DNA from: Gemmiger sp. An194
Lineage (GTDB): Bacteria; Bacillota; Clostridia; Oscillospirales; Ruminococcaceae
Assembly (NCBI RefSeq): GCF_002160145.1
Contig: NZ_NFKA01000009.1
Location: 1-64,000, forward strand
Reading direction: 5' to 3'
DNA length: 64,000 bases
Part shown: positions 1-64,000 of the stretch, piece by piece
Layout of the letters: the number at the start of each line of letters is the position of its first letter
How positions within the stretch are numbered: the first letter of the stretch is position 1
The notes under the pieces: generated by a model
Database searches by the model: none
Seen by the model: only the letters and a program-made list of their open reading frames with translations
What the model was told of the DNA's origin: nothing
Translations under genes and position numbers: made by a program

Positions 1-76
1 ACTGGCTCTGGGGTTCGCCGACAAAAATTGGTTAAATACTCCCGACAAAATATGGTCGTGATCTCCCGGCGCCAAC
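1..76. mobile_element. Probable terminus of an insertion sequence
   Basis: The first bases contain two near-identical direct repeats, CCGACAAAAATTGGT and CCGACAAAATATGGTC, spaced about 24 bases apart. Repeated short motifs inside an end are typical of IS21-like and related insertion sequences. Just inside this block the adjacent small gene loses its family-like sequence, so the junction is placed near 62-76. The transposase would lie left of the window. The element family is an inference. Confidence 0.45.
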
Positions 77-184
77 AGTAACCTTATGATTTTCAATAAG
101 ATCGACCACGGCCTGTCGGATCTGGGATTTAACGGTTTCGGGACAATCGCGATGACCGAAAAAAACGCAGATTTTCTTTTCCAT
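32..184 (-). pseudogene. Truncated SLOG-like (GHRDCP motif) small protein
   Basis: Reading from ATG at 184 gives 50 residues beginning MEKKICVFFGHRDCPETVK. This N-terminus looks like the nucleotide-binding SLOG-like proteins common on Firmicute mobile elements, where a segment like FYVGxQGxFD follows after about 35 residues. Here the sequence instead turns into GAGRSRPYFVGSI and stops. The change coincides with the repeat-bearing insertion-sequence-like end at the left edge, so the gene is probably disrupted and only its start remains. A ribosome site (GAGGTGGAA on the minus strand) precedes the ATG. Family assignment is by recalled motif only. Confidence 0.5.
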
Positions 185-196
185 ACGTTCCACCTC

Positions 197-244
197 AAAT
201 ATAGGCTATGTATAGCCTAATAGTAGCACGCATAGCCTATATTT
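197..244. promoter_or_regulatory. Palindromic operator array between divergent genes
   Basis: A perfect 14-base inverted repeat, AAATATAGGCTATG at 197-210 and CATAGCCTATATTT at 231-244, flanks a further TATAGCCTA copy at 211-219. The array lies in the divergent gap between the truncated SLOG-like gene and the XRE regulator. It is a likely binding site for that regulator, which would make the regulator autoregulated. The binding partner is inferred from position. Confidence 0.6.
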
Positions 245-298
245 AGCAACCGGGTTGTTTATCCTATATATGACAACAATTCGGAAGGGGCAAGGCGT

Positions 299-541
299 AT
301 GGATACAGTTACTGCCGTCCGCAACCGCATACTGGAGCTATGCGGAGAGCGTGGTATCAGTATCAATAAATTAGCGACCATCTCGGCACTGCCTCCGTCC
401 AGTATTAAAAATATTCTGTATGGAAAGAGCCAGAATCCAAAACTGATTACCATAAAGATGATTTGCGATGGTCTGGATATTACTCTGGGAGAATTTTTCT
501 CCACACCAGAGTTTGACGGTCTGGAACAAGAATTAAAATGA
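299..541 (+). CDS. XRE-family helix-turn-helix regulator, 80 aa
   Basis: This small DNA-binding protein consists almost entirely of one HTH_3/Cro-C1 domain (about residues 5-65). Helices include the segments ISINKLATISALPPSSIKNIL and, in the recognition part, KNPKLITIKMICDGLDITLGEF-like spacing typical of XRE proteins on Firmicute mobile elements. A GGAAGGGG ribosome site sits shortly upstream of the ATG. The gene faces an inverted-repeat operator array, so it probably represses its own promoter and perhaps neighbouring element genes. There is no effector domain, so any signal would have to come from protein-protein contacts or simple concentration. Confidence 0.8.
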   Translation: MDTVTAVRNRILELCGERGISINKLATISALPPSSIKNILYGKSQNPKLITIKMICDGLDITLGEFFSTPEFDGLEQELK

Positions 542-544
542 CAA

Positions 545-582
545 ACAGCCCCCACCTGTGCCTCAGCACAAGTGGGGGCTGT
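545..582 (+). terminator. Stem-loop after the XRE gene
   Basis: ACAGCCCCCAC pairs with GTGGGGGCTGT, with an inner GTGC/GCAC pair. The U-tract is weak, so this may be an inefficient terminator or a bidirectional stop between convergent genes. Confidence 0.55.
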
Positions 583-600
583 ATCTATATTACATTAAAC

Positions 601-933
601 TCAATCCAATGCTTCCGCCATAACCCAGTTAATATTCCCTCTGGCGTCCTGTTCCAGTGTGCAGCGCCAGAGGCTATTGGTGGGAACCCGGGCAAAATCG
701 ATAGCAGTGCACTTCCGGGGTGCGTAGTGCTCTTTGGCGTTGCGCCAGCAGGCAAGGCGAATCTTCTCGCCGGTGTCCTCATCAGTGAAGTAACAGAACA
801 GGCACATCCGCTTGCCCCAGGTGCGGTAATCCAGGCGCAGAATGAAGGTCCCGGCTTTCTCGGGGCGGCTGTACTGCTCCAGATTGGCTTCCATGCGTTC
901 TTCGTAGTTGGTCATAATTCCGTAGTAGTTCAT
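601..933 (-). CDS. Hypothetical mobile-element protein, 110 aa
   Basis: I do not recognise this protein. It begins MNYYGIMTNYEERMEAN, is rich in charged and aromatic residues, and has two Cys-containing stretches (MCLFCYFTD and IRLACWRN) in a probable beta-rich core. The start is chosen because AAAGGA lies about 8 bases before this ATG; an upstream in-frame start would overlap the relaxase. It lies 25 bases downstream of the relaxase stop in the same direction and is probably co-transcribed with it, which suggests an accessory role in the mobile element. There is no signal peptide or membrane segment. Confidence 0.6.
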   Translation of the reverse strand: MNYYGIMTNYEERMEANLEQYSRPEKAGTFILRLDYRTWGKRMCLFCYFTDEDTGEKIRLACWRNAKEHYAPRKCTAIDFARVPTNSLWRCTLEQDARGNINWVMAEALD

Positions 934-958
934 AGGCTTTTGTCCTTTCTTTTTGGGG

Positions 959-2629
959 TTATCGTTCTTCCCGGTAAGCGGCATGTTGCCGCTCCTGGGT
1001 GTTCAACAATTCAATTCTCTCCCGCATCCGGTCTGCCCGGGGCGGGATTTTTTGTGCGGTGCGCAGCTCTTTGCGTACTGCACAGATTTTTTCGGTGAGC
1101 CGGTCTTTCTCGGTATGCAGGGCGGCACATTCTGCCTGATCGCGGCAGCGGCGCAGCCGGTTTCGACAATGGGTGCGCCGGGCCTCCAGCGTTTGCAGCT
1201 CCTCGGTTTTCTGTGCGATGAATTGCTCCACTTCCTCCCGGGTTTGCAGCGAATATCGCTCCAGCAGAAGCAGCTGGGCTTCGATCTGCTCCCAGTGGCG
1301 CAGGTCCTCCCGCATGGCCGGATGGGGCGGGCGATGGTTGGGAATCTTCTCGGGCAGTCTGCCCAGCAGGTAGCAATAGTACAGATAGGTGCGGTAGATG
1401 CCCAGCGTTTTGAGCAGGGCCTTTTTGAACTCCTCCTGCTTCCACCGGTCGTGGGGATGAACCGGGGGATAGCACCTGCGGTACCGTTCCTGCCGCGTAA
1501 AGAGAGAAGAATACACAGTATTTTCGCAGACGCGGTCAAAGAGGGCCTCTTCCGTGTACCGTTCGCCCAGAGTTTTGAAGCGAACGGCATGTGCGTCGCC
1601 GGGCATTTTGATGGTGGCGTATTTGCGGTTCGGGCTGAAATTCACCTCATAGCCCATTTTACTCAGGCGGGTGGGCAGCTCCCGGAAATGGTTGCATTCA
1701 AGGACTGCCCGGTCAATGTCCTGCCGCATCACGTTGTAACGGGTGGGTTCACCCGCCTTTTCCGCCTGAAAGAGATTCCGGGGTGTGCGGTGACGGGAGG
1801 GGTCTTCCACCACCGAAAGCCCGTGCTCCCGGCAGAGCGTATCCGACGCCTTTTGCAGCGCCCGATAGGTTTTCCGGCAATCGTTGTACCGTTTGCCGTC
1901 CACAAAGGAGACGGAGTTCAGCACGAAATGATTGTGGCAGCAATCGGTATTCAGGTGAGTGGCAACCAACACCTGAAACCGGTCGCCCCAGAGCCTGCGG
2001 GCCAGCTCCACCCCGATGGCATGGCATTCTTCCGGGGTTACTTCTCCGGGCGGAAAGCTCTGGTAGGCATGGAATGCGACGATGCCTGCTGTGTCCCCAA
2101 ACTGCCGTTTGGTCAGCTCCATCTGCTGGCGGGCAATCTCGGGCAGGCAGTTCACTCCGCTCACAAACAGCTGGCGATCCTGTGTTGTTTTGGAATGGTT
2201 GGCTGCGTACTGGAGCACCTCGGCCAGATCGTCCTTTGCCGGAGCCAAGCCCGTCAGGTCCGGCATTCGGGTTTTCTCTTCGTTTTCGGCGTATCGGATG
2301 AGGGAATCCAGACGGCCCCTCACCGGCCAGATTTTGGTCACGGCCACGGGCCAGCTCTCCTTTCTGGGCAGGGTAGTGGACTGGATGGCCAGCAGAGTAT
2401 TCAGCAGTTCTGCCTGCACCTGCGGGGTATTCTCCCGCTGGTAAAGCTCGGTGAGCCGGGTGAGAATCTGCTGGTATTCCAGCGGCGGAGTGTGCTGGGG
2501 TACTCGTCCGCTCAACCGCATCCGCACATAGCGGGACAGGGACAATCCGCAGGCTTTGGCGGCCTGCTCAAACCGCTGTTTTTCTTCCTGGGTCACGCGG
2601 ACATTCAGCTGGATGGTTCGGTTCAGCAT
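959..2629 (-). CDS. MobC-relaxase fusion (mobilization protein), 556 aa
   Basis: Residues 1 to about 94 form a MobC-like ribbon-helix-helix accessory domain (NVRVTQEEKQRFEQAA, then LSLSRYVRMRLSG). From residue 95 on the protein is a MOB-type relaxase that begins VAVTKIWPVRGRLDSLIRYAENEEKT. It carries the histidine triad in HLNTDCCHNHFVLNSV, which binds the metal needed for nicking oriT DNA; the Tyr in LIRYAEN is a candidate nucleophile. The C-terminal third is helical and charged. Normally MobC and the relaxase are separate, overlapping genes. Here no stop separates them: a TGG codon at 2353-2351 lies where a TGA would be expected. A good ribosome site and GTG remain at the junction, so a separate 462-residue relaxase from 2347 may also be made. 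The first ATG has AAAGGAG upstream. Confidence 0.85.
   Translation of the reverse strand: MLNRTIQLNVRVTQEEKQRFEQAAKACGLSLSRYVRMRLSGRVPQHTPPLEYQQILTRLTELYQRENTPQVQAELLNTLLAIQSTTLPRKESWPVAVTKIWPVRGRLDSLIRYAENEEKTRMPDLTGLAPAKDDLAEVLQYAANHSKTTQDRQLFVSGVNCLPEIARQQMELTKRQFGDTAGIVAFHAYQSFPPGEVTPEECHAIGVELARRLWGDRFQVLVATHLNTDCCHNHFVLNSVSFVDGKRYNDCRKTYRALQKASDTLCREHGLSVVEDPSRHRTPRNLFQAEKAGEPTRYNVMRQDIDRAVLECNHFRELPTRLSKMGYEVNFSPNRKYATIKMPGDAHAVRFKTLGERYTEEALFDRVCENTVYSSLFTRQERYRRCYPPVHPHDRWKQEEFKKALLKTLGIYRTYLYYCYLLGRLPEKIPNHRPPHPAMREDLRHWEQIEAQLLLLERYSLQTREEVEQFIAQKTEELQTLEARRTHCRNRLRRCRDQAECAALHTEKDRLTEKICAVRKELRTAQKIPPRADRMRERIELLNTQERQHAAYREER
2345..2366 (-). promoter_or_regulatory. Internal ribosome site and GTG start for free relaxase
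   Basis: On the minus strand AGAAAGGAGAG is followed seven bases later by GTG GCC GTG ACC, coding the residues at which stand-alone relaxases of this family normally start. It lies inside the fused frame, so one mRNA could yield both the fusion and a free relaxase. Confidence 0.6.
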
Positions 2630-2699
2630 GTGTTTTCTCCTTTGCTAATGAAAAAGGACCGGGCGGTCTGGCCCGATCCTTTTGTGTTGTTGCGTTATT

Positions 2700-2790
2700 G
2701 GGTTGATCGGGGGTTACAGGGGGATTTCCCCCTGTGCAGAGCAAGGCTCTGCGGCGGCGTATGGCTTCCAAAAAGCTATACAAAGCCAGT
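2700..2790 (-). other. Candidate origin of transfer (oriT)
   Basis: Three inverted repeats lie in tandem just upstream of the MobC-relaxase gene: ACAGGGGGA/TCCCCCTGT (2716-2735, 2-base loop), GCAGAGC/GCTCTGC (2736-2752) and GTATGGCTT/AAGCTATAC (2759-2781). The position and hairpin density fit an oriT for MOB-type relaxases. No nic site is assigned. No gene is visible between 2640 and 2827. Confidence 0.5.
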
Positions 2791-2827
2791 GCTCGTTCCC
2801 CCTGTGGACAGGCGTTTTTCTGTCCGG

Positions 2828-3181
2828 TCATTCCAGAGCTTCCGGATAGAGAAACTCCGGCAGAATCGCCTGCTCCGCAGCGTCCCGGATCAGGTTCATC
2901 CGGCGCACCCACTCCATGGGATTTGCGCGCTTGAGAGCTTCGTCCACCTGCTGCTGGTGGGCCATCCGGGCCACACATTCCTGCACTGCCTGCCGGGCCT
3001 CTTCGTCCACCTGGGACAGGTGGCGGTTGAGCCGGTCCTCCAGCAGCAACCGGTCCAGCAGGTCGGGGCGGTGGTTTTCCAGAAACTGACGGCGCATCTC
3101 GCCGTAGCGGCCAATGGGGCGGACGGTATCGGTGGAAAGTAGGTTGGGCAGCAAATATCCGTTGACGTTTGTGTATTGCAT
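2828..3181 (-). CDS. TnpV-family transposon protein, 117 aa
   Basis: The protein matches the pattern I know for TnpV proteins: an N-terminal GYLLPNLL segment, then RPIGRYGEMRRQFLENHRP, a long helical region with LNRHLSQVDEEA, and the C-terminal PMEWVRRMNLIRDAAEQAIL. TnpV is encoded on many Firmicute conjugative or mobilizable transposons; its biochemical role is not established. The ATG is preceded by a GGAGGTCTTACC-type ribosome site. It lies between the parB-like gene and the candidate oriT, in the same direction as both mobilization genes. Confidence 0.75.
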   Translation of the reverse strand: MQYTNVNGYLLPNLLSTDTVRPIGRYGEMRRQFLENHRPDLLDRLLLEDRLNRHLSQVDEEARQAVQECVARMAHQQQVDEALKRANPMEWVRRMNLIRDAAEQAILPEFLYPEALE

Positions 3182-3194
3182 GGTAAGACCTCCG

Positions 3195-4070
3195 TTATCG
3201 CTCGGGTTGATTTTTGTTGTAGCCTCGTTTGTGCTGCCAGTTGCGCAGCATAAGCAGGATGGTATTGTGCATCTGTTCCGGTGTGTAGTTGGGCGGGAAG
3301 AACTTCTTCACGTCCTCCTGATTCAGAAAGAACTTCTGCCGCTGATTGGGCTTTTCCTCGGTGAGCAGATGGTGCAGGTATTCCCGCGTCAGAGTTCCGG
3401 CCTGACTCATCTGCTTGAGGATACGGGACTGGGTGAGGGAAGGCGTAGCCTGGCAGGCATCCATTTCGTCCTTCAACAAACGCTGATCTTCTTCGGTGAG
3501 ATAGGAGATCTCCACCGCCGGATTGAAGGCAATTCGACCTTCGTCCACCATCTGAAGAATAGAGGGAATGAGACAGGTCAGGCGGATATACCGCTGGACG
3601 GTTCGACCGCTTTCGTTGCTTGTTTGACCAACAATGTCTGAGGCTTCCAACTTCCCGACAAGTTGTCGGGAAGTTGCCTTTCCCTGATGCTTGATCGCCT
3701 CCATCTTCATTTTGTACGCAAAGGCTTTTTCGCTGGGCAGGATATGTTCCCGCTGGATGTTGCTGTCCACCAGAAGGATGACCGCTTCATCGTCGGTCAT
3801 CGGGCGCACCAGCACCGGCAGTCGGGTAATGCCCAGCGCCTCGCAGGCAGCTTTGCGGCGATGGCCGCTCACGATCTCATAACTTCCGTTCGGCAGCGGG
3901 CGGGCCAGCAGGGGAGAGAGCACCCCGTATTCCTGAATGCTTTCCTTCAGCTGGTCCATTTCGTCGTCGGTAGCCACCCGGAACGGCTGGTTCTGAAAAG
4001 GCACCAGCACCCCAGCATCCAGCATGGTAACCACCTGAGAATCGGGGGTATTTTGTGTGGTTTCGTTCAT
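3195..4070 (-). CDS. ParB/Spo0J-like partition protein, 291 aa
   Basis: The N-terminal ParB nuclease-like fold (residues about 20-110) carries the hallmarks PFRVATDDEMDQLKESI, EYGVLSPLLARPL and IVSGHRRKAACEALG, followed by LLVDSNIQRE. The middle contains a helix-turn-helix region (KLEASDIVGQTSNESGRTVQ-type) expected to bind a parS-like site, and the C-terminus is specific to mobile-element ParB proteins. No partner parA lies in the window, so the protein may act alone in plasmid-like maintenance or gene regulation of the element. The start MNETTQN is chosen because AAAGGAG lies ten bases upstream; a longer frame extends 23 codons further but lacks a ribosome site. Confidence 0.85.
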   Translation of the reverse strand: MNETTQNTPDSQVVTMLDAGVLVPFQNQPFRVATDDEMDQLKESIQEYGVLSPLLARPLPNGSYEIVSGHRRKAACEALGITRLPVLVRPMTDDEAVILLVDSNIQREHILPSEKAFAYKMKMEAIKHQGKATSRQLVGKLEASDIVGQTSNESGRTVQRYIRLTCLIPSILQMVDEGRIAFNPAVEISYLTEEDQRLLKDEMDACQATPSLTQSRILKQMSQAGTLTREYLHHLLTEEKPNQRQKFFLNQEDVKKFFPPNYTPEQMHNTILLMLRNWQHKRGYNKNQPER

Positions 4071-4128
4071 CTGTAACACGCTCCTTTCTCTGCAAAAATG
4101 ATAGGTTGCAAAGGGGGAAATGGGCCCG

Positions 4129-4158
4129 AAAATGTACACTGCAAAGTGGGTACATTTT
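4129..4158. repeat. Inverted repeat upstream of the parB-like gene
   Basis: AAAATGTAC (4129-4137) and GTACATTTT (4150-4158) form a perfect inverted repeat, framed by GGGCCCG and CGGGCC. It could be an operator of the parB-like gene, a parS-like site, or part of the element's end. Confidence 0.4.
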
Positions 4159-4203
4159 TGAAAATACGGGCCGTGGCCCCTAAGCCTTGTGAAAAATGGG
4201 CAG

Positions 4204-4243
4204 AAAAAATCCCCCTGCGCTGTTTGTCAGCGGCAGGGGGATT
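4204..4243 (-). terminator. Terminator downstream of ppdK
   Basis: On the minus strand AATCCCCCTGC pairs with GCAGGGGGATT and is followed by a run of T. It closes the ppdK transcript and marks the practical border between chromosome and mobile element. Confidence 0.75.
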
Positions 4244-4249
4244 GGCGTA

Positions 4250-4357
4250 TTACAGGTATACTTCCAGGTCGATGTCATGCCATCGACTGGGCTTTACCAC
4301 GCAATTTCGCGCTTTCTGGAACGCATGGGCGTCCTCAAAGTGCAGCGTCAGCTGCAT
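4250..4357 (-). CDS. Possible 35-aa peptide between ppdK and its terminator
   Basis: A short frame starting MQLTLHFEDAHAFQKARN lies 13 bases after the ppdK stop and ends just before the terminator hairpin. There is no clear ribosome site, so translation would depend on coupling to ppdK. Its amphipathic composition looks protein-like rather than random, and it may be the remnant end of a longer gene. Function unknown. Confidence 0.25.
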   Translation of the reverse strand: MQLTLHFEDAHAFQKARNCVVKPSRWHDIDLEVYL

Positions 4358-4370
4358 GAGCCCGATCGGA

Positions 4371-7010
4371 TTACTTCCGGGGGTTCTTGATGGCTGCCTG
4401 AGCGGCGGCCAGACGGGCGATGGGTACACGGAAGGGAGAGCAGGACACGTAGTCCAGGCCAACGCCATGGCAGAACTCCACACTGGTGGGGTCGCCGCCG
4501 TGCTCGCCGCAGATGCCCAGACCCAGCTCGGGACGGGTCTTGCGGCCCAGGGTTACAGCCATCTCAACCAGCTTGCCTACGCCGTTCTGATCCAGGTGAG
4601 CGAACGGATCGTTCTCATAGATCTTGTTGTCGTAGTAGTAGTTCAGGAACTTGCCGGCGTCGTCACGGCTGAAACCGAAGGTCATCTGGGTCAGGTCGTT
4701 GGTGCCGAAGCTGAAGAACTCGGCTTCCTTGGCGATCTCGTCCGCGGTCAGAGCGGCACGAGGAATCTCGATCATGGTGCCCACTTCGTACTTCATGTCC
4801 ACACCGCCAGCCTTGATCAGCTTATCGGCGGTAGCAACCACCACGTCCTTAACGAACTTCAGCTCCTTGACCTCGCCTACCAGGGGGATCATGATGTGAG
4901 GAACGATCTTCAGACCGGTCTCACGGCTTACGTTGATGGCTGCGTTGATCACAGCGGTGGTCTGCATCTCGGCGATTTCCGGGTAGGAAACGGCCAGACG
5001 GCAGCCACGATGGCCCATCATGGGGTTGAACTCATGCAGGCTGTCGATCACGTTGTGCAGGTGCTCAACGGTGATGCCCAGATCTGCGGCCAGCTCCACG
5101 ATATCCTCTTCCTTGGTGGGCAGGAACTCGTGCAGAGGCGGGTCCAGATAACGGATGGTCATGGGACGCTCGCCCAGAACCTTGTACATGGCCTCGAAGT
5201 CACCCTGCTGATAGGGCATGATCTTGGCCAGAGCCTTCTTGCGGTCCACCACGTTCTCGGCCACGATCATCTCGCGAACAGCCTTGATGCGGTCGGCCTC
5301 GAAGAACATATGCTCGGTGCGGCACAGGCCGATGCCTTCGGCGCCGAACTCCACGGCCTGCTTGGCATCGCGGGGGTTATCGGCGTTGGTGAAGACCTTC
5401 AGCTGACGGGCAGCGTCGGCCCAGCTCATGAAGCGGCCGAAGTCGCCGCTGATGGAAGCGTCAACGGTGGGCAGAGCCTTTCCGTAGATGTTACCGGTGG
5501 AGCCGTTCAAGCTGATCCAGTCGCCGCGCTTGTAGGTCACGCCGCCCAGAGTGAACTGCTGCTTGTCGTATTCCACCACGATCTCGCCGCAGCCGGATAC
5601 ACAGCAGGTGCCCATGCCGCGGGCCACAACGGCAGCGTGGCTGGTCATGCCGCCGCGCACGGTCAGGATGCCCTGTGCAACGGCCATGCCCTCGATGTCC
5701 TCGGGGCTGGTCTCCAGGCGAACCAGGATGACCTTCTTCATCTCGCCGCTCTCAACGGCGTTCTTGGCGTCCTCAGCGGTGAATACCACCTGGCCGCAGG
5801 CAGCGCCGGGAGAGGCAGCCAGGCCCTTGCCGATCACTTCGGCATTCTTCAGAGCCTCGGGGTCGAACTGGGGATGCAGCAGGCTGTCCAGCTGCTTGGG
5901 ATCAACGCGCAGAACGGCCTCGTTCTCGTCGATCATGCCCTCGTCCACCAGATCAACGGCGATCTTCAGAGCGGCAGCGGCGGTGCGCTTGCCGTTACGG
6001 GTCTGCAGCATGTAGAGCTTGCCATCCTCGATGGTGAACTCCATGTCCTGCATATCCTTGTAGTGATTCTCCAGACGGGTAGCGATGTCCACGAACTGGG
6101 CGTAAACCTCAGGCATCTGCTCCTGCAGGTGCGCGATGGGAGAAGGCGTACGGATACCGGCCACAACGTCCTCGCCCTGAGCATTGATCAGGTACTCACC
6201 GAACAGAGCTTTCTCGCCGGTGGCGGGGTTACGGGTGAAGGCCACGCCGGTGCCGCTGTTGGGGCCGGTGTTGCCGAATACCATGGCCTGCACGTTAACG
6301 GCGGTGCCCCACTCGTAGGGGATCTCGTTCATGCGGCGGTAGACATTGGCGCGGGGGTTATCCCAGCTGCGGAACACGGCCTTGACTGCCTCGATCAGCT
6401 GAACGCGGGGATCGGTGGGGAAGTCGGTACCCATGTGGCTCTTGTACAGGCTCTTGAACTTGAAGACCAGAGCCTTCATATCGTTCTCGTCCAGCTCGGT
6501 GTCCAGCTTGACGCCCTTCTCGGCCTTCAGCTGGTCGATGATCTCCTCGAACTCGGACTTGGGCAGCTCCATAACCACGTCGCTGAACATCTGAACGAAA
6601 CGGCGGTAGCTGTCGTAAGCGAAACGGGGGTTGCCGGTCTTGGCGGCCAGGCCCTCAACCACTTCGTCGTTCAGGCCCAGGTTCAGGATGGTATCCATCA
6701 TACCGGGCATGGAAGCGCGGGCGCCGGAACGGACGGAAACCAGCAGGGGGTTGGCAACGTTGCCGAACTTCTTGCCGGTGATGTCTTCCATCTTGCCGAT
6801 GTATTCATAGATATCGGCCATGATCTCATGGTTGATCTGACGGCCGTCTTTGTAGTACTGGGTGCAGGCTTCGGTGGAAATGGTGAAGCCCTGGGGAACA
6901 GGCATACCAGCGTTGGTCATTTCGGCCAGGTTGGCGCCTTTGCCGCCGAGGATGTCACGCATGTCGCGGTTACCCTCGCTGAACAGATAAAGGTATTTTT
7001 TCTTGTTCAA
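4371..7010 (-). CDS. ppdK: Pyruvate, phosphate dikinase
   Basis: PpdK interconverts pyruvate, ATP and phosphate with PEP, AMP and pyrophosphate in the cytoplasm; in fermentative Clostridia it usually serves PPi-linked glycolysis. The 879-residue protein has the normal family length. Visible are the N-terminal ATP-grasp region (GGKGANLAEM; SVRSGARASMPGMMDTILN), the phosphohistidine swivel domain with the catalytic His in GGMTSHAAVVARGMG (about residue 455), and the C-terminal TIM barrel for pyruvate/PEP with the catalytic Cys in GICGEHGGDP (about residue 830). The start is TTG, with GGAGG nine bases upstream; the longer reading to 7088 has no ribosome site and an atypical N-terminus. It stands alone between its own promoter and terminator. 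Confidence 0.97.
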   Translation of the reverse strand: MNKKKYLYLFSEGNRDMRDILGGKGANLAEMTNAGMPVPQGFTISTEACTQYYKDGRQINHEIMADIYEYIGKMEDITGKKFGNVANPLLVSVRSGARASMPGMMDTILNLGLNDEVVEGLAAKTGNPRFAYDSYRRFVQMFSDVVMELPKSEFEEIIDQLKAEKGVKLDTELDENDMKALVFKFKSLYKSHMGTDFPTDPRVQLIEAVKAVFRSWDNPRANVYRRMNEIPYEWGTAVNVQAMVFGNTGPNSGTGVAFTRNPATGEKALFGEYLINAQGEDVVAGIRTPSPIAHLQEQMPEVYAQFVDIATRLENHYKDMQDMEFTIEDGKLYMLQTRNGKRTAAAALKIAVDLVDEGMIDENEAVLRVDPKQLDSLLHPQFDPEALKNAEVIGKGLAASPGAACGQVVFTAEDAKNAVESGEMKKVILVRLETSPEDIEGMAVAQGILTVRGGMTSHAAVVARGMGTCCVSGCGEIVVEYDKQQFTLGGVTYKRGDWISLNGSTGNIYGKALPTVDASISGDFGRFMSWADAARQLKVFTNADNPRDAKQAVEFGAEGIGLCRTEHMFFEADRIKAVREMIVAENVVDRKKALAKIMPYQQGDFEAMYKVLGERPMTIRYLDPPLHEFLPTKEEDIVELAADLGITVEHLHNVIDSLHEFNPMMGHRGCRLAVSYPEIAEMQTTAVINAAINVSRETGLKIVPHIMIPLVGEVKELKFVKDVVVATADKLIKAGGVDMKYEVGTMIEIPRAALTADEIAKEAEFFSFGTNDLTQMTFGFSRDDAGKFLNYYYDNKIYENDPFAHLDQNGVGKLVEMAVTLGRKTRPELGLGICGEHGGDPTSVEFCHGVGLDYVSCSPFRVPIARLAAAQAAIKNPRK

Positions 7011-7086
7011 AATCTTCAACCTCCAATGGTAGCACCGGGCGGGGCAGAGCCTCGGGCGATGCCGATATTCCGTTTGTGATGAACAC

Positions 7087-7095
7087 ATTATAACA
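7087..7095 (-). promoter_or_regulatory. Extended -10 promoter for ppdK
   Basis: The minus strand reads TGTTATAAT, an extended -10 element, about 77 bases before the ppdK start; no good -35 box was seen. The rest of the 7011-7335 gap is AT-rich. It contains a TATAAT at 7249-7254 in the plus direction, which could serve pth with a weak -35. Confidence 0.5.
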
Positions 7096-7335
7096 GATTC
7101 GAGAAAAAAATACCAGAACTTTTTTCAGAATTTGGAAACTTTTTGTGTCAAATCACCGTAAAATCCGACACAAAACGGTGAAAAGCGGGTTTGCGGGCAT
7201 AGTAAGATTGATTCCTGCACTTGAAAATTTTAAAAAAATTGGTATGCTTATAATTGGTGTAATTTTTAGATTTTCCGGCCTCGCCCGTTTATTTGTAACG
7301 CGTTCTGTTTAAGGCCGGACCTGCGAGGTCGAACT

Positions 7336-7926
7336 ATGTTTTTCAAAAAGCAGACCGCCGGGGCCGACTGGCTGGTGGCGGGCCTTGGCAATCCGGGCAA
7401 AAAATACGAAGGTACCCGCCACAATGTGGGCTTTGATGCCATCGATCACCTGGCCAAAGAGTGGGGCGTGAGCGTGACCAAGGCCAAGTTTGAGGGCCTC
7501 TACGGGCAGGCGGCGTTGGGCGAGGGCAAGGTGCTGCTGCTCAAGCCCCAGACCTTTATGAACCTTTCCGGCCACAGCGTACAGGCGGCGGCGGAGTTTT
7601 TCAAGATTCCGCCGGAGCATGTGATCATCCTGTGCGACGATGTGACCCAGAAGCCGGGCAAGATCCGCATCCGGCCCAGCGGCTCGGCGGGCGGCCACAA
7701 CGGCCTGAAGGACATCATCGGCTGCCTGGGCACCGACGGCTTTGCCCGGGTGCGGCTGGGCGTGGGCGAAAAGCCCAGCCCGGATTATGACCTGGCCAAC
7801 TGGGTGCTGGGCAAACTGGGCGGCGAGGACCGCAAGGCCTTTGAGAGCCGGTTAAACGATGTGGAAGCCGCGGTGCGGCTGATTCTGGCGGGCAAGCTGA
7901 GCGAGGCGCAGAATCGATTCAATTGA
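7336..7926 (+). CDS. pth: Peptidyl-tRNA hydrolase
   Basis: Pth cleaves peptides from peptidyl-tRNAs that drop off the ribosome and recycles the tRNA. The 196-residue length is normal. The catalytic histidine region is seen in GTRHNVGFDAI (about residues 27-37), with the conserved FMNLSG, the DD of ILCDDV, and the GGHNGLKDII loop that contacts the tRNA acceptor end. The start ATG follows CGAGG about nine bases upstream. It is a single gene with its own terminator immediately downstream. Confidence 0.96.
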   Translation: MFFKKQTAGADWLVAGLGNPGKKYEGTRHNVGFDAIDHLAKEWGVSVTKAKFEGLYGQAALGEGKVLLLKPQTFMNLSGHSVQAAAEFFKIPPEHVIILCDDVTQKPGKIRIRPSGSAGGHNGLKDIIGCLGTDGFARVRLGVGEKPSPDYDLANWVLGKLGGEDRKAFESRLNDVEAAVRLILAGKLSEAQNRFN

Positions 7927-7931
7927 GCCAG

Positions 7932-7963
7932 CGGGCCCGGATTTCCGGGCCCGTTTTGTTTTT
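7932..7963 (+). terminator. Terminator after pth
   Basis: CGGGCCCGGA/TCCGGGCCCG stem followed by TTTTGTTTTT. Confidence 0.85.
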
Positions 7964-7987
7964 ATGGAACACAAAGGAGGAAGCGGC

Positions 7988-8989
7988 ATGAAAGCAATTT
8001 CCAGAATGGCCGCGGCCGGGCTGCTGCTGGCCTTGCTGGCCGGATGCGGCGCCGGGCAGGGCAGCTATGAATGGGCGGTGGAGCCCCGGCTGCAGGCGGA
8101 CAAGATCGAGCCCCTGGCGGTGAGCGGGGGAGGAATTCTGGAGGGCAGCCTGCCAAAGGACGAGGCGCTGCTTGACCTCTGTGCCGCTCAGCAGGGCGAG
8201 CTGTGGGGCCTTGTGGACGGACGCACCGGCGAGTGGGTGGTGGAACCCAGATTTTCCCAGCGTCCCACCCTGTGCCCGGACGGGCATCTGCTGGCCACCG
8301 GTCCGGATGGCGCACTGCTTTCGGACCCGGCGCTGGACCGGCAGCTGGCGGCTTATGATCCCGAGCTTCAGACCGAGCCGGGTCACGGTGGCCTGGGCGT
8401 GGAATATGTATGGGATGCGGAGTCCGCACAGGTGCGCCGCCACAGTTGGAATGAAAGCGGGGCACAGAGCCCCGTTCTGGAGCCTGAGGAAAGCGGCGAG
8501 CTGCTCCCGGTCCGAAAAGGCGTCTGGGAATATAACGAGCTGGAGGGCGCGCAGGTGATGAAGGCCAAGCCAAAAAGCCTTTATGCCGCCGCCACGGCGG
8601 ACGGAAAACTGCTCACCGACTTTGTTTACGAACAGGCCCGCCCCGGCAGCGGCGGACTGATCGCGGTGGAGAAAAAGGGCAAATGGGGGTATCTGAACGG
8701 GCAGGGCGAGCTGGTGATTCCCTGCAAATACGACGGCGTCTGGAGTCAGTCCACCGACCGGGATGTGCAGGGCAACGACAGCGCGGTCTGGCAGCGGATC
8801 TGGCCCGCGCCCTGCCTGGAAGCAGGCGTGGTGGTGCGCAAGGGCGGGGAATACGCCCTGCTGAGCAGTGAGGGCAAAACGCTCATCGGCTTTGGGTCTT
8901 ATCAGGCGCTGGCTCCGGCGCCGGACGGCCTGGTCTGGGCCAAACAGGGCAACCTTTGGGGGCTGCTGCGGCCGGTTTCCGCTTCCTGA
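7988..8989 (+). CDS. WG-repeat lipoprotein, 333 aa
   Basis: The N-terminus has a lipoprotein signal (MKAISRM, a hydrophobic stretch, then LLALLAGCG as lipobox), so the mature protein should be anchored outside the membrane through its Cys. The body contains WG/KWG beta-repeat motifs, for example GELWGLVDGRTGEWVVEPRF, KGKWGYLNGQGELVIPCKYDG and GNLWGLLRP. Such repeats form a beta-propeller-like domain of unknown role. The ATG at 7988 is preferred over one eight codons earlier because AAAGGAGG lies just upstream of it and the signal peptide then begins correctly. A terminator separates it from pth. Confidence 0.8.
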   Translation: MKAISRMAAAGLLLALLAGCGAGQGSYEWAVEPRLQADKIEPLAVSGGGILEGSLPKDEALLDLCAAQQGELWGLVDGRTGEWVVEPRFSQRPTLCPDGHLLATGPDGALLSDPALDRQLAAYDPELQTEPGHGGLGVEYVWDAESAQVRRHSWNESGAQSPVLEPEESGELLPVRKGVWEYNELEGAQVMKAKPKSLYAAATADGKLLTDFVYEQARPGSGGLIAVEKKGKWGYLNGQGELVIPCKYDGVWSQSTDRDVQGNDSAVWQRIWPAPCLEAGVVVRKGGEYALLSSEGKTLIGFGSYQALAPAPDGLVWAKQGNLWGLLRPVSAS

Positions 8990-9010
8990 ACCGATCTTTC
9001 GCAAAAACAT

Positions 9011-9040
9011 TTGCGTGCGCAGGCCTCAAGCCGGTATAAT
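9011..9040 (+). promoter_or_regulatory. Promoter for the D,D-carboxypeptidase gene
   Basis: TTGCGT (-35) and TATAAT (-10) are separated by 18 bases, 40 bases before the TTG start. Confidence 0.6.
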
Positions 9041-9079
9041 AATCGCTGGTAAGAATTCCACAGTAAGGGAGGAAGATGG

Positions 9080-10459
9080 TTGAAAACCAGACTTTTGTGC
9101 GCGGTGATGCTGCTGGCGCTGGCCATCGGACTGGCAACGCCCGCCGCCGCGCAGTGGGAGCCGCCCCAGGGCGCGGCGGACAAGGCTCAGGCGGTGTATT
9201 TGTATCAGCTGGACACCGAGACTCTGGTCTATGCGAAAAACGAAGAGGAGCAGCGGGCTCCCGCCAGCCTGACCAAGCTGATGACCGCGCTGCTTCTGGT
9301 GGAGAGCGGTCCGTCCCTGGACACAGCCTTCACCATTCCCCAGGACCTGCAGCCGGAGTTCAATGAGATCCGGGCCAACTACGGCACTACGGCGGGCCTG
9401 CTCTGCGGGGAAACCGTGACACTGGAGGACCTGCTCTATGGCTGTCTTCTGCCCAGCGGCAACGACGCGGCCAGCGCCATTGCCTGGTATCTGGGAAATG
9501 GAAACGAAGCCGCATTCCTGGAACAGATGAACCAGCGGGCTGCCGAGCTGGGCTGCACCGGCACTCATTTCAGCTGCCCCCACGGGCTGGACGGCATCGC
9601 TCAGGGCAACTACAGCACCGCGCAGGATATGTTCCGGATCGCCCGGGCCTGCATGGAGAATGAAACGCTGATGGAGGTCATGTGCTCCACCGACTACTGG
9701 ATGCCCCTGACCGAACTCCACACCAAGGCGGACGCCGGTGCGCCGGAGGGCAAAAGCTATCAGATCCGCAGCACTGTGGTGATGCAAAACCCGGATTCTC
9801 CCCTGTACCGGGACTACATCCGGGGCATGAAGACCGGCTTTACCGATGAGGCGGGCCGGTGCTTTGTGTCCGGCGCGCAGCAGGGCGGGGCAAGCTGGCT
9901 GCTGGTGGTGATGGGCGCGCAGGACGGCCTGGCCGAGGACGGTGTGAACTACGCCTTCCACACCACGGCCAACCTGTACGACTGGGCGCTGGAGACTCTG
10001 GCCCCCACCGCCGCCGTAAATACCGAGACCCCGGAAGTTCAGCTTCCGCTGCGCTGGTGCGCGGAAAGCGACACCGTGGGCCTGTACGCCAGGGACCCGC
10101 TGGTGGTGCTGGCCGGAACCGGTTCCAACGCGCCAGAGATTCAGATCGAGACCGTTGTCGATTCCCTGGATGCTCCAGTACAGGCCGGGCAGGTGTTGGG
10201 CCAACTGACTGTGCAGGTGAACGGCGAAATCGTCGGTTCCACCGAGCTGGTTGCCCTGCAGGATTACCAGCGCAGCTTCTGGCTCTATACCGGGGACCTG
10301 CTTCGCCCCTGGCTGCCGCTGCTGGCCGCGCTGGTGTGCGTTCTTCTGATCGCGCTGGTGCTGCTGGTTCGCGTGCTCTCCCGCCGGGCGGCAGTACGCC
10401 GCAGGCGCAAAGCCATCCGTGTGGCACCGCCTCGGAACAAGCCACCGCAAAACCAATAA
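9080..10459 (+). CDS. D-alanyl-D-alanine carboxypeptidase (S11, DacF-like)
   Basis: This penicillin-binding protein trims the terminal D-Ala from peptidoglycan stem peptides outside the membrane. It has a signal peptide (cleavage near PAAAQ, residue 25), then the three active-site motifs: SLTK (nucleophile Ser about 63), SGN (about 126-128) and KTG in GMKTGFTDEAG. A C-terminal domain follows, and a single membrane helix near residues 410-435 (LPLLAALVCVLLIALVLLVR) with a basic cytoplasmic tail. The start is TTG, with AGGGAGGAAG upstream; the next in-frame ATG would remove half the signal peptide. It stands alone and is not next to spoIIA, so dacF orthology is not claimed. Confidence 0.92.
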   Translation: MKTRLLCAVMLLALAIGLATPAAAQWEPPQGAADKAQAVYLYQLDTETLVYAKNEEEQRAPASLTKLMTALLLVESGPSLDTAFTIPQDLQPEFNEIRANYGTTAGLLCGETVTLEDLLYGCLLPSGNDAASAIAWYLGNGNEAAFLEQMNQRAAELGCTGTHFSCPHGLDGIAQGNYSTAQDMFRIARACMENETLMEVMCSTDYWMPLTELHTKADAGAPEGKSYQIRSTVVMQNPDSPLYRDYIRGMKTGFTDEAGRCFVSGAQQGGASWLLVVMGAQDGLAEDGVNYAFHTTANLYDWALETLAPTAAVNTETPEVQLPLRWCAESDTVGLYARDPLVVLAGTGSNAPEIQIETVVDSLDAPVQAGQVLGQLTVQVNGEIVGSTELVALQDYQRSFWLYTGDLLRPWLPLLAALVCVLLIALVLLVRVLSRRAAVRRRRKAIRVAPPRNKPPQNQ

Positions 10460-10500
10460 ATAAACGTTTCCTCTTAATAAAATGAAACGCAGACAAAAAC

Positions 10501-10531
10501 GCCCGGATTCGATGAATGATCGAATCCGGGC
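10501..10531. terminator. Bidirectional terminator
   Basis: GCCCGGATTCGAT pairs with ATCGAATCCGGGC, flanked by A and T runs, between two convergent genes. Confidence 0.85.
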
Positions 10532-10542
10532 ATTTTGCCGTT

Positions 10543-11286
10543 TTACTTCAAAAAATCCTTCAGGTATTCTGCGGCGCTGCGGCTCATCTCCCGGGAGAAA
10601 TCGCTGCCGTATTTGCGCTGCTCAAAGGCCCTGACCCATTGATCGAAATCAAAGGTCCCGTTGCCGCCCCGGGCGGCCCGGTCCTCCAGCGCCTGCCGGT
10701 GCTGCGCGCCGGTGAAGGCGGGGTACTGATTTTCCGCCACGATGTAATTGCGGGCAAAGCGGGCGGGCTTTTTGCGCTGCTGCTGTTGACGGGTGGGCCA
10801 GCCGATCACCAGCATGGCCGCCGGAACCACCTGGGCAGGCAGGGCCAGCTCCTGGCGTGCCTGCTCGCAGTTCTCCAGAATATCACCGATGTAGCAGCTG
10901 CCCAGCCCCAGGCTCTGGGCGGCCACCACCACGTTCTGGGCGGCGATACAGGCATCCGCCACCGCCAGCAGCAGATCGCCTGCGCCGGCGGGACGAGGCT
11001 GGCATCCCGCCTCCTGATAGACCTGGGGCCAACGGGCGCAATCTGCCAGGAAAACCAGCACCACCGGGGCGGTGGCGATGAAGGGCTGATGGTCGCACAG
11101 GTCGGCCAGCCGGGCCTTGCGCTCCGGGTCGGTGATATCCAGAATGGTATACAGCTGCTGGCAGCCTGCGGTGGGCGCCTGGAACGCTGCCTCCAGCAGC
11201 TGCTCCTTCATGGCAGAGGTAACGGGCTGATCCAGAAAGACGCGCACGCTCTTGCGGTCCTGAATGGCTTGTTGAGTGGGATTCAT
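10543..11286 (-). CDS. Nitroreductase-family flavoprotein, 247 aa
   Basis: The protein belongs to the FMN-dependent nitroreductase fold. The N-terminal FMN-binding signature is RKSVRVFLDQPVT, with QAPTAGCQQLYTILDI next, and the second FMN motif lies in AAQSLGLGSCYIGDI (about residues 125-140). Such enzymes reduce nitro groups, quinones or flavins with NAD(P)H; the substrate here is unknown. The start MNPTQQ is set by AAGGAGG eight bases upstream; a longer frame reads through the terminator of the neighbouring operon. It is a single gene on the minus strand between two terminators. Confidence 0.88.
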   Translation of the reverse strand: MNPTQQAIQDRKSVRVFLDQPVTSAMKEQLLEAAFQAPTAGCQQLYTILDITDPERKARLADLCDHQPFIATAPVVLVFLADCARWPQVYQEAGCQPRPAGAGDLLLAVADACIAAQNVVVAAQSLGLGSCYIGDILENCEQARQELALPAQVVPAAMLVIGWPTRQQQQRKKPARFARNYIVAENQYPAFTGAQHRQALEDRAARGGNGTFDFDQWVRAFEQRKYGSDFSREMSRSAAEYLKDFLK

Positions 11287-11356
11287 GGGGATGCCTCCTT
11301 TTTGCAGCGGGCCGGTGCGGCCCTGCTTTTTTCTGATTATAGCACGTTCCCACACA

Positions 11357-11390
11357 AAAAAACACCCGGATGGCATCCGGGTGTTTTTTC
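11357..11390 (-). terminator. Terminator of the MacAB-like operon
   Basis: AACACCCGGATG/CATCCGGGTGTT stem with T runs on both sides, directly after the permease stop. Confidence 0.85.
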
Positions 11391-11393
11391 TTT

Positions 11394-12668
11394 TTACTCG
11401 TAGCGCAGAGCCTCGATGGGGTCCAGCTTGGCGGCCTTGTTGGCCGGGTAATAGCCGAAGAACACGCCGATGGCCATGGAGAAGCCCACCGCCACCAGCA
11501 CGGTGCCCAGGTCCACCCGGGCGGGCGCGCCGATGAGGGAGGCCCCCAGGCTGCCCAGACCGAAGCCCACCAGAATACCCAGTGCGCCGCCCACCAGACA
11601 GATGACCACCGACTCCACGATGAACTGGGTACGGATGGCCCCGTTGGTGGCGCCCAGCGCCTTGCGCACGCCGATCTCCCGGGTGCGCTCGGTGATGCTC
11701 ACCAGCATGATGTTCATCACACCGATGCCGCCCACCAGCAGGCTGATGCCCGCGATCACCCCGATGGCCAACGAGATGGTATCCAGCACGCTGGTGATGG
11801 AGCTCATCTCGTTCTGCAGGTTATAAGCGGTGACCAGAAACTGCTCGTTGTTTTTGTAGTAGCCTTCCTCGAAGAACCGCTCACTGCGCTGCTGGAAGGC
11901 ATCCGCATCCACTCCGGCGGCGGGCACCACCTCACACCAGAAATAGCTGCCGCCGGCGATGCCGTTCATCTCGTGCAGAGTGGTGAGGGGCAGATACAGG
12001 TCGGTGGTGGTGTTTTTGTTCACGGTGGCACTGCCGCCCAGCAGCGGGCTCATGGTCTGGTAGGCATACACGCCCACGATGGCAAGCTCATGCACCGCAC
12101 CGCCGGATTCCGTCACCTCGATGGTCTGGCCCAGGGCCGCCTGATCGTCGCCGCCGAACAGGTTATCCACCAGCACGTCGCTCACCAGCGCCACCTGGCG
12201 CACGCCCTCCTGATCCTTTTCGTTCAGAGCACGGCCTGCCACCAGCTCGCACTTGCCCGCGTCGAGATAGCCCTGGTTCACGCCGGTGATGTTCACCTTT
12301 GCGGTTTTTGCGCCCTGCTGGATCTTGCCGGAGCCGCCGCTCTCGGTGAGTACCACCGCCTTGATCTGCTGGGCAAAGCGCTCCTCATAGGCCTGCAGCA
12401 TCTCATCGCTGAGCAGGTCGCTTTCCTGATAGCTGTAGCTGTTCGGGTAGTCGCCGTTTTCGTCCGGCCGGGGGTCCACACTCAGCTGCAGGTTGTTGCC
12501 GCCCATGGCCACCAGGCTCTCGCTCACTGAGCTGGTGAGGGAATTGCCCACGGTGACGATGGCGATCACCGACCCGATGCCGATGATAATGCCCAGCATG
12601 GTAAGCAGCGCCCGCATCTTGTTGCTGCGCAGCCCGCCCAAAGCCAGCTTGATATTTTCCCAGATCAT
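11394..12668 (-). CDS. MacB-type ABC transporter permease, 424 aa
   Basis: This is a FtsX/MacB-family membrane component. It has one N-terminal helix (RALLTMLGIIIGIGSVIAIV, residues about 19-40), a large extracytoplasmic MacB_PCD domain (about 50-285), and three C-terminal helices with the family motif ERTREIGVRKALGA. Such permeases do not translocate through a classical pore but couple ATP hydrolysis outside-facing to export of peptides, lipoproteins or antibiotics. It overlaps the ATPase gene by four bases, and the membrane-fusion gene lies upstream, giving a complete tripartite-style efflux unit. The exported substrate is unknown. Confidence 0.93.
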   Translation of the reverse strand: MIWENIKLALGGLRSNKMRALLTMLGIIIGIGSVIAIVTVGNSLTSSVSESLVAMGGNNLQLSVDPRPDENGDYPNSYSYQESDLLSDEMLQAYEERFAQQIKAVVLTESGGSGKIQQGAKTAKVNITGVNQGYLDAGKCELVAGRALNEKDQEGVRQVALVSDVLVDNLFGGDDQAALGQTIEVTESGGAVHELAIVGVYAYQTMSPLLGGSATVNKNTTTDLYLPLTTLHEMNGIAGGSYFWCEVVPAAGVDADAFQQRSERFFEEGYYKNNEQFLVTAYNLQNEMSSITSVLDTISLAIGVIAGISLLVGGIGVMNIMLVSITERTREIGVRKALGATNGAIRTQFIVESVVICLVGGALGILVGFGLGSLGASLIGAPARVDLGTVLVAVGFSMAIGVFFGYYPANKAAKLDPIEALRYE

Positions 12669-13378
12669 TGCGCCATGCCCTCCTTCACCTCACCGGTAAT
12701 GCGTCCGTCCCGGATGGTGATGATCCGCTCGCACTCGGCGGCCAGCTCCCGGGAATGGGTGATGAGCAGGATGGTCTTGCCCTGCTCCTTGTGCAGCTTG
12801 TGGAACAGATCCATCACCACCCGGCCGGTGGCGGAGTCCAGCGCACCGGTGGGCTCGTCTGCCAGCAGCACCGCCGGGTCGTTTGCCATTGCCCGGGCAA
12901 TGGCCACCCGCTGCTTCTGGCCGCCGGAAAGCTCGTTGGGCTGGTGATTCATCCGCTTTTCCATGCCCACCAGCTCCAACAGTTCTTTTGCCCGGGCTGC
13001 GCGCTTTGCCGCGCCGATGCCGTTGTACAGCATGGGCAGCTCCACGTTTTTCAAGGCGCTGGTACGACCGATCAGGTTGAAGGTCTGGAACACAAAGCCG
13101 ATCTTCCGGCAGCGCAGGGCGGAAAGCTCGCCGTCCTTCGCGGCGGTCATGTCGATGCCGTCCAGCCAGTAGCTGCCCTGGGTGGGCTTATCCAGCGCGC
13201 CCACGATGTTCATCAAGGTGGACTTGCCGCTGCCGGACTCGCCCACGATGGCCACGAACTCGCCCTCGTACACATCCAGGTCGATGCCGTGCAAGATCTC
13301 CAGCTCGTTGGGCTGGCCGATGTAAAAGGTCTTTACAATATCCCTCAGCTGGATGATGGGCTTCTTTTCTCCGCTCAT
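12665..13378 (-). CDS. ABC transporter ATP-binding protein (MacB/LolD type)
   Basis: The 237-residue ATPase powers the neighbouring permease. Walker A is GESGSGKST (about residues 41-49), the signature is LSGGQKQR, Walker B is AVLLADEPTGALD, and the switch His lies in LLITHSRELA. The family-typical Q-loop FVFQTFNLIGRTSALKN is present. Its stop overlaps the permease start and its own start overlaps the membrane-fusion protein stop, both by four bases, which indicates strict translational coupling in a three-gene operon. Confidence 0.95.
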   Translation of the reverse strand: MSGEKKPIIQLRDIVKTFYIGQPNELEILHGIDLDVYEGEFVAIVGESGSGKSTLMNIVGALDKPTQGSYWLDGIDMTAAKDGELSALRCRKIGFVFQTFNLIGRTSALKNVELPMLYNGIGAAKRAARAKELLELVGMEKRMNHQPNELSGGQKQRVAIARAMANDPAVLLADEPTGALDSATGRVVMDLFHKLHKEQGKTILLITHSRELAAECERIITIRDGRITGEVKEGMAQ

Positions 13379-14541
13379 GCCATCGCCTCCGGGTCGGCCA
13401 GGCTGCGCAGCTCCATGCCCTCGGTCAGGCCCTCACCGCTCACCTCAACGAACAGGTCGGTCTCCATACCGGTGGTCACCGGGATGGGGGTGAAGGTCAC
13501 ATTGCCCTCTGCGTCGGTATTCTTCTGGTAAACCACCGCCTCGCCGTTTTCATCGGTGCCCACTGCGTCCAGCGGCACACTGAACACACCCTTCTTTTCC
13601 TCCAGCAGCACCTTGGCCTTGGCGGTCATGCCCAGCCGCAGCGCCTCGGTGGCATCGTCCACCGAAACCTTCACTCCATAGCTGGCCTCGCCGTTCTCAT
13701 TTACGGTGGCCTTGGGGGCGATCCAGGTGATGGCGCCGTGGAACACATCCTTCGCGCCGGAGGTGAGGGTCACGCTCTGGCCCACCGCCAGCTGGTTGAT
13801 GTCGTACTCTCGTACACTGAGCAGCGCCTCCAGAGCACTCTGGTTCTCGATGGTGGCAATGGCACCCGCCGCGCCGCCCACCACGGCCTTCACCTGGGTG
13901 ACGGTGCCGGAGCAGGGGGCGGTGATGGTGCACTGTTTTTTGGCGCTCTGCAGGGTCTTCAGCTGCTGGGCCGCCGCGCTGGGGGCATCCGCCGCTGCCA
14001 CTGCATTCACCAGTACGTCCTGAGCATCCTCAATGGCCAGGCTGTCCTGCCGGAGTTTGGCGTCCTTTTCGGTCTGCTCCCAGTCGGCGGTGACGCCCTC
14101 GTCAATGGCCTTCTGGTTGCGGGCATCCTCCAGGCGGCGCTGGGCCTGGGAGATGCTCAGCTCGTTCTGCTGCTTTTCCGCGGCCACTGCCTCCTGCTGG
14201 ACCTTGATCTGGGCGTCCAGATCGGTGGTGTCCAGCGTGGCGAGCACATCGCCCTCGGCCACCACGTCACCCTCGCTCACCAGCACCTCAGCCACCGGGT
14301 AGGTCTGGGCCGCGGCCACCTCGGTCACCTGGGCGGACTGAATGCTGCCGCTCACGCTCAGGGTCCGGCTCAGATCGCCCTTCTCCAGCGTGAAGGTCTG
14401 CACCTGCTGGGCCGCAGCCTTTTGCGCGGCCTCGGCCGCCTGGTTCATCCGTACCCAGCCAAAGGCGCCCACAGCAGCCAGCACAACCAGCGCGATCAAC
14501 GCCTTTTTATGCCTGCCAAAAAATGATATGATTCTGCTCAT
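13375..14541 (-). CDS. Membrane-fusion (HlyD/MacA-like) efflux subunit
   Basis: The 388-residue protein has an N-terminal membrane anchor (residues about 12-30). After that comes the biotinyl-lipoyl-like hairpin domain, with the first half around YPVAEVLVSEGDVVAEGDVLATLD. A long coiled coil follows (about 95-175, KVQQEAVAAEKQQNELSI), then the second lipoyl half CTITAPCSGTVTQVKA and a beta-barrel. In Gram-positive cells such subunits lack an outer-membrane partner and are thought to assist peptide or drug export by MacB-type permeases. It is the first gene of the operon, ahead of the ATPase and permease. The 200-base gap upstream has no clear sensor gene. Confidence 0.92.
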   Translation of the reverse strand: MSRIISFFGRHKKALIALVVLAAVGAFGWVRMNQAAEAAQKAAAQQVQTFTLEKGDLSRTLSVSGSIQSAQVTEVAAAQTYPVAEVLVSEGDVVAEGDVLATLDTTDLDAQIKVQQEAVAAEKQQNELSISQAQRRLEDARNQKAIDEGVTADWEQTEKDAKLRQDSLAIEDAQDVLVNAVAAADAPSAAAQQLKTLQSAKKQCTITAPCSGTVTQVKAVVGGAAGAIATIENQSALEALLSVREYDINQLAVGQSVTLTSGAKDVFHGAITWIAPKATVNENGEASYGVKVSVDDATEALRLGMTAKAKVLLEEKKGVFSVPLDAVGTDENGEAVVYQKNTDAEGNVTFTPIPVTTGMETDLFVEVSGEGLTEGMELRSLADPEAMA

Positions 14542-14747
14542 CCCTCATCGACTCCTCTTTCATTCCGGTGTATAATAGCCCTGAAAGGGCTGCCGTTTTG
14601 TGAAACTCCGGGCAGCGAAAAGCCCTCTCTTTTCTTTTGTTCGTCGCCAACCGGCAAACCGTTCAAAATTTTTCCCGGTGTTTTCTTTATAAACGTAAAG
14701 ACGAGTTATGACCGGGAAGTTCTTCAGTCAAAGGGAAATTTTTGCAT

Positions 14748-14780
14748 AAAAAATCCCTCCGGCAAAGCCGGAGGGATTTT
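14748..14780 (-). terminator. Terminator of the AraC gene
   Basis: On the minus strand AAATCCCTCCGGC and GCCGGAGGGATTT form a stem followed by a T run. The remaining gap 14542-14747 holds only an imperfect palindrome (AGCCCTGAAAGGGCT) and probable promoter DNA for the efflux operon. Confidence 0.85.
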
Positions 14781-14834
14781 CGTCAGCTTGGGCAGCGCCT
14801 TTTGTCGCGGACGGCATTTGCCCCATTGTCCGCC

Positions 14835-15806
14835 TTATGCTTCCGGCGGAATCGTCTGTGTCTGCTGCAATTTGCGGTATTGCGAAGGGGAGATTCCGTA
14901 CTCCCGCCGGAACGCCCGGTAAAAGGTGGAATAGTCCGAAAAGCCCACCGTCTCATACAGCGTCTCCAGCTGGCGGCCTGCCAGAATCTCCGTCTTGGCG
15001 GCGATCAGCCGCCGCTGGGTAACAAACCGGTAAAAGCTGATGCCCATTTTCTGCCGGAATGTCTGGCTGATGGTGCTCTGGCTGACCAGGAATCGGCGGG
15101 CGGTATCCTCCAGAGTAATCTTTTCCGCCAGATGGACCTCCACATACTGGACCAGATCATCCAGCAGCTCATGCTGTTCCACCATGGGAGCGGGCATCTC
15201 CCCCTTGCCGCAGGCCCGATGCAGCTCCACCAGAAGCTGCATCGTGTTGCCGCACACATGCCCCTGCCAGCCCGGGGCGCCGCGCTCGGCTTCCCGGCAT
15301 CCCTGGGCAAACAGGTTGCCCAGGCTTTCCCACGGGGTCCCGGCGGTGCGCAGCAGGCGGTACCCGCCCCGAAAATCCAGATCGGAACAAAACACCTGCA
15401 CCTGATCCAGAAATTCCTGGCTGAACCATAGCACGTACCGCTCATAAGGCTCGGCCAGCTGCTCCAGAAACAGCGGCCGGTGGCTGATGCCCGGGGGGAT
15501 TATAACCACATCGCCCCGGCGCAGCTGATACCGATCCACCCCAAGAAGGTATTGCAGGTTGCCGCTGCAGCAGTAGAGCAGCTCATAAAAGGTGTGGCTG
15601 TGCAGCCGCACCACATCCTTGGTGTAGCTGATGTCCCGGTGGGTATCCACAAAGCGGGATGCCATTTCAAGCTCTTGATAAAGGTTTTCCACCTTGGCCC
15701 CGTTCTGCCGCAGATACTCCTGCACTTCGTCCAGGCTGGGTGGGTTCTTCCTGAAGGGCTCAAGCGCCATTTGAGCCAGGGCATTCTTCAAAACGAAAAG
15801 TTCCAC
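14835..15806 (-). CDS. AraC-family transcriptional regulator, 323 aa
   Basis: The N-terminal half is a cupin-like sensor domain (HSHTFYELLYCCSG, RRGDVVIIPPG at about residues 68-105). The C-terminal 100 residues form the double helix-turn-helix of AraC proteins, seen in LEDTARRFLVSQSTISQTFRQ and VGFSDYSTFYRAFRREYGISPSQYR. The gene is divergent from the GPH transporter operon, with both promoters in a 190-base gap, so it most likely activates that operon in response to its substrate or a pathway intermediate. The ligand cannot be read from the sequence. Confidence 0.93.
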   Translation of the reverse strand: MELFVLKNALAQMALEPFRKNPPSLDEVQEYLRQNGAKVENLYQELEMASRFVDTHRDISYTKDVVRLHSHTFYELLYCCSGNLQYLLGVDRYQLRRGDVVIIPPGISHRPLFLEQLAEPYERYVLWFSQEFLDQVQVFCSDLDFRGGYRLLRTAGTPWESLGNLFAQGCREAERGAPGWQGHVCGNTMQLLVELHRACGKGEMPAPMVEQHELLDDLVQYVEVHLAEKITLEDTARRFLVSQSTISQTFRQKMGISFYRFVTQRRLIAAKTEILAGRQLETLYETVGFSDYSTFYRAFRREYGISPSQYRKLQQTQTIPPEA

Positions 15807-15841
15807 AAAAACCGCCTACATTCTTTGTGAATTTTATCAAC

Positions 15842-15870
15842 ATCATATCATGCATTTGTCAGATTTGCAA
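15842..15870 (-). promoter_or_regulatory. Promoter of the AraC gene
   Basis: On the minus strand TTGCAA and TATGAT are separated by exactly 17 bases. Confidence 0.65.
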
Positions 15871-15896
15871 TGTTTTTTGACGCAATAGCAATTTTC

Positions 15897-15925
15897 TTTG
15901 CGCTTTCGCCGGTGTATGCTATCTG
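15897..15925 (+). promoter_or_regulatory. Promoter of the GPH transporter operon
   Basis: TTTGCG and TATCTG are spaced by 17 bases. Upstream, GCAAT-containing half sites (ACGCAATAGCAAT and related) lie between the two divergent promoters and are candidate AraC sites. Confidence 0.5.
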
Positions 15926-15998
15926 TAGAAGGGAAAAGCGGAATTGGTACCACCGGTTTTCCGAGACTTCGGAATTGATTGTGTAAGGAGAATTGCAA

Positions 15999-17387
15999 AT
16001 GAAAACCAAACCGGTACGCCCCTTTGGCTTCCGCGATGAACTGGGGTACGTTTTTGGCGATATGGCCGGCAGCTTTGTCAACCTGTTCGTAGATGCCTAT
16101 TTCCTGACCTTCTGCACCTATGTGCTGGGCATCAGCCCCGCCTGGATGGCCGGGCTGTTCCTTGCGGCCCGCCTGTGGGATGCCATCAACGACCCCATCA
16201 TGGGTTCTTTCCCCGACCGCTGGCACATCGGCAAAACGGCCGACAAGTTCAAGCCCTGGATCAAGATCTTTATGCTCCCTCTGGCACTGTCCGGCGTGCT
16301 GTGCTTTGCCAATGTTCCCTTTGAGGGCATCGCGCTGCATGCCTGGGTAGCCTTTGTGTACGTGCTGTACGGTATGTCCTACACCGGCACCAGCATGCCC
16401 TTCGGCGCCATGGCCAGCGTGGTTTCCACCGACCCCATCCACCGCAGCCGCCTGTCCCGCGCCCGCAGCATCGGCGGCACCGTGGTGGGCATCGGCGCAC
16501 TGTCCTTCGTGCCGGTGATCTGCTTTGACGCCAACTCCAACATCATCCCCGAGCGCTTCACCCTGCTGGCCGTCATCTTTGGCGTGGGCAGCATCCTGTG
16601 CTACATGGGTCTGCTGCATTTCACCCAGGAGCGCGTGCACGAAGCGCCCAAAGGCCCCGCCGCCAAATTCAACTACGGCGAAGTGCTGAAGGCTGCCCTG
16701 CATAACCGCCCGCTGATCGGCGTTATGGTGGCCACCATCGGCAGCATGCTGTTCATCACCGGCAGCAGCCAGCTGAACAGCTACATCTACAAGGAATTCT
16801 ACCAGAACACCAGCGTCATGACTGCTTCCAGCCTGGCCAATATCGTCATCATTGCCATCTGCTTCCCCCTGGTGCCCCGTCTGGTCAACCGCTTCGGCAA
16901 GCGCAACGTTATTCTGGTTATGAGCGCCTACTGCCTGGTTCTCAGCGCTTTCAAGCTGTTCGTGCAGATTGAAAACGTGTGGGCTTACACCGTTGTTTAT
17001 GTGCTGGCCATGATCGGCCAGACTGCCTTCACCATGCTGATCTGGGCGCTGGTCACCGACTGCCTGGACTACAGCGAGTGGAAGCTGAACATCCGCAGCG
17101 ACGGCAGCATGTACAGCCTGTACACCTTCAGCCGCAAGATCGGCAGCACCATCGCTTCCACCGGCGCCGCCTCGGCTCTGGCTGCCATCGGATATATTTC
17201 CGGCACCAATGTGGTGCAGAGTGCCGCCACCGTGAACAACATCTACTACCTGGTCAACGCCGTACCCGTAGTCACCTGCATTCTGGAGCTTATCGGCATC
17301 GGCCTGATCTTCAACCTGGATAAAAAGACCACCAACCAGATGTACACCGAACTGGCCGAGCGCCGCGCCCGGAATTCCGCAAACTGA
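15999..17387 (+). CDS. GPH-family sugar/organic-acid:cation symporter
   Basis: The roughly 462-residue protein has twelve predicted membrane segments and the features of the glycoside-pentoside-hexuronide family: the N-terminal FGFRDELGYVFGDMAGSF segment, and RLWDAINDPIMGSFPDR, the characteristic loop after the second helix. It should import a small glycoside, uronide or related compound with sodium or protons. It leads an operon with an amidohydrolase and a creatininase-like protein, so its substrate is probably cleaved by one of them. The ATG is chosen because AAGGAG lies eight bases upstream; an in-frame TTG two codons earlier is less likely. Confidence 0.92.
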   Translation: MKTKPVRPFGFRDELGYVFGDMAGSFVNLFVDAYFLTFCTYVLGISPAWMAGLFLAARLWDAINDPIMGSFPDRWHIGKTADKFKPWIKIFMLPLALSGVLCFANVPFEGIALHAWVAFVYVLYGMSYTGTSMPFGAMASVVSTDPIHRSRLSRARSIGGTVVGIGALSFVPVICFDANSNIIPERFTLLAVIFGVGSILCYMGLLHFTQERVHEAPKGPAAKFNYGEVLKAALHNRPLIGVMVATIGSMLFITGSSQLNSYIYKEFYQNTSVMTASSLANIVIIAICFPLVPRLVNRFGKRNVILVMSAYCLVLSAFKLFVQIENVWAYTVVYVLAMIGQTAFTMLIWALVTDCLDYSEWKLNIRSDGSMYSLYTFSRKIGSTIASTGAASALAAIGYISGTNVVQSAATVNNIYYLVNAVPVVTCILELIGIGLIFNLDKKTTNQMYTELAERRARNSAN

Positions 17388-17413
17388 ATTCAGCCCACGC
17401 AGGAGGGAATGTT

Positions 17414-18274
17414 ATGAAAAAAATCGATCTTCATCTGCATTGTGTACCTGAGCCTGTACCCCGCACCGACACGATGTTCGTGAGCACCGGTGCCGAGATG
17501 GTTCCTCACCTGGAGGAGCTGGGCATCGAAAAAGCCGTGCTGATGTCTGCCGGGGAGCAGGCCAGTCCCCTGGGCAGCAACGAAAGCAATCGCCGTATCT
17601 GCGCCGAAAATCCCGGCCGCTATGCCTGGATGTGCAACCTGGACCCCGCAGAGCCGGAAACCATCCGCCAGCGGCTGGCCCGGTACAAGGAGCAGGGAGC
17701 TGTGGGCATCGGTGAGCTGATGATCAACCGCCCTCTTGACGATCCCTTCCTGCGTGAAATTTTCGCCGTGGCCGGAGAGCTGGGCCTGCCGGTCACCTTC
17801 CACATGAGCCCCCAGGTGGGGTTTGGCTACGGCGTGGTGGATGACCCCGGCCTGCCTCTTCTGGAACAGACGCTGCGCGAATTCCCTCAGACCCTTTTTG
17901 TGGGTCACAGCCAGCCCTTCTGGGCCGAGATCAGCGGCGACGCCCCCACCGATCCCGAGGGGCGCAACGCCTGGGGCAAGGGACCGGTGACTCCCGGCGG
18001 CCGGGTGCCCGCGCTGTTCGAAGCCTACCCCAACCTGTACGGCGATTTGAGCGCCAACAGTGCCGGATGTGCCATCATGCGCGATCCCGATTTCGGGCTG
18101 GCGTTTCTGGAAAAATACTCGGACCGGTTGTTCTTTGCCACCGATATGGCCAACACCGAGATGGTATTCCCGCTGGGGGCCTGGCTGGATGACCGGTACG
18201 CCGAAGGGCGCCTGAGCCGTACCGCCTATGAAAACATCTGCCGTGAAAACGCTCGCCGTATCTACGGCTTGTAA
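17414..18274 (+). CDS. Amidohydrolase_2-type metal-dependent hydrolase
   Basis: This 286-residue TIM-barrel protein begins with the metal-binding HxH motif (KKIDLHLHC, residues 4-9). It has later His and Asp ligands in VTFHMSP, FVGHSQPF and the C-terminal FATDMAN. The family includes decarboxylases and lactone or amide hydrolases acting on carboxylated rings or sugar acids. It is preceded by AGGAGGG and sits 26 bases after the transporter, 20 bases before the creatininase-like gene. The three genes probably import and open one compound. The exact reaction is unknown. Confidence 0.85.
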   Translation: MKKIDLHLHCVPEPVPRTDTMFVSTGAEMVPHLEELGIEKAVLMSAGEQASPLGSNESNRRICAENPGRYAWMCNLDPAEPETIRQRLARYKEQGAVGIGELMINRPLDDPFLREIFAVAGELGLPVTFHMSPQVGFGYGVVDDPGLPLLEQTLREFPQTLFVGHSQPFWAEISGDAPTDPEGRNAWGKGPVTPGGRVPALFEAYPNLYGDLSANSAGCAIMRDPDFGLAFLEKYSDRLFFATDMANTEMVFPLGAWLDDRYAEGRLSRTAYENICRENARRIYGL

Positions 18275-18294
18275 CCACAGGAAAGGAGACCCCC

Positions 18295-19143
18295 ATGAAC
18301 CTGCGTACCCGTATTCTGCCCCGCATGCTCAACAGCGAGGTGGAGGAATATCTTACCCGAAACGACATCATCATCGTCCCTGTCGGAACCGTTGAATTGC
18401 ACGGCGGTCTGCCTCTGGACAGCGAGACCGTCATCAGTGAGGCCTTTGCTCTGAAAATGGCCGAGGCCTGCGACGGCCTGGTGCTCACCGGCCTGCCCTA
18501 CTTCTACGCCGGCGCCACCGCCTCCGGGCGCGGCACCGTACAGGTCAGCATCCGTCAGGGCATCGACTACCTGGGCGCCATTGCCCGCAGCCTGCTGCGT
18601 CAGGGCTTCAAGCGGCAGATCTACATCAGCTTCCACGGCCCGGCGCACATGACCTGCAGCCCCATGGTGCGGGATTTCTTCGACGAGACCGGTGTGCCCA
18701 TCCTGTACATGGACCTGACCATGCAGATGATGCAGAGCGCCCGGGATCTGTTCAAATCCATGGACAGCTTCCACGCCATCACGGTGGGTGCCTATGACAT
18801 GATGGGCCGGCTGAGCGATGTGCCCCTGACCACCGAGTATCATCACAACGACCCCCAGAGCTGCGCGCCCTTCAACGACATTTTCGCCCTGGCTTACCAG
18901 AGTGCCGCCATCGGCTACTGCTTCGGGGACCACAAGGATCACATGAGCACCCCTGCCATCCCGGACGAAGCCGTGCGCGCCGCGTTGGCCGACGAGGGCC
19001 GCGAGCTCATCCAGGCGCTGGTGTCCCGCATGGACATGCCCCATGTGGTGGATCAGATGCGGAATCTGGAAGCCTACAACATCGAGGTAGCAAAAAAATT
19101 CCCCTGGGTGCCTCACGCAGGCGCGGTCAGCAGCGACTCCTGA
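18295..19143 (+). CDS. Creatininase-family hydrolase, divergent, 282 aa
   Basis: The fold is that of creatininase: an N-terminal metal motif in VGTVELHGGLPLDSET matches the family pattern ExHGxxLPLxTD, and a second metal histidine is likely in ISFHGPAHMTCSPM, which replaces the usual NGHGGN motif. The third ligand may be in the C-terminal half. Known members hydrolyse creatinine, formamidopyrimidines or cyclic inositol derivatives, so the substrate is open. The change in the second motif suggests a chemistry different from creatinine amidohydrolase. It is the last gene of the AraC-linked operon and is followed by a strong terminator. Confidence 0.8.
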   Translation: MNLRTRILPRMLNSEVEEYLTRNDIIIVPVGTVELHGGLPLDSETVISEAFALKMAEACDGLVLTGLPYFYAGATASGRGTVQVSIRQGIDYLGAIARSLLRQGFKRQIYISFHGPAHMTCSPMVRDFFDETGVPILYMDLTMQMMQSARDLFKSMDSFHAITVGAYDMMGRLSDVPLTTEYHHNDPQSCAPFNDIFALAYQSAAIGYCFGDHKDHMSTPAIPDEAVRAALADEGRELIQALVSRMDMPHVVDQMRNLEAYNIEVAKKFPWVPHAGAVSSDS

Positions 19144-19167
19144 GCATTTCTCTCTTCCCATATTTCC

Positions 19168-19213
19168 AAAACGCCCCCGGCACAGAGCAGTCTGTGAGCC
19201 GGGGGCGTTTGTT
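19168..19213 (+). terminator. Terminator after the creatininase-like gene
   Basis: AAACGCCCCCGG pairs with CCGGGGGCGTTT, with an inner CACAGA/TCTGTG stem. Confidence 0.85.
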
Positions 19214-19261
19214 TCTCTGCGAAGAAGCCCCAAACAGCCGGGGCCGCGGTATTCTTTACAC

Positions 19262-19292
19262 AAAAACAGGGCCCGGAAACCCGGGCCCGTTT
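19262..19292 (-). terminator. Terminator of the aromatic amino acid operon
   Basis: GGGCCCGG/CCGGGCCC stem with a T run in the minus direction, just after the WYL regulator stop. Confidence 0.8.
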
Positions 19293-19307
19293 GCAGTATC
19301 TTTATCC

Positions 19308-20300
19308 TTATTTTCCGGTCTGATAGGCAGCAGAAATGGTCTCCAGCGTCTGGCGCAGCTGCTCGCGGGCCGCCGCGGGGGAGAGCAGCTCCACCCGGCC
19401 GCCGAAGCCGCACAGCCAGCCGAAGAAGGGCGGGCTGACCACCACGTCCGCATACAGGGTGAACCAGCCGTCCGGCTGGGGCAGGATGGTCACGCCGGTG
19501 CCGAACCGGTCCAGCATGGGGCCGATGACGCTGTTGTCGCACCGCAGCTCCACCCGGCTCACCGGGCCGCCGAACATGCCGAACATGGGCTTTGCGTAGT
19601 CGCGCATCTTCTGGGGGTCAAACTCCTCCCGGCCCAGGCGGGGCTGGTCCAGCGTGGTGATGGAGGTCATCTTGTCCACCCGGTAGTGGCGCATGCCCTT
19701 GCCCTCTTCGAAGGCCACCAGGTAGTAGTTCTCCTCCTCCCAGAGCAGGGCCCAGGGGCTTACCTGATAAGCCCCGCCGCCCCGGCGGGCCACCTTCTTT
19801 TTGTCCAGGTTCCACTCCTGGTACACAAAACGGACCTGCCGGTCCGAGGCGATGGCCCGGTGCAGCGCATCCACGTTGTAATAGATGCTCTCGTTCATGC
19901 TCTTCACCCGGCTGGAGGCGAACACCTGTCGCTGCAGCTCGCTTGCCTCCCACTGGCTGGCAAACTGGCTCAGTGCGCGGATCAGCTGGTCGCTCTTTTT
20001 GCGGGTGATGAAGCGGGAGGCCTGCACCGAGTCGGCCAGCAGCTTGAGTTCAGGCAGCTGGAAGGGCCGGCTGGCCAGATAATAGCCGCCGCCCCGGCCC
20101 CGGTGCTGCACGATGTCGTAGCCCAGGGCCCGCAGGGTGGCAATGTCGTCATAGACGCTTTTGCGCTCGGCTGCTACCCCCTCAGCGGACAGCAGCTCCA
20201 GAATGCGGGGCACGTTGATCAGATGTTCTTCATCGGTGTGGCGGGCAAGAATGCGCAGCAGCCATACCAGCTTGCCCTTCTGACCTTCGCTGCGAGGCAT
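19308..20300 (-). CDS. WYL-domain transcriptional regulator, 330 aa
   Basis: The N-terminal winged helix-turn-helix is of the DeoR-like HTH_11 type (RILARHTDEEHLINVPRILELL, residues about 15-60). The central WYL sensor domain lies around residues 140-230, and a WCX extension forms the C-terminus. WYL domains sense nucleotides or other small ligands in several systems. The gene follows tyrA by three bases and ends the aromatic amino acid operon, so it may report on or control that operon, though this is inference from position only. Start supported by GGAGGAG upstream. Confidence 0.88.
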   Translation of the reverse strand: MPRSEGQKGKLVWLLRILARHTDEEHLINVPRILELLSAEGVAAERKSVYDDIATLRALGYDIVQHRGRGGGYYLASRPFQLPELKLLADSVQASRFITRKKSDQLIRALSQFASQWEASELQRQVFASSRVKSMNESIYYNVDALHRAIASDRQVRFVYQEWNLDKKKVARRGGGAYQVSPWALLWEEENYYLVAFEEGKGMRHYRVDKMTSITTLDQPRLGREEFDPQKMRDYAKPMFGMFGGPVSRVELRCDNSVIGPMLDRFGTGVTILPQPDGWFTLYADVVVSPPFFGWLCGFGGRVELLSPAAAREQLRQTLETISAAYQTGK

Positions 20301-20303
20301 GCC

Positions 20304-21170
20304 TCACTCCTCCTTTTCCTTCTTGTCAAAGGCGGCCCTGGCCCGGGTGGACTGGCGGAACATCTCCTCCAGCGCGGCCCGGTCCCCCTGCTGCAGATAG
20401 CCCTTCAGGGCCTGCAGCCGGGCGCTGAAGCCGTCGATCTCGTCGATCAGGTTTTCCCGGTTCCACAAAAACAGTTCGGCCCACATGGTCTCGTTGATGC
20501 GGGCGATGCGGGTCAGGTCCCGGAAGGAATCGCCGGTGTACTCAGCAAACCGCTCGGCCCCCGGCGCACACATCAGGCTCACCGCGATGGCGTGGGTAAG
20601 CTGACTCACATAGCCGATCATCCGGTCATGCTCGGCGCAGCTGAGCACCCGGATGTGGGCAAAGCCCAGCGCCTGGCCCAGCTGCCGGGCAAACTCCACC
20701 CCCTCGGGGGTGTTGCGCTCGGTGGGTGTAATGAGGAAATTGGCGGGGGAGAAGTCCACCAGATGGGCATTCTCCACGCCGCTGACCTCCTTGCCCGCCA
20801 TGGGGTGACTGGCGATAAACTCCACCCCTTCGGGCAGAGCCGCCTGCACGGTCTCCACCAGGCCCGCCTTCACGCCGGACACATCGGTGCAGAGGCAGCC
20901 CGGGCGCAGCAGCGCCCCGTACCGGGCCACCCAGCCTTCCAGCGCGGTGGGGTAGAGGGCAAAGATCACCCGGTCCGCCGCACGCACCAGCTCTTCAAAA
21001 TTTTCGGTTGCGCCATCCCGGATGTAGCCCTTATCCTGGGCAAACCGGATGGCTTCGGGGTTCGTGTCGATGGCGTAAACCTCCCCGAACCCCGCACGGG
21101 TCAGGCCCCGGGCATAGCTGCCGCCCAGCAGGCCCAGGCCCACAATGAGAAAACGGTCGTCCTTATTCAT
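20304..21170 (-). CDS. tyrA: Prephenate dehydrogenase
   Basis: TyrA oxidatively decarboxylates prephenate to 4-hydroxyphenylpyruvate, the precursor of tyrosine. The 288-residue protein has the N-terminal Rossmann motif (VGLGLLGGSYARGL, residues 10-23) for NAD, the conserved ASHPMAGKEVSGVENA active-site segment, and a helical dimerisation domain. There is no ACT domain and no fused chorismate mutase; mutase activity is carried by pheA at the head of the same operon. It overlaps aroA by eight bases, which suggests translational coupling. Confidence 0.95.
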   Translation of the reverse strand: MNKDDRFLIVGLGLLGGSYARGLTRAGFGEVYAIDTNPEAIRFAQDKGYIRDGATENFEELVRAADRVIFALYPTALEGWVARYGALLRPGCLCTDVSGVKAGLVETVQAALPEGVEFIASHPMAGKEVSGVENAHLVDFSPANFLITPTERNTPEGVEFARQLGQALGFAHIRVLSCAEHDRMIGYVSQLTHAIAVSLMCAPGAERFAEYTGDSFRDLTRIARINETMWAELFLWNRENLIDEIDGFSARLQALKGYLQQGDRAALEEMFRQSTRARAAFDKKEKEE

Positions 21171-22437
21171 CCCGCACCTCGATCTGCGCGCCTGTACGCT
21201 CTAATACCCGGAAAAAGTCCGGCCAGCTCTTGGCCACCGCGCCCGCGTCCCGGATGGTCACCGGCACCCCGGCGCAGAGGCCCGCCATGGCAAGACTCAT
21301 CACCACCCGGTGGTCATTGTGGCTGTCCAGCTCCGCCGGGGCGTACAGCGCCGCCGGGCGGATGGTCACAGTGTCCTGAGTGCTTTCAATGTCCGCGCCG
21401 AATTTGCGCAGCTCCTCTTCCATGGCGGCGATGCGGTCGCTTTCCTTGATGCGCAGCCGCCCGGCGTTGATGATTTTGGTTTCTCCTTCGCAGAAGAGGG
21501 CCAGCGTCATCAGGATGGGGCCCAGGTCCGGGCAGTCGGCCAGGTCGATAATCGTGCCGGAGAGGGGAGCCTTTTCAAAGGTCACGCTGCTGCCATCCCG
21601 TACAAAGCGGGCGCCGCAGCGCTCCAGAATGGGCAGAATGGCCCCGTCACCCTGCAAAGAGTCCGGGCGCAAGTCCTCAATGGTGATGCCGCCCAGCACT
21701 GCGCCCAGTACAGCGAAGAAGGCCGCCTGGCTGTAGTCGCCCTCCACTCGGTAGTCCCGGCCGCAGCCGCACTGGCCGCCGGGGATCAGCAGCTTCATCC
21801 GGCTCTCATCCGCCCAGTCCACCTGCACGCCGAAATCCCGCAGGGCAGCCAGCGTCAGCTCCACATAGCTGCGGCTCTCGAAGGGCGGGGTGATGGTGAG
21901 GGCGCTGTCCCCCTGCAGCAGGGGCAGGGCAAACAGCAGTCCGCTGATGAACTGGCTGGACACATCCCCCGGAATGGTGTAGTCGCCGGAGGCGAGAGGC
22001 CCGCGGATGGCAAGGCCCCCTTCGCTCTGGTCAAATTCCAGGCCCTGGGCCCGGAACAGCTTCTCGTATACGCCCATGGGCCGCTGCAGCAGCCGTCCCC
22101 GGCCGGAAAATTCCACCCGCCGGCCGCACAGGCTGAACACCGGGATCAGAAAGCGCAGGGTGCTGCCGCTCTCGCAGCAGTCCACCGGGCCGTCCGGGCA
22201 GGCCACGCTGCCGCTGCCGGTGATCTGCGCCCAGCCTTTGCCCCGCTCCACCTGCGCGCCCAGCCGGGCGGCGGCGGTGAGGGTGGCGTCCACGTCCTGG
22301 CTGAATTCCAGGTTCTCCACCCGGGAGCATCCCCGGGCCAGCGCAGCGCAGAGCACCGCCCGGTGGGCCATGCTCTTGGAGGGCGGCGCGGTGATCCGGC
22401 CGCCGATGGCGGCCGGGGCTTGGATATGGGCGATCAT
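21163..22437 (-). CDS. aroA: 3-phosphoshikimate 1-carboxyvinyltransferase (EPSP synthase)
   Basis: AroA transfers the enolpyruvyl group of PEP to shikimate-3-phosphate. The 424-residue length is normal. The N-terminal substrate loop is PPSKSMAHRAVLCAAL (residues 18-33), the second motif is ESGSTLRFLIPV, and the C-terminal region has RLRIKESDRIAAMEEEL and DHRVVMSLAMAGL. Within the PEP loop the residues read CCESGSTLRF, different from the LGNAGTxxR pattern of class I enzymes. This is typical of Clostridial class II-like enzymes, which can be less glyphosate-sensitive (family knowledge, not tested). Ribosome site AGGAGG. Confidence 0.96.
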   Translation of the reverse strand: MIAHIQAPAAIGGRITAPPSKSMAHRAVLCAALARGCSRVENLEFSQDVDATLTAAARLGAQVERGKGWAQITGSGSVACPDGPVDCCESGSTLRFLIPVFSLCGRRVEFSGRGRLLQRPMGVYEKLFRAQGLEFDQSEGGLAIRGPLASGDYTIPGDVSSQFISGLLFALPLLQGDSALTITPPFESRSYVELTLAALRDFGVQVDWADESRMKLLIPGGQCGCGRDYRVEGDYSQAAFFAVLGAVLGGITIEDLRPDSLQGDGAILPILERCGARFVRDGSSVTFEKAPLSGTIIDLADCPDLGPILMTLALFCEGETKIINAGRLRIKESDRIAAMEEELRKFGADIESTQDTVTIRPAALYAPAELDSHNDHRVVMSLAMAGLCAGVPVTIRDAGAVAKSWPDFFRVLERTGAQIEVRDE

Positions 22438-22461
22438 GGGAGTTCCTCCTTTTGGGTCTGC

Positions 22462-23493
22462 TCAGTCAAGGGGCTGACGCACGCCCCGGCCCAGCACCTG
22501 GGCGATCTGGCGGCACTGGTCGATGGTCTCGCGGAACTTGTCCGGCTTGAGGGTCTGGGCGCCATCGCTCCAGGCGTGCTCGGGATCGGTGTGTACCTCG
22601 ATGATCAGGCCGTCGGCACCGGCGGCCACGGCGGCCCGGCTCATGCTCTCCACCAGACGCCAGTCGCCGGTGGCGTGGCTGGGGTCGATGATGATGGGCA
22701 GATGGGTCTTCTGCTTGATGATGGGCACAACGGAAAGGTCCAGCGTGTTGCGGGTGTACTTCTCGAAGGTGCGGATGCCGCGCTCGCAGAAGATCACGTT
22801 CTCGTTGCCGCCGGCCATGATGTACTCGGCGCTCATGATCCACTCCTCGATGGTGTTGGCAAGGCCGCGCTTGAGCAGCACCGGCTTTTTCATCTTGCCC
22901 ACTGCCTTCAGCAGCTGGAAGTTCTGCATGTTGCGGGCGCCGATCTGCACCACATCCACGTATTCCTCGAACTCGTCGATCTTGTCCTCGCTCATCAGCT
23001 CGCTCACGATGGGCAGGCCGGTGGCCTCGCGGGCCTTCACCATGGCCAGGATGCCCTCGGTGCCCAGGCCCTGGAAGGCGTAGGGGGAGGTGCGGGGCTT
23101 GTAGGCGCCGCCGCGCAGCATGCAGCCGCCCGCTGCCTTCACGGCCTGCGCGATCTTCATGGTGGACTCGTCGCCCTCCACACTGCAGGGGCCGCCGATG
23201 ACCACCAGCGGCTCGTTGCCGCCGATCTTGATGCCGTTCACATCCACAATGGTGTCGGCCTCGTGGAACAGGCGGTTGGCCTTCTTGTAGGGAGCGGACA
23301 CACGGGTCACGCTGTCCACCCAGGGGTTGGCGGCAACGACCTTCTCGTTGATCTTGGTGGTGTCGCCCACCAGACCGAACACGTTGTAGTCGGTACCGCG
23401 GATCAGAGTGACCTCCAGACCCTGGCTCTCGAATTCGGAAATGATCTTCTGCAGCTCCTCCTGAGGAGTGCCGCGTTTGGTGGAGATAATCAT
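22462..23493 (-). CDS. aroF: 3-deoxy-7-phosphoheptulonate (DAHP) synthase
   Basis: This is the first step of the shikimate pathway: PEP plus erythrose-4-phosphate to DAHP. The 343-residue protein is of type I-beta. It has an N-terminal ferredoxin-like regulatory extension (residues 1-70, MIISTKRGTPQEELQKII) and a TIM barrel with VIGGPCSVEG, GGAYKPRTSPYAFQGLG, VLLKRGL, and the metal-binding IIDPSHATGDW. The extension can mediate feedback inhibition by Tyr or Phe in relatives. The gene lies inside the operon rather than at its head. The upstream ribosome site (AAAGGGAAAG) is weaker than those of its neighbours. Confidence 0.95.
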   Translation of the reverse strand: MIISTKRGTPQEELQKIISEFESQGLEVTLIRGTDYNVFGLVGDTTKINEKVVAANPWVDSVTRVSAPYKKANRLFHEADTIVDVNGIKIGGNEPLVVIGGPCSVEGDESTMKIAQAVKAAGGCMLRGGAYKPRTSPYAFQGLGTEGILAMVKAREATGLPIVSELMSEDKIDEFEEYVDVVQIGARNMQNFQLLKAVGKMKKPVLLKRGLANTIEEWIMSAEYIMAGGNENVIFCERGIRTFEKYTRNTLDLSVVPIIKQKTHLPIIIDPSHATGDWRLVESMSRAAVAAGADGLIIEVHTDPEHAWSDGAQTLKPDKFRETIDQCRQIAQVLGRGVRQPLD

Positions 23494-23539
23494 ACGCTGT
23501 TTCTTTCCCTTTCCCTATGTTTTATTTTCCTGTGGCTGG

Positions 23540-23983
23540 TTATTGCTTGTTTTTCTGAACGGTCTCGATGAGAAAATCCACCGCGTTCAGGTAGCCCTGC
23601 AGGCCCTGGCCGATGAAATGGCCCTGGCAGGCCATGCCCGCGTAGCTGATCTGGCGGAAGGGCTCCCGCTTGGTCACATCGGTGATGTGCACCTCCGCCG
23701 CGGGCAGTGCCACCGCCTTCAGCGCGTCCAGAATGGCCACGCTGGTGTGGGTGTAGGCACCCGGGTTGATGACGATGCCGTCGCAGTCAAAGCGGGCCTC
23801 CTGGATGGCGTCCACCAGATCGCCCTCGTGGTTGGACTGGTAAAAGCGCACCTCCACGCCCAGCTCGTCGCATTTTTTCTGAATCAGCTCCAGCAGGCCC
23901 TGGTAGTCCACCGTGCCGTACAGGCCCGGTTCCCGCACGCCCAGCAGATTAAGATTCGGCCCGTTCAATACCAAAAGCTTCAT
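23540..23983 (-). CDS. aroQ: 3-dehydroquinate dehydratase, type II
   Basis: AroQ dehydrates 3-dehydroquinate to 3-dehydroshikimate. The 147-residue flavodoxin-like protein shows the type II hallmarks: LLVLNGPNLNLLGVREPGLYG with the catalytic Tyr, FYQSNHEGDLVDAIQ, and NPGAYTHTSVAILDAL, followed by EVHITDV. The start overlaps the end of the aroEK fusion by 35 bases; a strong AGGAGG site six bases upstream of the ATG fixes it. Type II enzymes assemble as dodecamers. Confidence 0.95.
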   Translation of the reverse strand: MKLLVLNGPNLNLLGVREPGLYGTVDYQGLLELIQKKCDELGVEVRFYQSNHEGDLVDAIQEARFDCDGIVINPGAYTHTSVAILDALKAVALPAAEVHITDVTKREPFRQISYAGMACQGHFIGQGLQGYLNAVDFLIETVQKNKQ

Positions 23984-25217
23984 ACAATGCCTCCTGCGCG
24001 GCCTTTGTGGCCCTGCTGAAGGGCTCGCCGCTGTTTTTCACGCAAAGGTCCGCTGCCGCCTCATAGAGGGGCCGGCGCTCGGCCTCCATCTGTTTCAGTC
24101 CCTCCATGCTGGTGGAGAGGGGGCGGTTTCCGCCCACCTTCAGCAGCTCCACCGGCCGGTCGATGAACACAATCACGCCGTTCTGGTGCAGCGCCCGCAC
24201 GTTTTCCGGCCGTTTGACCACGCCGCCACCGCAGCTGATGATCTGGCCGCTGCCCATACCGAAGCGGGCCGCGGTCTTGGTCTCCAGCGCGCGGAAGCCC
24301 TCCTCGCCCCGCTCCTCAAAGATCTGGGGGATGGTCTTGCCCGCCGCCTTTTCGATCTCGGCGTCCAGGTCCACAAAGGGCCGGTTCAGGGCCTTGGCCA
24401 GCTGACGGCCGATGGTGGTCTTGCCGCAGCTGGGCATGCCCACCAGGCAGATGTTCAGCCGCTGGGCCCGGATGCGGCGCACAATGGGCTGGATCTTCGA
24501 CGAGGGGATGCGCCGCCCGGTGAACTGCCGGGCCGCGTACAGCGCCTGAGCCACCAGCATTTCCAGGCCGCTGGCGCAGGGGATGCCCGCCTCCTCGGCC
24601 CGCAGGATCAGCTCGGTTTTGAAGGGGTTGTAGACCACGTCCAGCACCGCCTCCAGCCGGGGCAGGCCCGCGGGCTGGATGTGGCACTCGCCCGCATTCG
24701 GGTACATGCCCGCCGGGCTGGTGTTGATGAGAATCTGCACCTGGCTCCGGGCCTGGGCCTGCTCGTAGGTGAGCGCGCCGTCCTTTCCGGTGCGGCTGGC
24801 AAACAGAATCTCCGCCGCGCCCTGGTCCTTCGCCACCGCATGTACGGTGCGGCTGGTGCCGCCGGTGCCCAGAATCAGCACACTTTTGCCCTTGAAATCC
24901 ACCCCGTGCTGGTTGGCCAGGTACAAAAAGCCGTCGTAGTCGGTGTTGTAGCCGTGGAGAATGCCGTCCCGGTTCACCACCGTGTTCACCGCACCGATGG
25001 CCTTGGCCCGGGGCTCCAACCAGGCGCAGTAGGGGATGACCAGCTGTTTATAGGGGATGGTCACATTGATGGCCTTGAAGGCCTTTTTCTGCAAAAATTC
25101 CCGGGCCTGCTGCTCGGTGGGCAGGCTGCACAGCTCATAACGGTAACCGCACAGTGCCTCATGGATGGCCTTGGAGTAGCTGTGGCCCAGCTTTGCGCCA
25201 ATCAGTCCGTATTCCAT
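23949..25217 (-). CDS. aroE-aroK: Bifunctional shikimate dehydrogenase-shikimate kinase
   Basis: One 422-residue polypeptide carries two successive pathway enzymes. Residues 1 to about 235 are shikimate dehydrogenase: substrate-binding GAKLGHSYSKAIHE, catalytic Lys in NVTIPYKQ, and an NADP-binding ILGTGGTSRT. Residues about 250-420 are shikimate kinase: Walker A GMPSCGKTTIG, the DLDAEIEKAAGKTIPQIFE shikimate site, GGGVV and RRPLYEAAAD. A short basic linker (RRIRAQRLN) joins them. The fusion would couple NADPH reduction of dehydroshikimate to phosphorylation of the product. The start is chosen by GAGGAAG upstream; it overlaps the aroC end by 16 bases. Confidence 0.95.
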   Translation of the reverse strand: MEYGLIGAKLGHSYSKAIHEALCGYRYELCSLPTEQQAREFLQKKAFKAINVTIPYKQLVIPYCAWLEPRAKAIGAVNTVVNRDGILHGYNTDYDGFLYLANQHGVDFKGKSVLILGTGGTSRTVHAVAKDQGAAEILFASRTGKDGALTYEQAQARSQVQILINTSPAGMYPNAGECHIQPAGLPRLEAVLDVVYNPFKTELILRAEEAGIPCASGLEMLVAQALYAARQFTGRRIPSSKIQPIVRRIRAQRLNICLVGMPSCGKTTIGRQLAKALNRPFVDLDAEIEKAAGKTIPQIFEERGEEGFRALETKTAARFGMGSGQIISCGGGVVKRPENVRALHQNGVIVFIDRPVELLKVGGNRPLSTSMEGLKQMEAERRPLYEAAADLCVKNSGEPFSRATKAAQEALYEAFGIERAES

Positions 25218-26335
25218 GGTGCTTCCTCCTCTGCCTGCCACAGCGGGCCCCAGCGCTGGGTGAGCAGGTCCGCCAGCCCGAAGGCCACCGCCGCCGTCTG
25301 CACAATGGCGGCCCGATGGGCGATGCAGGGGTCGTGACGGCCCTGAATCTGCAGCTCAGCGGGCTGCAGGGTGCTCATGTCCACCGTCTGCTGAGGCTTA
25401 TAGATGCTGGGGGTGGGTTTTACGGCGGTGCGCACCACCAGAGGCATGCCATTGGTGATGCCGCCGTTGATGCCGCCGTTGTTGTTGGTCGTGGTAATGA
25501 CCCGGCCGTTCTTCACGGTCATCGGGTCGTTGGCCTGGCTGCCCCGCAGCCCGGCCATGGCAAAGCCCGCGCCGAACTCCACGCCCTTCACCGCGGGAAT
25601 GCTGAACAGCAGGTGGGCCAGCTGGCTTTCCACGCTGTCAAAAAACGGTTCACCCGCGCCCGCGGGCAGGCCGGTGACCGCCGTTTCCAGCACGCCGCCC
25701 ACGCTGTCGCCCTCAGAGGCGGCAGCCCGGATAGCCTGCTGCATGGCTTCGCCCGCGGCCTCGCTCAGCACCGGCAGGCCGGTGCAGGTGTCCAGTGCCT
25801 CCAGCTGGGCGTTCAGCTTCTCTTCCTCCAGAGCAAAGGCCTCATCCTCCACGCCCGCAATGCGCACCGCATGGGTGGCCACCCGGATGCCTTTGGCCAG
25901 CAGCATGCTCTGGCACAGCGCACCCGCCGCGCACAGTGCGGCGGTGATGCGGCCGGAAAAATGCCCGCCGCCCCGGAAGTCCTCAAAGCCGCCGTATTTC
26001 ACATGGGCGGTGTAGTCCGCATGGCCCGGGCGGCACAGGCCCAGGGTCTTGGCGTAATCACCCGAGCGGGTGTTGGTGTTCTCGATCACCATGGTGATGG
26101 CGGTGCCGGTGGTGCGGCCGTTGTACACGCCGCTCAGAAAGCGCACCTTGTCCGCCTCGATGCGGCTGGTGGACAGGCCGCCCTTTTTCGCCCGCCGTTT
26201 TTCCATCTGGGCGGCGATGAATTCCTCATCCACCGGCACGCCCGCGGCCAGGCCGTCCAGCACCGCGCCGATGGCCGCGCCGTGGCTCTCGCCGAAGATG
26301 GTCAGCGCCAGTGCGCTGCCGTATGTGTTTTTCAC
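25202..26335 (-). CDS. aroC: Chorismate synthase
   Basis: AroC eliminates phosphate from EPSP to form chorismate and needs reduced FMN. The 377-residue protein carries the family signatures GESHGAAIGAVLDGLAAG near the N-terminus, the central HADYTAHVKYGGFEDFRGGGH segment (read as two motifs), and the C-terminal GRHDPCIAHRAAIV. The start is GTG, five bases after the aroB stop region. A further in-frame tail LTQRWGPLWQAEEEAP extends past the usual end and overlaps aroEK. Confidence 0.96.
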   Translation of the reverse strand: MKNTYGSALALTIFGESHGAAIGAVLDGLAAGVPVDEEFIAAQMEKRRAKKGGLSTSRIEADKVRFLSGVYNGRTTGTAITMVIENTNTRSGDYAKTLGLCRPGHADYTAHVKYGGFEDFRGGGHFSGRITAALCAAGALCQSMLLAKGIRVATHAVRIAGVEDEAFALEEEKLNAQLEALDTCTGLPVLSEAAGEAMQQAIRAAASEGDSVGGVLETAVTGLPAGAGEPFFDSVESQLAHLLFSIPAVKGVEFGAGFAMAGLRGSQANDPMTVKNGRVITTTNNNGGINGGITNGMPLVVRTAVKPTPSIYKPQQTVDMSTLQPAELQIQGRHDPCIAHRAAIVQTAAVAFGLADLLTQRWGPLWQAEEEAPWNTD

Positions 26336-26339
26336 CCAA

Positions 26340-27362
26340 TCACTTCCCCATCAGGATCGCGTTCAGCCCGTCCGCATCCAGCTTGTCCAGCCGCCAGCAG
26401 CCCAGGCCGGGCACCTTCACCACCGTGATGCGCCCGTCGCGGAATTTTTTGTCGTGGAGCATATAGGCCCACACCTTTTCCTTGTTGTAAGCAGTGCGGG
26501 CGGGCAGGCCCAGCTTGCGGTAGACCGCCCGCACCCGCTTGGCCAGCTGCCGGTCCTCAATCATGGGCAGCAGGCCCAGCGCCACGCACTCGCCGTGGTA
26601 CAGGCCATTGGTCCGGCGGCCGGTGATTCCCTTCACCGCCTCGATGCCGTGGCCCAGAGTGTGGCCCAGGTTCAGAATGGCCCGCATGCCCTTTTCGGTC
26701 TCGTCCTTTTCCACCACCTGCTTTTTGATGAGCAGGCTGCGGTAGATGATGGTCTCGATCTCCGCGTCCACATCCAGCTTTTCAAACATCTCGAACAGCT
26801 CGGCGTCGCTGGTCAGGCTCATCTTCACCGCCTCGGCCAGACCGTTGACGAAGTGGCGGCGGGGCAGGGTGGACAGGGTATCCGGGTCCACTACCACCAG
26901 ACGGGGCTGCCAGAAGGCGCCCACAATGTTTTTCGCCGCGCCCAGGTCCACGGCTACCTTGCCGCCGATGGAGGAGTCGATCTGGGAGAGGGTGGTGGTG
27001 GGGCAGTTGATGAAATCCACGCCGCGCATGTAGGTGGCGGCCACAAAGCCCGCCAGATCGCCCACAACGCCGCCGCCCACGGCCACCACCAGGTCGCCCC
27101 GATCAAAGCCCAGCTCCAGCATCCGGCACAGCAGTTTCTCGTATACCTTCAGGCACTTGCTGCCTTCGCCCTGGGGCACGGTTTCAATGTGGCCCTCCCG
27201 GCACTGGGCGCGCACGATCTCGGCGTATTCGGCGGGCACGCCGCTGTCGGTCACAATGAGTACCCTCCGGTTCAGATTGGCCAGAAGGCCCAGGTTGTGC
27301 AGCGCGCCGCGCTTCAGGATAATGTCGTAGCTGCGCTCGCCCAGCCGCATGGTCAGTTTCAT
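26340..27362 (-). CDS. aroB: 3-dehydroquinate synthase
   Basis: AroB converts DAHP to 3-dehydroquinate in an NAD- and metal-dependent reaction. The predicted 340-residue protein has the NAD-binding VVAVGGGVVGDLAGFVAATYMRG, the TTTLSQIDSSIGGKVAVD substrate loop and metal-binding His residues in LNLGHTLGHGIE. Two starts are possible. The ATG at 27362 has AAGGAG ten bases upstream and gives the usual N-terminus. The ATG at 27395 overlaps the pheA stop as ATGA, has no ribosome site and would add eleven residues. Confidence 0.93.
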   Translation of the reverse strand: MKLTMRLGERSYDIILKRGALHNLGLLANLNRRVLIVTDSGVPAEYAEIVRAQCREGHIETVPQGEGSKCLKVYEKLLCRMLELGFDRGDLVVAVGGGVVGDLAGFVAATYMRGVDFINCPTTTLSQIDSSIGGKVAVDLGAAKNIVGAFWQPRLVVVDPDTLSTLPRRHFVNGLAEAVKMSLTSDAELFEMFEKLDVDAEIETIIYRSLLIKKQVVEKDETEKGMRAILNLGHTLGHGIEAVKGITGRRTNGLYHGECVALGLLPMIEDRQLAKRVRAVYRKLGLPARTAYNKEKVWAYMLHDKKFRDGRITVVKVPGLGCWRLDKLDADGLNAILMGK

Positions 27363-27391
27363 TCCGTTGGTACTCCTTGTCTGCTCGTTGC

Positions 27392-28456
27392 TCATTTTGT
27401 GTAGACCCCCAATACCCGCAGTGTGTTGCAAATCTGCCCCAGCGCCTCCAGCAGGGTCTTGCTCGCCTGCTCGCCGGGCTGGCCTTCCAGTTCCACGTAA
27501 AAATAGTATTCAAAGGGTACGCCGGGCATTGGCCGGCTTTTGATGCATTCCATATTGAACCCGGCCGCGCCGATGGCCTGGATCACCCGGGCCAGCTGCC
27601 CGGCCTTGTGATCCACCGTGAACAGCAGGCTGAACCGGTCGCCGCCGGTGGGCTTTTCCCGGGTAATGACGATGAACCGGGTGGTGTTGTCGCCGTCCGA
27701 GTTGATGCCCGCCGCCAGCACCTGCAGACCGTAAAGCTCGGCGGTCTCGGCGCTGGCGATGGCCGCCAGGGTCAGATCACCGCTCTCGGCCACCTGCTTG
27801 GCCGCCACCGCGGTGTTCAGGCACTCGGAGGAGGCAAGGCCCAGGCTGTTCAAAAACCGGGCGCTCTGGGCAATGGCCTGGGGGTGGCTGACCACCCGGC
27901 GGATGTCCGCCAGCCTTGCCCCGGGCAGGGCCAGCAGGTTCTGGCGCACCGGCAGGTCGTAGACCTTGCACACGTGCAGCTCCGGATAGGCAAAGCAGAG
28001 ATCCAGCACGGCGGACACATCCCCCGCGTTGCTGTTTTCAAAGGGCAGCACACCATAGGCCGCCTCACCGCTCTGCACCGCATCGAACACCGCCGCCCAG
28101 GTGGGGTAGCTTTTTGCCCCCGCCTTGGGGAACAGCCGCCGCAGTGCGATATGGGAAAACGCGCCCTCCACGCCCTGGTAGGCCACCATGCTGCGGCCCA
28201 GCACCTCCATCTGATACTGGGCGGCCAGCTGCCGCCCGGTCTGCCAGAAGGCCCGGTAATACTTCTCCAGCGCCGGGTCCTCTTTGACCGCCTCGGCCAG
28301 CAGTTCCGGGTTTGGCGCGTCGCTGCCAAAGACCGGCTGTGCCTTACCCTGCTCCCGGGCCTCAAGAGCCGCCAGCTCCATCCGGCGGCAAAACAGCCGG
28401 GCCAGCTGGCGATCCAGCTCCTCAGCGGATTGTGTGATGCTCTGTTCCGGTTCCAT
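27392..28456 (-). CDS. pheA: Chorismate mutase / prephenate dehydratase
   Basis: PheA turns chorismate into prephenate and then phenylpyruvate, the precursor of phenylalanine. The 354-residue protein has three parts. The first is an N-terminal chorismate mutase helix region (LDRQLARLFCRRMELAALE, residues 12-30). The second is a prephenate dehydratase domain (VAYQGVEGAFSHIA, SGEAAYGVLPFENSNAGDV, and the TRFIVITRE end). The third is an ACT domain (SLLFTVDHKAGQLARVIQAI), which binds Phe for feedback control in relatives. The GNxGSF-type triad is modified. It is the first gene of the operon, next to its promoter; AGGAGGG sets the start. Confidence 0.95.
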   Translation of the reverse strand: MEPEQSITQSAEELDRQLARLFCRRMELAALEAREQGKAQPVFGSDAPNPELLAEAVKEDPALEKYYRAFWQTGRQLAAQYQMEVLGRSMVAYQGVEGAFSHIALRRLFPKAGAKSYPTWAAVFDAVQSGEAAYGVLPFENSNAGDVSAVLDLCFAYPELHVCKVYDLPVRQNLLALPGARLADIRRVVSHPQAIAQSARFLNSLGLASSECLNTAVAAKQVAESGDLTLAAIASAETAELYGLQVLAAGINSDGDNTTRFIVITREKPTGGDRFSLLFTVDHKAGQLARVIQAIGAAGFNMECIKSRPMPGVPFEYYFYVELEGQPGEQASKTLLEALGQICNTLRVLGVYTK

Positions 28457-28487
28457 GCAACGCCCTCCTGCCGCATTAATGTGATAA

Positions 28488-28516
28488 AGTATACCATAGA
28501 CCGGGCCGCGGCACAA
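28488..28516 (-). promoter_or_regulatory. Promoter of the aromatic amino acid operon
   Basis: TTGTGC (-35) and TATACT (-10) on the minus strand are spaced by 17 bases, close to the pheA start. The leader is only about 25 bases, so there is no room for a T-box or trp-type attenuator. Confidence 0.65.
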
Positions 28517-28564
28517 CCGCTCCCGGCGCTTTTTTCGGTCCGGTTCGGCTTTTTTCGCCCTTTC

Positions 28565-28738
28565 TCAGCCCTTGGGCGGGTCCTTCTGCCGCTCCCGGGC
28601 CCGGCGGGCCAGCTCCTCAAAGCTGCGCTCGCTGGTGTAAAACCGCCGGTAGGGGTTTTCCAGCGGAGGACGGGGCGGGGGAGCCGCCTTCTTTTTGCCC
28701 GCAAGCCGGCCGGTCAGTCGGGCCCACAGCCTTTTCAT
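28565..28738 (-). CDS. Small basic protein, 57 aa, coupled to the preceding gene
   Basis: I do not recognise this protein. It starts MKRLWARLTGRLAGKKKAAP, has a proline-rich middle (PPPRPP) and an amphipathic C-terminal helix (ERSFEELARRARERQK). It has no membrane segment. Its ATG overlaps the stop of the one-TM protein gene by four bases (ATGA), a strong sign of genuine translation, and codon use matches the neighbours. It is the last gene of the plsC operon. The basic character suggests binding to membrane surface, nucleic acid or the preceding protein. Confidence 0.7.
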   Translation of the reverse strand: MKRLWARLTGRLAGKKKAAPPPRPPLENPYRRFYTSERSFEELARRARERQKDPPKG

Positions 28739-29505
28739 CGGGCGGTTGCTCCGGCGGTGAGGGTATCAAACAGGGCATCGGCTGCGGCCAGCTCTCCCTC
28801 CTCATCCTCGGCATTGCTCCGGTGAGCCACCACAAAGCGGCTCATGTATTCCTGGCCGGATAACTTTTCGCCCGTTATGGTGGTATATTCACCCAGGTCC
28901 AGCGACGCCAGCACCGGGCAGTCGCTCCAGTTGTACCATTCCACACCGTCCAGCGGGGCCTCCTCATCGGGCACGGTGCCGTCCGCCCGGGCCAGCACGC
29001 GGTAGGCATTCTGGAAGTCCTCGGGCTCGTCCAGCAGGAAGATATATGCATCGCCGGCGGCAAGGTCCGCGGTGAGCACAGTGGACTGGGCCATCTGAAC
29101 GTAGGTATCGGTCACATCATTCATGGCCGCGCCCACATCCTGGGAGGTGCTGCCGCTGGTATCCGGCTCCTTCATGCTCACCTGATAGGCGCGAATCTGG
29201 GCCAGCTTCTGACCGTCCCCGTTGGCGTCCTCCACCACACCGGCCAGCGCCTGCTCCAGCGACTCCTGCAGCTCGGTGGGCAATGCCTGCGGACTGACCA
29301 GCGCAATCTGCTCGTCCGGATGAACGGTGGTGACTGCTCCCCAGACATAATAGATCACAATCGCCGCCAGCACCGCCACCACCGCCAGAATCTTCCAGTT
29401 GTAGTGCCACCAGTTGGCCACCTTCTGCTTTTTGGTGTATTCAATGGGTTCGTCCGGCTTCATATCCTCCGGGTCGATGTTCAGGGTATAACGTGCACTT
29501 GCCAT
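28735..29505 (-). CDS. Single-pass membrane protein of unknown function, 256 aa
   Basis: The protein has a cytoplasmic N-terminal tail (residues 1-38), one membrane helix (about 39-60, ILAVVAVLAAIVIYYVWGA) and an extracytoplasmic domain of about 190 residues rich in Asp and Gln. No known family could be recognised. It follows plsC (end to start distance five bases) and precedes the coupled 57-residue gene, so the three probably act together at the membrane. The ATG is set by GGAGG nine bases upstream; a longer start eight codons earlier overlaps plsC. Confidence 0.75.
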   Translation of the reverse strand: MASARYTLNIDPEDMKPDEPIEYTKKQKVANWWHYNWKILAVVAVLAAIVIYYVWGAVTTVHPDEQIALVSPQALPTELQESLEQALAGVVEDANGDGQKLAQIRAYQVSMKEPDTSGSTSQDVGAAMNDVTDTYVQMAQSTVLTADLAAGDAYIFLLDEPEDFQNAYRVLARADGTVPDEEAPLDGVEWYNWSDCPVLASLDLGEYTTITGEKLSGQEYMSRFVVAHRSNAEDEEGELAAADALFDTLTAGATAR

Positions 29506-29509
29506 CGCT

Positions 29510-30244
29510 TTACGCCTCCATTTTGTCATTCAGGGCCGCACCGATCAGGGCGGCGGCCTGCTGGGGCAGCTCCTTCAGCTGCTCCCGGGTCATTGCACCG
29601 ATTTCAATGGCGGGCAGGATCTGGATGGTCACATGGGTGGGCTTCATCCAGCCGCCGTTGTTCTCCATGATGTCCCGGCTGTTGTGGATGGCCAGGGGCA
29701 CCAGCGGTGCGCCGGTCTTGGTGGCGATGCGGAAGGCTCCGCCCTTGAATTCCAGCAGGCTACCCTCCTCGCCCTTGTTGCGGGTGCCCTCCGGGAAGAT
29801 GATCACGGAATAACCCTTTTTCACGTTGGCGATGGCCTCATTCAGCGCCTCCATGGCCTTGCGGGGGTCCTCCCGGTCCAGGAAGACGCAGTGCAGAAGC
29901 CGCATCCAGCCCCGCACCAGAGGGATCTTTGCCACTTCTTTTTTCGAGACCAGAGCATGGGGCTTGTCCAGCTGGGTGAGCACCAGCGGGATATCGTAAT
30001 AGCTGCGGTGGTTGCCCACGAAGACGCAGGGCCGGCCTTCGGGGATGTTCTCCTTGCCGGTGACGGTGACGGTGACCCCGGCCAGTCGCAGCAGCTTGCC
30101 CGCCCAGTCCGGCACCCAGCGGTCGGCCAGTGCGTCGGCGGTGGCCCAGTCGCCCGCCTCCAGGGCCTTCAGGCCCCGTCGAAGAAGGGGCAGCTTAAAG
30201 AGCAGATACAACCAGAAATAAATAAACCAAACAATGGTGCGCAT
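29510..30244 (-). CDS. plsC: 1-acyl-sn-glycerol-3-phosphate acyltransferase
   Basis: PlsC-type enzymes acylate lysophosphatidic acid to phosphatidic acid at the cytoplasmic face of the membrane. The 244-residue protein has an N-terminal hydrophobic segment (MRTIVWFIYFWLYLLFKLP), the catalytic HX4D motif in VGNHRSYYDIP (about residues 78-88), and the glycerol-phosphate binding FPEGTRNKG. The start ATG has AAGGAG upstream. It heads a three-gene operon with two unknown membrane-linked proteins. The specific acyl donor (ACP or acyl phosphate) cannot be read. Confidence 0.93.
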   Translation of the reverse strand: MRTIVWFIYFWLYLLFKLPLLRRGLKALEAGDWATADALADRWVPDWAGKLLRLAGVTVTVTGKENIPEGRPCVFVGNHRSYYDIPLVLTQLDKPHALVSKKEVAKIPLVRGWMRLLHCVFLDREDPRKAMEALNEAIANVKKGYSVIIFPEGTRNKGEEGSLLEFKGGAFRIATKTGAPLVPLAIHNSRDIMENNGGWMKPTHVTIQILPAIEIGAMTREQLKELPQQAAALIGAALNDKMEA

Positions 30245-30358
30245 AGCAGTTCTCCTTGCAGTTTCGGGCAGCCCGCCGGGCCGCGTCATTACCGCTTATT
30301 GTACCATAACTGGCCCAAAAGAAAAAGCGCGCCACCCCATTCTTTGCACAAACATCAC

Positions 30359-30388
30359 AAAACGCCTCTCCGGACGGAGAGGCGTTTG
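30359..30388 (-). terminator. Terminator of the malQ operon
   Basis: AACGCCTCTCCG/CGGAGAGGCGTT stem followed on the minus strand by TTTTG. The gap to plsC (30245-30358) holds only a possible promoter with TACAAT in the minus direction. Confidence 0.85.
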
Positions 30389-30413
30389 GAAGAATATTGG
30401 ATGTTTTTCCAGT

Positions 30414-31880
30414 TTACCGGCCATACAGCTCGGTGAGGGCCGCAATGCGCCCGGCCAGCTGCGGGGTGAGGGCGCTTTGCCCCACCCGCCACTGCCAGTT
30501 TCCCCAGGGGCGGCTGGGCACGTTCATCCGCGCCTCGCCGCCCAGGCCCAGCCAGTCCTGCATGGGTACGATGGCGGTATTGCTCACGCTGGCCAGCGCC
30601 GCCCGGATAAAGCTCTCCACCAGCGGCTCGTCTACCGCGTGCAGATAGGCCCGCGCCCGGGCCACATCCTCCGGATGGGCTTCGGTTTCCCAGGCGGCGG
30701 TGGTGGTATTGTCGTGGGTGCCGGTGTAGACCACCGAGTTCTGCAGGTAGTTGTGGGGCAGATAGTCCCCGGCCTCCCGCCGGTCGAAGGCAAATTGCAG
30801 CACCTTCATACCCGGGTAGCCGCTGCCCTCCAGCAGTTCCTTCACCTGGGGGGTCAGATAGCCCAGATCCTCGGCGATGATCTGCGCGCCGGGCATGGCT
30901 GCGTGGATGGCCCCGATAAAATCCATCCCCGGGCCAGGCTGCCAGCTGCCGTTCTGGGCGGTGGTGTCCTGTGCCGGAATGGAATAATAGCTCTCAAAGC
31001 CCCGGAAGTGGTCGATGCGCACCACATCGTAGATGGTAAGCGCATGACGCAGCCGGCGCAGCCACCAGGCATAGCCGGTGGCCTTGTGATACGGCCAGTC
31101 ATAGAGCGGATTGCCCCAGAGCTGGCCGTCCGCGGCGAAGGCGTCCGGCGGGCAGCCCGCCACCCGGGTGAGCCGCCGGTCCCCATCGGTCTGGAACAGC
31201 TCAGGCGCAGCCCAGATATCCGAGGAGTCCGGCGAAACGTAGATGGGAATATCGCCGATGATCTGCACGCCCTTCTGATGGGCATACGCCAGCAGTTCAT
31301 CCCACTGACGATAAAACAGATACTGGATCTTCCGCCAGTAATCCACCCGGCCGGCCAGCCGCTGCCGGGCCTTTGCCAGCGCGTCGGGGCGGCGCAGCCG
31401 CACCTCGTCCGGCCAGTGGTACCAGCTCTGCTGGTCGTTTTCTTCTTTCAGCGCCATGAAGAGGGCATAGTCCTCCAGCCAGGCGCTCTGCTCCTGCTGC
31501 CAGGCGGCAAAGTCCTCATCGTCGTCCGGCAGCCGGTCCGCTGCCTTTTGCAGCAGAGTGTGACGGCTGGCATACAGTGCGCCGTAGTCCACCCGGGCCG
31601 GGTCATCGCCCCAGTCCGCTTCGGCCTCTTCCTCGGTGAGCAGGCCCTGCCGGATGAGGATGCCCGGGTCGATGAAATAGGGATTCGCCGCAAAGGCGGA
31701 AAAGCTCTGGTAGGGGCTGTCGCCGTAGCCGGTAGGGCCCACCGGCAGGATCTGCCAATGGGTCTGGCCCGCGGCGGCAAGAAAATCCACGAACCGCCGG
31801 GCCTCTTCGCCCAGTGTGCCGATGCCCCAGGGGCCCGGCAGGCTGGAAACCGGCAGCAGGATACCGCTTGCACGCTTCAA
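30414..31880 (-). CDS. malQ: 4-alpha-glucanotransferase (amylomaltase)
   Basis: MalQ transfers alpha-1,4-glucan units between maltodextrins and releases glucose. The roughly 488-residue GH77 protein shows the N-terminal SGILLPVSSLPGPWGIGTLG motif, GPTGYGDSPYQSFSAFA, IIGDIPIYVSPDSSD, the nucleophile region VVRIDHFRGFESY, the acid/base region IIAEDLGYL, and YTGTHDNTTT. The start codon is probably TTG, eight bases after AAAGGAG; a GTG one codon earlier has a short spacing. It is the last gene of the lacI-SBP-permease operon and identifies the transported sugar as maltodextrin. Confidence 0.94.
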   Translation of the reverse strand: MKRASGILLPVSSLPGPWGIGTLGEEARRFVDFLAAAGQTHWQILPVGPTGYGDSPYQSFSAFAANPYFIDPGILIRQGLLTEEEAEADWGDDPARVDYGALYASRHTLLQKAADRLPDDDEDFAAWQQEQSAWLEDYALFMALKEENDQQSWYHWPDEVRLRRPDALAKARQRLAGRVDYWRKIQYLFYRQWDELLAYAHQKGVQIIGDIPIYVSPDSSDIWAAPELFQTDGDRRLTRVAGCPPDAFAADGQLWGNPLYDWPYHKATGYAWWLRRLRHALTIYDVVRIDHFRGFESYYSIPAQDTTAQNGSWQPGPGMDFIGAIHAAMPGAQIIAEDLGYLTPQVKELLEGSGYPGMKVLQFAFDRREAGDYLPHNYLQNSVVYTGTHDNTTTAAWETEAHPEDVARARAYLHAVDEPLVESFIRAALASVSNTAIVPMQDWLGLGGEARMNVPSRPWGNWQWRVGQSALTPQLAGRIAALTELYGR

Positions 31881-31902
31881 CACGATCGCTCCTTTCGCTG
31901 TG

Positions 31903-32739
31903 TCAGCCCTTGACCGCACCGGCTGCCACACCCTTGATGATGTGCTTCTGGCAGGCCAGGTAGAACAGGATGATGGGTACGATGGCCAGCACCAGCATGG
32001 CCATCATGGCGCCCCAGTCCACCGAACCGTAGCCGCCCTTCAGGTACTGGATGGCGATGGGGATGGTCTTGTACTTGCGCAGATCCAGCACCAGGCTGGG
32101 CAGCAGGTAGTCGTTCCAGATCCACATGGTCTCCAGAATACCCACGCTCACCAGAGTGGGCTTGAGCATGGCCAGTACCACACGGAAGAAGGTCTGCAGG
32201 GGGTTGCAGCCGTCGATCATGGCGGCCTCCTCCACCTCGATGGGCACGCTGCGCATGAAGCCGGTGAACATGAACACCGCCAGCCCCGCGCCGAAGCCCA
32301 GGTAGATCAGGATGATGCCCACCGGGTTGCCCAGGCGCATGGAGTCGCTGATCTTGGACAGGGGATACATGACCATCTGGAAGGGAACCACCATGGAGAT
32401 AAGGCAGAGCATGTAGATGGCCTTGGTGTACCAGGTGTGGACCCGGCTGATGTACCAGGCGCACATGGAGGTGCACAGCAGAATCACCAGCACGCTGGCC
32501 ACCGTGATGAACAGGCTGTAGCCGAAGGCGCTGAAGAAGCCGGTCTTGCGCAGGCCCTCCACGTAGTTTTCCAGCCCCACGAAGGTCTTTTCATCCGGCA
32601 GCGAAAAGGGCATCCGGTTGATGTAGGCCTTTTTCTTGAAGCTGTTCATGAAGATCATCAGGATGGGCGAGATGTAAACAAGACTTACGACGGAAAAAAC
32701 CAGGGTATAGAGCCATCCGAATTTCGACTTGTCGTTCAT
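31903..32739 (-). CDS. Sugar ABC transporter permease (MalG type)
   Basis: The 278-residue membrane protein has six predicted helices and the EAA motif EEAAMIDGCNPLQTFFRVVLAML that docks the ATPase. It follows the MalF-type permease with a one-base overlap and precedes malQ. No ATPase gene lies in this operon. Such CUT1 systems often share an MsmK-type ATPase encoded elsewhere. The pair is expected to import maltodextrins captured by the solute-binding protein. Confidence 0.93.
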   Translation of the reverse strand: MNDKSKFGWLYTLVFSVVSLVYISPILMIFMNSFKKKAYINRMPFSLPDEKTFVGLENYVEGLRKTGFFSAFGYSLFITVASVLVILLCTSMCAWYISRVHTWYTKAIYMLCLISMVVPFQMVMYPLSKISDSMRLGNPVGIILIYLGFGAGLAVFMFTGFMRSVPIEVEEAAMIDGCNPLQTFFRVVLAMLKPTLVSVGILETMWIWNDYLLPSLVLDLRKYKTIPIAIQYLKGGYGSVDWGAMMAMLVLAIVPIILFYLACQKHIIKGVAAGAVKG

Positions 32740-33581
32740 TACTGCTGCACCTCCTTTGCTCGGGTCAGGCGGTTCTGGGCCAGTGCCAGGATCGCCACCA
32801 GAATGGTAAAGATCACAGCCTTGGCCTGGCCGACGCCCTCCCAGCCGTTGCGGCCGTAGAAGGTGTTCACGATGTTCAGCGCCAGCATCTCGGTCATATC
32901 CGAGGGCTGGCCGTTGGTGAGGGCCAGGTTCTGGTCATACAGCTTGAATCCGTTGGTCAGGGTCAGGAAGGTGCAGATGGTGATGGAGGGCATGCTCATG
33001 GGCAGGGTGATGCGCCACAGGCACTGGCGGGAGTTGGCGCCGTCGATGCGGGCCGCCTCGTACAGATCGCCCGGAATGCTCTGCAGCCCGGCGATGTAGA
33101 TGATCATCATGTAGCCCACCTGCTGCCAGCACATCAGGATGACCAGGCCCCAGAATCCATAGGAGGCGCTGTAAGTAAGGGTGCGGCCGAACAGGCCGAA
33201 AATGCCGTTCAGAATCAGCTGCCAGGTATAGCCCAGCACGATACCGCCAATCAGGTTGGGCATGAAGAACACGCCGCGGAAGATGTTGGTGCCCTTAAAG
33301 CTTTTGGTGAGCAGCAGCGCCACCGCGAAGGCCAGCACATTGATCAGGATCACCGTGACCACCGTGAACAGGGCAGTGAACCACAGCGAATGCAGGAAGG
33401 TGGGATCGGACCAGATACGTCCGTAGTTTTTCAGACCCACGAACCGGGCATCCGCAATGGTGGTGAATTCACAGAACGAAAGATAGACACCCTCGATGAA
33501 GGGGGCGATAAAGCCGATGACAAAAGCCAGCAGGGTGGGCAGCGCGAAGATGGGGAAGTATTTTTTGACCGCGCGTTCCAT
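32739..33581 (-). CDS. Sugar ABC transporter permease (MalF type)
   Basis: A 280-residue CUT1 permease with six predicted helices and the EAA loop YEAARIDGANSRQCLWRITLPMSMP. It lacks the large periplasmic insertion of the enterobacterial MalF, as usual in Firmicutes. Its stop codon and the start of the MalG-type gene overlap by one base, indicating coupled synthesis of the heterodimer. Ribosome site GGAGGGAAAC upstream. Confidence 0.93.
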   Translation of the reverse strand: MERAVKKYFPIFALPTLLAFVIGFIAPFIEGVYLSFCEFTTIADARFVGLKNYGRIWSDPTFLHSLWFTALFTVVTVILINVLAFAVALLLTKSFKGTNIFRGVFFMPNLIGGIVLGYTWQLILNGIFGLFGRTLTYSASYGFWGLVILMCWQQVGYMMIIYIAGLQSIPGDLYEAARIDGANSRQCLWRITLPMSMPSITICTFLTLTNGFKLYDQNLALTNGQPSDMTEMLALNIVNTFYGRNGWEGVGQAKAVIFTILVAILALAQNRLTRAKEVQQ

Positions 33582-33712
33582 AAACAGTTTCCCTCCTTAT
33601 TGTGATGGGTGAAGGTCGGATCGGGCCCGTCTGGGGCCGTCATGCCCGCCGGTCCGCCCCCCGCAGGGGCGGTGCCGCGCCGGCCGGGGGCAGACCGGCA
33701 GGTATGCGCAAC

Positions 33713-33756
33713 AAACCGGGAAAGGGGCGGGCAGAACCTGCCCGCCCCTTCGGTTT
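33713..33756 (-). terminator. Attenuating hairpin between SBP and permease genes
   Basis: A perfect 13-base stem (AAGGGGCGGGCAG/CTGCCCGCCCCTT) with an outer AAACCG/CGGTTT pair lies in the 200-base gap after the binding-protein gene. The U-tract is short, so it likely gives partial termination or 3' stabilisation, keeping permeases below binding protein. The rest of 33582-33712 holds no gene. Confidence 0.6.
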
Positions 33757-33783
33757 TACAAACGATATTCAGGGAATGAATGC

Positions 33784-35142
33784 TCAGCCGTTGGCTGCTG
33801 CGTACTCGGTGGCCCAGCCGTCCACAAAGGCGGTCTGCACGCCGCTCCAGTCGCCGGTGCCCTGAGCGTACTCCAGCAGAGCAGCGCCCACGCCGTTCTT
33901 CCACTCTTCGGAGGGCATGGTGGTGAAGCACCAGTCCACAGTCTTGTGACCGGCGGCCACGTCCTCGTTGGCGGCCAGAACCAGCGGGTTCTCAGGCAGG
34001 TATTCATCGGTGAAGCCGGTGAACGGGCAGACAAAACCCATGTCCTTCATACCGGTCTTGCCGGTCTCGCTGGTGATGCACCATTCCACAAAGTCGATGG
34101 TGGCCTGGATGTCTTCCTCGCTGGCCTTGGCGTTGATGCACCAGTAGTTCTCGGAACCGGTGCACAAGCCCTGGTTCTCTTCGCCCTCAGCGCCGATGTA
34201 GATGGGCATCATACCCATATCCTCGTCGGCCACTTCGTAGCCGGTCACCTGGCCGTAGCCCCAGGTGCCGTTCTGGTAGAATACGGCTTCGCCCATGGCG
34301 AACTCGGCGGCTGCGTCGTCACCGGTCTTGGAGCCGATCATAGCGGGCTCGCAGGTGGCGTTGTTGATGTACAGATCCCAGACATTCTTGTAGTTGTCCA
34401 GGTAGGTGCCCTTGATGGCCTCGGTGGAGGTGATGCCGTCGGCCTGGTATTCGTAGTAAACGGGCAGGTTGGCCAGATGGGTCTTGAAGCGCCAGTCGGA
34501 AGAGGAGTCCATGCCGGCGCTGGTGAAGGCGGCAAAGCCCAGGTCATCCTTATGGGCGGTGATATCCTCGGCCACAGCCTTCAGGGTATCGAAGTTGTTG
34601 ATCTCGGCAGCATCCTCGATCACCGCGTAATCCTTCGCGATGTACTCGTTCAGCAGAGCCTTGTTGTAGATCAGGCCGTAGGTCTCGATCACGTAGGCCA
34701 CGCCGGCGACCTTGTCGCCATCCTTCAGGGCGAAGGAATCGCTGGTCAGCTGCTTGTACAGCTCGGTGTCGGACAGGTCATAGCAGTAGTCCTTCCAGGC
34801 GGCCAGGCCAACGGGGCCGTTCACCTGGAACAGAGTGGGGGCGTCGGTCTTGGCCATATCGGCCTTCAGGGTGGACTCATAGGTACCGGAGGCAGCGGTG
34901 ACCACGTCCACGGGAACGCCGGTCTCCTCGGTGTACTTGGCTGCCAGCTCCACCCACTGGTCGGCCTGTTCGGGCTTGAAGTTCAGGTAATAGACCCTAC
35001 CGCCGGAAGCGTTTCCGGTGGTGGAGGCTGCACCGGTGGAGGTGCTGCCGCTGGTTTGAGAGGTGGTCGTTCCGGAGCCGCCGCAGGCCACAAAGCTCAG
35101 CGCCATGGCCGCTGCAAGCACAAGTGCAAGTGCCTTTTTCAT
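33784..35142 (-). CDS. Extracellular sugar-binding lipoprotein (SBP family 1)
   Basis: The 452-residue protein captures sugar outside the membrane for the two downstream permeases. It starts MKKALALVLAAAMALSFVACG, a lipoprotein signal with the lipobox Cys at about residue 20, followed by a Ser/Thr-rich linker (GTTTSQTSGSTSTG) and the bilobed SBP_bac_1 fold (about residues 45-450; FVEWCITSETGKTGM near the C-terminus). With malQ at the operon end, maltodextrin is the likely ligand. The start is set by GGAGAAAC upstream; a frame extension 63 codons longer lacks a signal sequence. It lies 73 bases after lacI, with a small GC-rich hairpin between. Confidence 0.93.
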   Translation of the reverse strand: MKKALALVLAAAMALSFVACGGSGTTTSQTSGSTSTGAASTTGNASGGRVYYLNFKPEQADQWVELAAKYTEETGVPVDVVTAASGTYESTLKADMAKTDAPTLFQVNGPVGLAAWKDYCYDLSDTELYKQLTSDSFALKDGDKVAGVAYVIETYGLIYNKALLNEYIAKDYAVIEDAAEINNFDTLKAVAEDITAHKDDLGFAAFTSAGMDSSSDWRFKTHLANLPVYYEYQADGITSTEAIKGTYLDNYKNVWDLYINNATCEPAMIGSKTGDDAAAEFAMGEAVFYQNGTWGYGQVTGYEVADEDMGMMPIYIGAEGEENQGLCTGSENYWCINAKASEEDIQATIDFVEWCITSETGKTGMKDMGFVCPFTGFTDEYLPENPLVLAANEDVAAGHKTVDWCFTTMPSEEWKNGVGAALLEYAQGTGDWSGVQTAFVDGWATEYAAANG

Positions 35143-35215
35143 AATGTGTTTCTCCTTTTTTGATGTTAGATGGTTGACGATTGAAGGGCGGGCCATTCCC
35201 GCCCGGAATACAAAT

Positions 35216-36220
35216 TTATCTGCGCTCGGCCACCGATTCACCGAACACCAGCTCCGCCTCCAGCATCCGGGTGCGGGCGGGCTGATTTTTCTCGATGCAG
35301 CCCAGCAGCAGCTCCACGCTGGTCTGGGCAATGCGATCGGAGGGCTGCCGCATGGTGCACAGCCGCGGGGTGTAGAAGTTTGCCAGCTCCACCCCGTCGA
35401 AGCCGATCACCGACACATCCTCCGGCACCCGCAGCCCATGGTCACGCAGCGCCCGGATGGCGCCGATGGCGGTGGTGTCGCTCATGGCGAACACCGCCTG
35501 GGGTTTCTGTCCCTCCTTCAGCCAGGCATCCATGGCCTGGTAGGCGGCTTCAAAGCTGAAGCTGGTCCGCAGATAGCGGCGGGGCGCCAATTCCATGCCG
35601 TGTGCGGTGAAGCTGTCGTTGCAGCCCTGCAGGCGCTTATAGCTGGGGTTGCTGTGAGCGGGGTCCGCACCCAGGATCAGAATGTCCCTGTGGCCGTTGG
35701 CCAGCAGATGGTCGATGGCCGCCGCGCCTGCCTTGCGGTCATCCACGCCCACCATGGAGAGATTGGGGAAGTCCAGCTCCTCGCTGACCACCGTGGCCAG
35801 CACACAGGGCAGGTGAATATCCGCAAAGCCCTTGCGGAAGTGTTCTGCACTGCCTCCCAGAAAGATGATTCCTCTGGGTTTTAACTCCCGGCTCAGCTGC
35901 CGGGCCAGCACCACCTCGTCGCCGTCCTCGTCCAGATACTGGACCACGCCGTCGTACCCGTCCCGGCTCACCAGCTGCTGCAGCTGAACCAGCATGCCGG
36001 CAAAGAACATGTTGGCGGTGCTTTTGACCACAAACACGATGCTTTTTGCCTCGGTCTGCTTGAGCTTGCGGGCGTTGGCATTGGGCACAAAGCCCCGGGC
36101 CTCCACAATCTGACGGATGCGGGTCTTGGCCTCCTCACTCACGTCCGGATGGTCGTTCAGCGCGCGGGAGACGGTACTGATGGCATAGCCGCTTTCCCGG
36201 GCAATGTCCTTGATGGTCAT
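35216..36220 (-). CDS. LacI-family transcriptional regulator, 334 aa
   Basis: The N-terminal HTH is TIKDIARESGYAISTVSRAL (residues 2-21), followed by the hinge helix region NANARKLKQ and a periplasmic-binding-protein-like ligand domain. It should repress its own operon until its sugar ligand, probably maltose or maltodextrin, binds. Two identical 14-base palindromes of the form CGGAAACGTTTCCG lie upstream, one right at the predicted transcription start of this gene. The ATG has GGAGGAGG upstream; a TTG seven codons earlier is less likely. It heads the SBP-permease-malQ operon. Confidence 0.94.
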   Translation of the reverse strand: MTIKDIARESGYAISTVSRALNDHPDVSEEAKTRIRQIVEARGFVPNANARKLKQTEAKSIVFVVKSTANMFFAGMLVQLQQLVSRDGYDGVVQYLDEDGDEVVLARQLSRELKPRGIIFLGGSAEHFRKGFADIHLPCVLATVVSEELDFPNLSMVGVDDRKAGAAAIDHLLANGHRDILILGADPAHSNPSYKRLQGCNDSFTAHGMELAPRRYLRTSFSFEAAYQAMDAWLKEGQKPQAVFAMSDTTAIGAIRALRDHGLRVPEDVSVIGFDGVELANFYTPRLCTMRQPSDRIAQTSVELLLGCIEKNQPARTRMLEAELVFGESVAERR

Positions 36221-36257
36221 GCGCGCCGTCCTCCTCCGCAATTACTCGAAACGTTGC

Positions 36258-36271
36258 CGGAAACGTTTCCG
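36258..36271. promoter_or_regulatory. LacI operator O1
   Basis: The perfect palindrome CGGAAACGTTTCCG lies just downstream of the lacI -10 box, where a bound repressor would block transcription start. The half site CGAAACGTTGCCG overlaps it. Confidence 0.8.
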
Positions 36272-36279
36272 ACGCTTAT

Positions 36280-36308
36280 ATTATATGCTCGTTTTTTTGT
36301 GCTTTCAA
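36280..36308 (-). promoter_or_regulatory. Promoter of the lacI-maltodextrin operon
   Basis: TTGAAA (-35) and TATAAT (-10) with exactly 17 bases between them, in the minus direction, with operator O1 at the expected start of transcription. Confidence 0.8.
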
Positions 36309-36390
36309 TGGTTTTTCGTTACTTTCATCGATATATGCACCAGTTTGTTGAAAGTTTTGTGCGCTTTGTATGTATTTTCCCAAAAATTCC

Positions 36391-36404
36391 CGGAAACGTT
36401 TCCG
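36391..36404. promoter_or_regulatory. LacI operator O2
   Basis: A second exact copy of CGGAAACGTTTCCG, 133 bases from O1. It lies about 60 bases upstream of a TATGAT box (36453-36458) facing the yesL-type gene, so it may control that gene or support looping. Confidence 0.75.
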
Positions 36405-36528
36405 AACATTTCACACAAACAGCTCTGTCTCTGTTTGTAATCCGGCGAAAAATATGATACAAATAAAGGCAGAAGAATCAGGGCGCAGGTGCGCCCGCAT
36501 GCACAATAAAAAGGAGCGATGATTCACC

Positions 36529-37323
36529 ATGGGTCTTTTCCACCCCAACTATAACGCCCCCGGTCCCGGTGTTCGCAAGGACGAGCCCCGCAAAAAGGGT
36601 GCGGCCCGCTTTTTTGAAATCCTGGGCCGCGATTCCGGCGACCTGTTCAAAGCCAACCTGCTGTGCACGATCTGCTTTGTACCCGCCGTGGCACTGATCT
36701 TCCTGGGTATTCTGGGTCAGGCGGTGCTGGTATCAGCCGCGGGCGGTATTCTGGGCGGCATCCTGCTGGGCCCCTGCTACGCCGGCCTGCACGACACCAT
36801 CCTGCGCGCTTTGCGGGATGAGCCGGGCTACTGGTGGCATACCTACAAAAAAGCCTTCCGCCACAACTGGAAGCAAAGCCTGATTCCGGGCGCTATCCTC
36901 GGCTTTCTTCTGGCCAGCCAGCTCTTTATGAGCTACTTTTTGCTCCTGGGCGGGCAGCTCGATGTGGCCAGCGCCGTGCTGATCTGCATGAGCGTACTGC
37001 TCACCGCCATGATCTTCCCCTTCCTGTTCAGCCAGCTGGTGCTGATGGAGCTGTCGCTGCCTCAGCTGTTCCGAAACAGCCTGTTCCTGGCCCTTTCCCA
37101 CGCGCCCCGCAGCATCTGCGCCGCACTGGTTCAGATCGTCTACTGGGTGCTCATTCTCTCGTTCCTGCCTTACACCGCCCTGTGGGTGCTGCTGTTCGGC
37201 TTTGCCCTGATCGAGTTGATCACACTGATGATCATTTACCCGGTGCTGGACAAATGCTTCAATCTGGAGGAGCGCTTCCGCCAGCAGCAGGCCCAGCGCG
37301 ACGCGGAAAACCGCGGAGAATAA
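36529..37323 (+). CDS. YesL/DUF624-family membrane protein, 264 aa
   Basis: This membrane protein has about five or six hydrophobic segments and the N-terminal RFFEILGRDSGDLFKANLLCTICFVP pattern seen in DUF624 proteins, which are nearly always encoded next to sugar ABC transporters in Firmicutes. Their role is not established; a part in transporter assembly or regulation has been suggested. It is transcribed away from the maltodextrin operon, with a LacI-type palindrome in the shared intergenic region, so it is probably controlled by the same repressor. Ribosome site AAGGAGCG. Confidence 0.85.
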   Translation: MGLFHPNYNAPGPGVRKDEPRKKGAARFFEILGRDSGDLFKANLLCTICFVPAVALIFLGILGQAVLVSAAGGILGGILLGPCYAGLHDTILRALRDEPGYWWHTYKKAFRHNWKQSLIPGAILGFLLASQLFMSYFLLLGGQLDVASAVLICMSVLLTAMIFPFLFSQLVLMELSLPQLFRNSLFLALSHAPRSICAALVQIVYWVLILSFLPYTALWVLLFGFALIELITLMIIYPVLDKCFNLEERFRQQQAQRDAENRGE

Positions 37324-37334
37324 TCATATCCCTG

Positions 37335-37367
37335 AAAAGCCCCGATCGTTTTGATCGGGGCTTTTTT
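37335..37367 (+). terminator. Terminator after the YesL-type gene
   Basis: AAAGCCCCGATC/GATCGGGGCTTT stem followed by T6. Confidence 0.9.
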
Positions 37368-37384
37368 CTCTTCCGGACACCCCC

Positions 37385-37413
37385 TTGCAAACAATTTGCC
37401 GCTGTGATACAAT
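37385..37413 (+). promoter_or_regulatory. Promoter of the MFS leader transcript
   Basis: TTGCAA (-35) and TACAAT (-10) at the ideal 17-base spacing, giving a leader of about 150 bases before the MFS gene. Confidence 0.75.
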
Positions 37414-37460
37414 AAAGCAAATTTCCGGGTCAATTCGCCCCGCATCAGGAGAATCTGTCT

Positions 37461-37478
37461 ATGAACCGTCCCATCTAA
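37461..37478 (+). CDS. Possible five-codon leader peptide (MNRPI)
   Basis: ATG AAC CGT CCC ATC TAA is preceded by CAGGAG at a nine-base spacing. Bases 37464-37471 (AACCGTCC), inside the leader frame, are complementary to GGACGGTT at 37555-37562, next to the MFS ribosome site region. A ribosome paused on the leader would free the downstream sequence. This matches the logic of erm/mef-type attenuation; the peptide itself is not known to me. Confidence 0.45.
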   Translation: MNRPI

Positions 37479-37566
37479 ACATATCTCACAGGCGTAACGG
37501 CCGCTTTGTGCAACTGTGCAAAGCGGTGTTTGCTGTGCGGTATTTTCAGACAAAGGACGGTTTTTT
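37464..37566 (+). promoter_or_regulatory. Attenuator-like hairpins ahead of the MFS gene
   Basis: The outer stem AACCGTCC/GGACGGTT ends in TTTTTT, like an intrinsic terminator, and it encloses a local hairpin CCGCTTTG/CAAAGCGG (37501-37508 with 37519-37526). The AAAGGAC before the MFS start would also be sequestered. Leader translation could switch the fold. Confidence 0.5.
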
Positions 37567-37572
37567 GTTATT

Positions 37573-38736
37573 ATGAAAAGCAAACGGAACATCCGGCTGA
37601 TGTATGCCATTGCCCTGTTGCAGGGCATGGCGTTCTACGGGCCGATCGCCACCCTGTACCGTCAGGCGGCGGGGGTGAGCGTTTTTCAGATCACCCTGAT
37701 CGAGAGCATCTCGCTGGCGCTGGCGCTGGCGCTGGAGGTGCCCTGGGGCATTCTGGCCGACCGGATCGGCTATCGCCGGTCCATGATCGTATGCTGCGGG
37801 CTGTATTTTCTTTCCAAAATCGTGTTCTGGCAGGCCAGTGGCTTCGGCGGTTTTCTGGCCGAGCGGCTGATGCTCAGCGTGGTCTGCGCCGGGCTTTCCG
37901 GCCTGGATGTAAGCATCCTGTATCTTTCCTGCCCGGAAGAGGAAAGTCACCGGGTCTTCGGCATCTACAACAATCTGGGCATGGCCGGGCTGTTGACTGC
38001 CAGCGCCGTATATGCAGTGTTCGTGGGCGAAAATTACCGGCTGGCGGGCCTGCTCACCGTGTTCAGCTACGGAGCCGCGGCGGTGCTGGCGCTCTTTCTG
38101 CGGGAGGTGCATCCCAGCCAGGCGAGAACCGCCAGCCACCAGCTGGCGGATTTCGCCGCGCTGCTGAAACAGCTGGCACGCAGCCCCCGGCTGCTGCTTC
38201 TGGTGCTGGCGGCGGCATTTCTGAACGAGGCGCACCAGACCATCACCACCTTTTTGAATCAGGTGCAATATACCAGGGCCGGACTTTCGGCCAGCGCCAT
38301 CGCCGTGGTCTATGTGGTCATGACGCTGCTGGGCCTGTGCGGCGGGTTTTCCGCCCGGCTCACCGGCTGGCTGGGGGAGCGGCGCACCGGCGGGCTTCTG
38401 CTGGGCCTGGCGGCTGCCGCCTGCCTGGCGCTGACGCTGACGCAGGGACCACTGGTTTCGGTGGCGGCAATTTTACTGCTGCGGGTCTGCCACAGCCTGT
38501 TCACCCCCTTGCAGACCACGCTGCAGAACCGGCAGGTGACCACCGGCGACCGGGCCACCGCGCTGAGCCTGAATGCACTGCTCATGGACACGGTGGCCGT
38601 GTTCACCAATCTGGTATTCGGCCGGGCAGCGGATGTATTTCTGCCACTGGCCATGGGCTTCGGTTTCGCGCTCTGCTTCGCCGGACTGGTGCTGTATCTG
38701 GCCAGCAGCCGCCCGAAAACCGGCAGTCTCCAATAA
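37573..38736 (+). CDS. MFS drug-type exporter, 387 aa
   Basis: A twelve-helix major facilitator protein. The loop 2-3 signature is GILADRIGYRRSM and the N-terminal half carries YGPIATLYRQAAGVSVFQITLIESISLA. The size and layout resemble DHA1/macrolide-efflux-type exporters more than sugar transporters, but the substrate is unknown. No good ribosome site lies at normal distance; AAAGGACGG is 15 or more bases before the ATG and takes part in a predicted leader stem, so translation may be conditional. It is a single gene with a strong terminator, not part of the maltodextrin operon. Confidence 0.85.
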   Translation: MKSKRNIRLMYAIALLQGMAFYGPIATLYRQAAGVSVFQITLIESISLALALALEVPWGILADRIGYRRSMIVCCGLYFLSKIVFWQASGFGGFLAERLMLSVVCAGLSGLDVSILYLSCPEEESHRVFGIYNNLGMAGLLTASAVYAVFVGENYRLAGLLTVFSYGAAAVLALFLREVHPSQARTASHQLADFAALLKQLARSPRLLLLVLAAAFLNEAHQTITTFLNQVQYTRAGLSASAIAVVYVVMTLLGLCGGFSARLTGWLGERRTGGLLLGLAAAACLALTLTQGPLVSVAAILLLRVCHSLFTPLQTTLQNRQVTTGDRATALSLNALLMDTVAVFTNLVFGRAADVFLPLAMGFGFALCFAGLVLYLASSRPKTGSLQ

Positions 38737-38740
38737 TCAA

Positions 38741-38802
38741 AAAACAACCGCCCGCGCGGGATTCCGGCATAAACCGGGCCCGCGCGGGCGGTTGTTGTTT
38801 AC
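38741..38802. terminator. Bidirectional terminator
   Basis: A long stem AACAACCGCCCGCGCGGG/CCCGCGCGGGCGGTTGTT, with an inner CCGG pair, lies between convergent genes and has A and T runs on both sides. Confidence 0.9.
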
Positions 38803-38820
38803 GTTATGCGAAGGGAACGC

Positions 38821-41800
38821 TTATTGTTCGTTTTTGCCGCGGCGGCGGAGGAGTTCCATCGCTGCCAGGCTTGCGGCGGCGGTAACCGCCACTGCAAACG
38901 CGGCCAGCATTCCGGCATCGCCGGTCTTGGGGCTGCTGCCCTCCGAAACCACCGGCACCGGAGTAGCCTCCGGAGCAGTGGTGCCGCTTCCGTTTTCGCT
39001 GCTCTCACCGGAATCGGTCTTCTGCTCAACCCAGCCCAGACCGATGGGAGAAAGGCTCTTCACCACAAAGCGGATACCGGTCTCGGTCTCGTATACCTGG
39101 AGCGTTTCCACATCACCGGGCTTGGAATTGCCCTGTGCGGCGGTGAACATATGGGTCACCACAAAGTCGTGGGTCTTGCTGCTGGTTCCGTCGGGGTAGG
39201 GCAGCTCCACCACCACGCCGTCAGCAGGGAAGTTTTCATCCGAAACAGGAATCCACTGGCCCTGGCTGTCCTTGGTCATCAGGGTGATGTCGTAGACCTT
39301 CATGGCGTCGGACTTGAGGCCGGACAGCACGCTCGCCGCCACCCGGTACAGCTCGGCAATGATTTTTTCCGGGGTATTGAAGGCGGTGTTCTTCAGGCCG
39401 TCGGGCACGCTGGTGATACCGGGCTGAATGCTCAGTCCCTGCTCGCCGGGGGTCGGCTCCGGGGTGGGCTGGGGCTTCTCGGTGGGCTGCGGCTGAGCCT
39501 GTTTCACAGTGATGGCCAGCTGCACGCTCATGCCCTGCCAGCTCACGGTGATCACATCGTCGTTTACGGTCAGTGCGCCGCTGGGTGCCCAGGTGTAATC
39601 GGTCACCTGCTTGGAGGAACCGTCGCTGTAGGCAGCGGTGATCTCCATACCGGCGGGATCGAAGCACTCGCCCTCCTCATACACCGTTTTTGCAGGCTGC
39701 GCAGTCACAGTGATGCCGGTAAGAACGGGCTCCGCGGGAGCGTCGCTCACATTCACCCATACGGGGTTGGCGTAGAAGCTCAGATGGCTGTAGTTGTAGT
39801 CGTTGATGTAGTCAAAGCGGGCAGGACGGTCATTGGTCACCTCCCGCTCGTGGGTGACGGGGTCACCGTTGGCATCCACCTCGCTGCTGGACAGACCGCG
39901 TACACGGAAGTACATGTCCGCATCCGCCTGGGTGGTGTAGGTGAGGGTGTAGTAGCCATCCTCGCCCAGTGCCTTTTCCAGCTCGGCCTTGTCAAAGCTC
40001 CTTACGATGCTGGCGTCGGTGTTGGCCGTGCTGGAGTAGTCCTCCTGCGCCACCTTTCCGGTCACATGACCCATGATCAGGTCCACATGGTCCAGATCAG
40101 GGGTGTTGTCCACCTGGATGCCGGTGTCGGTGCCGAACAGGCTCTCGTAGTTGTTGTGCTCGGGGACCTTGAAGCGGATGGTCACGGTCACATCCTGACC
40201 CTCGTACACATCCAGATCCTGGCCTATGGCGGCGCTGCTGCCGGCACCGGAAACCGTGAAGCTCAGGTCCGAAATCAGCTCGCCGTTCACCGCGTAGCTG
40301 TTGCCGGAGCGCATGCCCTCCACCACGTCGCTGAAGGCAAACTGCTGGTCTTCGCCGGGCTCTACCCAGGTCCAGTTGCGGGAGAACTCGCTGGCCCAGT
40401 AGCCGCTGGAATACTGCTCGTTGGAGCTGATCTTGAAGTGGAAGTCGGAGTTGGTGAAGTTGTAGAAGCGGCGGCCCTCAGACAGCAGGGCATCCCACAC
40501 GCCGCCGGTCACGGCGATCATCTCGTCCGCACCGGCGCGAATGTCGTCGGCGGGCAGCTCACAGGAGGGGTCCAGCTGGTTGCCGGGCATGCCCTCAAAG
40601 CCAAACACCACATCGGGTGCGATGTCGTTCATCACGCGCAGATTCTCGATGGTCACCTCGCCGTTATCCACCACATCGTTACCGTTGTTGTGGCGGGAGG
40701 GATGGTTGGGCAGGATGAAGCTGTCCGGGTAATTTTCGGCCACCCACTGCACCGCTGCATAGGTGTCGTTCACATCGCTCTTATCGTTCTGACGGGGACC
40801 GTACAGGGCCTCCTCATCGCCGAAGAAGCGGTCGGCGCTGGTGTCGTAGCTGAACAGCCACTCAAATTCCCGGATACCCTGGAAGGGAACCGTACCGGTT
40901 TCATCCAGTAGAGCCACGCTGGCGTGGTCCAGATTCATCATATCCCATTCAAAGCCGGAATAGATCAGCTTATCCTGGTACTTGCCCTGGGCGCGTAGGG
41001 ATTCGATCTCCCGCTGCTGGGCGCCAATAGCGCTCCAGCGGGCAGTCTCATTTGCGGTGCCGTCCGGGTTGCGGGGGGAGTTACGCAGATGGTCGGCCAG
41101 CATGAAGTAGTCGAAGGCCTCGCCATACTGGATGTTATCCACCTTGGCCTCAGCAGGCATTTCCTCCAGATCCTCACGGAATGCCGCATTCAGGGCGTTT
41201 TCCACCGTGATGTAGGGCTCGGAGGCATCGCTGGACTGGATGCTGTGGCTGTGGTATTCGCCGGTCATCCATTTGCCCTCGGTCTGAGCCTCGGGCTCCT
41301 CCTTGGCCATACCGGCAAAGCGGGTCTCGAAATCGATGGCGATCTCGCCCTCGTTGCCGGGGCCGGTGAGGAAGTTCACATCAAAGAAGCTCTTTTCGCT
41401 CTCGTCCAGGCTGGCGGCATAGGGGGAGTAGATGGAGTAGTAGATCTTGTCCGCGTCCTCGTCAAACTCCAGATAGCGCAGCCAGCCGTTGCCGCCGTTG
41501 TAGGCAAACTGCAGGTCCGTGAGGATGGAGATCACATCCTGGCCCGCATCGTTCTGCAGCACCTCCACGCCGGAGCCGTGGCTGTGACCACCGACCATCA
41601 TAAAGACCTGGGGATACTTTTTCACGATATCCCACAGCTTCTGGCCCTCGCTGCTCAGCTTGATGGCGCTGGGCTGGGTGTCGGAGCAGTTCTGGATGTC
41701 GTGTCGGGTCACGATTGTGGGGCAGTTGGGGTACTTCTGCAGCATGGATTCAAACCATTCCAGCTCACCGCTGGTGGGGTTCCAGCTGGTCTTGCCGCCC

Positions 41801-43413
41801 TCGCAGGCCAGCGACATGATCATGTAGGTATAGCTGCCTGCATCCACGAACATGGCGCCGCTCCAGGCCTTGGGGGTCAGATAGGAGCTGGTGAGCGTCA
41901 TATATTCCTTGCTGTCCTGGCCGAAGTAGTGCCAGTAACTGGAGCCGTTGCCCGCCCAGTTGTCGTGGTTGCCGGGCTGCACCAGGAACTTCATGCCCGC
42001 CTCGGGCAGCTGATAGAAGATGTCCTTGGCGTTGTTGTACTGCACGGCATCGCCGGAATCATCCACCACGTCGCCCAGGTGAACCACTGCCTCGATGTTC
42101 AGTGCATCCGCGCTTGCGATCAGCTCGTCCACCGTGGCATCCATCACGTCCGGGCGGTACTCCACGGTGTTCTGTGTGTCCGGCATCAGCACGATGTTGT
42201 AGTTGTCCTCATCGCGCAGCTGGTAGGTGGCATTGCTGCCGAACTCGCCCACATAGTCTTCGGGATTGGGCACCAGCCAGTCGCTCTTTTCCAGAGCAAC
42301 ACCAGTGATGCGGATCTCCTGCAGGCTGCCCTGGAGGAATTTGTCCAGGCCGTTCCACCAGCTGGAGCCGATGCGGAACCGGCCGTCGGCAGGGTCGGCA
42401 TACATGCCGTCCATGGCGTCGTTCACATAGTCACGGAAGGCCTCGCAGCCGTTCACGTAGGTGGCGATCTCGCTGCCGTCGGACACGATGGCGATGTGGT
42501 ACCACACGCCGCCCTCGTCCATGCTCACGGACCAGGCCGCGCTGGACATGGAGTGGTTGCCGTCCGCATTGCCGGTGATGAACTGGATCTCCTTGCAGTT
42601 GGAGATGGAGGCATACATGGTGCCCTGCTCACCCTCCGGGTTGCCGCCGTTCTGACCCTGCCGGGCGATCAGGCTCATCCAGGAATCCGCGGCAGTCCAG
42701 TCCTCGGGGAAGTAATAGAGGAACTCCATGGTGTAGCCCTCTTCAAACTCCTGGCTGTTGATGGGAGCGCCGTCCACGGTGATAAAGTCCACGCCGGTCT
42801 TTGCGGCGCTGTCGCCGTTGAAGACCATGCTGCCGCCCTGGCCGGTCATGCTGTTGCCGGAGAAGCTCAGGTACTGGGTCCAGTCGGCGGAGCCGTAGGT
42901 TTCCATCCGCAGATCGTTGCCGTTGCCGCTCTGATCCTTCAGCACCAGGTCGCCGCCCGCAATGCTGCCGGAGGCCACACTGCTCTCGTCAAATTTCCAG
43001 TCCGCAGCCACCGGCAGCTCGCTCGCCTTGGTCTGGCTGGCCTGTACCGGCAGCTCGGCGGGCGCGGGGGTCTCGGTGGGTGCAGGGGTTTCCGTGGCCA
43101 CCGGCACTGCGGTGGGCGCGGGAGTTTCGGTCACTGCGGGTGCCTCGGTCGCCGCAGGGGTTTCGGTCGCTACAGGGGTTTCGGTGGGCACCGGTGTCTC
43201 CTCAGCCGGGGCTTCGGTTTCCGCCGGGGTCTCGGTAGCCATGGGAGCCTGGGTGCTCTCCGGGGCCGGGGTGCTGACCGCCGGGGCGCTGGGAGCCATG
43301 CCGGAAGTCGGCTCCTGTGCAGATGCGCCGGGCAGCACGCTCAGCAGCATCAGGCCCGCCAGAACAGCCGCGCTGCAGCGGCGGGCAAGGTTTTTGATCC
43401 ATCTGTGATGCAT
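38821..43413 (-). CDS. Large surface protein: LamG, calcineurin-like phosphoesterase and PHP domains, SPKTG anchor
   Basis: About 1530 residues, exported by a signal peptide (residues 1-33). In order: a Thr/Pro/Ala stalk with TETPA-type repeats (about 45-120); a LamG/concanavalin-like domain (about 130-360); a calcineurin-like metallophosphoesterase (about 375-670) with MPDTQN, HLGDVVDD, GNHDNW and GGHSHGSG; a PHP-type domain (about 710-1080) with GEYHSHS, ADHLRN, NHPSRHN and NSDFHF; a bacterial Ig-like domain (about 1245-1330, VTAQPAKTVYEEGE); a Pro-rich spacer; and a C-terminal SPKTGD motif, hydrophobic helix and RRRGKNEQ tail. That end is a sortase sorting signal of the SPKTG kind known for class B-type sortase in C. 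difficile. It probably hydrolyses phosphoesters at the cell surface. Start by AAGGAGG; an ATG one codon earlier is also possible. Confidence 0.9.
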   Translation of the reverse strand: MHHRWIKNLARRCSAAVLAGLMLLSVLPGASAQEPTSGMAPSAPAVSTPAPESTQAPMATETPAETEAPAEETPVPTETPVATETPAATEAPAVTETPAPTAVPVATETPAPTETPAPAELPVQASQTKASELPVAADWKFDESSVASGSIAGGDLVLKDQSGNGNDLRMETYGSADWTQYLSFSGNSMTGQGGSMVFNGDSAAKTGVDFITVDGAPINSQEFEEGYTMEFLYYFPEDWTAADSWMSLIARQGQNGGNPEGEQGTMYASISNCKEIQFITGNADGNHSMSSAAWSVSMDEGGVWYHIAIVSDGSEIATYVNGCEAFRDYVNDAMDGMYADPADGRFRIGSSWWNGLDKFLQGSLQEIRITGVALEKSDWLVPNPEDYVGEFGSNATYQLRDEDNYNIVLMPDTQNTVEYRPDVMDATVDELIASADALNIEAVVHLGDVVDDSGDAVQYNNAKDIFYQLPEAGMKFLVQPGNHDNWAGNGSSYWHYFGQDSKEYMTLTSSYLTPKAWSGAMFVDAGSYTYMIMSLACEGGKTSWNPTSGELEWFESMLQKYPNCPTIVTRHDIQNCSDTQPSAIKLSSEGQKLWDIVKKYPQVFMMVGGHSHGSGVEVLQNDAGQDVISILTDLQFAYNGGNGWLRYLEFDEDADKIYYSIYSPYAASLDESEKSFFDVNFLTGPGNEGEIAIDFETRFAGMAKEEPEAQTEGKWMTGEYHSHSIQSSDASEPYITVENALNAAFREDLEEMPAEAKVDNIQYGEAFDYFMLADHLRNSPRNPDGTANETARWSAIGAQQREIESLRAQGKYQDKLIYSGFEWDMMNLDHASVALLDETGTVPFQGIREFEWLFSYDTSADRFFGDEEALYGPRQNDKSDVNDTYAAVQWVAENYPDSFILPNHPSRHNNGNDVVDNGEVTIENLRVMNDIAPDVVFGFEGMPGNQLDPSCELPADDIRAGADEMIAVTGGVWDALLSEGRRFYNFTNSDFHFKISSNEQYSSGYWASEFSRNWTWVEPGEDQQFAFSDVVEGMRSGNSYAVNGELISDLSFTVSGAGSSAAIGQDLDVYEGQDVTVTIRFKVPEHNNYESLFGTDTGIQVDNTPDLDHVDLIMGHVTGKVAQEDYSSTANTDASIVRSFDKAELEKALGEDGYYTLTYTTQADADMYFRVRGLSSSEVDANGDPVTHEREVTNDRPARFDYINDYNYSHLSFYANPVWVNVSDAPAEPVLTGITVTAQPAKTVYEEGECFDPAGMEITAAYSDGSSKQVTDYTWAPSGALTVNDDVITVSWQGMSVQLAITVKQAQPQPTEKPQPTPEPTPGEQGLSIQPGITSVPDGLKNTAFNTPEKIIAELYRVAASVLSGLKSDAMKVYDITLMTKDSQGQWIPVSDENFPADGVVVELPYPDGTSSKTHDFVVTHMFTAAQGNSKPGDVETLQVYETETGIRFVVKSLSPIGLGWVEQKTDSGESSENGSGTTAPEATPVPVVSEGSSPKTGDAGMLAAFAVAVTAAASLAAMELLRRRGKNEQ

Positions 43414-43687
43414 CATGTTCCTCCTTATGATCGGTGTGCTTCGATTCGCTGTTTTTTTCATCGTCCTTTGTCGGAGCAGATATAGTTTATCTTTCCTGCG
43501 TTTTTTGCTCTATCACATTTTCAGCAAATTTCTGTAAAGAAAACCGAACATCGTTTCAGCAAACCGCTTTATCAGCCGCGTGCTTCAGCGCTCTGATTTA
43601 TGCATTTTTTCACTCTCATCAACATTTCGCCACTTTTTCGGTGGACGCCGCACTATTTTTCATTTATATTTTTCTGTTGATGTAAAA

Positions 43688-43720
43688 AAACCGGGAAAGA
43701 CCGCTGGTCTTTCCCGGTTT
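43688..43720 (-). terminator. Terminator of the YtcJ-type amidohydrolase gene
   Basis: AAACCGGGAAAGACC/GGTCTTTCCCGGTTT stem with a T run on the minus strand. The rest of 43414-43687 is AT-rich upstream DNA of the surface-protein gene, with no gene seen. Confidence 0.9.
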
Positions 43721-43733
43721 CCATTTGTTGTGA

Positions 43734-45353
43734 TTATACCCGGTGCACGCACTTGCCGCCCACATAGACGGCCTTCACCGGAATGCTCTGGATGGCGGAG
43801 GGCTCGGTGGTGAAGGGGTCCTGCCCCAGCACCACAAAGTCCGCCAGATAGCCCGGAGCGATGCGCCCCTTCTCGTTCTCCTCAAAGGAGGCATGCGCCG
43901 CGTGGATGGTGTAGCTGTCGATGGCCTGCTGCACCGTGAAGGCCTCCTCCGGACGGTAGGGACCTGCGTCGCCCTTCAGGGTGCTGCGGGTCACGGCGCA
44001 CTGGATGCAGGCCAGCGCCCGGGGCAGCTCCACCGGGCAGTCGGTGCCGCTGGACACCCAGACCCCCGCGTCCATCAGGGTGCGGAAGGCGTAGCTGGTG
44101 GAGGCCAGCTCCTCGCCCACCCGGTCGGTAACCATGTGGATGTCGTAATCCAGGAAGATGGGCTGGGCATACACATGCAGGCCCATCTCCTCGATCTTTT
44201 TCAGCTGGTCGGGGCGGGTGATCTGGCAGTGCACCACACCATGGCGGTGGTCCGCCCGGGGATGCTCCGCCAGCGCTTTCTCGTAGGCTTCCAGCACCCG
44301 GTCCAGGATGCCGTCGCCGATGGTGTGCACCGCCACCTGCATGCCGTGTTCGTTGGCGCAGCCAACCAGATCGTCAAACTGCTGCTGGGTGTAGATGGCG
44401 ATGCCCCGGTAGCCGGGCTTGTCCGCGTAATCCCGGCTCAGGTAGGCGCTGCGGGCGCCCAGAGAACCATCGCCCAGAATCTTCAGCGGGCCCACCTTGA
44501 CCCATTCGTCGCCCCAGCCGGTGTTATATCCCTCGGCAAAGAACTCCTCCAGCGCCTTCACACTGGTGAGCTGGGCCTGTTGGTACATGCGCACGGTCAT
44601 CTTGCCCTCGGCCTCCAGCTGGGCATAGGCCTCCATCACCTCCCGCCAGTCCACGGTGGCGAAGGCGTCGAAGTCGTCGGTCTGGCAGGAGGTCACGCCA
44701 TAGGCGTTCAGATGCTTCTGGGCATCCAGCAGCATGGTCTTCAGATCCTCCACGCTGGGCTTGGGCAGCTTGGAATACACCAGCTCCATGCCGTTTTCCC
44801 GGAATACACCGTTGGGCTGGCCGTCCGGCCCGAGCTCAAAGCAGCCGCCCTCCGGCTGGGGGGTGGCGGCGGTGACGCCGATCATCTCCAGCGCCTTGGT
44901 GTTCACCACGCAGGTGTGGCCGCAGGTGCGCACGATGCACACCGGATGCTCCCGGCTCACCTGGTCCAGATCCTGCCGGGTGGGGAAGCGCTGTTCGTCG
45001 GTGAAGTAGTCGTGATTCCAGCCGCGGCCCCGCACCCACTGACCGGGCGCAAAGTTCTTTTCCTGCAAAAAGGCGCGCATGGTGTCCAGCACCTCGGCCA
45101 GAGAACCGGTGTGGCTGGACAGGTCCGCCACCTGCAGCGCGTAGCCGTAGTTGAGCAGATGCATGTGGGAATCGTTGAAGCCCGCGCAGACGAAGGCCCC
45201 CTCCAGATCCACCACCTGAGCGTCCGGTCCGGCCGCCAGACGGGCCTGCTCCGCGCCGCCCGCAAACACAAACCGGCCGTCCTCCACCACAAAGGCCTCG
45301 GTCAGGGGCAGCTGACCGGTGTAGACCCGTCCGTTTTCATAAAGAGTACGCAT
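43734..45353 (-). CDS. YtcJ-like amidohydrolase (Amidohydrolase_3)
   Basis: The 539-residue protein is a metal-dependent hydrolase with the N-terminal small beta domain (residues 1-60), the HxH metal motif in AGFNDSHMHLLNYG, a long insertion domain, GRGWNHDYF, and further ligand-bearing segments VAVHTIGDG and HCQITRP. VSSGTDCPVELPRALACIQ lies near the C-terminus. YtcJ-type enzymes act on N-acyl amino acids or similar amides, but no substrate is known for most. It lies 73 bases after an amino acid symporter, with a terminator hairpin between, and may be partly co-transcribed with it. GGAGG sets the start. Confidence 0.88.
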   Translation of the reverse strand: MRTLYENGRVYTGQLPLTEAFVVEDGRFVFAGGAEQARLAAGPDAQVVDLEGAFVCAGFNDSHMHLLNYGYALQVADLSSHTGSLAEVLDTMRAFLQEKNFAPGQWVRGRGWNHDYFTDEQRFPTRQDLDQVSREHPVCIVRTCGHTCVVNTKALEMIGVTAATPQPEGGCFELGPDGQPNGVFRENGMELVYSKLPKPSVEDLKTMLLDAQKHLNAYGVTSCQTDDFDAFATVDWREVMEAYAQLEAEGKMTVRMYQQAQLTSVKALEEFFAEGYNTGWGDEWVKVGPLKILGDGSLGARSAYLSRDYADKPGYRGIAIYTQQQFDDLVGCANEHGMQVAVHTIGDGILDRVLEAYEKALAEHPRADHRHGVVHCQITRPDQLKKIEEMGLHVYAQPIFLDYDIHMVTDRVGEELASTSYAFRTLMDAGVWVSSGTDCPVELPRALACIQCAVTRSTLKGDAGPYRPEEAFTVQQAIDSYTIHAAHASFEENEKGRIAPGYLADFVVLGQDPFTTEPSAIQSIPVKAVYVGGKCVHRV

Positions 45354-45374
45354 AAAAAGTTCCTCCATTGGTCA

Positions 45375-45407
45375 AAAGCCGGGGCCCTTTTCAGAAAGGC
45401 CCCGGCC
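45375..45407 (-). terminator. Terminator after the AGCS symporter gene
   Basis: GCCGGGGCC/GGCCCCGGC stem followed by TTTT in the minus direction. Confidence 0.75.
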
Positions 45408-45426
45408 TGCATTGCTCTGCGTTTGA

Positions 45427-46908
45427 TTATTTCCGGGCAGCCTTTTCCATTTCCAGAGCTGCCTTCACTTCGGGCTTATCCTCGTAGAAGATGGCCATGT
45501 TCGGGTCCACCTGACCGATGTGCATGTAGCGGGCCTTGTAGTCCTTGAGCAGCTTGAAGTACTGGCCGGACAGAATCAGGATCACCGCCACGTTCACGAA
45601 GGTGGGGATGCCGCTGGTGATGTCCACCAGGGTCCAGATGCTCAGATCGCCCACATAGATCAGATAGAGGGCCAGCAGGAAGGGGGGCACCGCGTAGAAG
45701 TACTTGAACATGAGCAGCAGGTACTTCTTGACCTGGGGATGGTTCTTGGCCAGATGGCGCAGCACCACTTCGTAGTAGGCATACCAGCCGCCGGAGGTGG
45801 TGACCGAGAACACCACCATGATAAGGGTCAGGATCACGGTGCCGAACACACCGAAGTTATGGGTGAATACATTCAGCGCCAGGGTGGCGTTGGTGGCACC
45901 ACTGGTCCACTCGCCGGAAACCAGCACGGTGAGGGCGGTGATGGTGCAGACCACGAAGGTGTCCACAAACACCTCAAAGGAGCCCCACAGACCCTGCTCT
46001 ACCGGGTGGCGGGTCTGGCTGGAGGCGTGGATCATGGGGCTGCTGCCCCAGCCGGCCTCGTTGGAGTATACGCTGCGGGCCATACCGGTGGAGATCACCT
46101 TGGACACGCTGGCACCCGCGAAGCCGCCCAGCGCGGCAGAGCCGGTGAAGGCCTCGCCGAAGATGGCGCCCAGGGTGGGCAGCAGGTTGTCCAGATGCAT
46201 GAGGATAACGATGATGCCCAGGATCAGGTAGGACAGGCTCATGATGGGAACCAGCTTGGTGAGGATCTGGCCCAGCTTTTTCACGCCGCCCCAGATCATG
46301 AAGTACAGAATCAGCACGATGATCAGCGCTGCGATGGCCTGGGGAATGCCCAGAGACTGGGCCACCACCTCAGAGGTGGTGAAGGTTGAAGCGCTGATGA
46401 AGAAGGTGGAGAAGATGCCGATGCCGAACACAAAGGCCAGCGGCAGCCACAGCTTGCCCCAGTGACGCTCCTCGCCAAGGCCCCGCTCCATATAATAGGT
46501 GGGGCCGCCGTAGGGTACGCCGTTTTCATCGGTGCGGCGGTAGTACACCGCCAGGGTCACCTCCACCTGCTTGATGAGCATGCCCAGGAAGGCGGTGAGC
46601 CACATCCAGAACACCGCACCGGGGCCGCCGGTGGTCACAGCGGTGGCCACGCCCGCGATATTGCCGAAGCCCACCGAGCCGCCCACGGCGGTGGCGATGG
46701 CTTCGTAGGGAGTGAGCAGGCCCTTTTCATCGGCGCTCTCATCGGTGCGGTGGAACAGCCGGCCCAGGGTACGGCTGAATATATAGCCCAGGTGACGCAC
46801 CTGGAAAAACTTGGTGCGCAGGGTGAAGTACACGCCGGTGACGATCATCAGAATGATCAGCGGCGGGCCCCAGATGATGTTGTTCAGGGCATTCAGAAAG
46901 TTCGACAT
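45427..46908 (-). CDS. AGCS-family sodium:amino acid symporter
   Basis: The 493-residue membrane protein (ten or eleven helices) belongs to the alanine/glycine:cation symporters. Diagnostic pieces are IIWGPPLIILMIVTGVYFTLRTKFFQ, GGSVGFGNIAGVATAVTTGGPGAVFWMW, YYRRTDENGVPYGGPTYYMERGLGE and SNEAGWGSSPMIHASSQT. Members normally carry alanine, glycine or glutamine with sodium. This gene, however, is preceded by a lysine riboswitch and terminator, which suggests that lysine represses it and that it may import lysine or a related cationic amino acid. The start is set by AAGGAGG; the frame runs on upstream without a ribosome site. Confidence 0.95.
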   Translation of the reverse strand: MSNFLNALNNIIWGPPLIILMIVTGVYFTLRTKFFQVRHLGYIFSRTLGRLFHRTDESADEKGLLTPYEAIATAVGGSVGFGNIAGVATAVTTGGPGAVFWMWLTAFLGMLIKQVEVTLAVYYRRTDENGVPYGGPTYYMERGLGEERHWGKLWLPLAFVFGIGIFSTFFISASTFTTSEVVAQSLGIPQAIAALIIVLILYFMIWGGVKKLGQILTKLVPIMSLSYLILGIIVILMHLDNLLPTLGAIFGEAFTGSAALGGFAGASVSKVISTGMARSVYSNEAGWGSSPMIHASSQTRHPVEQGLWGSFEVFVDTFVVCTITALTVLVSGEWTSGATNATLALNVFTHNFGVFGTVILTLIMVVFSVTTSGGWYAYYEVVLRHLAKNHPQVKKYLLLMFKYFYAVPPFLLALYLIYVGDLSIWTLVDITSGIPTFVNVAVILILSGQYFKLLKDYKARYMHIGQVDPNMAIFYEDKPEVKAALEMEKAARK

Positions 46909-46979
46909 GATGTTGTGATTCCTCCTTTGTATTCCATCGGATACCATCACAACCACCCGTCACGCCCCGACCATGCCGC

Positions 46980-47025
46980 AAAAAAAGAGGGGCCGCGACG
47001 CCGGAATTTGCATCGCCGCCCCCCT
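46980..47025 (-). terminator. Riboswitch-controlled intrinsic terminator
   Basis: AGGGGGGCGGCGATGC pairs imperfectly with GGCGTCGCGGCCCCT and is followed by TTTTTTT, 72 bases before the symporter start and just after the lysine aptamer. It is the expected expression platform. Confidence 0.8.
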
Positions 47026-47047
47026 GTGAAAGAACGGAACAAAACCC

Positions 47048-47216
47048 CAATAGCGCCACCACTTTGTTCAAGTGAGAGTGCGCCGCCCACTGGACGACAC
47101 CCCAACAAACACCCCGCTGCCGCGCGGAAATCTGTTTCGGCAAACCGCCTCTTCCCGCAAAGATCTTTGGCCGGCAGGCCTCCCTTTGCGGTACCATACG
47201 GTTTGCGCCTCTATTG
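47048..47216 (-). ncRNA. Lysine riboswitch (L box)
   Basis: Read on the minus strand, the outer P1 helix pairs CAATAGAGGCGC with GCGCTATTG. Inside it lie the L-box features: ATAGAGGCGCAAAC, a GTA-containing turn, a hairpin GCAAACCG/CGGTTTGC with nested CCGCAAAG/CTTTGCGG, GGAAGAGG and GCCGAAAC, then GGTGGCGC before the closing strand. Length (169 bases), order of motifs and the following terminator match lysine riboswitches. Glycine riboswitch features are absent. Confidence 0.85.
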
Positions 47217-47239
47217 TGTGGTATTCAATTTCCTTTCCT

Positions 47240-47268
47240 ATCATAAAACGGCGGTGTCGGGTTGTCAA
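47240..47268 (-). promoter_or_regulatory. Promoter of the lysine riboswitch transcript
   Basis: TTGACA (-35) and TATGAT (-10) with 17 bases between, about 20 bases upstream of the riboswitch. Confidence 0.85.
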
Positions 47269-47319
47269 CCTGATTTTTCTTATTTTTATTCATCTTTTGT
47301 GCATTTTCAGCCGTTTCAA

Positions 47320-48915
47320 TCAGCGGGAGGCCGGGTCAGGCTGTTTTGCCTGATAGATCCAGCTCCCTTCCAGCATCTGGGCAGTGAAGATAGCGCACCA
47401 GTCATACCCCTTCACGCCGGTGGGTTCCTGGGTCAGGCAGAGCTGCCAGCTTCCGTCCTCCTGCTGCCTCAGCCAGGACACCCGGTACAGAAAGCCCACG
47501 CCGTCCATCTGCGCATCCTCCCAGGGCAGCTCCAGCGCCTGCCAGCTTTCGCCTCGGTCCGGGCTGTAATAAAGGTCCGGCCAGTTGTTTTCGCCGGAGG
47601 TCTCCACTGAGATCACCAGCGCGCCTTCGGCCCCGGCCGCCGCACCGCAGATGGGGTAATGACCGTCCACTTCGGCGGGCAGGGAAAGCGCTTCAAAGCT
47701 CTCGCCGCCGGGGGAGCAGCGGAACAGCTGGGTCTTGCCGCCGGCGCCCATGCTCCAGTCGCAGCCCGCCGCCGCATAAAGGGTGCCGTCCGGCGCACCG
47801 CACAGCACTCGCCGGTCCGGCTTATGGGGATAACTGTCCATGGCCTGCTCCTGCCAGGTGGTGCCGCCGTCCGGGCTGTAGACGATCACCGGCAGATTCC
47901 CGCCCAACACAAAGCCCACCGGGCCGTCCGCCTGGGGGGAGATATACCAGCTGCTGCGGGTCACTGCAGTGCAGGTTTCGATGCATTCCGCCAGCAGGCC
48001 CTCGAACCGGCTGGGCAGGGCGCTCCAGTGCTCGCCCCAGTCCCGGGTGTAGAACAGGTGGCCCTCGTTTGTGACCCGAATGTCTGTTTGTTCATACAGC
48101 TGAGGATTGCCCAGCCAGCGGGTTTCGTCCGCCGGGGCAAAGCAGAAGCGAGCAGTGCGGGTGCCTGCCCGGTCCTCATCCCCCGCCTGGCGCACGGTGA
48201 GCATCCAGGTGGGGGAGCCATCCGCCTTGCCGTATTGCCCCGCCTGGTACAGGGCCAGATCAAAGCCCTCCGGGGCCGCCGTCATGTCCACTACGGTCTG
48301 ACCGCCCTCCGGGCGCGAAAAAGCGGTGAACTCCACCAGGAGCGGCGTTCCCCGGGCCATCTGCAGATCGTCTTGAGGCAGGGCGCGTAGCCGCTCGGCC
48401 ACCAGCTCCAGCCGCAGGTTGGGATTTTCCGAGGTGTCCGCGCCGGATTCGGCATCGCTGTCCATCCGGGTGCCCACATTGTTCACATCCTGATGCAGCC
48501 GGCCGGTGACTGCGTTCCATTCCATCCGGTACCCCTGGAGAAGCTGACCGTCCCGGTAGGCGTACAGATCCGCCTCCATGGTAAGGGGCAGACCGTCCGT
48601 GCCCAGAGTCAAAGCCAGAGAATGCAGGTTCCAGCTCAGGTTCTCCGCGTCCTCCAGGCCCTGGCGCAGCCATTCCTCCAGCGCATCGGTGAAGGGGCCG
48701 AAGCCCTGCTCCATCAGATCGTAGGCTTCCAGCTCCACCCAGCGGGGCTCCGGCGTGGGGGCAGGCTGGGACTCGGACCGGGCCGGGGCGGAAAACAGCT
48801 GTTCGATCTGCCACAGCGCCTCGCTGACCTGACCGGCAGCCCGCTCCAGCAGAGTACAGCCGGTGAGGCTGACCGCCAGCAGCAGGCAGAGCGCCGCTGC
48901 CATCCATCGTTTCAT
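47320..48915 (-). CDS. Asp-box (BNR-like) lipoprotein, 531 aa
   Basis: The N-terminus MKRWMAAALCLLLAVSLTGC is a lipoprotein signal. The C-terminal half has at least three Asp-box motifs (FYTRDWGEHWSAL, YSPDGGTTWQE, YSPDRGESWQALE), the beta-turn signature of sialidase-like and sortilin-like propellers. The middle region (about 120-300) is unique. Such folds are mainly ligand-binding; no catalytic residues were identified. The start is chosen by AGGAGG nine bases upstream and the correct lipobox. It is on the same strand as, and upstream of, the symporter promoter; no terminator was seen after it. Confidence 0.78.
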   Translation of the reverse strand: MKRWMAAALCLLLAVSLTGCTLLERAAGQVSEALWQIEQLFSAPARSESQPAPTPEPRWVELEAYDLMEQGFGPFTDALEEWLRQGLEDAENLSWNLHSLALTLGTDGLPLTMEADLYAYRDGQLLQGYRMEWNAVTGRLHQDVNNVGTRMDSDAESGADTSENPNLRLELVAERLRALPQDDLQMARGTPLLVEFTAFSRPEGGQTVVDMTAAPEGFDLALYQAGQYGKADGSPTWMLTVRQAGDEDRAGTRTARFCFAPADETRWLGNPQLYEQTDIRVTNEGHLFYTRDWGEHWSALPSRFEGLLAECIETCTAVTRSSWYISPQADGPVGFVLGGNLPVIVYSPDGGTTWQEQAMDSYPHKPDRRVLCGAPDGTLYAAAGCDWSMGAGGKTQLFRCSPGGESFEALSLPAEVDGHYPICGAAAGAEGALVISVETSGENNWPDLYYSPDRGESWQALELPWEDAQMDGVGFLYRVSWLRQQEDGSWQLCLTQEPTGVKGYDWCAIFTAQMLEGSWIYQAKQPDPASR

Positions 48916-49005
48916 TCCTCGCATCCCTCCTGTTTGCATCTCCATTCGCCTTTATGATACTGCGGGCAGACCGCCCCGGCAAGCCCCGAACGATTTGGCA
49001 AAATG

Positions 49006-49044
49006 GAAAAAGCCGGATGCACGCAGCAAAAGCGTGCATCCGGC
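49006..49044 (-). terminator. Terminator of asnS
   Basis: GCCGGATGCACGC/GCGTGCATCCGGC stem followed by TTTTT on the minus strand. The 48916-49005 and 49045-49174 stretches hold no gene. Confidence 0.85.
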
Positions 49045-49174
49045 CTGATTGGGTTTTGTTTGTATGCCGTATCCCGTTTCCGGGCGGGTCCGTAATGGGT
49101 GTCAGCGTACCTTGCTGAGGAAAATCCGGTGCGTACCTATTTGCGTACCGAACCCGGCTGCCGGTCGAGTCCGC

Positions 49175-50560
49175 TCAAAAACCGCCGGCGGTGCGGGGGA
49201 AGGGCAGAACGTCGCGGATGTTGGGGATACCGGTCAAGTACATGATCAGGCGCTCGAAGCCCAGACCGTAACCGGCATGCTTGGCGCTGCCGAAACGGCG
49301 CAGATCCATGTACCAGGTGTAGTCGGTGCAATCCATGCCCAGCTCTTCCATGCGGGCCTTCAGCAGCTCGTAGCGCTCCTCACGCTGGCTGCCGCCGATC
49401 AGCTCGCCCACGCCGGGCACCAGCATATCGGCCGCGGCAACGGTCTTGCCGTCCTCGTTCTGGCGCATGTAGAAGCTCTTGATCTCCTTGGGATAATCGG
49501 TCACGAACACCGGCTTTTTGAAGATCTGCTCGGTGAGGTAACGCTCATGCTCGGTCTGCAGGTCGGTACCCCATTCCACCTTGTACTGGAACTGGTCGTT
49601 GTGCTCCTTGAGCAGCTCCACCGCGTCGGTGTAGCTGACCCGGGCAAAATCGGCGTTCACCAGAGCGTTCAGGCGCTCCAGCAGACCCTTGTCAAAGAAC
49701 TGGTTGAAGAACGCCATCTCGTCGGGGCAGTGCTCCAGCACATAGCCGATCACGTACTTCACCATGGCCTCGGCGTTGTCCATGTAATCGGTCAGGTCTG
49801 CGAAGGCCAGCTCGGGCTCGATCATCCAGAACTCAGCGGCGTGACGGGGGGTGTTGGAATTCTCGGCGCGGAAGGTGGGACCAAAGGTGTAGATCTTACC
49901 AAAGGCCAGAGCCATGGCCTCGCCCTCCAGCTGACCGGACACGGTCAGGTTGGTGCTGCGGCCGAAGAAATCCTGGCTGAAATCCACCTTGCCGTCCTCG
50001 GTGCGGGGCAGGTTGTTCAGGTCCAGAGTGGTCACGCGGAACATCTCGCCCGCGCCCTCACAGTCGGAGCCGGTGATCAGCGGAGTATGCACATACACAA
50101 AGCCGTTCTCCTGGAAGAACTTGTGGATGGCATAGGCCGCGGTGCTGCGCACACGGAAGGCCGCCGCGAAGGTGTTGGTGCGGGGACGCAGATGGGGCAT
50201 GGTGCGCAGGAACTCCACGCTGTGGCGCTTTTTCTGCAGAGGATAATCGGAGGGGCATACATCCAGCAGCTCCACGCTGTCGGCGTTGATCTCCAGAGGC
50301 TGCTTGGCGCCGGGGGTCAGAACCACGCGGCCCACGATCTGCATGCTGGTACCCACGCCGGCCTTGGCCACTTCCTTGTAGTTTTCCAGCTTGGCAGCCT
50401 CGAACACGATCTGCAGGTTCTTGAAGCAGGTACCGTCGCTCAGCTCAATAAAGCCGATGTTCTTGGAATCCCGCACGGTCTTGGCCCAGCCGCACACGGT
50501 CACGGTGGTGCCGTCCGCCGGGGGTGCGCTGAACAGCGCCTTGATGTCGATGCGTTTCAT
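49175..50560 (-). CDS. asnS: Asparaginyl-tRNA synthetase
   Basis: AsnS charges tRNA-Asn. The 461-residue class IIb enzyme has an N-terminal OB-fold anticodon-binding domain ([25 protein letters not shown]), then the catalytic domain with motif 2 ([25 protein letters not shown]) and motif 3 ([28 protein letters not shown]). The Asn-specific features, HAAEF in motif 2 and [12 protein letters not shown] at the end, distinguish it from AspS. A T-box leader with an AAC specifier precedes it. GGAGAG lies five bases upstream of the ATG. Confidence 0.96.
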
Positions 50561-50581
50561 GTTTTCTCTCCTTTAGCAATG

Positions 50582-50865
50582 AAAAATCCGGCAGCGATCC
50601 CGTCCTTTCTTAGGACGAATCGCTGCCGGATCCGCGGTGCCACCTAACTTGCCGCCTGATCGCGGCCACCTTTCACGCTCAAAAATAAGCGCTGCGGCTT
50701 AACGCGCCGCCCACGGCTCACCCTACTGACCGTTGCCCGGCCAGAATCCGGCGGGCAGGCGTTGGGGCTGCAGCTCCAAAGGGTTCGTTCAGCAGGTCCT
50801 GTGCGCGCGGCTTGCACCATCCCGCGCTCGCTGGAGCCAGGGCTCCCGCTTACTTTTCTTTTTCT
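50582..50865 (-). ncRNA. T-box leader sensing uncharged tRNA-Asn
   Basis: Read on the minus strand, Stem I shows GCGAGC, GGGATGGTGCAAGCC and a specifier loop GAACGAACCCTTTGG, where AAC matches the asparagine codon. The antiterminator bulge is AGGTGGCACCGCGG, the T-box core that pairs with the tRNA acceptor end. The terminator pairs ATCCGGCAGCGAT with ATCGCTGCCGGAT, with an inner GTCCT/AGGAC, followed by TTTTTC. Starved cells would therefore read through into asnS. Confidence 0.92.
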
Positions 50866-50882
50866 CAGCCATTGTAATTGGT

Positions 50883-50911
50883 ATTTTACCCCCGCCGGTC
50901 GGGTTTGTCAA
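50883..50911 (-). promoter_or_regulatory. Promoter of the T-box-asnS transcript
   Basis: TTGACA and TAAAAT with 17 bases between them on the minus strand. Confidence 0.8.
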
Positions 50912-50924
50912 CGGCCAAACGCGC

Positions 50925-52076
50925 CTATTGCCCGCCAAACAGCGCCGCCAGCGCCTGCCCCACCAGCCGGCCGGAATATTTGGCCTGCTCCAGGGTGTTG
51001 CCGTGACTGCCGATCTCAATGAGCAGGCTGCCGGTGGTCAGGTCCTGGTTGTAATACCGGTAATCAAACAGCACCGGCCGTGTCAGGCCCGGATACCGGC
51101 TTTCCATGGCATTCTCCCAGGCAGCGGCAAAGGCCAGGTTCTGCTGAAAGTTGGGCAGGTTGCCCCCGTTGTCCGCCCCGCAGATGATCATCACCTGGGC
51201 GGCGGTCTGGCCGTCGATCTCGGCCACCGCGCTCACCCGCTGGCCGCTGGCGGGCTCGATGGCATCCCGGTGCACATCCAGCACCACCTTGATGCTGGGA
51301 TATTGCTCCAGATAGGCCCGCACGGTTTCATTGCTGCGCTCGTAGCTGCCGTTGTAGCTGGGATAATCGTGAAGGGTGGTGTCGTGCAGGGTCACGATGC
51401 CCGCCGCATTCAGCTGGGCGACGATCTCCTCACCCACCGCCGCCATGTTCACCGCAAGGTCGGTGCTGCGGCAGGTAAACTCCGGGTCGTACCAGTCCTT
51501 CTCCTCCAGCTCATAGGTCTCGGTGGTGTGGGTGTGCATGATGAGCACCTGGGGCTCGCTGCTGCCCGGCTCAACGGAGAAGGGCAGCCCCCGGGAAGCC
51601 GCATCCGCCACCTGGGCGGCGGAAAGGCTGGTGCAGTTTTTGATGGTGCCCGCTCCGCAGGGAATGTACAGCCCGCCCTCGCCCTGTTCATAATGTTCCG
51701 TCACGATCTGCCCTGCGTTCTCCGGCCGGGGCTGGGGCTGAGCAGTGGGCTGCGGCACCGGCTGCTCGCTGACAGCGGGCGGCGGCTCGGATGCAGCCGC
51801 CTGCTCCGGCGCGGCGCTCTGGGCCGCCGGGGCGGGGGTGGGCTGCGGCGAGGGCGCGGCCTCGGCAGCAACAGGCCGGGCGAGCGGTTCCTCCTGCGCC
51901 AGCTGACGCACCGCCTCCAGCGCTGCCGCCGGGTCCGCCAGGGCAGCGCCCGCCACCGTAAGGCTTGCGGTCACGCTGGGCGGGCCCAGCTGTCCGGCGG
52001 CATTCCAGGCCAGTACGCCCACTCCTGCCGCCAGCGCGCCCGCGCCCAACCGGCGCAGCCAGCTCGATCGACCCAT
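50925..52076 (-). CDS. spoIIP: Stage II sporulation protein P
   Basis: SpoIIP is a peptidoglycan amidase/endopeptidase that works with SpoIID and SpoIIM to thin septal wall and allow engulfment of the forespore. The 383-residue protein has an N-terminal membrane anchor, a Pro/Ala-rich spacer (about residues 70-125) and the catalytic domain. Zinc-related motifs are VLIMHTHTTETY, VVLDVHRDAIE and LLIEIGSHGNTLEQAKYS. It is 70 bases downstream of gpr on the same strand, as in many Clostridia and Bacilli. Ribosome site AAGGGGGCGGC. Confidence 0.95.
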   Translation of the reverse strand: MGRSSWLRRLGAGALAAGVGVLAWNAAGQLGPPSVTASLTVAGAALADPAAALEAVRQLAQEEPLARPVAAEAAPSPQPTPAPAAQSAAPEQAAASEPPPAVSEQPVPQPTAQPQPRPENAGQIVTEHYEQGEGGLYIPCGAGTIKNCTSLSAAQVADAASRGLPFSVEPGSSEPQVLIMHTHTTETYELEEKDWYDPEFTCRSTDLAVNMAAVGEEIVAQLNAAGIVTLHDTTLHDYPSYNGSYERSNETVRAYLEQYPSIKVVLDVHRDAIEPASGQRVSAVAEIDGQTAAQVMIICGADNGGNLPNFQQNLAFAAAWENAMESRYPGLTRPVLFDYRYYNQDLTTGSLLIEIGSHGNTLEQAKYSGRLVGQALAALFGGQ

Positions 52077-52145
52077 GCCGCCGCCCCCTTTCCGTTTTGA
52101 GTCCTGCTCAAAGCATATGCACCCGGGCGGGCGGGTTATGCCTTT

Positions 52146-52952
52146 TCAATTGGCAAGATAGCACAACTCGGCAATGCTCATCGAGGGCTGCAGCGCCTTG
52201 TTGATGGCGGCACTGAGCAGCTCAGCGCCGCTGCGGATCACGCCGTCCAGCTGGCGGCAGGTGAGAATGAGACCCTTGCCCTTCTCCATACATCCGTCCG
52301 CCTCCATCAGGGTGGGCACACCCACCGCCAGCACCGGTACCCCCAGCATGGCCCGGGTGATGCAGCGGCCGGAATCCGGCCGGGCAGGGGAAAGGCCGGT
52401 GTCACTGATCTGAATGGTGCGCCCCAGCCGGGCCGGGTCGGAGGTGCACAGGCTGTCCACACAGAGGATGGCGGCGGGCTTCAGGGTGCGCACCAGCCCC
52501 GCCAGCAGCTGGGCAAGCGGGATGCCGGTGGCCCCGGAGGCCCCCGGGCTTACACACACCACCTCCCGCAGGCTCAGGCCCTCGGCACGCGCGTCCGCGG
52601 CCATGCCCCGGGTCACCAGTACCCCCGCGGCGGTGCGGGGGCCCAGCGCGTCCACCGTGACCCGCCGGTTGCCCACGCCCACCACCAGCACCAGCCCTGT
52701 TGCGGGCAGCATGGCCCGCAGCTCAGCCGCCACCGCGCTGATCAGTCGCTCGTCCCGTTTATCCAGCGCAGCCAGGCTGGGGGTCTCCAGAGTGGAATAG
52801 CGCCCCGCAGGGCGGGCCAGCCCCTGCCGGGTGATCTGCACCCTTGTCAGCCGGATGGGCCCGCTGCTGGCGGTGCGCACCTGCACACCGGGAGGCACCG
52901 TGCCCTTACCCGGACGAAACAGCTCGTCGGCCATGTCGGTGTATATGTTCAT
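52146..52952 (-). CDS. gpr: Spore germination protease GPR, short form
   Basis: GPR degrades small acid-soluble spore proteins at germination. The 268-residue protein matches the family (YTDMADEL near the propeptide site, VLVVGVGNRRVTVDALGPRT, CVDSLCTSDPARLGRTIQISDTGLSP), but it is about 100 residues shorter than the B. subtilis protein. Most of the missing length is in the interior and C-terminus. The start is fixed by AGGAGGAACAAGC upstream; an open extension of 127 codons has no ribosome site and antisense-like composition because it overlaps rpsT. It precedes spoIIP in a two-gene sporulation unit. Confidence 0.93.
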   Translation of the reverse strand: MNIYTDMADELFRPGKGTVPPGVQVRTASSGPIRLTRVQITRQGLARPAGRYSTLETPSLAALDKRDERLISAVAAELRAMLPATGLVLVVGVGNRRVTVDALGPRTAAGVLVTRGMAADARAEGLSLREVVCVSPGASGATGIPLAQLLAGLVRTLKPAAILCVDSLCTSDPARLGRTIQISDTGLSPARPDSGRCITRAMLGVPVLAVGVPTLMEADGCMEKGKGLILTCRQLDGVIRSGAELLSAAINKALQPSMSIAELCYLAN

Positions 52953-53066
52953 GCTTGTTCCTCCTTTTTTGCGGCCACGGAGGGAAAATTCTGCCCGCGG
53001 CCGGTCTTTTTTCAGTGTTGGCCGGTGATTTTCAAAAAATTCTCCGAAAAAAGTATGAAAAAAGGC

Positions 53067-53095
53067 TTGCAACGCCCGCTTAAATGTGCTATCAT
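53067..53095 (+). promoter_or_regulatory. Promoter of rpsT
   Basis: TTGCAA and TATCAT with 17 bases between them. Confidence 0.7.
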
Positions 53096-53132
53096 AAATT
53101 GCACTGTTATGGGTGACAAGGAGGTGGTACGA

Positions 53133-53396
53133 ATGCCTAACATTAAATCGCAGAAGGATCGTGTCGTTCAGTCCAAGAAGGAAGCCCTTCACAACAAGGC
53201 GATTAAGTCCAACCTGAAAACAGTCGTGAAGAAGGCAGACGCTGCCATCGCTGCGAATGCAGCTGATAAGGAAGCCGTCGTTGTTGCTGCTATCTCCGCT
53301 ATTGATAAGGCTAAGAGCAAGGGTGTACTGCACAAGAACACTGCTTCCCGCAAGATCAGCCGTATGGCGAAGCGCGCTAACAAGGCGAATGCTTGA
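53133..53396 (+). CDS. rpsT: 30S ribosomal protein S20
   Basis: S20 binds 16S rRNA in early assembly of the small subunit. The 87-residue basic, helical protein reads MPNIKSQKDRVVQSKKEALHN, with SNLKTVVKKADAA and the conserved C-terminal HKNTASRKISRMAKRANKA. The ATG is preceded by AAGGAGGTGG; an in-frame extension of 36 codons upstream includes the promoter and is not translated. It is divergent from gpr and has its own promoter and terminator. Confidence 0.97.
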   Translation: MPNIKSQKDRVVQSKKEALHNKAIKSNLKTVVKKADAAIAANAADKEAVVVAAISAIDKAKSKGVLHKNTASRKISRMAKRANKANA

Positions 53397-53411
53397 TTTT
53401 CGACAAAACAG

Positions 53412-53449
53412 AAGGGCCAGCTCATTTTGAGCGGGCCTTTTGTTTTTGC
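53412..53449 (+). terminator. Terminator of rpsT
   Basis: AAGGGCC/GGCCTT stem with an inner CTC/GAG, followed by TTTTGTTTTT. Confidence 0.8.
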
Positions 53450-53460
53450 TTTTTGCAAAT

Positions 53461-53497
53461 AATACGCCCGCCGGGAATTCCCGGCGGGCGTATTTTT
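53461..53497. terminator. Terminator of the LRR-protein gene
   Basis: AATACGCCCGCCGGGAATT and its reverse complement form a perfect palindrome between convergent genes, followed by T and A runs. Confidence 0.85.
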
Positions 53498-53517
53498 CTG
53501 TTACAGTAACTCCTCAA

Positions 53518-55350
53518 TCACTTGTTTTCTTCCTGATTTGCCGTCTCTTCCTCAGCCAGTGCACGACGGATGGCGAATACCGCGGCTGCGATCAAAAGAA
53601 TCAACAGCAGAAGCAGCAGCCACCAGGCCCAGCCCTTTTCCTGCTTCTCCGTTTCCGGCACAGGTTCCTGCGTGGGGGTAGGGCTTTGCTCCGGCACGGG
53701 CGATGCAGTCGGCTGTACAGTCGGCGCGGCCGTGGGCAGCGGAGTGGGAGATGTTTCTCCGGGGAGAAGGGTCCCTCCGTTTAACGGGGTGGACGGCGGC
53801 TGTGCTGCCGGTGGAATAACCGGCACTGCAGTGGGTTTTTGGGGCATTGCAGGCTTTGCTGTGGCTGTGGGCTTCGGTGTGGCCGTGGGCTCAGGCGTAG
53901 TCGTAGGCTTCGGCGTGGCCGTGGGCTCGGGCGTAGCTGTGGGCTTCGGTGTGACCGAAGGCTCCGGCGTTGCCGTGGGCTCTGGTGTGGCCGTGGGCTC
54001 CGGTGTCGCCGTAGGCTCAGGCGTTGCCGTGGGCTCTGGCGTGGCTGTGGGCTCCGGTGTAGCCGAAGGCTCTGGCGTGGCTGTGGGCTCCGGTGTAGCC
54101 GAAGGCTCTGGCGTGGCTGTGGGCTTCGGTGTGGCCGAAGGCTCTGGCGTGGCTGTGGGCTTCGGTGTGGCCGAAGGCTCTGGCGTGGCCGTGGGCTTCG
54201 GTGTGGCCGAAGGCTCTGGCGTTGCCGTGGGCTTCGGTGTGGCCGTGGGCTCAGGCGTAGTCGTAGGCTCCGGGGTGGCAGTAGGCAGAGGTGCCCCGGT
54301 CCAGTCAAACTGTAAATGCGCGGTCAACGCAGCCCCTTCTTCGGTGTACACATAATCCACTGTGCCTTCGCCTGCGATGTCATACAGCTCATCGCCTTCC
54401 AGCCGGGCGCCGGTCATACCGCTGATCTCCTCCAGCTGCAGGGGAAGCCCCAGGCTGGCAAGGTCATAGTGGTCGGCTCCTGCGGGCAGATGGATCGCCA
54501 CCGGGCGCTGGTTGCTCAGATCGGCCGTGGGGGTGGCTTTGCCCATCTCGATGCCCAGCAGCCGGTTTTCTCCGGCCAGCAGGTCAATCACCTGCGGGTT
54601 GCCGCTCAGGTCCAGAAAGGTGAACTCATTGTGCTCCAGGCCCACCGTCTGCAGATTGGGCAGCCCGCCCATATCGATCTCTGTCATGGGGGTATAACCC
54701 ACCCACAGGTAGATCATTGCCTCGTTTTGCCCCAGCTCCAGGCGGGTCAACGGTCCGCCCAGATAGGTGAAATACTCCAGATTTTGATTGGCGCTCAGGT
54801 CCAGCTCCTGAATGGGGTTGTCGCCGCAGGCCAGATCGCTCAGCGCCGGATTTCCGCTCACATCCAGGCTGGTCAGCCGGTTTGCGTGGCAATGCAGAAT
54901 TCGCAGCTCCGGCGCACCGGAGGTTTCCAGCTCGCTCAGGCTGTTGTCGTTGCAGAACAGCGTCTGCAGCTTCGGCACCATTGCCAGGTCCAGAGAGGTG
55001 AGTGCGTTGTTGTTGCAGTTCAGATATTCCAGGTTCGGAAACTGCTCCAGCCCCTGCAGGGATGCAATCCCCCGGTTGCGTATGTCCATGCGAACTACCT
55101 GCTCCCGCTCCGCGGCCGAAAGGCCGCCGCTGGAATCTGCATCCAGACTGCTCACGTACGTTAAAAATGCCGGATCGGGAAAAACCGAGGCCTCCAGCGG
55201 CACCTCGCCCTGCACCTGGGTAAGGGTTGACGCACCGGCCGTCAGCATACTTTCTTCGGATGCCGCTCCGGCGGGGACGGCCAGCAGCGCCGCTGCCAGG
55301 GCCAATGCCGCGATCCGGCGGCGGAGTTTGGTTGTTGGAAAACCCTTCAT
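53518..55350 (-). CDS. Surface leucine-rich repeat protein with TPEP stalk
   Basis: The 610-residue protein has a signal peptide (residues 1-30, cleavage near AGAA), an EF-hand-like DADSSGGLSAAE (69-80), and a leucine-rich domain (about 100-270) with repeats such as LEYLNCNNNALTSLDL and LQTLFCNDNSLSELET, close to Internalin-J-type LRRs. A Thr/Pro/Glu stalk of tandem TPEPTA/TPKPTA/TPEPSA units follows (about 356-500), then a Pro-rich part and one membrane helix (about 574-593) with a short cytoplasmic tail. It is thus a membrane-anchored, wall-spanning binding protein, probably for adhesion. GAGGTAAT precedes the ATG. Confidence 0.9.
   Translation of the reverse strand: MKGFPTTKLRRRIAALALAAALLAVPAGAASEESMLTAGASTLTQVQGEVPLEASVFPDPAFLTYVSSLDADSSGGLSAAEREQVVRMDIRNRGIASLQGLEQFPNLEYLNCNNNALTSLDLAMVPKLQTLFCNDNSLSELETSGAPELRILHCHANRLTSLDVSGNPALSDLACGDNPIQELDLSANQNLEYFTYLGGPLTRLELGQNEAMIYLWVGYTPMTEIDMGGLPNLQTVGLEHNEFTFLDLSGNPQVIDLLAGENRLLGIEMGKATPTADLSNQRPVAIHLPAGADHYDLASLGLPLQLEEISGMTGARLEGDELYDIAGEGTVDYVYTEEGAALTAHLQFDWTGAPLPTATPEPTTTPEPTATPKPTATPEPSATPKPTATPEPSATPKPTATPEPSATPKPTATPEPSATPEPTATPEPSATPEPTATPEPTATPEPTATPEPTATPEPTATPEPSVTPKPTATPEPTATPKPTTTPEPTATPKPTATAKPAMPQKPTAVPVIPPAAQPPSTPLNGGTLLPGETSPTPLPTAAPTVQPTASPVPEQSPTPTQEPVPETEKQEKGWAWWLLLLLLILLIAAAVFAIRRALAEEETANQEENK
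53851..54285 (-). repeat. Tandem 18-bp/36-bp repeat coding TPxP units
   Basis: About 24 consecutive hexapeptide units (TPEPTA, TPEPSA, TPKPTA) are coded by near-identical 18-base units in alternating 36-base blocks. Such arrays can change length by slippage and would alter stalk length. They are in frame throughout here. Confidence 0.9.
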
Positions 55351-55446
55351 ATATTACCTCATTTCCAGAATCATATGGGATGGTTTGCATCTTTCATGCT
55401 ACGCCCTTTTGCTCTGGAATGCGGTTGTCTGCCCAACCATTGCAGC

Positions 55447-55489
55447 AAAAAAGGCCATCCCCGGTATTTTGCCGGGGATGGCCTTTTTT
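55447..55489 (-). terminator. Terminator of the Na/Pi cotransporter gene
   Basis: AAGGCCATCCCCGG/CCGGGGATGGCCTT stem flanked by A and T runs. Confidence 0.9.
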
Positions 55490-55502
55490 CATTTTGTTTG
55501 GT

Positions 55503-57125
55503 TTATGCCAGTGCCTGCGCGGTGCAGCTCAGCTCCTGGGCGATGTTCAGCACATGGTCGCCCACACGCTCGAAGTCGGTGAGGATCTCGGAATAGAGGA
55601 TGCAGCCCTCGTCGCTGCACTCGCCGTTCTTCATGCGGCGCATGTGATTCTCCCGGAAGCGGGTGGTCATGTCGTCGATGGTCTGCTCCAGCTTGGCGGC
55701 ATTGTCCAGCCGGGAATGGCCGTGCAGGTAGCGCAGCGCCTTGGCGCAGACGGTGCGCATCTCCATCAGCTCCTTCAGCGCCTCGTCAGACAGCTGGATG
55801 TTTTCCTTTTCCAGTCGCTGGCCATAGCCCAGAATGTTCATGGCATGGTCGCTGATGCGCTCGATGTTGCCCGCAATGCGGAAGCCGGAGGCCACCGCTG
55901 CCGAGTCCTCGGCGTTGGTCTCGCGCACCATAGCCTTGGCCACATACTGGCTGATCTCCTTGTTGAGCAGGTCCACCAGTTCTTCGGTGCGAATGGCCTT
56001 TTCGGTGCTCTCGTCCGGCCCGCTGATGACGGCCTGGAAGGCAGCGTCCACGTTTTCGCTGGCCAGATCCAGCATGCGGCCCAGCTCCTGCTGCAGCTTG
56101 CCCAGCCATACAGCGGAGGAGCCCAGAGTGGTCTTGTCCAGATAGGCAAGACCCATCATCTCGCGCTTCTCCTCTTCGGTCTTCTCGGCAGGTTCCGGCA
56201 GGATGCGCTCGGTCAGTGCGGCCATCTGAGTGCCCAGAGGCAGCAGCAGCAGAGTGGTTACGATGTTGAACAGGGTGTGCATGTTGGCGATCTGGCTGGG
56301 GATATTCTCCGGCGTGAACGATGCCACCAGAGCGGGCAGCGGGAACAGCACGCACACGATAGTGAAGATGATGGTACCGATGATGTTGAACATCAGGTGG
56401 ATCAGAGTGGTGCGCTTGGCATTGCGGCTGGTGCCGATGCTGGCCAGCACCGCGGTGATGCAGGTACCGATGTTCTGACCGAACAGCACGAACACCGCGC
56501 TGGAGAAGCTGATCGCACCGCTGGCGGCCAGCGCCTGCAGAATGCCCACACTGGCGGAAGATGACTGAATCAGAGCGGTGAATGCCGCGCCCGCCAGAAT
56601 GCCCAGGATCGGGTTCTCAAAGCGGGTCATCAGGGAAACGAAGGCAGGTTCATCGGCCAGAGGCTTCATGGCGGCGCTCATCATGTCCATACCGATGAAC
56701 AGCACGCCCAGACCGGCCACGATGCTGCCGTAGTTGTGCAGCTTGGGGTTCTTGAAGAACACCACCAGCGCCACGCCCGCAAAGGCCATGAGCGGCGCCA
56801 GCGCGCCCACATCCAGAGCGATCAGCTGGCCGGTGATGGTGGTACCGATGTTGGCACCCATGATGATCCACACCGCCTGGCGCAGGCTCATCAGACCACT
56901 GTTTACGAAACCAACCACCATGACCGTGGTTGCGCTGGACGACTGGATTACCGCGGTGATGCCCGCACCCACCGCAACGCCCAGAAAACGGTTGGCGGTG
57001 AGCTTTTCCAGAATGCTCTTCATCCGGTTGCCGGCTGCGGCCTCCAGGCCGCTGCTCATCATGTGCATGCCGTAGAGGAAGAGCGCAAGGCCTCCCAGAA
57101 GGCTCAGAACATTTGCAAGCTGCAT
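55503..57125 (-). CDS. Na/Pi cotransporter fused to a PhoU-like domain
   Basis: The 540-residue protein has an N-terminal membrane part (about residues 1-310). It contains the two inverted Na_Pi_cotrans repeats seen in GAGITAVIQSSSATTVMVVGF and GAAFTALIQSSSASVGILQAL, each with the QSSS motif, and GANIGTTITGQL / GQNIGTCITAVL. Residues about 335-540 are a helical PhoU-like domain. Proteins of this NptA/YjbB type move phosphate with sodium, possibly as exporters when phosphate is high. Single gene; AGGAGG precedes the start. Confidence 0.94.
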   Translation of the reverse strand: MQLANVLSLLGGLALFLYGMHMMSSGLEAAAGNRMKSILEKLTANRFLGVAVGAGITAVIQSSSATTVMVVGFVNSGLMSLRQAVWIIMGANIGTTITGQLIALDVGALAPLMAFAGVALVVFFKNPKLHNYGSIVAGLGVLFIGMDMMSAAMKPLADEPAFVSLMTRFENPILGILAGAAFTALIQSSSASVGILQALAASGAISFSSAVFVLFGQNIGTCITAVLASIGTSRNAKRTTLIHLMFNIIGTIIFTIVCVLFPLPALVASFTPENIPSQIANMHTLFNIVTTLLLLPLGTQMAALTERILPEPAEKTEEEKREMMGLAYLDKTTLGSSAVWLGKLQQELGRMLDLASENVDAAFQAVISGPDESTEKAIRTEELVDLLNKEISQYVAKAMVRETNAEDSAAVASGFRIAGNIERISDHAMNILGYGQRLEKENIQLSDEALKELMEMRTVCAKALRYLHGHSRLDNAAKLEQTIDDMTTRFRENHMRRMKNGECSDEGCILYSEILTDFERVGDHVLNIAQELSCTAQALA

Positions 57126-57229
57126 GATTTTTCCTCCTGCTTTTCGGGCCGGTATCCTTCCGCGCCCGTTTCGCTGTTTCTTAAATTTTACTTAGATTTT
57201 ATGGGTCCATAATATAAATACCGTAAATG

Positions 57230-57258
57230 AAAAGCCCCGGTCAACAGACCGGGGCAAA
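57230..57258 (-). terminator. Terminator of the spoVA operon
   Basis: GCCCCGGTC/GACCGGGGC stem with TTTTC on the minus strand, after the spoVAE stop. Confidence 0.8.
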
Positions 57259-57314
57259 ACTTTACATAGATTTTTCATTCCGGTGCAAAAAAGCGGGATT
57301 TCTTTGCACAATCG

Positions 57315-57671
57315 TCAGTTCTGGTCGTGGGGATGGCCCAGCGCCGCGGCCGCCACACCGCAGATCAGACTGGCAGTCACCCCGGCCCCGGCCGCCGTAA
57401 AGCCCCCGGCCAGAATGCCCAGCAGCCCCATCCGGTCCACCGCATCGATCACTCCCTGGGCCAGCAGATGCCCGAAGCCGGTGAGGGGCACCGTGGCTCC
57501 CGCCCCCGCCAGCTCCACCAACGGGCCGTATAATCCCAGGGCGGACAGCACCACCCCGCTCACCACATAGGTCACCAGAATCCGGGCAGGGGTCAGACTG
57601 GTCAGATCGATGAGTATCTGCCCGATGACACACAGCAAACCGCCCACCAGAAACGCCCACAGATAACTCAC
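57315..57671 (-). CDS. spoVAE: Stage V sporulation protein AE
   Basis: SpoVAE is a small membrane protein of the SpoVA channel, which imports dipicolinic acid into the forespore and releases it at germination. The 118-residue length matches family members of about 116. It has hydrophobic segments at both ends and a central GPLVELAGAGATVPLTGFGHLLAQGVI. The start is GTG, preceded by GGGAGG, and overlaps the spoVAD stop as GTGA; a longer frame has no ribosome site. SpoVAC and SpoVAE here are likely both of the short Clostridial type. Confidence 0.94.
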   Translation of the reverse strand: MSYLWAFLVGGLLCVIGQILIDLTSLTPARILVTYVVSGVVLSALGLYGPLVELAGAGATVPLTGFGHLLAQGVIDAVDRMGLLGILAGGFTAAGAGVTASLICGVAAAALGHPHDQN

Positions 57672-58693
57672 TCTGTTTCCTCCCTTCCGGCACTCAGCTC
57701 CACCAGGTGGGCCACACCGGGGATGCTTTCGCCCTGTAAAAAGGTGATCTGGCTCATCAGCGCCCCGGTGGAAAGGAACAGCACCCGCTTCAGCTCTCCC
57801 TTTTGCAGGGCGGGCAGCACACTGGTGCACAGCACACTAGCCGAGCAGCCTGCGCCGCTGCCGCCGGCCTGCACATCCTGATGCTGCACATCATATAACG
57901 TAAGGCCGCAGTCCCGGTGATTTTTCAGGTCCACATCCTCCTTTTCCAGCAGCTCCTTCAAAAGACGGGTGCCCACGATGCCCAGATCACCGGTATACAC
58001 CGCGTCAAACTGAGAGGGCGCGCAGCCGGTGTCCTCACAGTAGCGCAGGATGGTCTCGGCGGCAGCGGGAGCCATGGCCGCCCCCATATTGTTGATGTCG
58101 CAGACCTCGTAGTCCCGCACCCGACCGAAGGTCACCGCCCGCACATAGGGGCCCGGACCCCGGGGCTCCACCAGGCAGCAGCCCGCCGCGGTGGCGGTCC
58201 ACTGAGAGGTGGGGGTGCGCTTGCCTCCGTAGGTGAGGGGAGTGCGGAACTGCCGTTCCGCCGCACAGAAATGGCTGCTGGCCAGCGCCGCTGCCCGCGA
58301 AACACAGCCGCCCGCTGCCAGGCAGGCGGCCAGGCCCACCGCCTCGGCCATGGTACTGCAGGCACCATATAGCCCGGCAAAGGGCGCGTCCAGCTCCCGC
58401 ATGGTGTAACCGGTGGCGGTGCACTGGTTCTGCAAATCGCCTCCCAGTACCAGATCCGGCATCTGGGGGCTGCAGTGCCCCTTTTTCAGCGCCAGGTCCA
58501 GGCAATAGCGCTGCAGGCGGCTCTCGGCCTTTTCCCAGGTGAGCTCTCCCAGCGTGTTCTCCTCAAACAGCAGATCGAATTTTGCCGCCAGCGGACCCTC
58601 GCTCTCCCGCTTTCCGCCCACGGCGGCAAAGGCGGAGATACAGGGCGGGTCCCGAAAGCGGATGGTATCGCCGGTACGCACGGCGTTTGTCAT
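57668..58693 (-). CDS. spoVAD: Stage V sporulation protein AD
   Basis: SpoVAD is a soluble thiolase-like protein that binds dipicolinic acid on the outer face of the spore inner membrane. The 341-residue protein shows the thiolase-fold features LYGACSTMAEAVGLAACLAAGG, SSHFCAAERQFRTPLTYGGKRTP and HQDVQAGGSGAGCSASVL. The start is placed at MTNAV because the ATG three codons earlier touches the ribosome site. Operon order spoVAC-AD-AE is the minimal set found in many Clostridia; spoVAA, AB and AF are not present here. Confidence 0.95.
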   Translation of the reverse strand: MTNAVRTGDTIRFRDPPCISAFAAVGGKRESEGPLAAKFDLLFEENTLGELTWEKAESRLQRYCLDLALKKGHCSPQMPDLVLGGDLQNQCTATGYTMRELDAPFAGLYGACSTMAEAVGLAACLAAGGCVSRAAALASSHFCAAERQFRTPLTYGGKRTPTSQWTATAAGCCLVEPRGPGPYVRAVTFGRVRDYEVCDINNMGAAMAPAAAETILRYCEDTGCAPSQFDAVYTGDLGIVGTRLLKELLEKEDVDLKNHRDCGLTLYDVQHQDVQAGGSGAGCSASVLCTSVLPALQKGELKRVLFLSTGALMSQITFLQGESIPGVAHLVELSAGREETE

Positions 58694-58711
58694 GCTCCTC
58701 ATTCCTTCCCC

Positions 58712-59158
58712 TTATATAAATGGCCGCAGCAGGTGGTAAACAAGGCCCCACACTGCGCTGGCGGCCAGTCCGTAAACCACCACCGGCCCGGCGATCAGGA
58801 ACATCTTGGCCCCCACACCGGGCACAAAGCCCTCGGACCGGTATTCCATGGCGCTGCTCACCACCGAGTTGGCAAAGCCTGTGATGGGCACCAGCGTGCC
58901 CGCCCCGGCCTTTGTGGCTATCTTCTGATACCAGCCCAGCGAGGTGAGCACCGCGCTGAACAGAATCAGGGTCACGCTGGTCATGGCGGAGGCATCGCTG
59001 AGCACAAAGCCCTTTGCCAGATACGCCCGCCGCAGCACCTCGCCCACCAGGCAGATGCTGCCGCCCACAAAGAACGACCACAGGCAGTCCTTTCCCAGCT
59101 TGGAGTGGGGGCTGGCCCGCCGGTTCATTTCGTCGTATTCCCGGGGCGTGATCTTCAT
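58712..59158 (-). CDS. spoVAC: Stage V sporulation protein AC
   Basis: SpoVAC is a membrane protein of the dipicolinate channel and acts as a mechanosensitive pore in relatives. The 148-residue protein has three to four hydrophobic segments and the conserved ITGFANSVVSSAMEYRSEGFVPGVGAKMF (read as ITGFANS, YRSEG, GVGAKMF). The ATG at 59158 has AAAGGAG nine bases upstream; an upstream TTG lies on the ribosome site and is excluded. It heads the spoVA operon, with a sigma-G-like promoter just upstream. Confidence 0.94.
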   Translation of the reverse strand: MKITPREYDEMNRRASPHSKLGKDCLWSFFVGGSICLVGEVLRRAYLAKGFVLSDASAMTSVTLILFSAVLTSLGWYQKIATKAGAGTLVPITGFANSVVSSAMEYRSEGFVPGVGAKMFLIAGPVVVYGLAASAVWGLVYHLLRPFI

Positions 59159-59192
59159 GGTAAACTTCTCCTTTTTCAAATGGTCTTGCCGG

Positions 59193-59222
59193 TAGTATTT
59201 CCGCAGCCCGGGAAGGGTATTC
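59193..59222 (-). promoter_or_regulatory. Sigma-G/F-like promoter of spoVAC-AD-AE
   Basis: On the minus strand GAATA (-35) is followed after 18 bases by AATACTA (-10), close to the forespore sigma consensus (GHATR, CATNHTA). This is the expected forespore timing for spoVA. Confidence 0.5.
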
Positions 59223-59253
59223 GTCAGAGGGCGGCAAAATTAAGGATTGACTA

Positions 59254-59282
59254 TTGTCAGTGTCCGCCGACTGGTGTAGAAT
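59254..59282 (+). promoter_or_regulatory. Promoter of pyrB
   Basis: TTGTCA and TAGAAT with 17 bases between them; divergent from the spoVA promoter. The short leader leaves no room for a pyrimidine attenuator. Confidence 0.65.
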
Positions 59283-59313
59283 AGGAACGATAATAACAAA
59301 GGGGGACTACCTT

Positions 59314-60381
59314 GTGAAGAAACTGATCAGTCCGTTGGATCTTTCCACCGCCGAGATCGACCAGCTGCTTGCTCTGGCCGACCGCATCATCGACGACCCC
59401 GCCGCCTACGCCCACAAATGTGACGGCAAGATCCTGGCCACCCTGTTTTTTGAACCCAGCACCCGCACCCGCCTGAGCTTCGAATCCGCAATGCTTCGGC
59501 TGGGCGGCAAGGTGTTGGGTTTTTCTTCGGCCAATTCCTCCAGTGCCGCCAAGGGCGAAACTGTGGCCGACACCGCCCGCGTGGTCCAGTGCTATGCGGA
59601 TATCATTGCCATGCGCCATCCCCGTGAGGGCGCGGCCACCGCAGCAGCCGCCAAGATCAAGTGCCCGCTGATCAACGCGGGTGACGGCGGCCACCAGCAT
59701 CCCACCCAGACCCTCACCGACCTGCTCACCATCCATCGGCTGAAGGGCCGGCTGAACAATCTGACCATCGGCCTGTGCGGCGATCTGAAGTTCGGCCGCA
59801 CGGTGCACAGCCTGATCCGGGCTATGATGCGCTACGAGGGCATCCGGTTCGTGCTGATCAGCCCCAAGGAGCTGATGATCCCCAGCTACATCCGGGATGA
59901 CATGGCCGCTGCCGGCTTCCCCATCCGTGAGGTGGAAAATCTGGAGGATGCCATCGGCGAGGTGGATGTGCTCTACATGACCCGCGTGCAGGGCGAGCGC
60001 TTCGCGGACCAGGAGGAATACCTGCGCCTGCGGGACCGCTACATCCTGGATGCCGCCAAGATGGCGCTGGCAAAGCCGGACATGATTGTGATGCATCCGC
60101 TGCCCCGGGTCAACGAGATCGCCACCGAGGTGGACGACGACCCCCGCGCCGCTTACTTCGAGCAGGCAAACTTCGGCCGCTTCGTGCGCATGGCGCTGAT
60201 TCTCACCATGCTGGAAAGCGAGACCGACAATCCGGTGATCCCGGAGCATACCGAGGTGCTGGGCGACTGCCAGAACCCCCACTGCATCACCCAGGTGGAA
60301 TCCTCTCTGCCCCGGCTGTACACCCGCAACGAGAAGGGCGTATGCCGCTGCGTGTACTGCGAGCATGAATATCAGGGCTGA
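59314..60381 (+). CDS. pyrB: Aspartate carbamoyltransferase with a PyrI-type zinc domain
   Basis: PyrB condenses carbamoyl phosphate with aspartate, the committed step of pyrimidine synthesis. The first 310 residues are a normal catalytic chain: [16 protein letters not shown] for carbamoyl phosphate, [14 protein letters not shown], and [10 protein letters not shown] for aspartate. The last 37 residues add a zinc-binding domain like the end of the regulatory subunit PyrI: CQNPHC (Cys 319, 324) and CVYCEHEY (Cys 346, 349). The allosteric nucleotide-binding half of PyrI is absent. The start GTG is eight bases after GGGGGA; a longer frame overlaps the promoter. It stands alone. Confidence 0.94.
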
Positions 60382-60392
60382 CCGCCCCGTTT

Positions 60393-60427
60393 CGCCTGCC
60401 TGGCCTGGCCGGGCAGGCGTATTTTTT
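60393..60427 (+). terminator. Terminator of pyrB
   Basis: CGCCTGCC/GGCAGGCG stem followed by TATTTTTT. Confidence 0.75.
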
Positions 60428-60436
60428 CATGGGCTG

Positions 60437-60467
60437 TTCACGAACCGGCCATAAAAAATGCTATAAT
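60437..60467 (+). promoter_or_regulatory. Promoter of prmA-rsmE
   Basis: A TATAAT -10 box with a poor TTCACG -35 at 19 bases. Confidence 0.4.
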
Positions 60468-60504
60468 ATAGAATACTATATATAAGAAACTGAGGTTTTG
60501 ATCT

Positions 60505-61428
60505 ATGCAGTGGACCGACATTCGCATTACCGTACCCAAGGCCCAGGCAGATACCGCCGAGGCCATCGCCACCGGAATCTCCGGCGGCGGCATCTACATT
60601 GAGGACTATTCCGACCTGGAGACCCAGGTGGAGCAGATCGCCCATGTGGACCTGATCGAGCAGGACCTGCTGGACAAGGACCGCACCAAGGTGATCGTGC
60701 ATCTGTATCTGGCGCCGGACGAGAACCCCGCCGAGGTGGTGGAGTTGGTCCGCAGCCGACTGGCCGCCGCCGAGGTGGATTACACTCTGGCCGCCGAGGG
60801 CGTGGAGCAGGACGACTGGGAGAATGGCTGGAAGGCCTATTACCACGCCCTGACCATCGGCCAGCATCTGGCCATCGTGCCCAGCTGGGAGGAGTTTGAC
60901 ACCGACCGTGTGGTCATCAAGCTGGACCCGGGCATGGCCTTCGGCACCGGCACCCACGAGACCACCGCCCTCTGCCTGGAGGTTCTGGACGGCCTGGTGA
61001 AGGGCGGCGAGCGGATGCTGGACATCGGCACCGGCAGCGGTATTCTGGCCATTGCCGCCCTGAAGCTGGGCGCAGTAAGCGCCGAGGGTGTGGACATCGA
61101 CCCCATGTGCGTGCGCACCGCCGGTGAGAATGCCGCCCTGAACGGGGTGGACGACAAGCTGAAGGTGCTGATCGGCGATCTGTCCGACAAGGCCACCGGT
61201 ACCTACAACATCATCACCGCCAACATCGTGGCCAACGCCATCCTGAGTCTGGCCCCCCATGTGCCCGCCCTGATGGCGCCCGGCGCCACCTTCATCGCCA
61301 GCGGCGTGATCGATACCCGCCGGGACGAGGTGGTGGAGGGCCTGCGCGCCGCCGGTCTGAACGTGGTCGAGGTGCGCGAGCAGAACGGCTGGGTGGCCAT
61401 CCTGTGCAAAAACGGGGGCGAAGCCTGA
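60505..61428 (+). CDS. prmA: Ribosomal protein L11 methyltransferase
   Basis: PrmA uses S-adenosylmethionine to trimethylate ribosomal protein L11. The 307-residue protein has the N-terminal substrate-binding domain (about 1-100), then the class I methyltransferase fold. DPGMAFGTGTHETTALCLE is the family signature, MLDIGTGSGILAIAALKLGA binds AdoMet, and ITANIVANAILSLAPHVPALM lies in the C-terminal part. It overlaps rsmE by the close TGAGATG junction. Such two-gene units are common, linking ribosomal protein and rRNA methylation. Confidence 0.95.
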   Translation: MQWTDIRITVPKAQADTAEAIATGISGGGIYIEDYSDLETQVEQIAHVDLIEQDLLDKDRTKVIVHLYLAPDENPAEVVELVRSRLAAAEVDYTLAAEGVEQDDWENGWKAYYHALTIGQHLAIVPSWEEFDTDRVVIKLDPGMAFGTGTHETTALCLEVLDGLVKGGERMLDIGTGSGILAIAALKLGAVSAEGVDIDPMCVRTAGENAALNGVDDKLKVLIGDLSDKATGTYNIITANIVANAILSLAPHVPALMAPGATFIASGVIDTRRDEVVEGLRAAGLNVVEVREQNGWVAILCKNGGEA

Positions 61429-61429
61429 G

Positions 61430-62152
61430 ATGCCGCACCGCTATTTTACCAGTGAGATCAACGGCGACACTGCCTGGATCACCGGGACGGATGCCCACCA
61501 CCTGGGCAAGGTGATGCGGGCAAAAACCGGCGAACAGGTGATTCTGTGCGACGGGGCAGGCTTTGACTACGACGGCGTGATCACCGCCATCGAGCCGGAT
61601 GAGGTAACCCTCACCGTTTCCGGCAAGCGGCCCTGCACCGCCGAGCCAAAGGCAAAGGTCACCGTCTTCGCGGGCTACCCCAAGCAGGATAAGCTGGAGC
61701 TGATTCTGCAGAAGTCGGTGGAGCTGGGCGCCGAGCGCATCGTGCCCTTCTTCAGCCGGTTCTGCGTGGTGACCCCCAAAAAGGAGGACCAGAAGAACCA
61801 GCGCTACGCCCGCATTGCCGCCGAGGCTGCCAAGCAGTGCGGCCGGGGCATTCTGCCCGAGGTGGAGCTGCCGATGAATATCAGCCAGCTGCCCGGGCGC
61901 TTTTGTGAATTTGACGCGGTGCTCTTTTTCTACGAAAAGGGCGGCCGGCCGCTGCGTCAGTGCGTGCCCGCTGAAGGCGGCCGCATCGCCCTGATCACCG
62001 GGGCGGAGGGCGGCTTCTCGGAGGAGGAGGCCCAGGCGCTCATCGACGCGGGTGCCACTCCCGTAGGCCTTGGCCCCCGCATTCTGCGGTGTGAGACCGC
62101 GCCCATTGCCGCCCTGGCCGCAGTGATGACCCTGACCGGCGATCTGGAGTAA
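61430..62152 (+). CDS. rsmE: 16S rRNA (uracil-1498-N3) methyltransferase
   Basis: RsmE methylates U1498 in the decoding region of 16S rRNA. The 240-residue SPOUT-family protein has the N-terminal PUA-like domain (HRYFTSEINGDTAWITGTDAHHLGKVMRAKTGE split over residues 3-34) and the trefoil-knot domain with ERIVPFFSRFCVV, ITGAEGGFSEEEA and GLGPRILRCETAPIAALAAV. It starts one base after the prmA stop. Confidence 0.95.
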   Translation: MPHRYFTSEINGDTAWITGTDAHHLGKVMRAKTGEQVILCDGAGFDYDGVITAIEPDEVTLTVSGKRPCTAEPKAKVTVFAGYPKQDKLELILQKSVELGAERIVPFFSRFCVVTPKKEDQKNQRYARIAAEAAKQCGRGILPEVELPMNISQLPGRFCEFDAVLFFYEKGGRPLRQCVPAEGGRIALITGAEGGFSEEEAQALIDAGATPVGLGPRILRCETAPIAALAAVMTLTGDLE

Positions 62153-62185
62153 TTCCCATTCCTTGCGAAAGGAGATCTTTGCGCT

Positions 62186-62887
62186 ATGAACCACCCCCTT
62201 GCATCCCCCCGTGCCCGCCGCTGGGCCGCGGCCGCAGCTCTGCTGCTGGTCTGCCTGGCAGGCGGCGCGGCCGTGCTGGCGTTCCGGGACCAGCTTTGGG
62301 CCATTCTGACCAGTCAGGCTGCCCGGGACCAGTTCATCGGCTGGGTACAGAGCAAGGGGATCTGGGGCATTCTGGTATTTCTGGCGCTGCAGATTCTGCA
62401 GGTGGTGGTGGCCGTGCTTCCCGGCGAGCCGGTGGAGCTGATGGCCGGTGCCTTGTTCGGCCCGGTGGGCGGCCTGCTCATCTGTCTGGCGGGCATTTTG
62501 CTGGGCAGCATGTTCATCTATGCAGCCATGAAGGTGCTGGGCGCAAAGGCCGTGCCTGCCCAGGCCTTTCACAAGTACCGCTTTTTGCAGGACGAGCAGT
62601 GGGCGCGGCGGGCGCTGTATCTGTTGTTTTTCCTGCCCGGCACCCCCAAGGATATGCTCACCTACATCGGCCCCTTTCTGCCGGTGAAGCCGGGGGAATT
62701 CTTCTTCATCTGCACCCTGGCGCGCATCCCCAGTGTGGTCACCAGCACGGTGGCCGGCAGTAGCCTGGCAGGCGGTGGTATACTGGTGCCCATCGTGATC
62801 TTTGTGGTCATGGGCGCACTGGGCCTTGTCTGTCTGTACGGTGAGCAGCGCATTCTGAACTGGCTCCACCGCCGAAAAGAAACCTGA
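62186..62887 (+). CDS. TVP38/TMEM64 (DedA-like) membrane protein, 233 aa
   Basis: A membrane protein with an N-terminal anchor and four to five further helices. It has the VTT/SNARE-associated core: LPGEPVELMAGALFGPVGGLLICLAG, with the conserved acidic residue and glycines, and the FLPGTPKDMLTYIGPFLPV segment. Family members take part in lipid or envelope transport; the exact role is unknown. AAAGGAGAT is upstream of the ATG, 33 bases after rsmE, so it may share the prmA-rsmE transcript. Confidence 0.88.
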   Translation: MNHPLASPRARRWAAAAALLLVCLAGGAAVLAFRDQLWAILTSQAARDQFIGWVQSKGIWGILVFLALQILQVVVAVLPGEPVELMAGALFGPVGGLLICLAGILLGSMFIYAAMKVLGAKAVPAQAFHKYRFLQDEQWARRALYLLFFLPGTPKDMLTYIGPFLPVKPGEFFFICTLARIPSVVTSTVAGSSLAGGGILVPIVIFVVMGALGLVCLYGEQRILNWLHRRKET

Positions 62888-62898
62888 ATCCATTTTCA

Positions 62899-62934
62899 CC
62901 CGCCGCGGCAAATGCCGCGGCGGGTTCGTTTTTT
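62899..62934 (+). terminator. Terminator after the TVP38 gene
   Basis: CCCGCCGCGGCA/TGCCGCGGCGGG stem followed by TTCGTTTTTT. Confidence 0.9.
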
Positions 62935-62942
62935 GGCAACGC

Positions 62943-62971
62943 TGGAAATTCCGGCCATTGTGTGCTACAAT
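62943..62971 (+). promoter_or_regulatory. Promoter of the DegV gene
   Basis: TGGAAA and TACAAT with 17 bases between them. Confidence 0.5.
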
Positions 62972-63061
62972 TTTTTTAACAGTGATTCCTCGCCCTGTAT
63001 CTTCTACGGGCAGTGTCACAAGCGGGCAGGAGCCCGCAAACAGGAAATGGAGTGGTTTTTC

Positions 63062-63931
63062 ATGGCAGAATATGTGTTGTTCACCGATTCCACCACCGAT
63101 CTGTCGGTGGAGCTGGTGCAGGAGATGCAGGTGGAGGTAATGCCCCTGACCTTTACGCTGGGCGGCAAAAATTACCGCAATTACCCCGATAACCGGGAGC
63201 TTTCCCCCAAGGAATTCTACGACCGGCTGCGGGCCGGTGAGGTGAGCACCACCAGCCAGATCAACCAGGCGGATTTTCTGGATGCCTTCACCCCGGTGCT
63301 GGAGCAGGGAAAGGACATTCTGTACCTGGCCTTCTCCAGCGGCCTTTCCGGCACCTTCAATTCCGCCCGTCTGGCTGCTGAGGATCTGCGGGAGCAGTTC
63401 CCCGAGCGCACCATCGAGGTGATCGATACCCTGCAGGCCAGCATGGGCGAGGGCCTGGCGGTGTATTATGCCGCCTGCCTGAAAAACGAGGGAAAGAGCC
63501 TGCGTGAGGTGGCGGACTGGTTTGTGGAAAACCGCCAGTCCATCTGCGCCTGGTTCACGGTGGATGACTTGATGTTCCTGAAGCGGGGCGGCCGCGTAAG
63601 CGGCGCCGCGGCGGTGGCCGGCACCCTGCTGGGCATCAAGCCGGTACTGCATGTGGATGAAGAAGGCAAGCTGATCCCCATGGAAAAGGTGCGCGGGCGC
63701 AAGGCCAGCCTGGACGCTCTGGTCAAGCACTTTGCCGCCAGCACCTACGACCGCAGCGAGCAGGTGGTCTTTGTGAGCCACGGCGACTGCCTGGAGGACT
63801 GCCGCTATGTGGCCGACAAGATCGCCGCCCTGGGCGTAAAGCGGGTGTGCATCTCCACCATCGGCCCGGTAATCGGCGCCCATTCCGGCCCTGGTACCGT
63901 CGCCCTGTTCTTCCGGGCGGACAAGCGATAA
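63062..63931 (+). CDS. DegV-family fatty-acid-binding protein
   Basis: DegV/FakB proteins hold a fatty acid in a deep pocket and present it to the FakA kinase for activation and lipid synthesis. The 289-residue protein begins AEYVLFTDSTTDLSVEL. The lipid head-group contacts include TSQINQADF and the Ser/Thr patch LAFSSGLSGTFNSARLA, and the conserved FTVDDLMFLKRGGRVSGAAAV with IKPVLHVDEEGKL is present. The start ATG is set by the family N-terminus; a 50-codon extension runs into the promoter. Single gene with its own promoter and terminator. Confidence 0.92.
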   Translation: MAEYVLFTDSTTDLSVELVQEMQVEVMPLTFTLGGKNYRNYPDNRELSPKEFYDRLRAGEVSTTSQINQADFLDAFTPVLEQGKDILYLAFSSGLSGTFNSARLAAEDLREQFPERTIEVIDTLQASMGEGLAVYYAACLKNEGKSLREVADWFVENRQSICAWFTVDDLMFLKRGGRVSGAAAVAGTLLGIKPVLHVDEEGKLIPMEKVRGRKASLDALVKHFAASTYDRSEQVVFVSHGDCLEDCRYVADKIAALGVKRVCISTIGPVIGAHSGPGTVALFFRADKR

Positions 63932-63948
63932 TTTTTCCAAAACAAACA

Positions 63949-63987
63949 AGCGGGCGGGATCGAATGATCCCGCCCGCTTACTTTTTA
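63949..63987 (+). terminator. Terminator after the DegV gene
   Basis: AAGCGGGCGGGATC/GATCCCGCCCGCTT stem followed by ACTTTTTATT. Confidence 0.9.
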
Positions 63988-64000
63988 TTGGATGGCCGCG

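Follow-up and report, generated by a model that had tools for sequence, protein, structure and literature searches.

The short region ahead of an MFS transporter gene in Gemmiger sp. An194 is probably a ribosome-mediated attenuator, in which a ribosome arrested by a drug on a five-codon leader would free the expression of the transporter. The most likely inducers would be drugs that act in the ribosomal exit tunnel. This proposal derives from comparative sequence analysis of the window, the 64,000-nucleotide stretch of DNA analysed here, and of homologous loci throughout Bacillota.

Layout and conservation of the leader region

The leader region comprises the following features, given in window coordinates.

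37385–37413, + strand: promoter TTGCAA-17-TACAAT with TG before the -10 element (read from the sequence; kept in three sister species)
37447–37451, + strand: Shine-Dalgarno (SD) sequence AGGAG of the leader ORF (read from the sequence; invariant across the genus alignment)
37461–37478, + strand: leader ORF, MNRPI-stop, ATG AAC CGT CCC ATC TAA (leaders of the same type in 26 genera)
37463–37471, + strand: 5' arm of the regulatory stem, formed by leader codons 2–4, GAACCGTCC
37472–37554, + strand: hairpin interior, a lower helix and a stable hairpin at about 37500–37527, joining both arms
37553–37557, + strand: AAGGA, the MFS ribosome site, which the stem buries in part
37555–37563, + strand: 3' arm of the stem, GGACGGTTT, overlapping AAGGA and running into T6
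37561–37566, + strand: T6 tract right after the GC part of the stem, a putative intrinsic terminator
37573–38736, + strand: MFS transporter gene, 387 aa, the putative regulated target, with its ATG at 37573

The original prediction had described a five-codon ORF with its own ribosome site and leader codons complementary to the region around the ribosome site of the exporter, ending in T6. Both descriptions held, with GAACCGTCC pairing to GGACGGTTT. The promoter that it had called strong is present, with the small correction that in silico it has nine of 12 consensus matches and an extended -10 element. The small membrane-protein gene upstream of the leader region has its own terminator at about 37338–37366. 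The predicted fold of the 216-nt leader has an energy of -65.6 kcal/mol, compared to -54.2 ± 4.4 kcal/mol for dinucleotide shuffles (z = -2.6), with three of 200 shuffles being as good. Rfam covariance models gave no match at the leader locus or in seven relatives. Elsewhere in the same window, a lysine riboswitch is found at 47043–47221 on the minus strand (Rfam RF00168, 66.5 bits).

The public records closest to the genome of the window belong to the Gemmiger/Fournierella group, namely Gemmiger sp. An50, An87, and Fournierella massiliensis. The DNA from the -35 box to the MFS start aligns closely in three sister species, whereas the DNA just upstream does not, and the promoter, SD sequence, leader, stem, and T-run are all kept in these species. 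The MNRPI peptide is identical in four of four species of the genus; the sole differences between their leaders are a synonymous change from CGT to CGC in An50 and a stop codon change from TAA to TGA in F. massiliensis. In all four, the tract after the stem is T6–T7, and the genus thus shows the arrangement of an intrinsic terminator, a GC-rich stem with a U-tract directly after it. No xPx leader was found ahead of the MFS paralogues of the genus (L006–L009, 27–29% identity). One of these paralogues, L006 from a sister species (27% identity; minus-strand gene), has a near-perfect hairpin, TCCTTTCCGAAA...TTTTCGGAAAGGATTTTTTG, immediately upstream of its MFS start that would end in T6. This hairpin would bury the ribosome site of the paralogue and is possibly a different attenuator.

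The putative target matches the Pfam family MFS_1 (1.3e-28), and its AlphaFold model (pLDDT 86) has an MFS fold. Foldseek searches with this model returned MFS folds without discriminating between them (NorA, YajR, and VMAT2, at about 15% identity). No close relative with a solved structure was found. In an NCBIfam scan, no model for Mef, lincosamide, or phenicol efflux claimed the protein, the only hits being below cutoff, for example to Cmx/CmrA. That the protein is an exporter is plausible from its regulation.

Leaders and their pairing across the transporter family

Homologues were sought in whole genomes at the genus, family, order, class, and phylum levels, and on plasmids. The set was restricted to start-resolved homologues, with protein identities of 26–96% and from 26 genera of Bacillota; the paralogues L006–L009 were set apart, and the partial gene L033 has no readable leader. 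A mini-ORF lies upstream of every start-resolved homologue examined. Nearly all of these mini-ORFs have three to eight codons and their own ribosome site, all have a start and a stop codon, and they are usually located about 100 nt ahead of the gene. UGA and UAA are both common as stop codons. MNRPI itself recurs in Roseburia, a member of a different order, and in one additional genus, where two species have it. Plasmid-borne homologues were found only in Roseburia (52% identity, MNRPI) and Paraclostridium (26% identity, MHLQD).

Proline is the penultimate residue of the leader in 19 of the 26 genera; the initial count was 18 of 25, to which the leader of L028 was added afterwards. Leaders of this kind include MNSPT, MNRPH, MKSPT, MNCPI, MNSPI, MNLPN, MPQPS, MSCPI, VCRPV, MRKPI, MNNPI, MRSNPT, MSRFPL, MNMYSPI, and a 12-codon peptide ending in LLNNPT. 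The leaders of the remaining seven genera are MQNRLH, MNNVLH, MMVDI, MRH, MIYICTP, MHLQD, and MALI, and either the inducer differs in these genera or the proline is not essential. The MNRPI leader emphasized in the original prediction is thus present, but the informative feature of the peptide is the penultimate proline, x-P-x-stop, rather than this particular sequence.

Several loci depart from the common arrangement. In L045, from a Paraclostridium bifermentans plasmid (MFS start at 1498), a short CCCC...GGGG hairpin extends over the ribosome site. L046–L048 combine MALI-stop leaders with a 14-bp stem (around TTTGATGTACACC / GGTGTACATCAAA) that lies mostly after the leader, which is the same design with a different peptide and perhaps a different inducer. 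In L013 and L023, the distance from leader to gene is increased to 175 and 147 nt, respectively, by a second large inserted hairpin, and the pairing of the leader with the ribosome site is kept.

An SD-preceded ORF of 3–12 codons was present in 100% of the real upstream regions compared to 15% of shuffles, and one with a penultimate proline in 72% compared to 1% of dinucleotide shuffles (25 genera in each case), percentages that are descriptive, the real regions having been delimited around leaders picked by eye. Because of this delimitation, the argument rests on a partner-swap permutation of 21 loci, each from a different genus as the set then stood. Duplexes of leader and ribosome-site region had a mean energy of -18.6 kcal/mol for matched partners compared to -11.4 kcal/mol (sd 0.8) for swapped partners, and the observed value was not matched in any of 20,000 permutations; the pairing region includes the bases just after the leader stop codon, from which part of the energy gain derives. 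The permutation was used in place of a covariance model, for which the MAFFT alignment of the divergent leaders was too poor. In nearly every case, the minimum free energy fold of the single sequence assigns the leader to the 5' arm and the MFS ribosome site to the 3' arm. These comparisons show that the pairing between leader and ribosome site is under selection.

The leader peptide, beyond the RNA alone, is likewise under selection. The proline stays penultimate as the leader changes in length (5, 6, 7, 8, or 12 codons), and in L022 and L034 its codon falls in unpaired bases. All four proline codons occur among the leaders (CCC 13, CCG 7, CCA 3, and CCT 1). Third codon positions are more variable than first and second positions, a comparison that is informative, in a set chosen for proline, only for the third-position freedom of the proline codon and for the neighbouring Asn and Ile codons. 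I, T, and H account for most terminal residues. On the transporter tree, many branches of which are weak, the xPx label requires three changes, a number as low as which was reached in seven of 500 shuffles; this is consistent with xPx being an old trait that was lost or replaced in a few lineages.

Two pattern searches extended beyond the transporter family. Neither GGAG..ATGAAYNNNCCNAYNTRA in 295 genomes nor AGG..ATGAAYNNNCCNATHTRA in 331 genomes revealed an MNxP[I/T] leader ahead of any other gene family, both patterns being narrow enough to miss variants. Apart from the window, the hits lie inside long reading frames or have no convincing complementarity. Taken with the conservation of leader and stem in the genus, their recurrence with covariation across the MFS family in Bacillota supports well the ribosome-sensing switch that had been predicted from the window; loss of the leader and stem in relatives had been named at the outset as grounds for abandoning that prediction, and both are conserved.

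Proposed mechanism and candidate inducers

A simple model would be as follows. With translation at normal speed, the ribosome would leave the leader and the hairpin would form, upon which transcription would stop at the T tract, the ribosome site would stay buried, or both, and the transporter would remain off. A drug would arrest the ribosome either while the P site holds proline and the A site the final sense codon, or on the stop codon that follows. The arrested ribosome would cover the 5' arm and prevent the hairpin, leaving the ribosome site free and, in the genus, preventing termination at T6, and the transporter would be made. The MFS protein would then export the inducer or something accompanying the inducer.

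The form of the block may vary within the family. A T-run follows the stem in the genus of the window and in several others, and loci of this type would be likely to use transcription termination. In L022, L034, L036, L046, and others, the ribosome site is buried and no T-run follows, which would leave them with a block of translation. Since such relatives exist, the step common to the set is argued to be burial of the ribosome site rather than termination; the T6 terminator of the original prediction stands for the genus but does not apply generally. In the window, AAGGA is separated from the MFS ATG by 15 nt, which is longer than usual. Because of this spacing, translation control may be weaker there and termination more important.

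The position of the 5' arm relative to the leader constrains where a ribosome would have to stall. Counted from the first base of the penultimate codon, the arm has its 3' end 0–17 nt downstream in 33 of 34 leaders, a geometry that approximates the reach of a ribosome stalled with this codon in the P site. In L035, L036, L046, and L049, the arm opposite the ribosome site is found at ORF nucleotides 15–27, where a ribosome halted on the start codon would not cover it. Drugs whose only action is on initiation or the first peptide bond are therefore disfavoured.

Macrolides are the leading candidate for the inducer, at slightly less than even confidence, because x-P-(x) motifs, fMet-Ala-X-Pro-(Trp) among them, have been published as sites of arrest by erythromycin. 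Inverse toeprinting with erythromycin yielded XP(X) arrest motifs with proline in the P site (PMC6238534; reviewed in PMC13410324), and arrest at fMet-Ala-X-Pro-(Trp), assayed in vivo, agrees with the in vitro result; these data were obtained with E. coli ribosomes (PMC6238534). The XPX motif is present in the leader of the window and in 19 of the 26 genera, with seven genera lacking it. MNxP(I/T/H) is nearly the same as fMet-Ala-X-Pro-(Trp), but the A-site residue is not Trp. The synthetic fMAXP(W) construct resembles MNxP(I) in that proline is fourth in the nascent chain, and it arrests with this proline in the P site; it differs in having Trp in the A site and in being a laboratory construct in E. 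coli, and XP(W) covers just a part of XP(X) (PMC6238534). By analogy to the action of erythromycin on MsrDL, a stall caused by blocked termination at the stop codon would be an equally good placement (PMC10314930).

Alternatively, the same attenuator could respond to a drug other than a macrolide, such as a phenicol, a lincosamide, a pleuromutilin, hygromycin A, another peptidyl-transferase drug, or an undiscovered natural gut antibiotic, which would arrest the ribosome on x-Pro-x, beside it, or in the course of termination at the stop codon that follows. This is a serious possibility, if still below even confidence, in view of an MFS family that has no relationship to Mef. The predominance of I, T, and H as terminal residues and a Pro-x-stop spacing that is fixed to the stop codon, not to the start, would suit a termination block, as documented for MsrDL, though with erythromycin (PMC10314930). 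Any such drug that holds the ribosome at the start codon would leave the 5' arms of L035, L036, L046, and L049 uncovered. We also know of no published arrest motif from another drug class that is centred on proline in a four-residue chain.

Two further explanations dispense with a drug or with the leader peptide. It is improbable that the leader senses general translation stress, the supply of proline or its tRNA, or EF-P activity. Proline is the one conserved sense codon, and proline codons are slow in the absence of EF-P, but the leaders have a single proline, with neither Pro-Pro nor a stretch of codons specifying one amino acid, the target encodes an MFS transporter and does not belong to a proline pathway, and versions of the leader that have no proline exist. 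Translation of the leader could also be incidental: expression would then be set by the hairpin, acting by itself or through a bound ligand or protein, and the mini-ORF would have arisen as a by-product of the anti-ribosome-site strand. Such a reading is highly improbable. The resemblance of proline codons (CCN) to the anti-SD sequence and the maintenance of the hairpin with covariation speak for it; the ribosome site that accompanies nearly every leader, and the start and stop codons found in all, speak against it. Where present, the proline is in frame and next to last, the third base of its codon is free, and this codon is unpaired in L022 and L034. The hairpin interior, for its part, is too little conserved for an aptamer, and there is no Rfam match.

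Relation to known leaders and significance

The attenuation mechanism proposed for the MFS leader is of a known kind, represented by MsrDL, Mef(E)L, the Erm leaders, and vmlR; the leader class appears to be new. In the MsrDL-msr(D) attenuator, the leader is similarly very short (the hexapeptide MYLIFM), and the stalled ribosome, by covering the first half of the terminator, allows the resistance gene to be expressed, much as is proposed here; that terminator is an intrinsic one (PMC10314930). In contrast to the leaders described here, for which the drug response is putative, the MsrDL peptide contains no proline, its target is an ABC-F translation factor, and UAA is strongly preferred (PMC10314930). 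Mef(E)L / Mef(A)L of mef/mel (MTASMRLR) also precedes an MFS gene and involves an intrinsic terminator in Gram-positives, and it is a macrolide-inducible leader ahead of an efflux gene, where induction and efflux are both putative in the present case (PMC4335068). It differs in its eight codons, its +X+ (RLR) motif, and alternative stems within a 327-nt region (PMC4335068), compared to five codons, x-P-x, and a single hairpin in the window, whose strands are supplied directly by leader codons and ribosome site.

In the Erm leaders (ErmCL and ErmDL), which act by translational attenuation, ribosome arrest uncovers the ribosome site of the resistance gene, as proposed here; their peptides are longer, they usually have several alternating stems, and their targets are Erm proteins. 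The vmlR uORF attenuator shares with the proposed mechanism the combination of termination and ribosome-site sequestration under the control of a ribosome stalled on the uORF (PMC9226507). It differs in its antiterminator/anti-antiterminator design, its ABC-F target, and the resistance conferred, to lincosamides, pleuromutilins, and streptogramin A (PMC9226507).

MNRPI occurs in no paper of the open-access literature searched, and open-access titles and abstracts on related topics contain no description of the x-P-x mini-leader, of its fusion with an anti-ribosome-site strand, or of this MFS family. Somewhat tentatively, M-(N)-x-P-(I/T/H)-stop can be put forward as an undescribed minimal class of drug sensor, widespread in Clostridia and other Bacillota, in which XPX would act as a natural switch for an uncharacterised exporter family and the leader codons would serve as both peptide sensor and anti-ribosome-site strand. 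To our knowledge, the XPX arrest motif has so far come only from in vitro selection and synthetic reporters. If the proposal is correct, the leaders would show the XPX macrolide arrest motif put to regulatory use in nature, in a sensor so short that the functions of peptide and RNA strand are fused in about 15 nt. They would provide a small, mutable system for the arrest of a four-residue nascent chain with proline in the P site. More generally, a whole uncharacterised MFS family of gut Clostridia would be marked as antibiotic-inducible, with substrates that could be guessed from the inducer.
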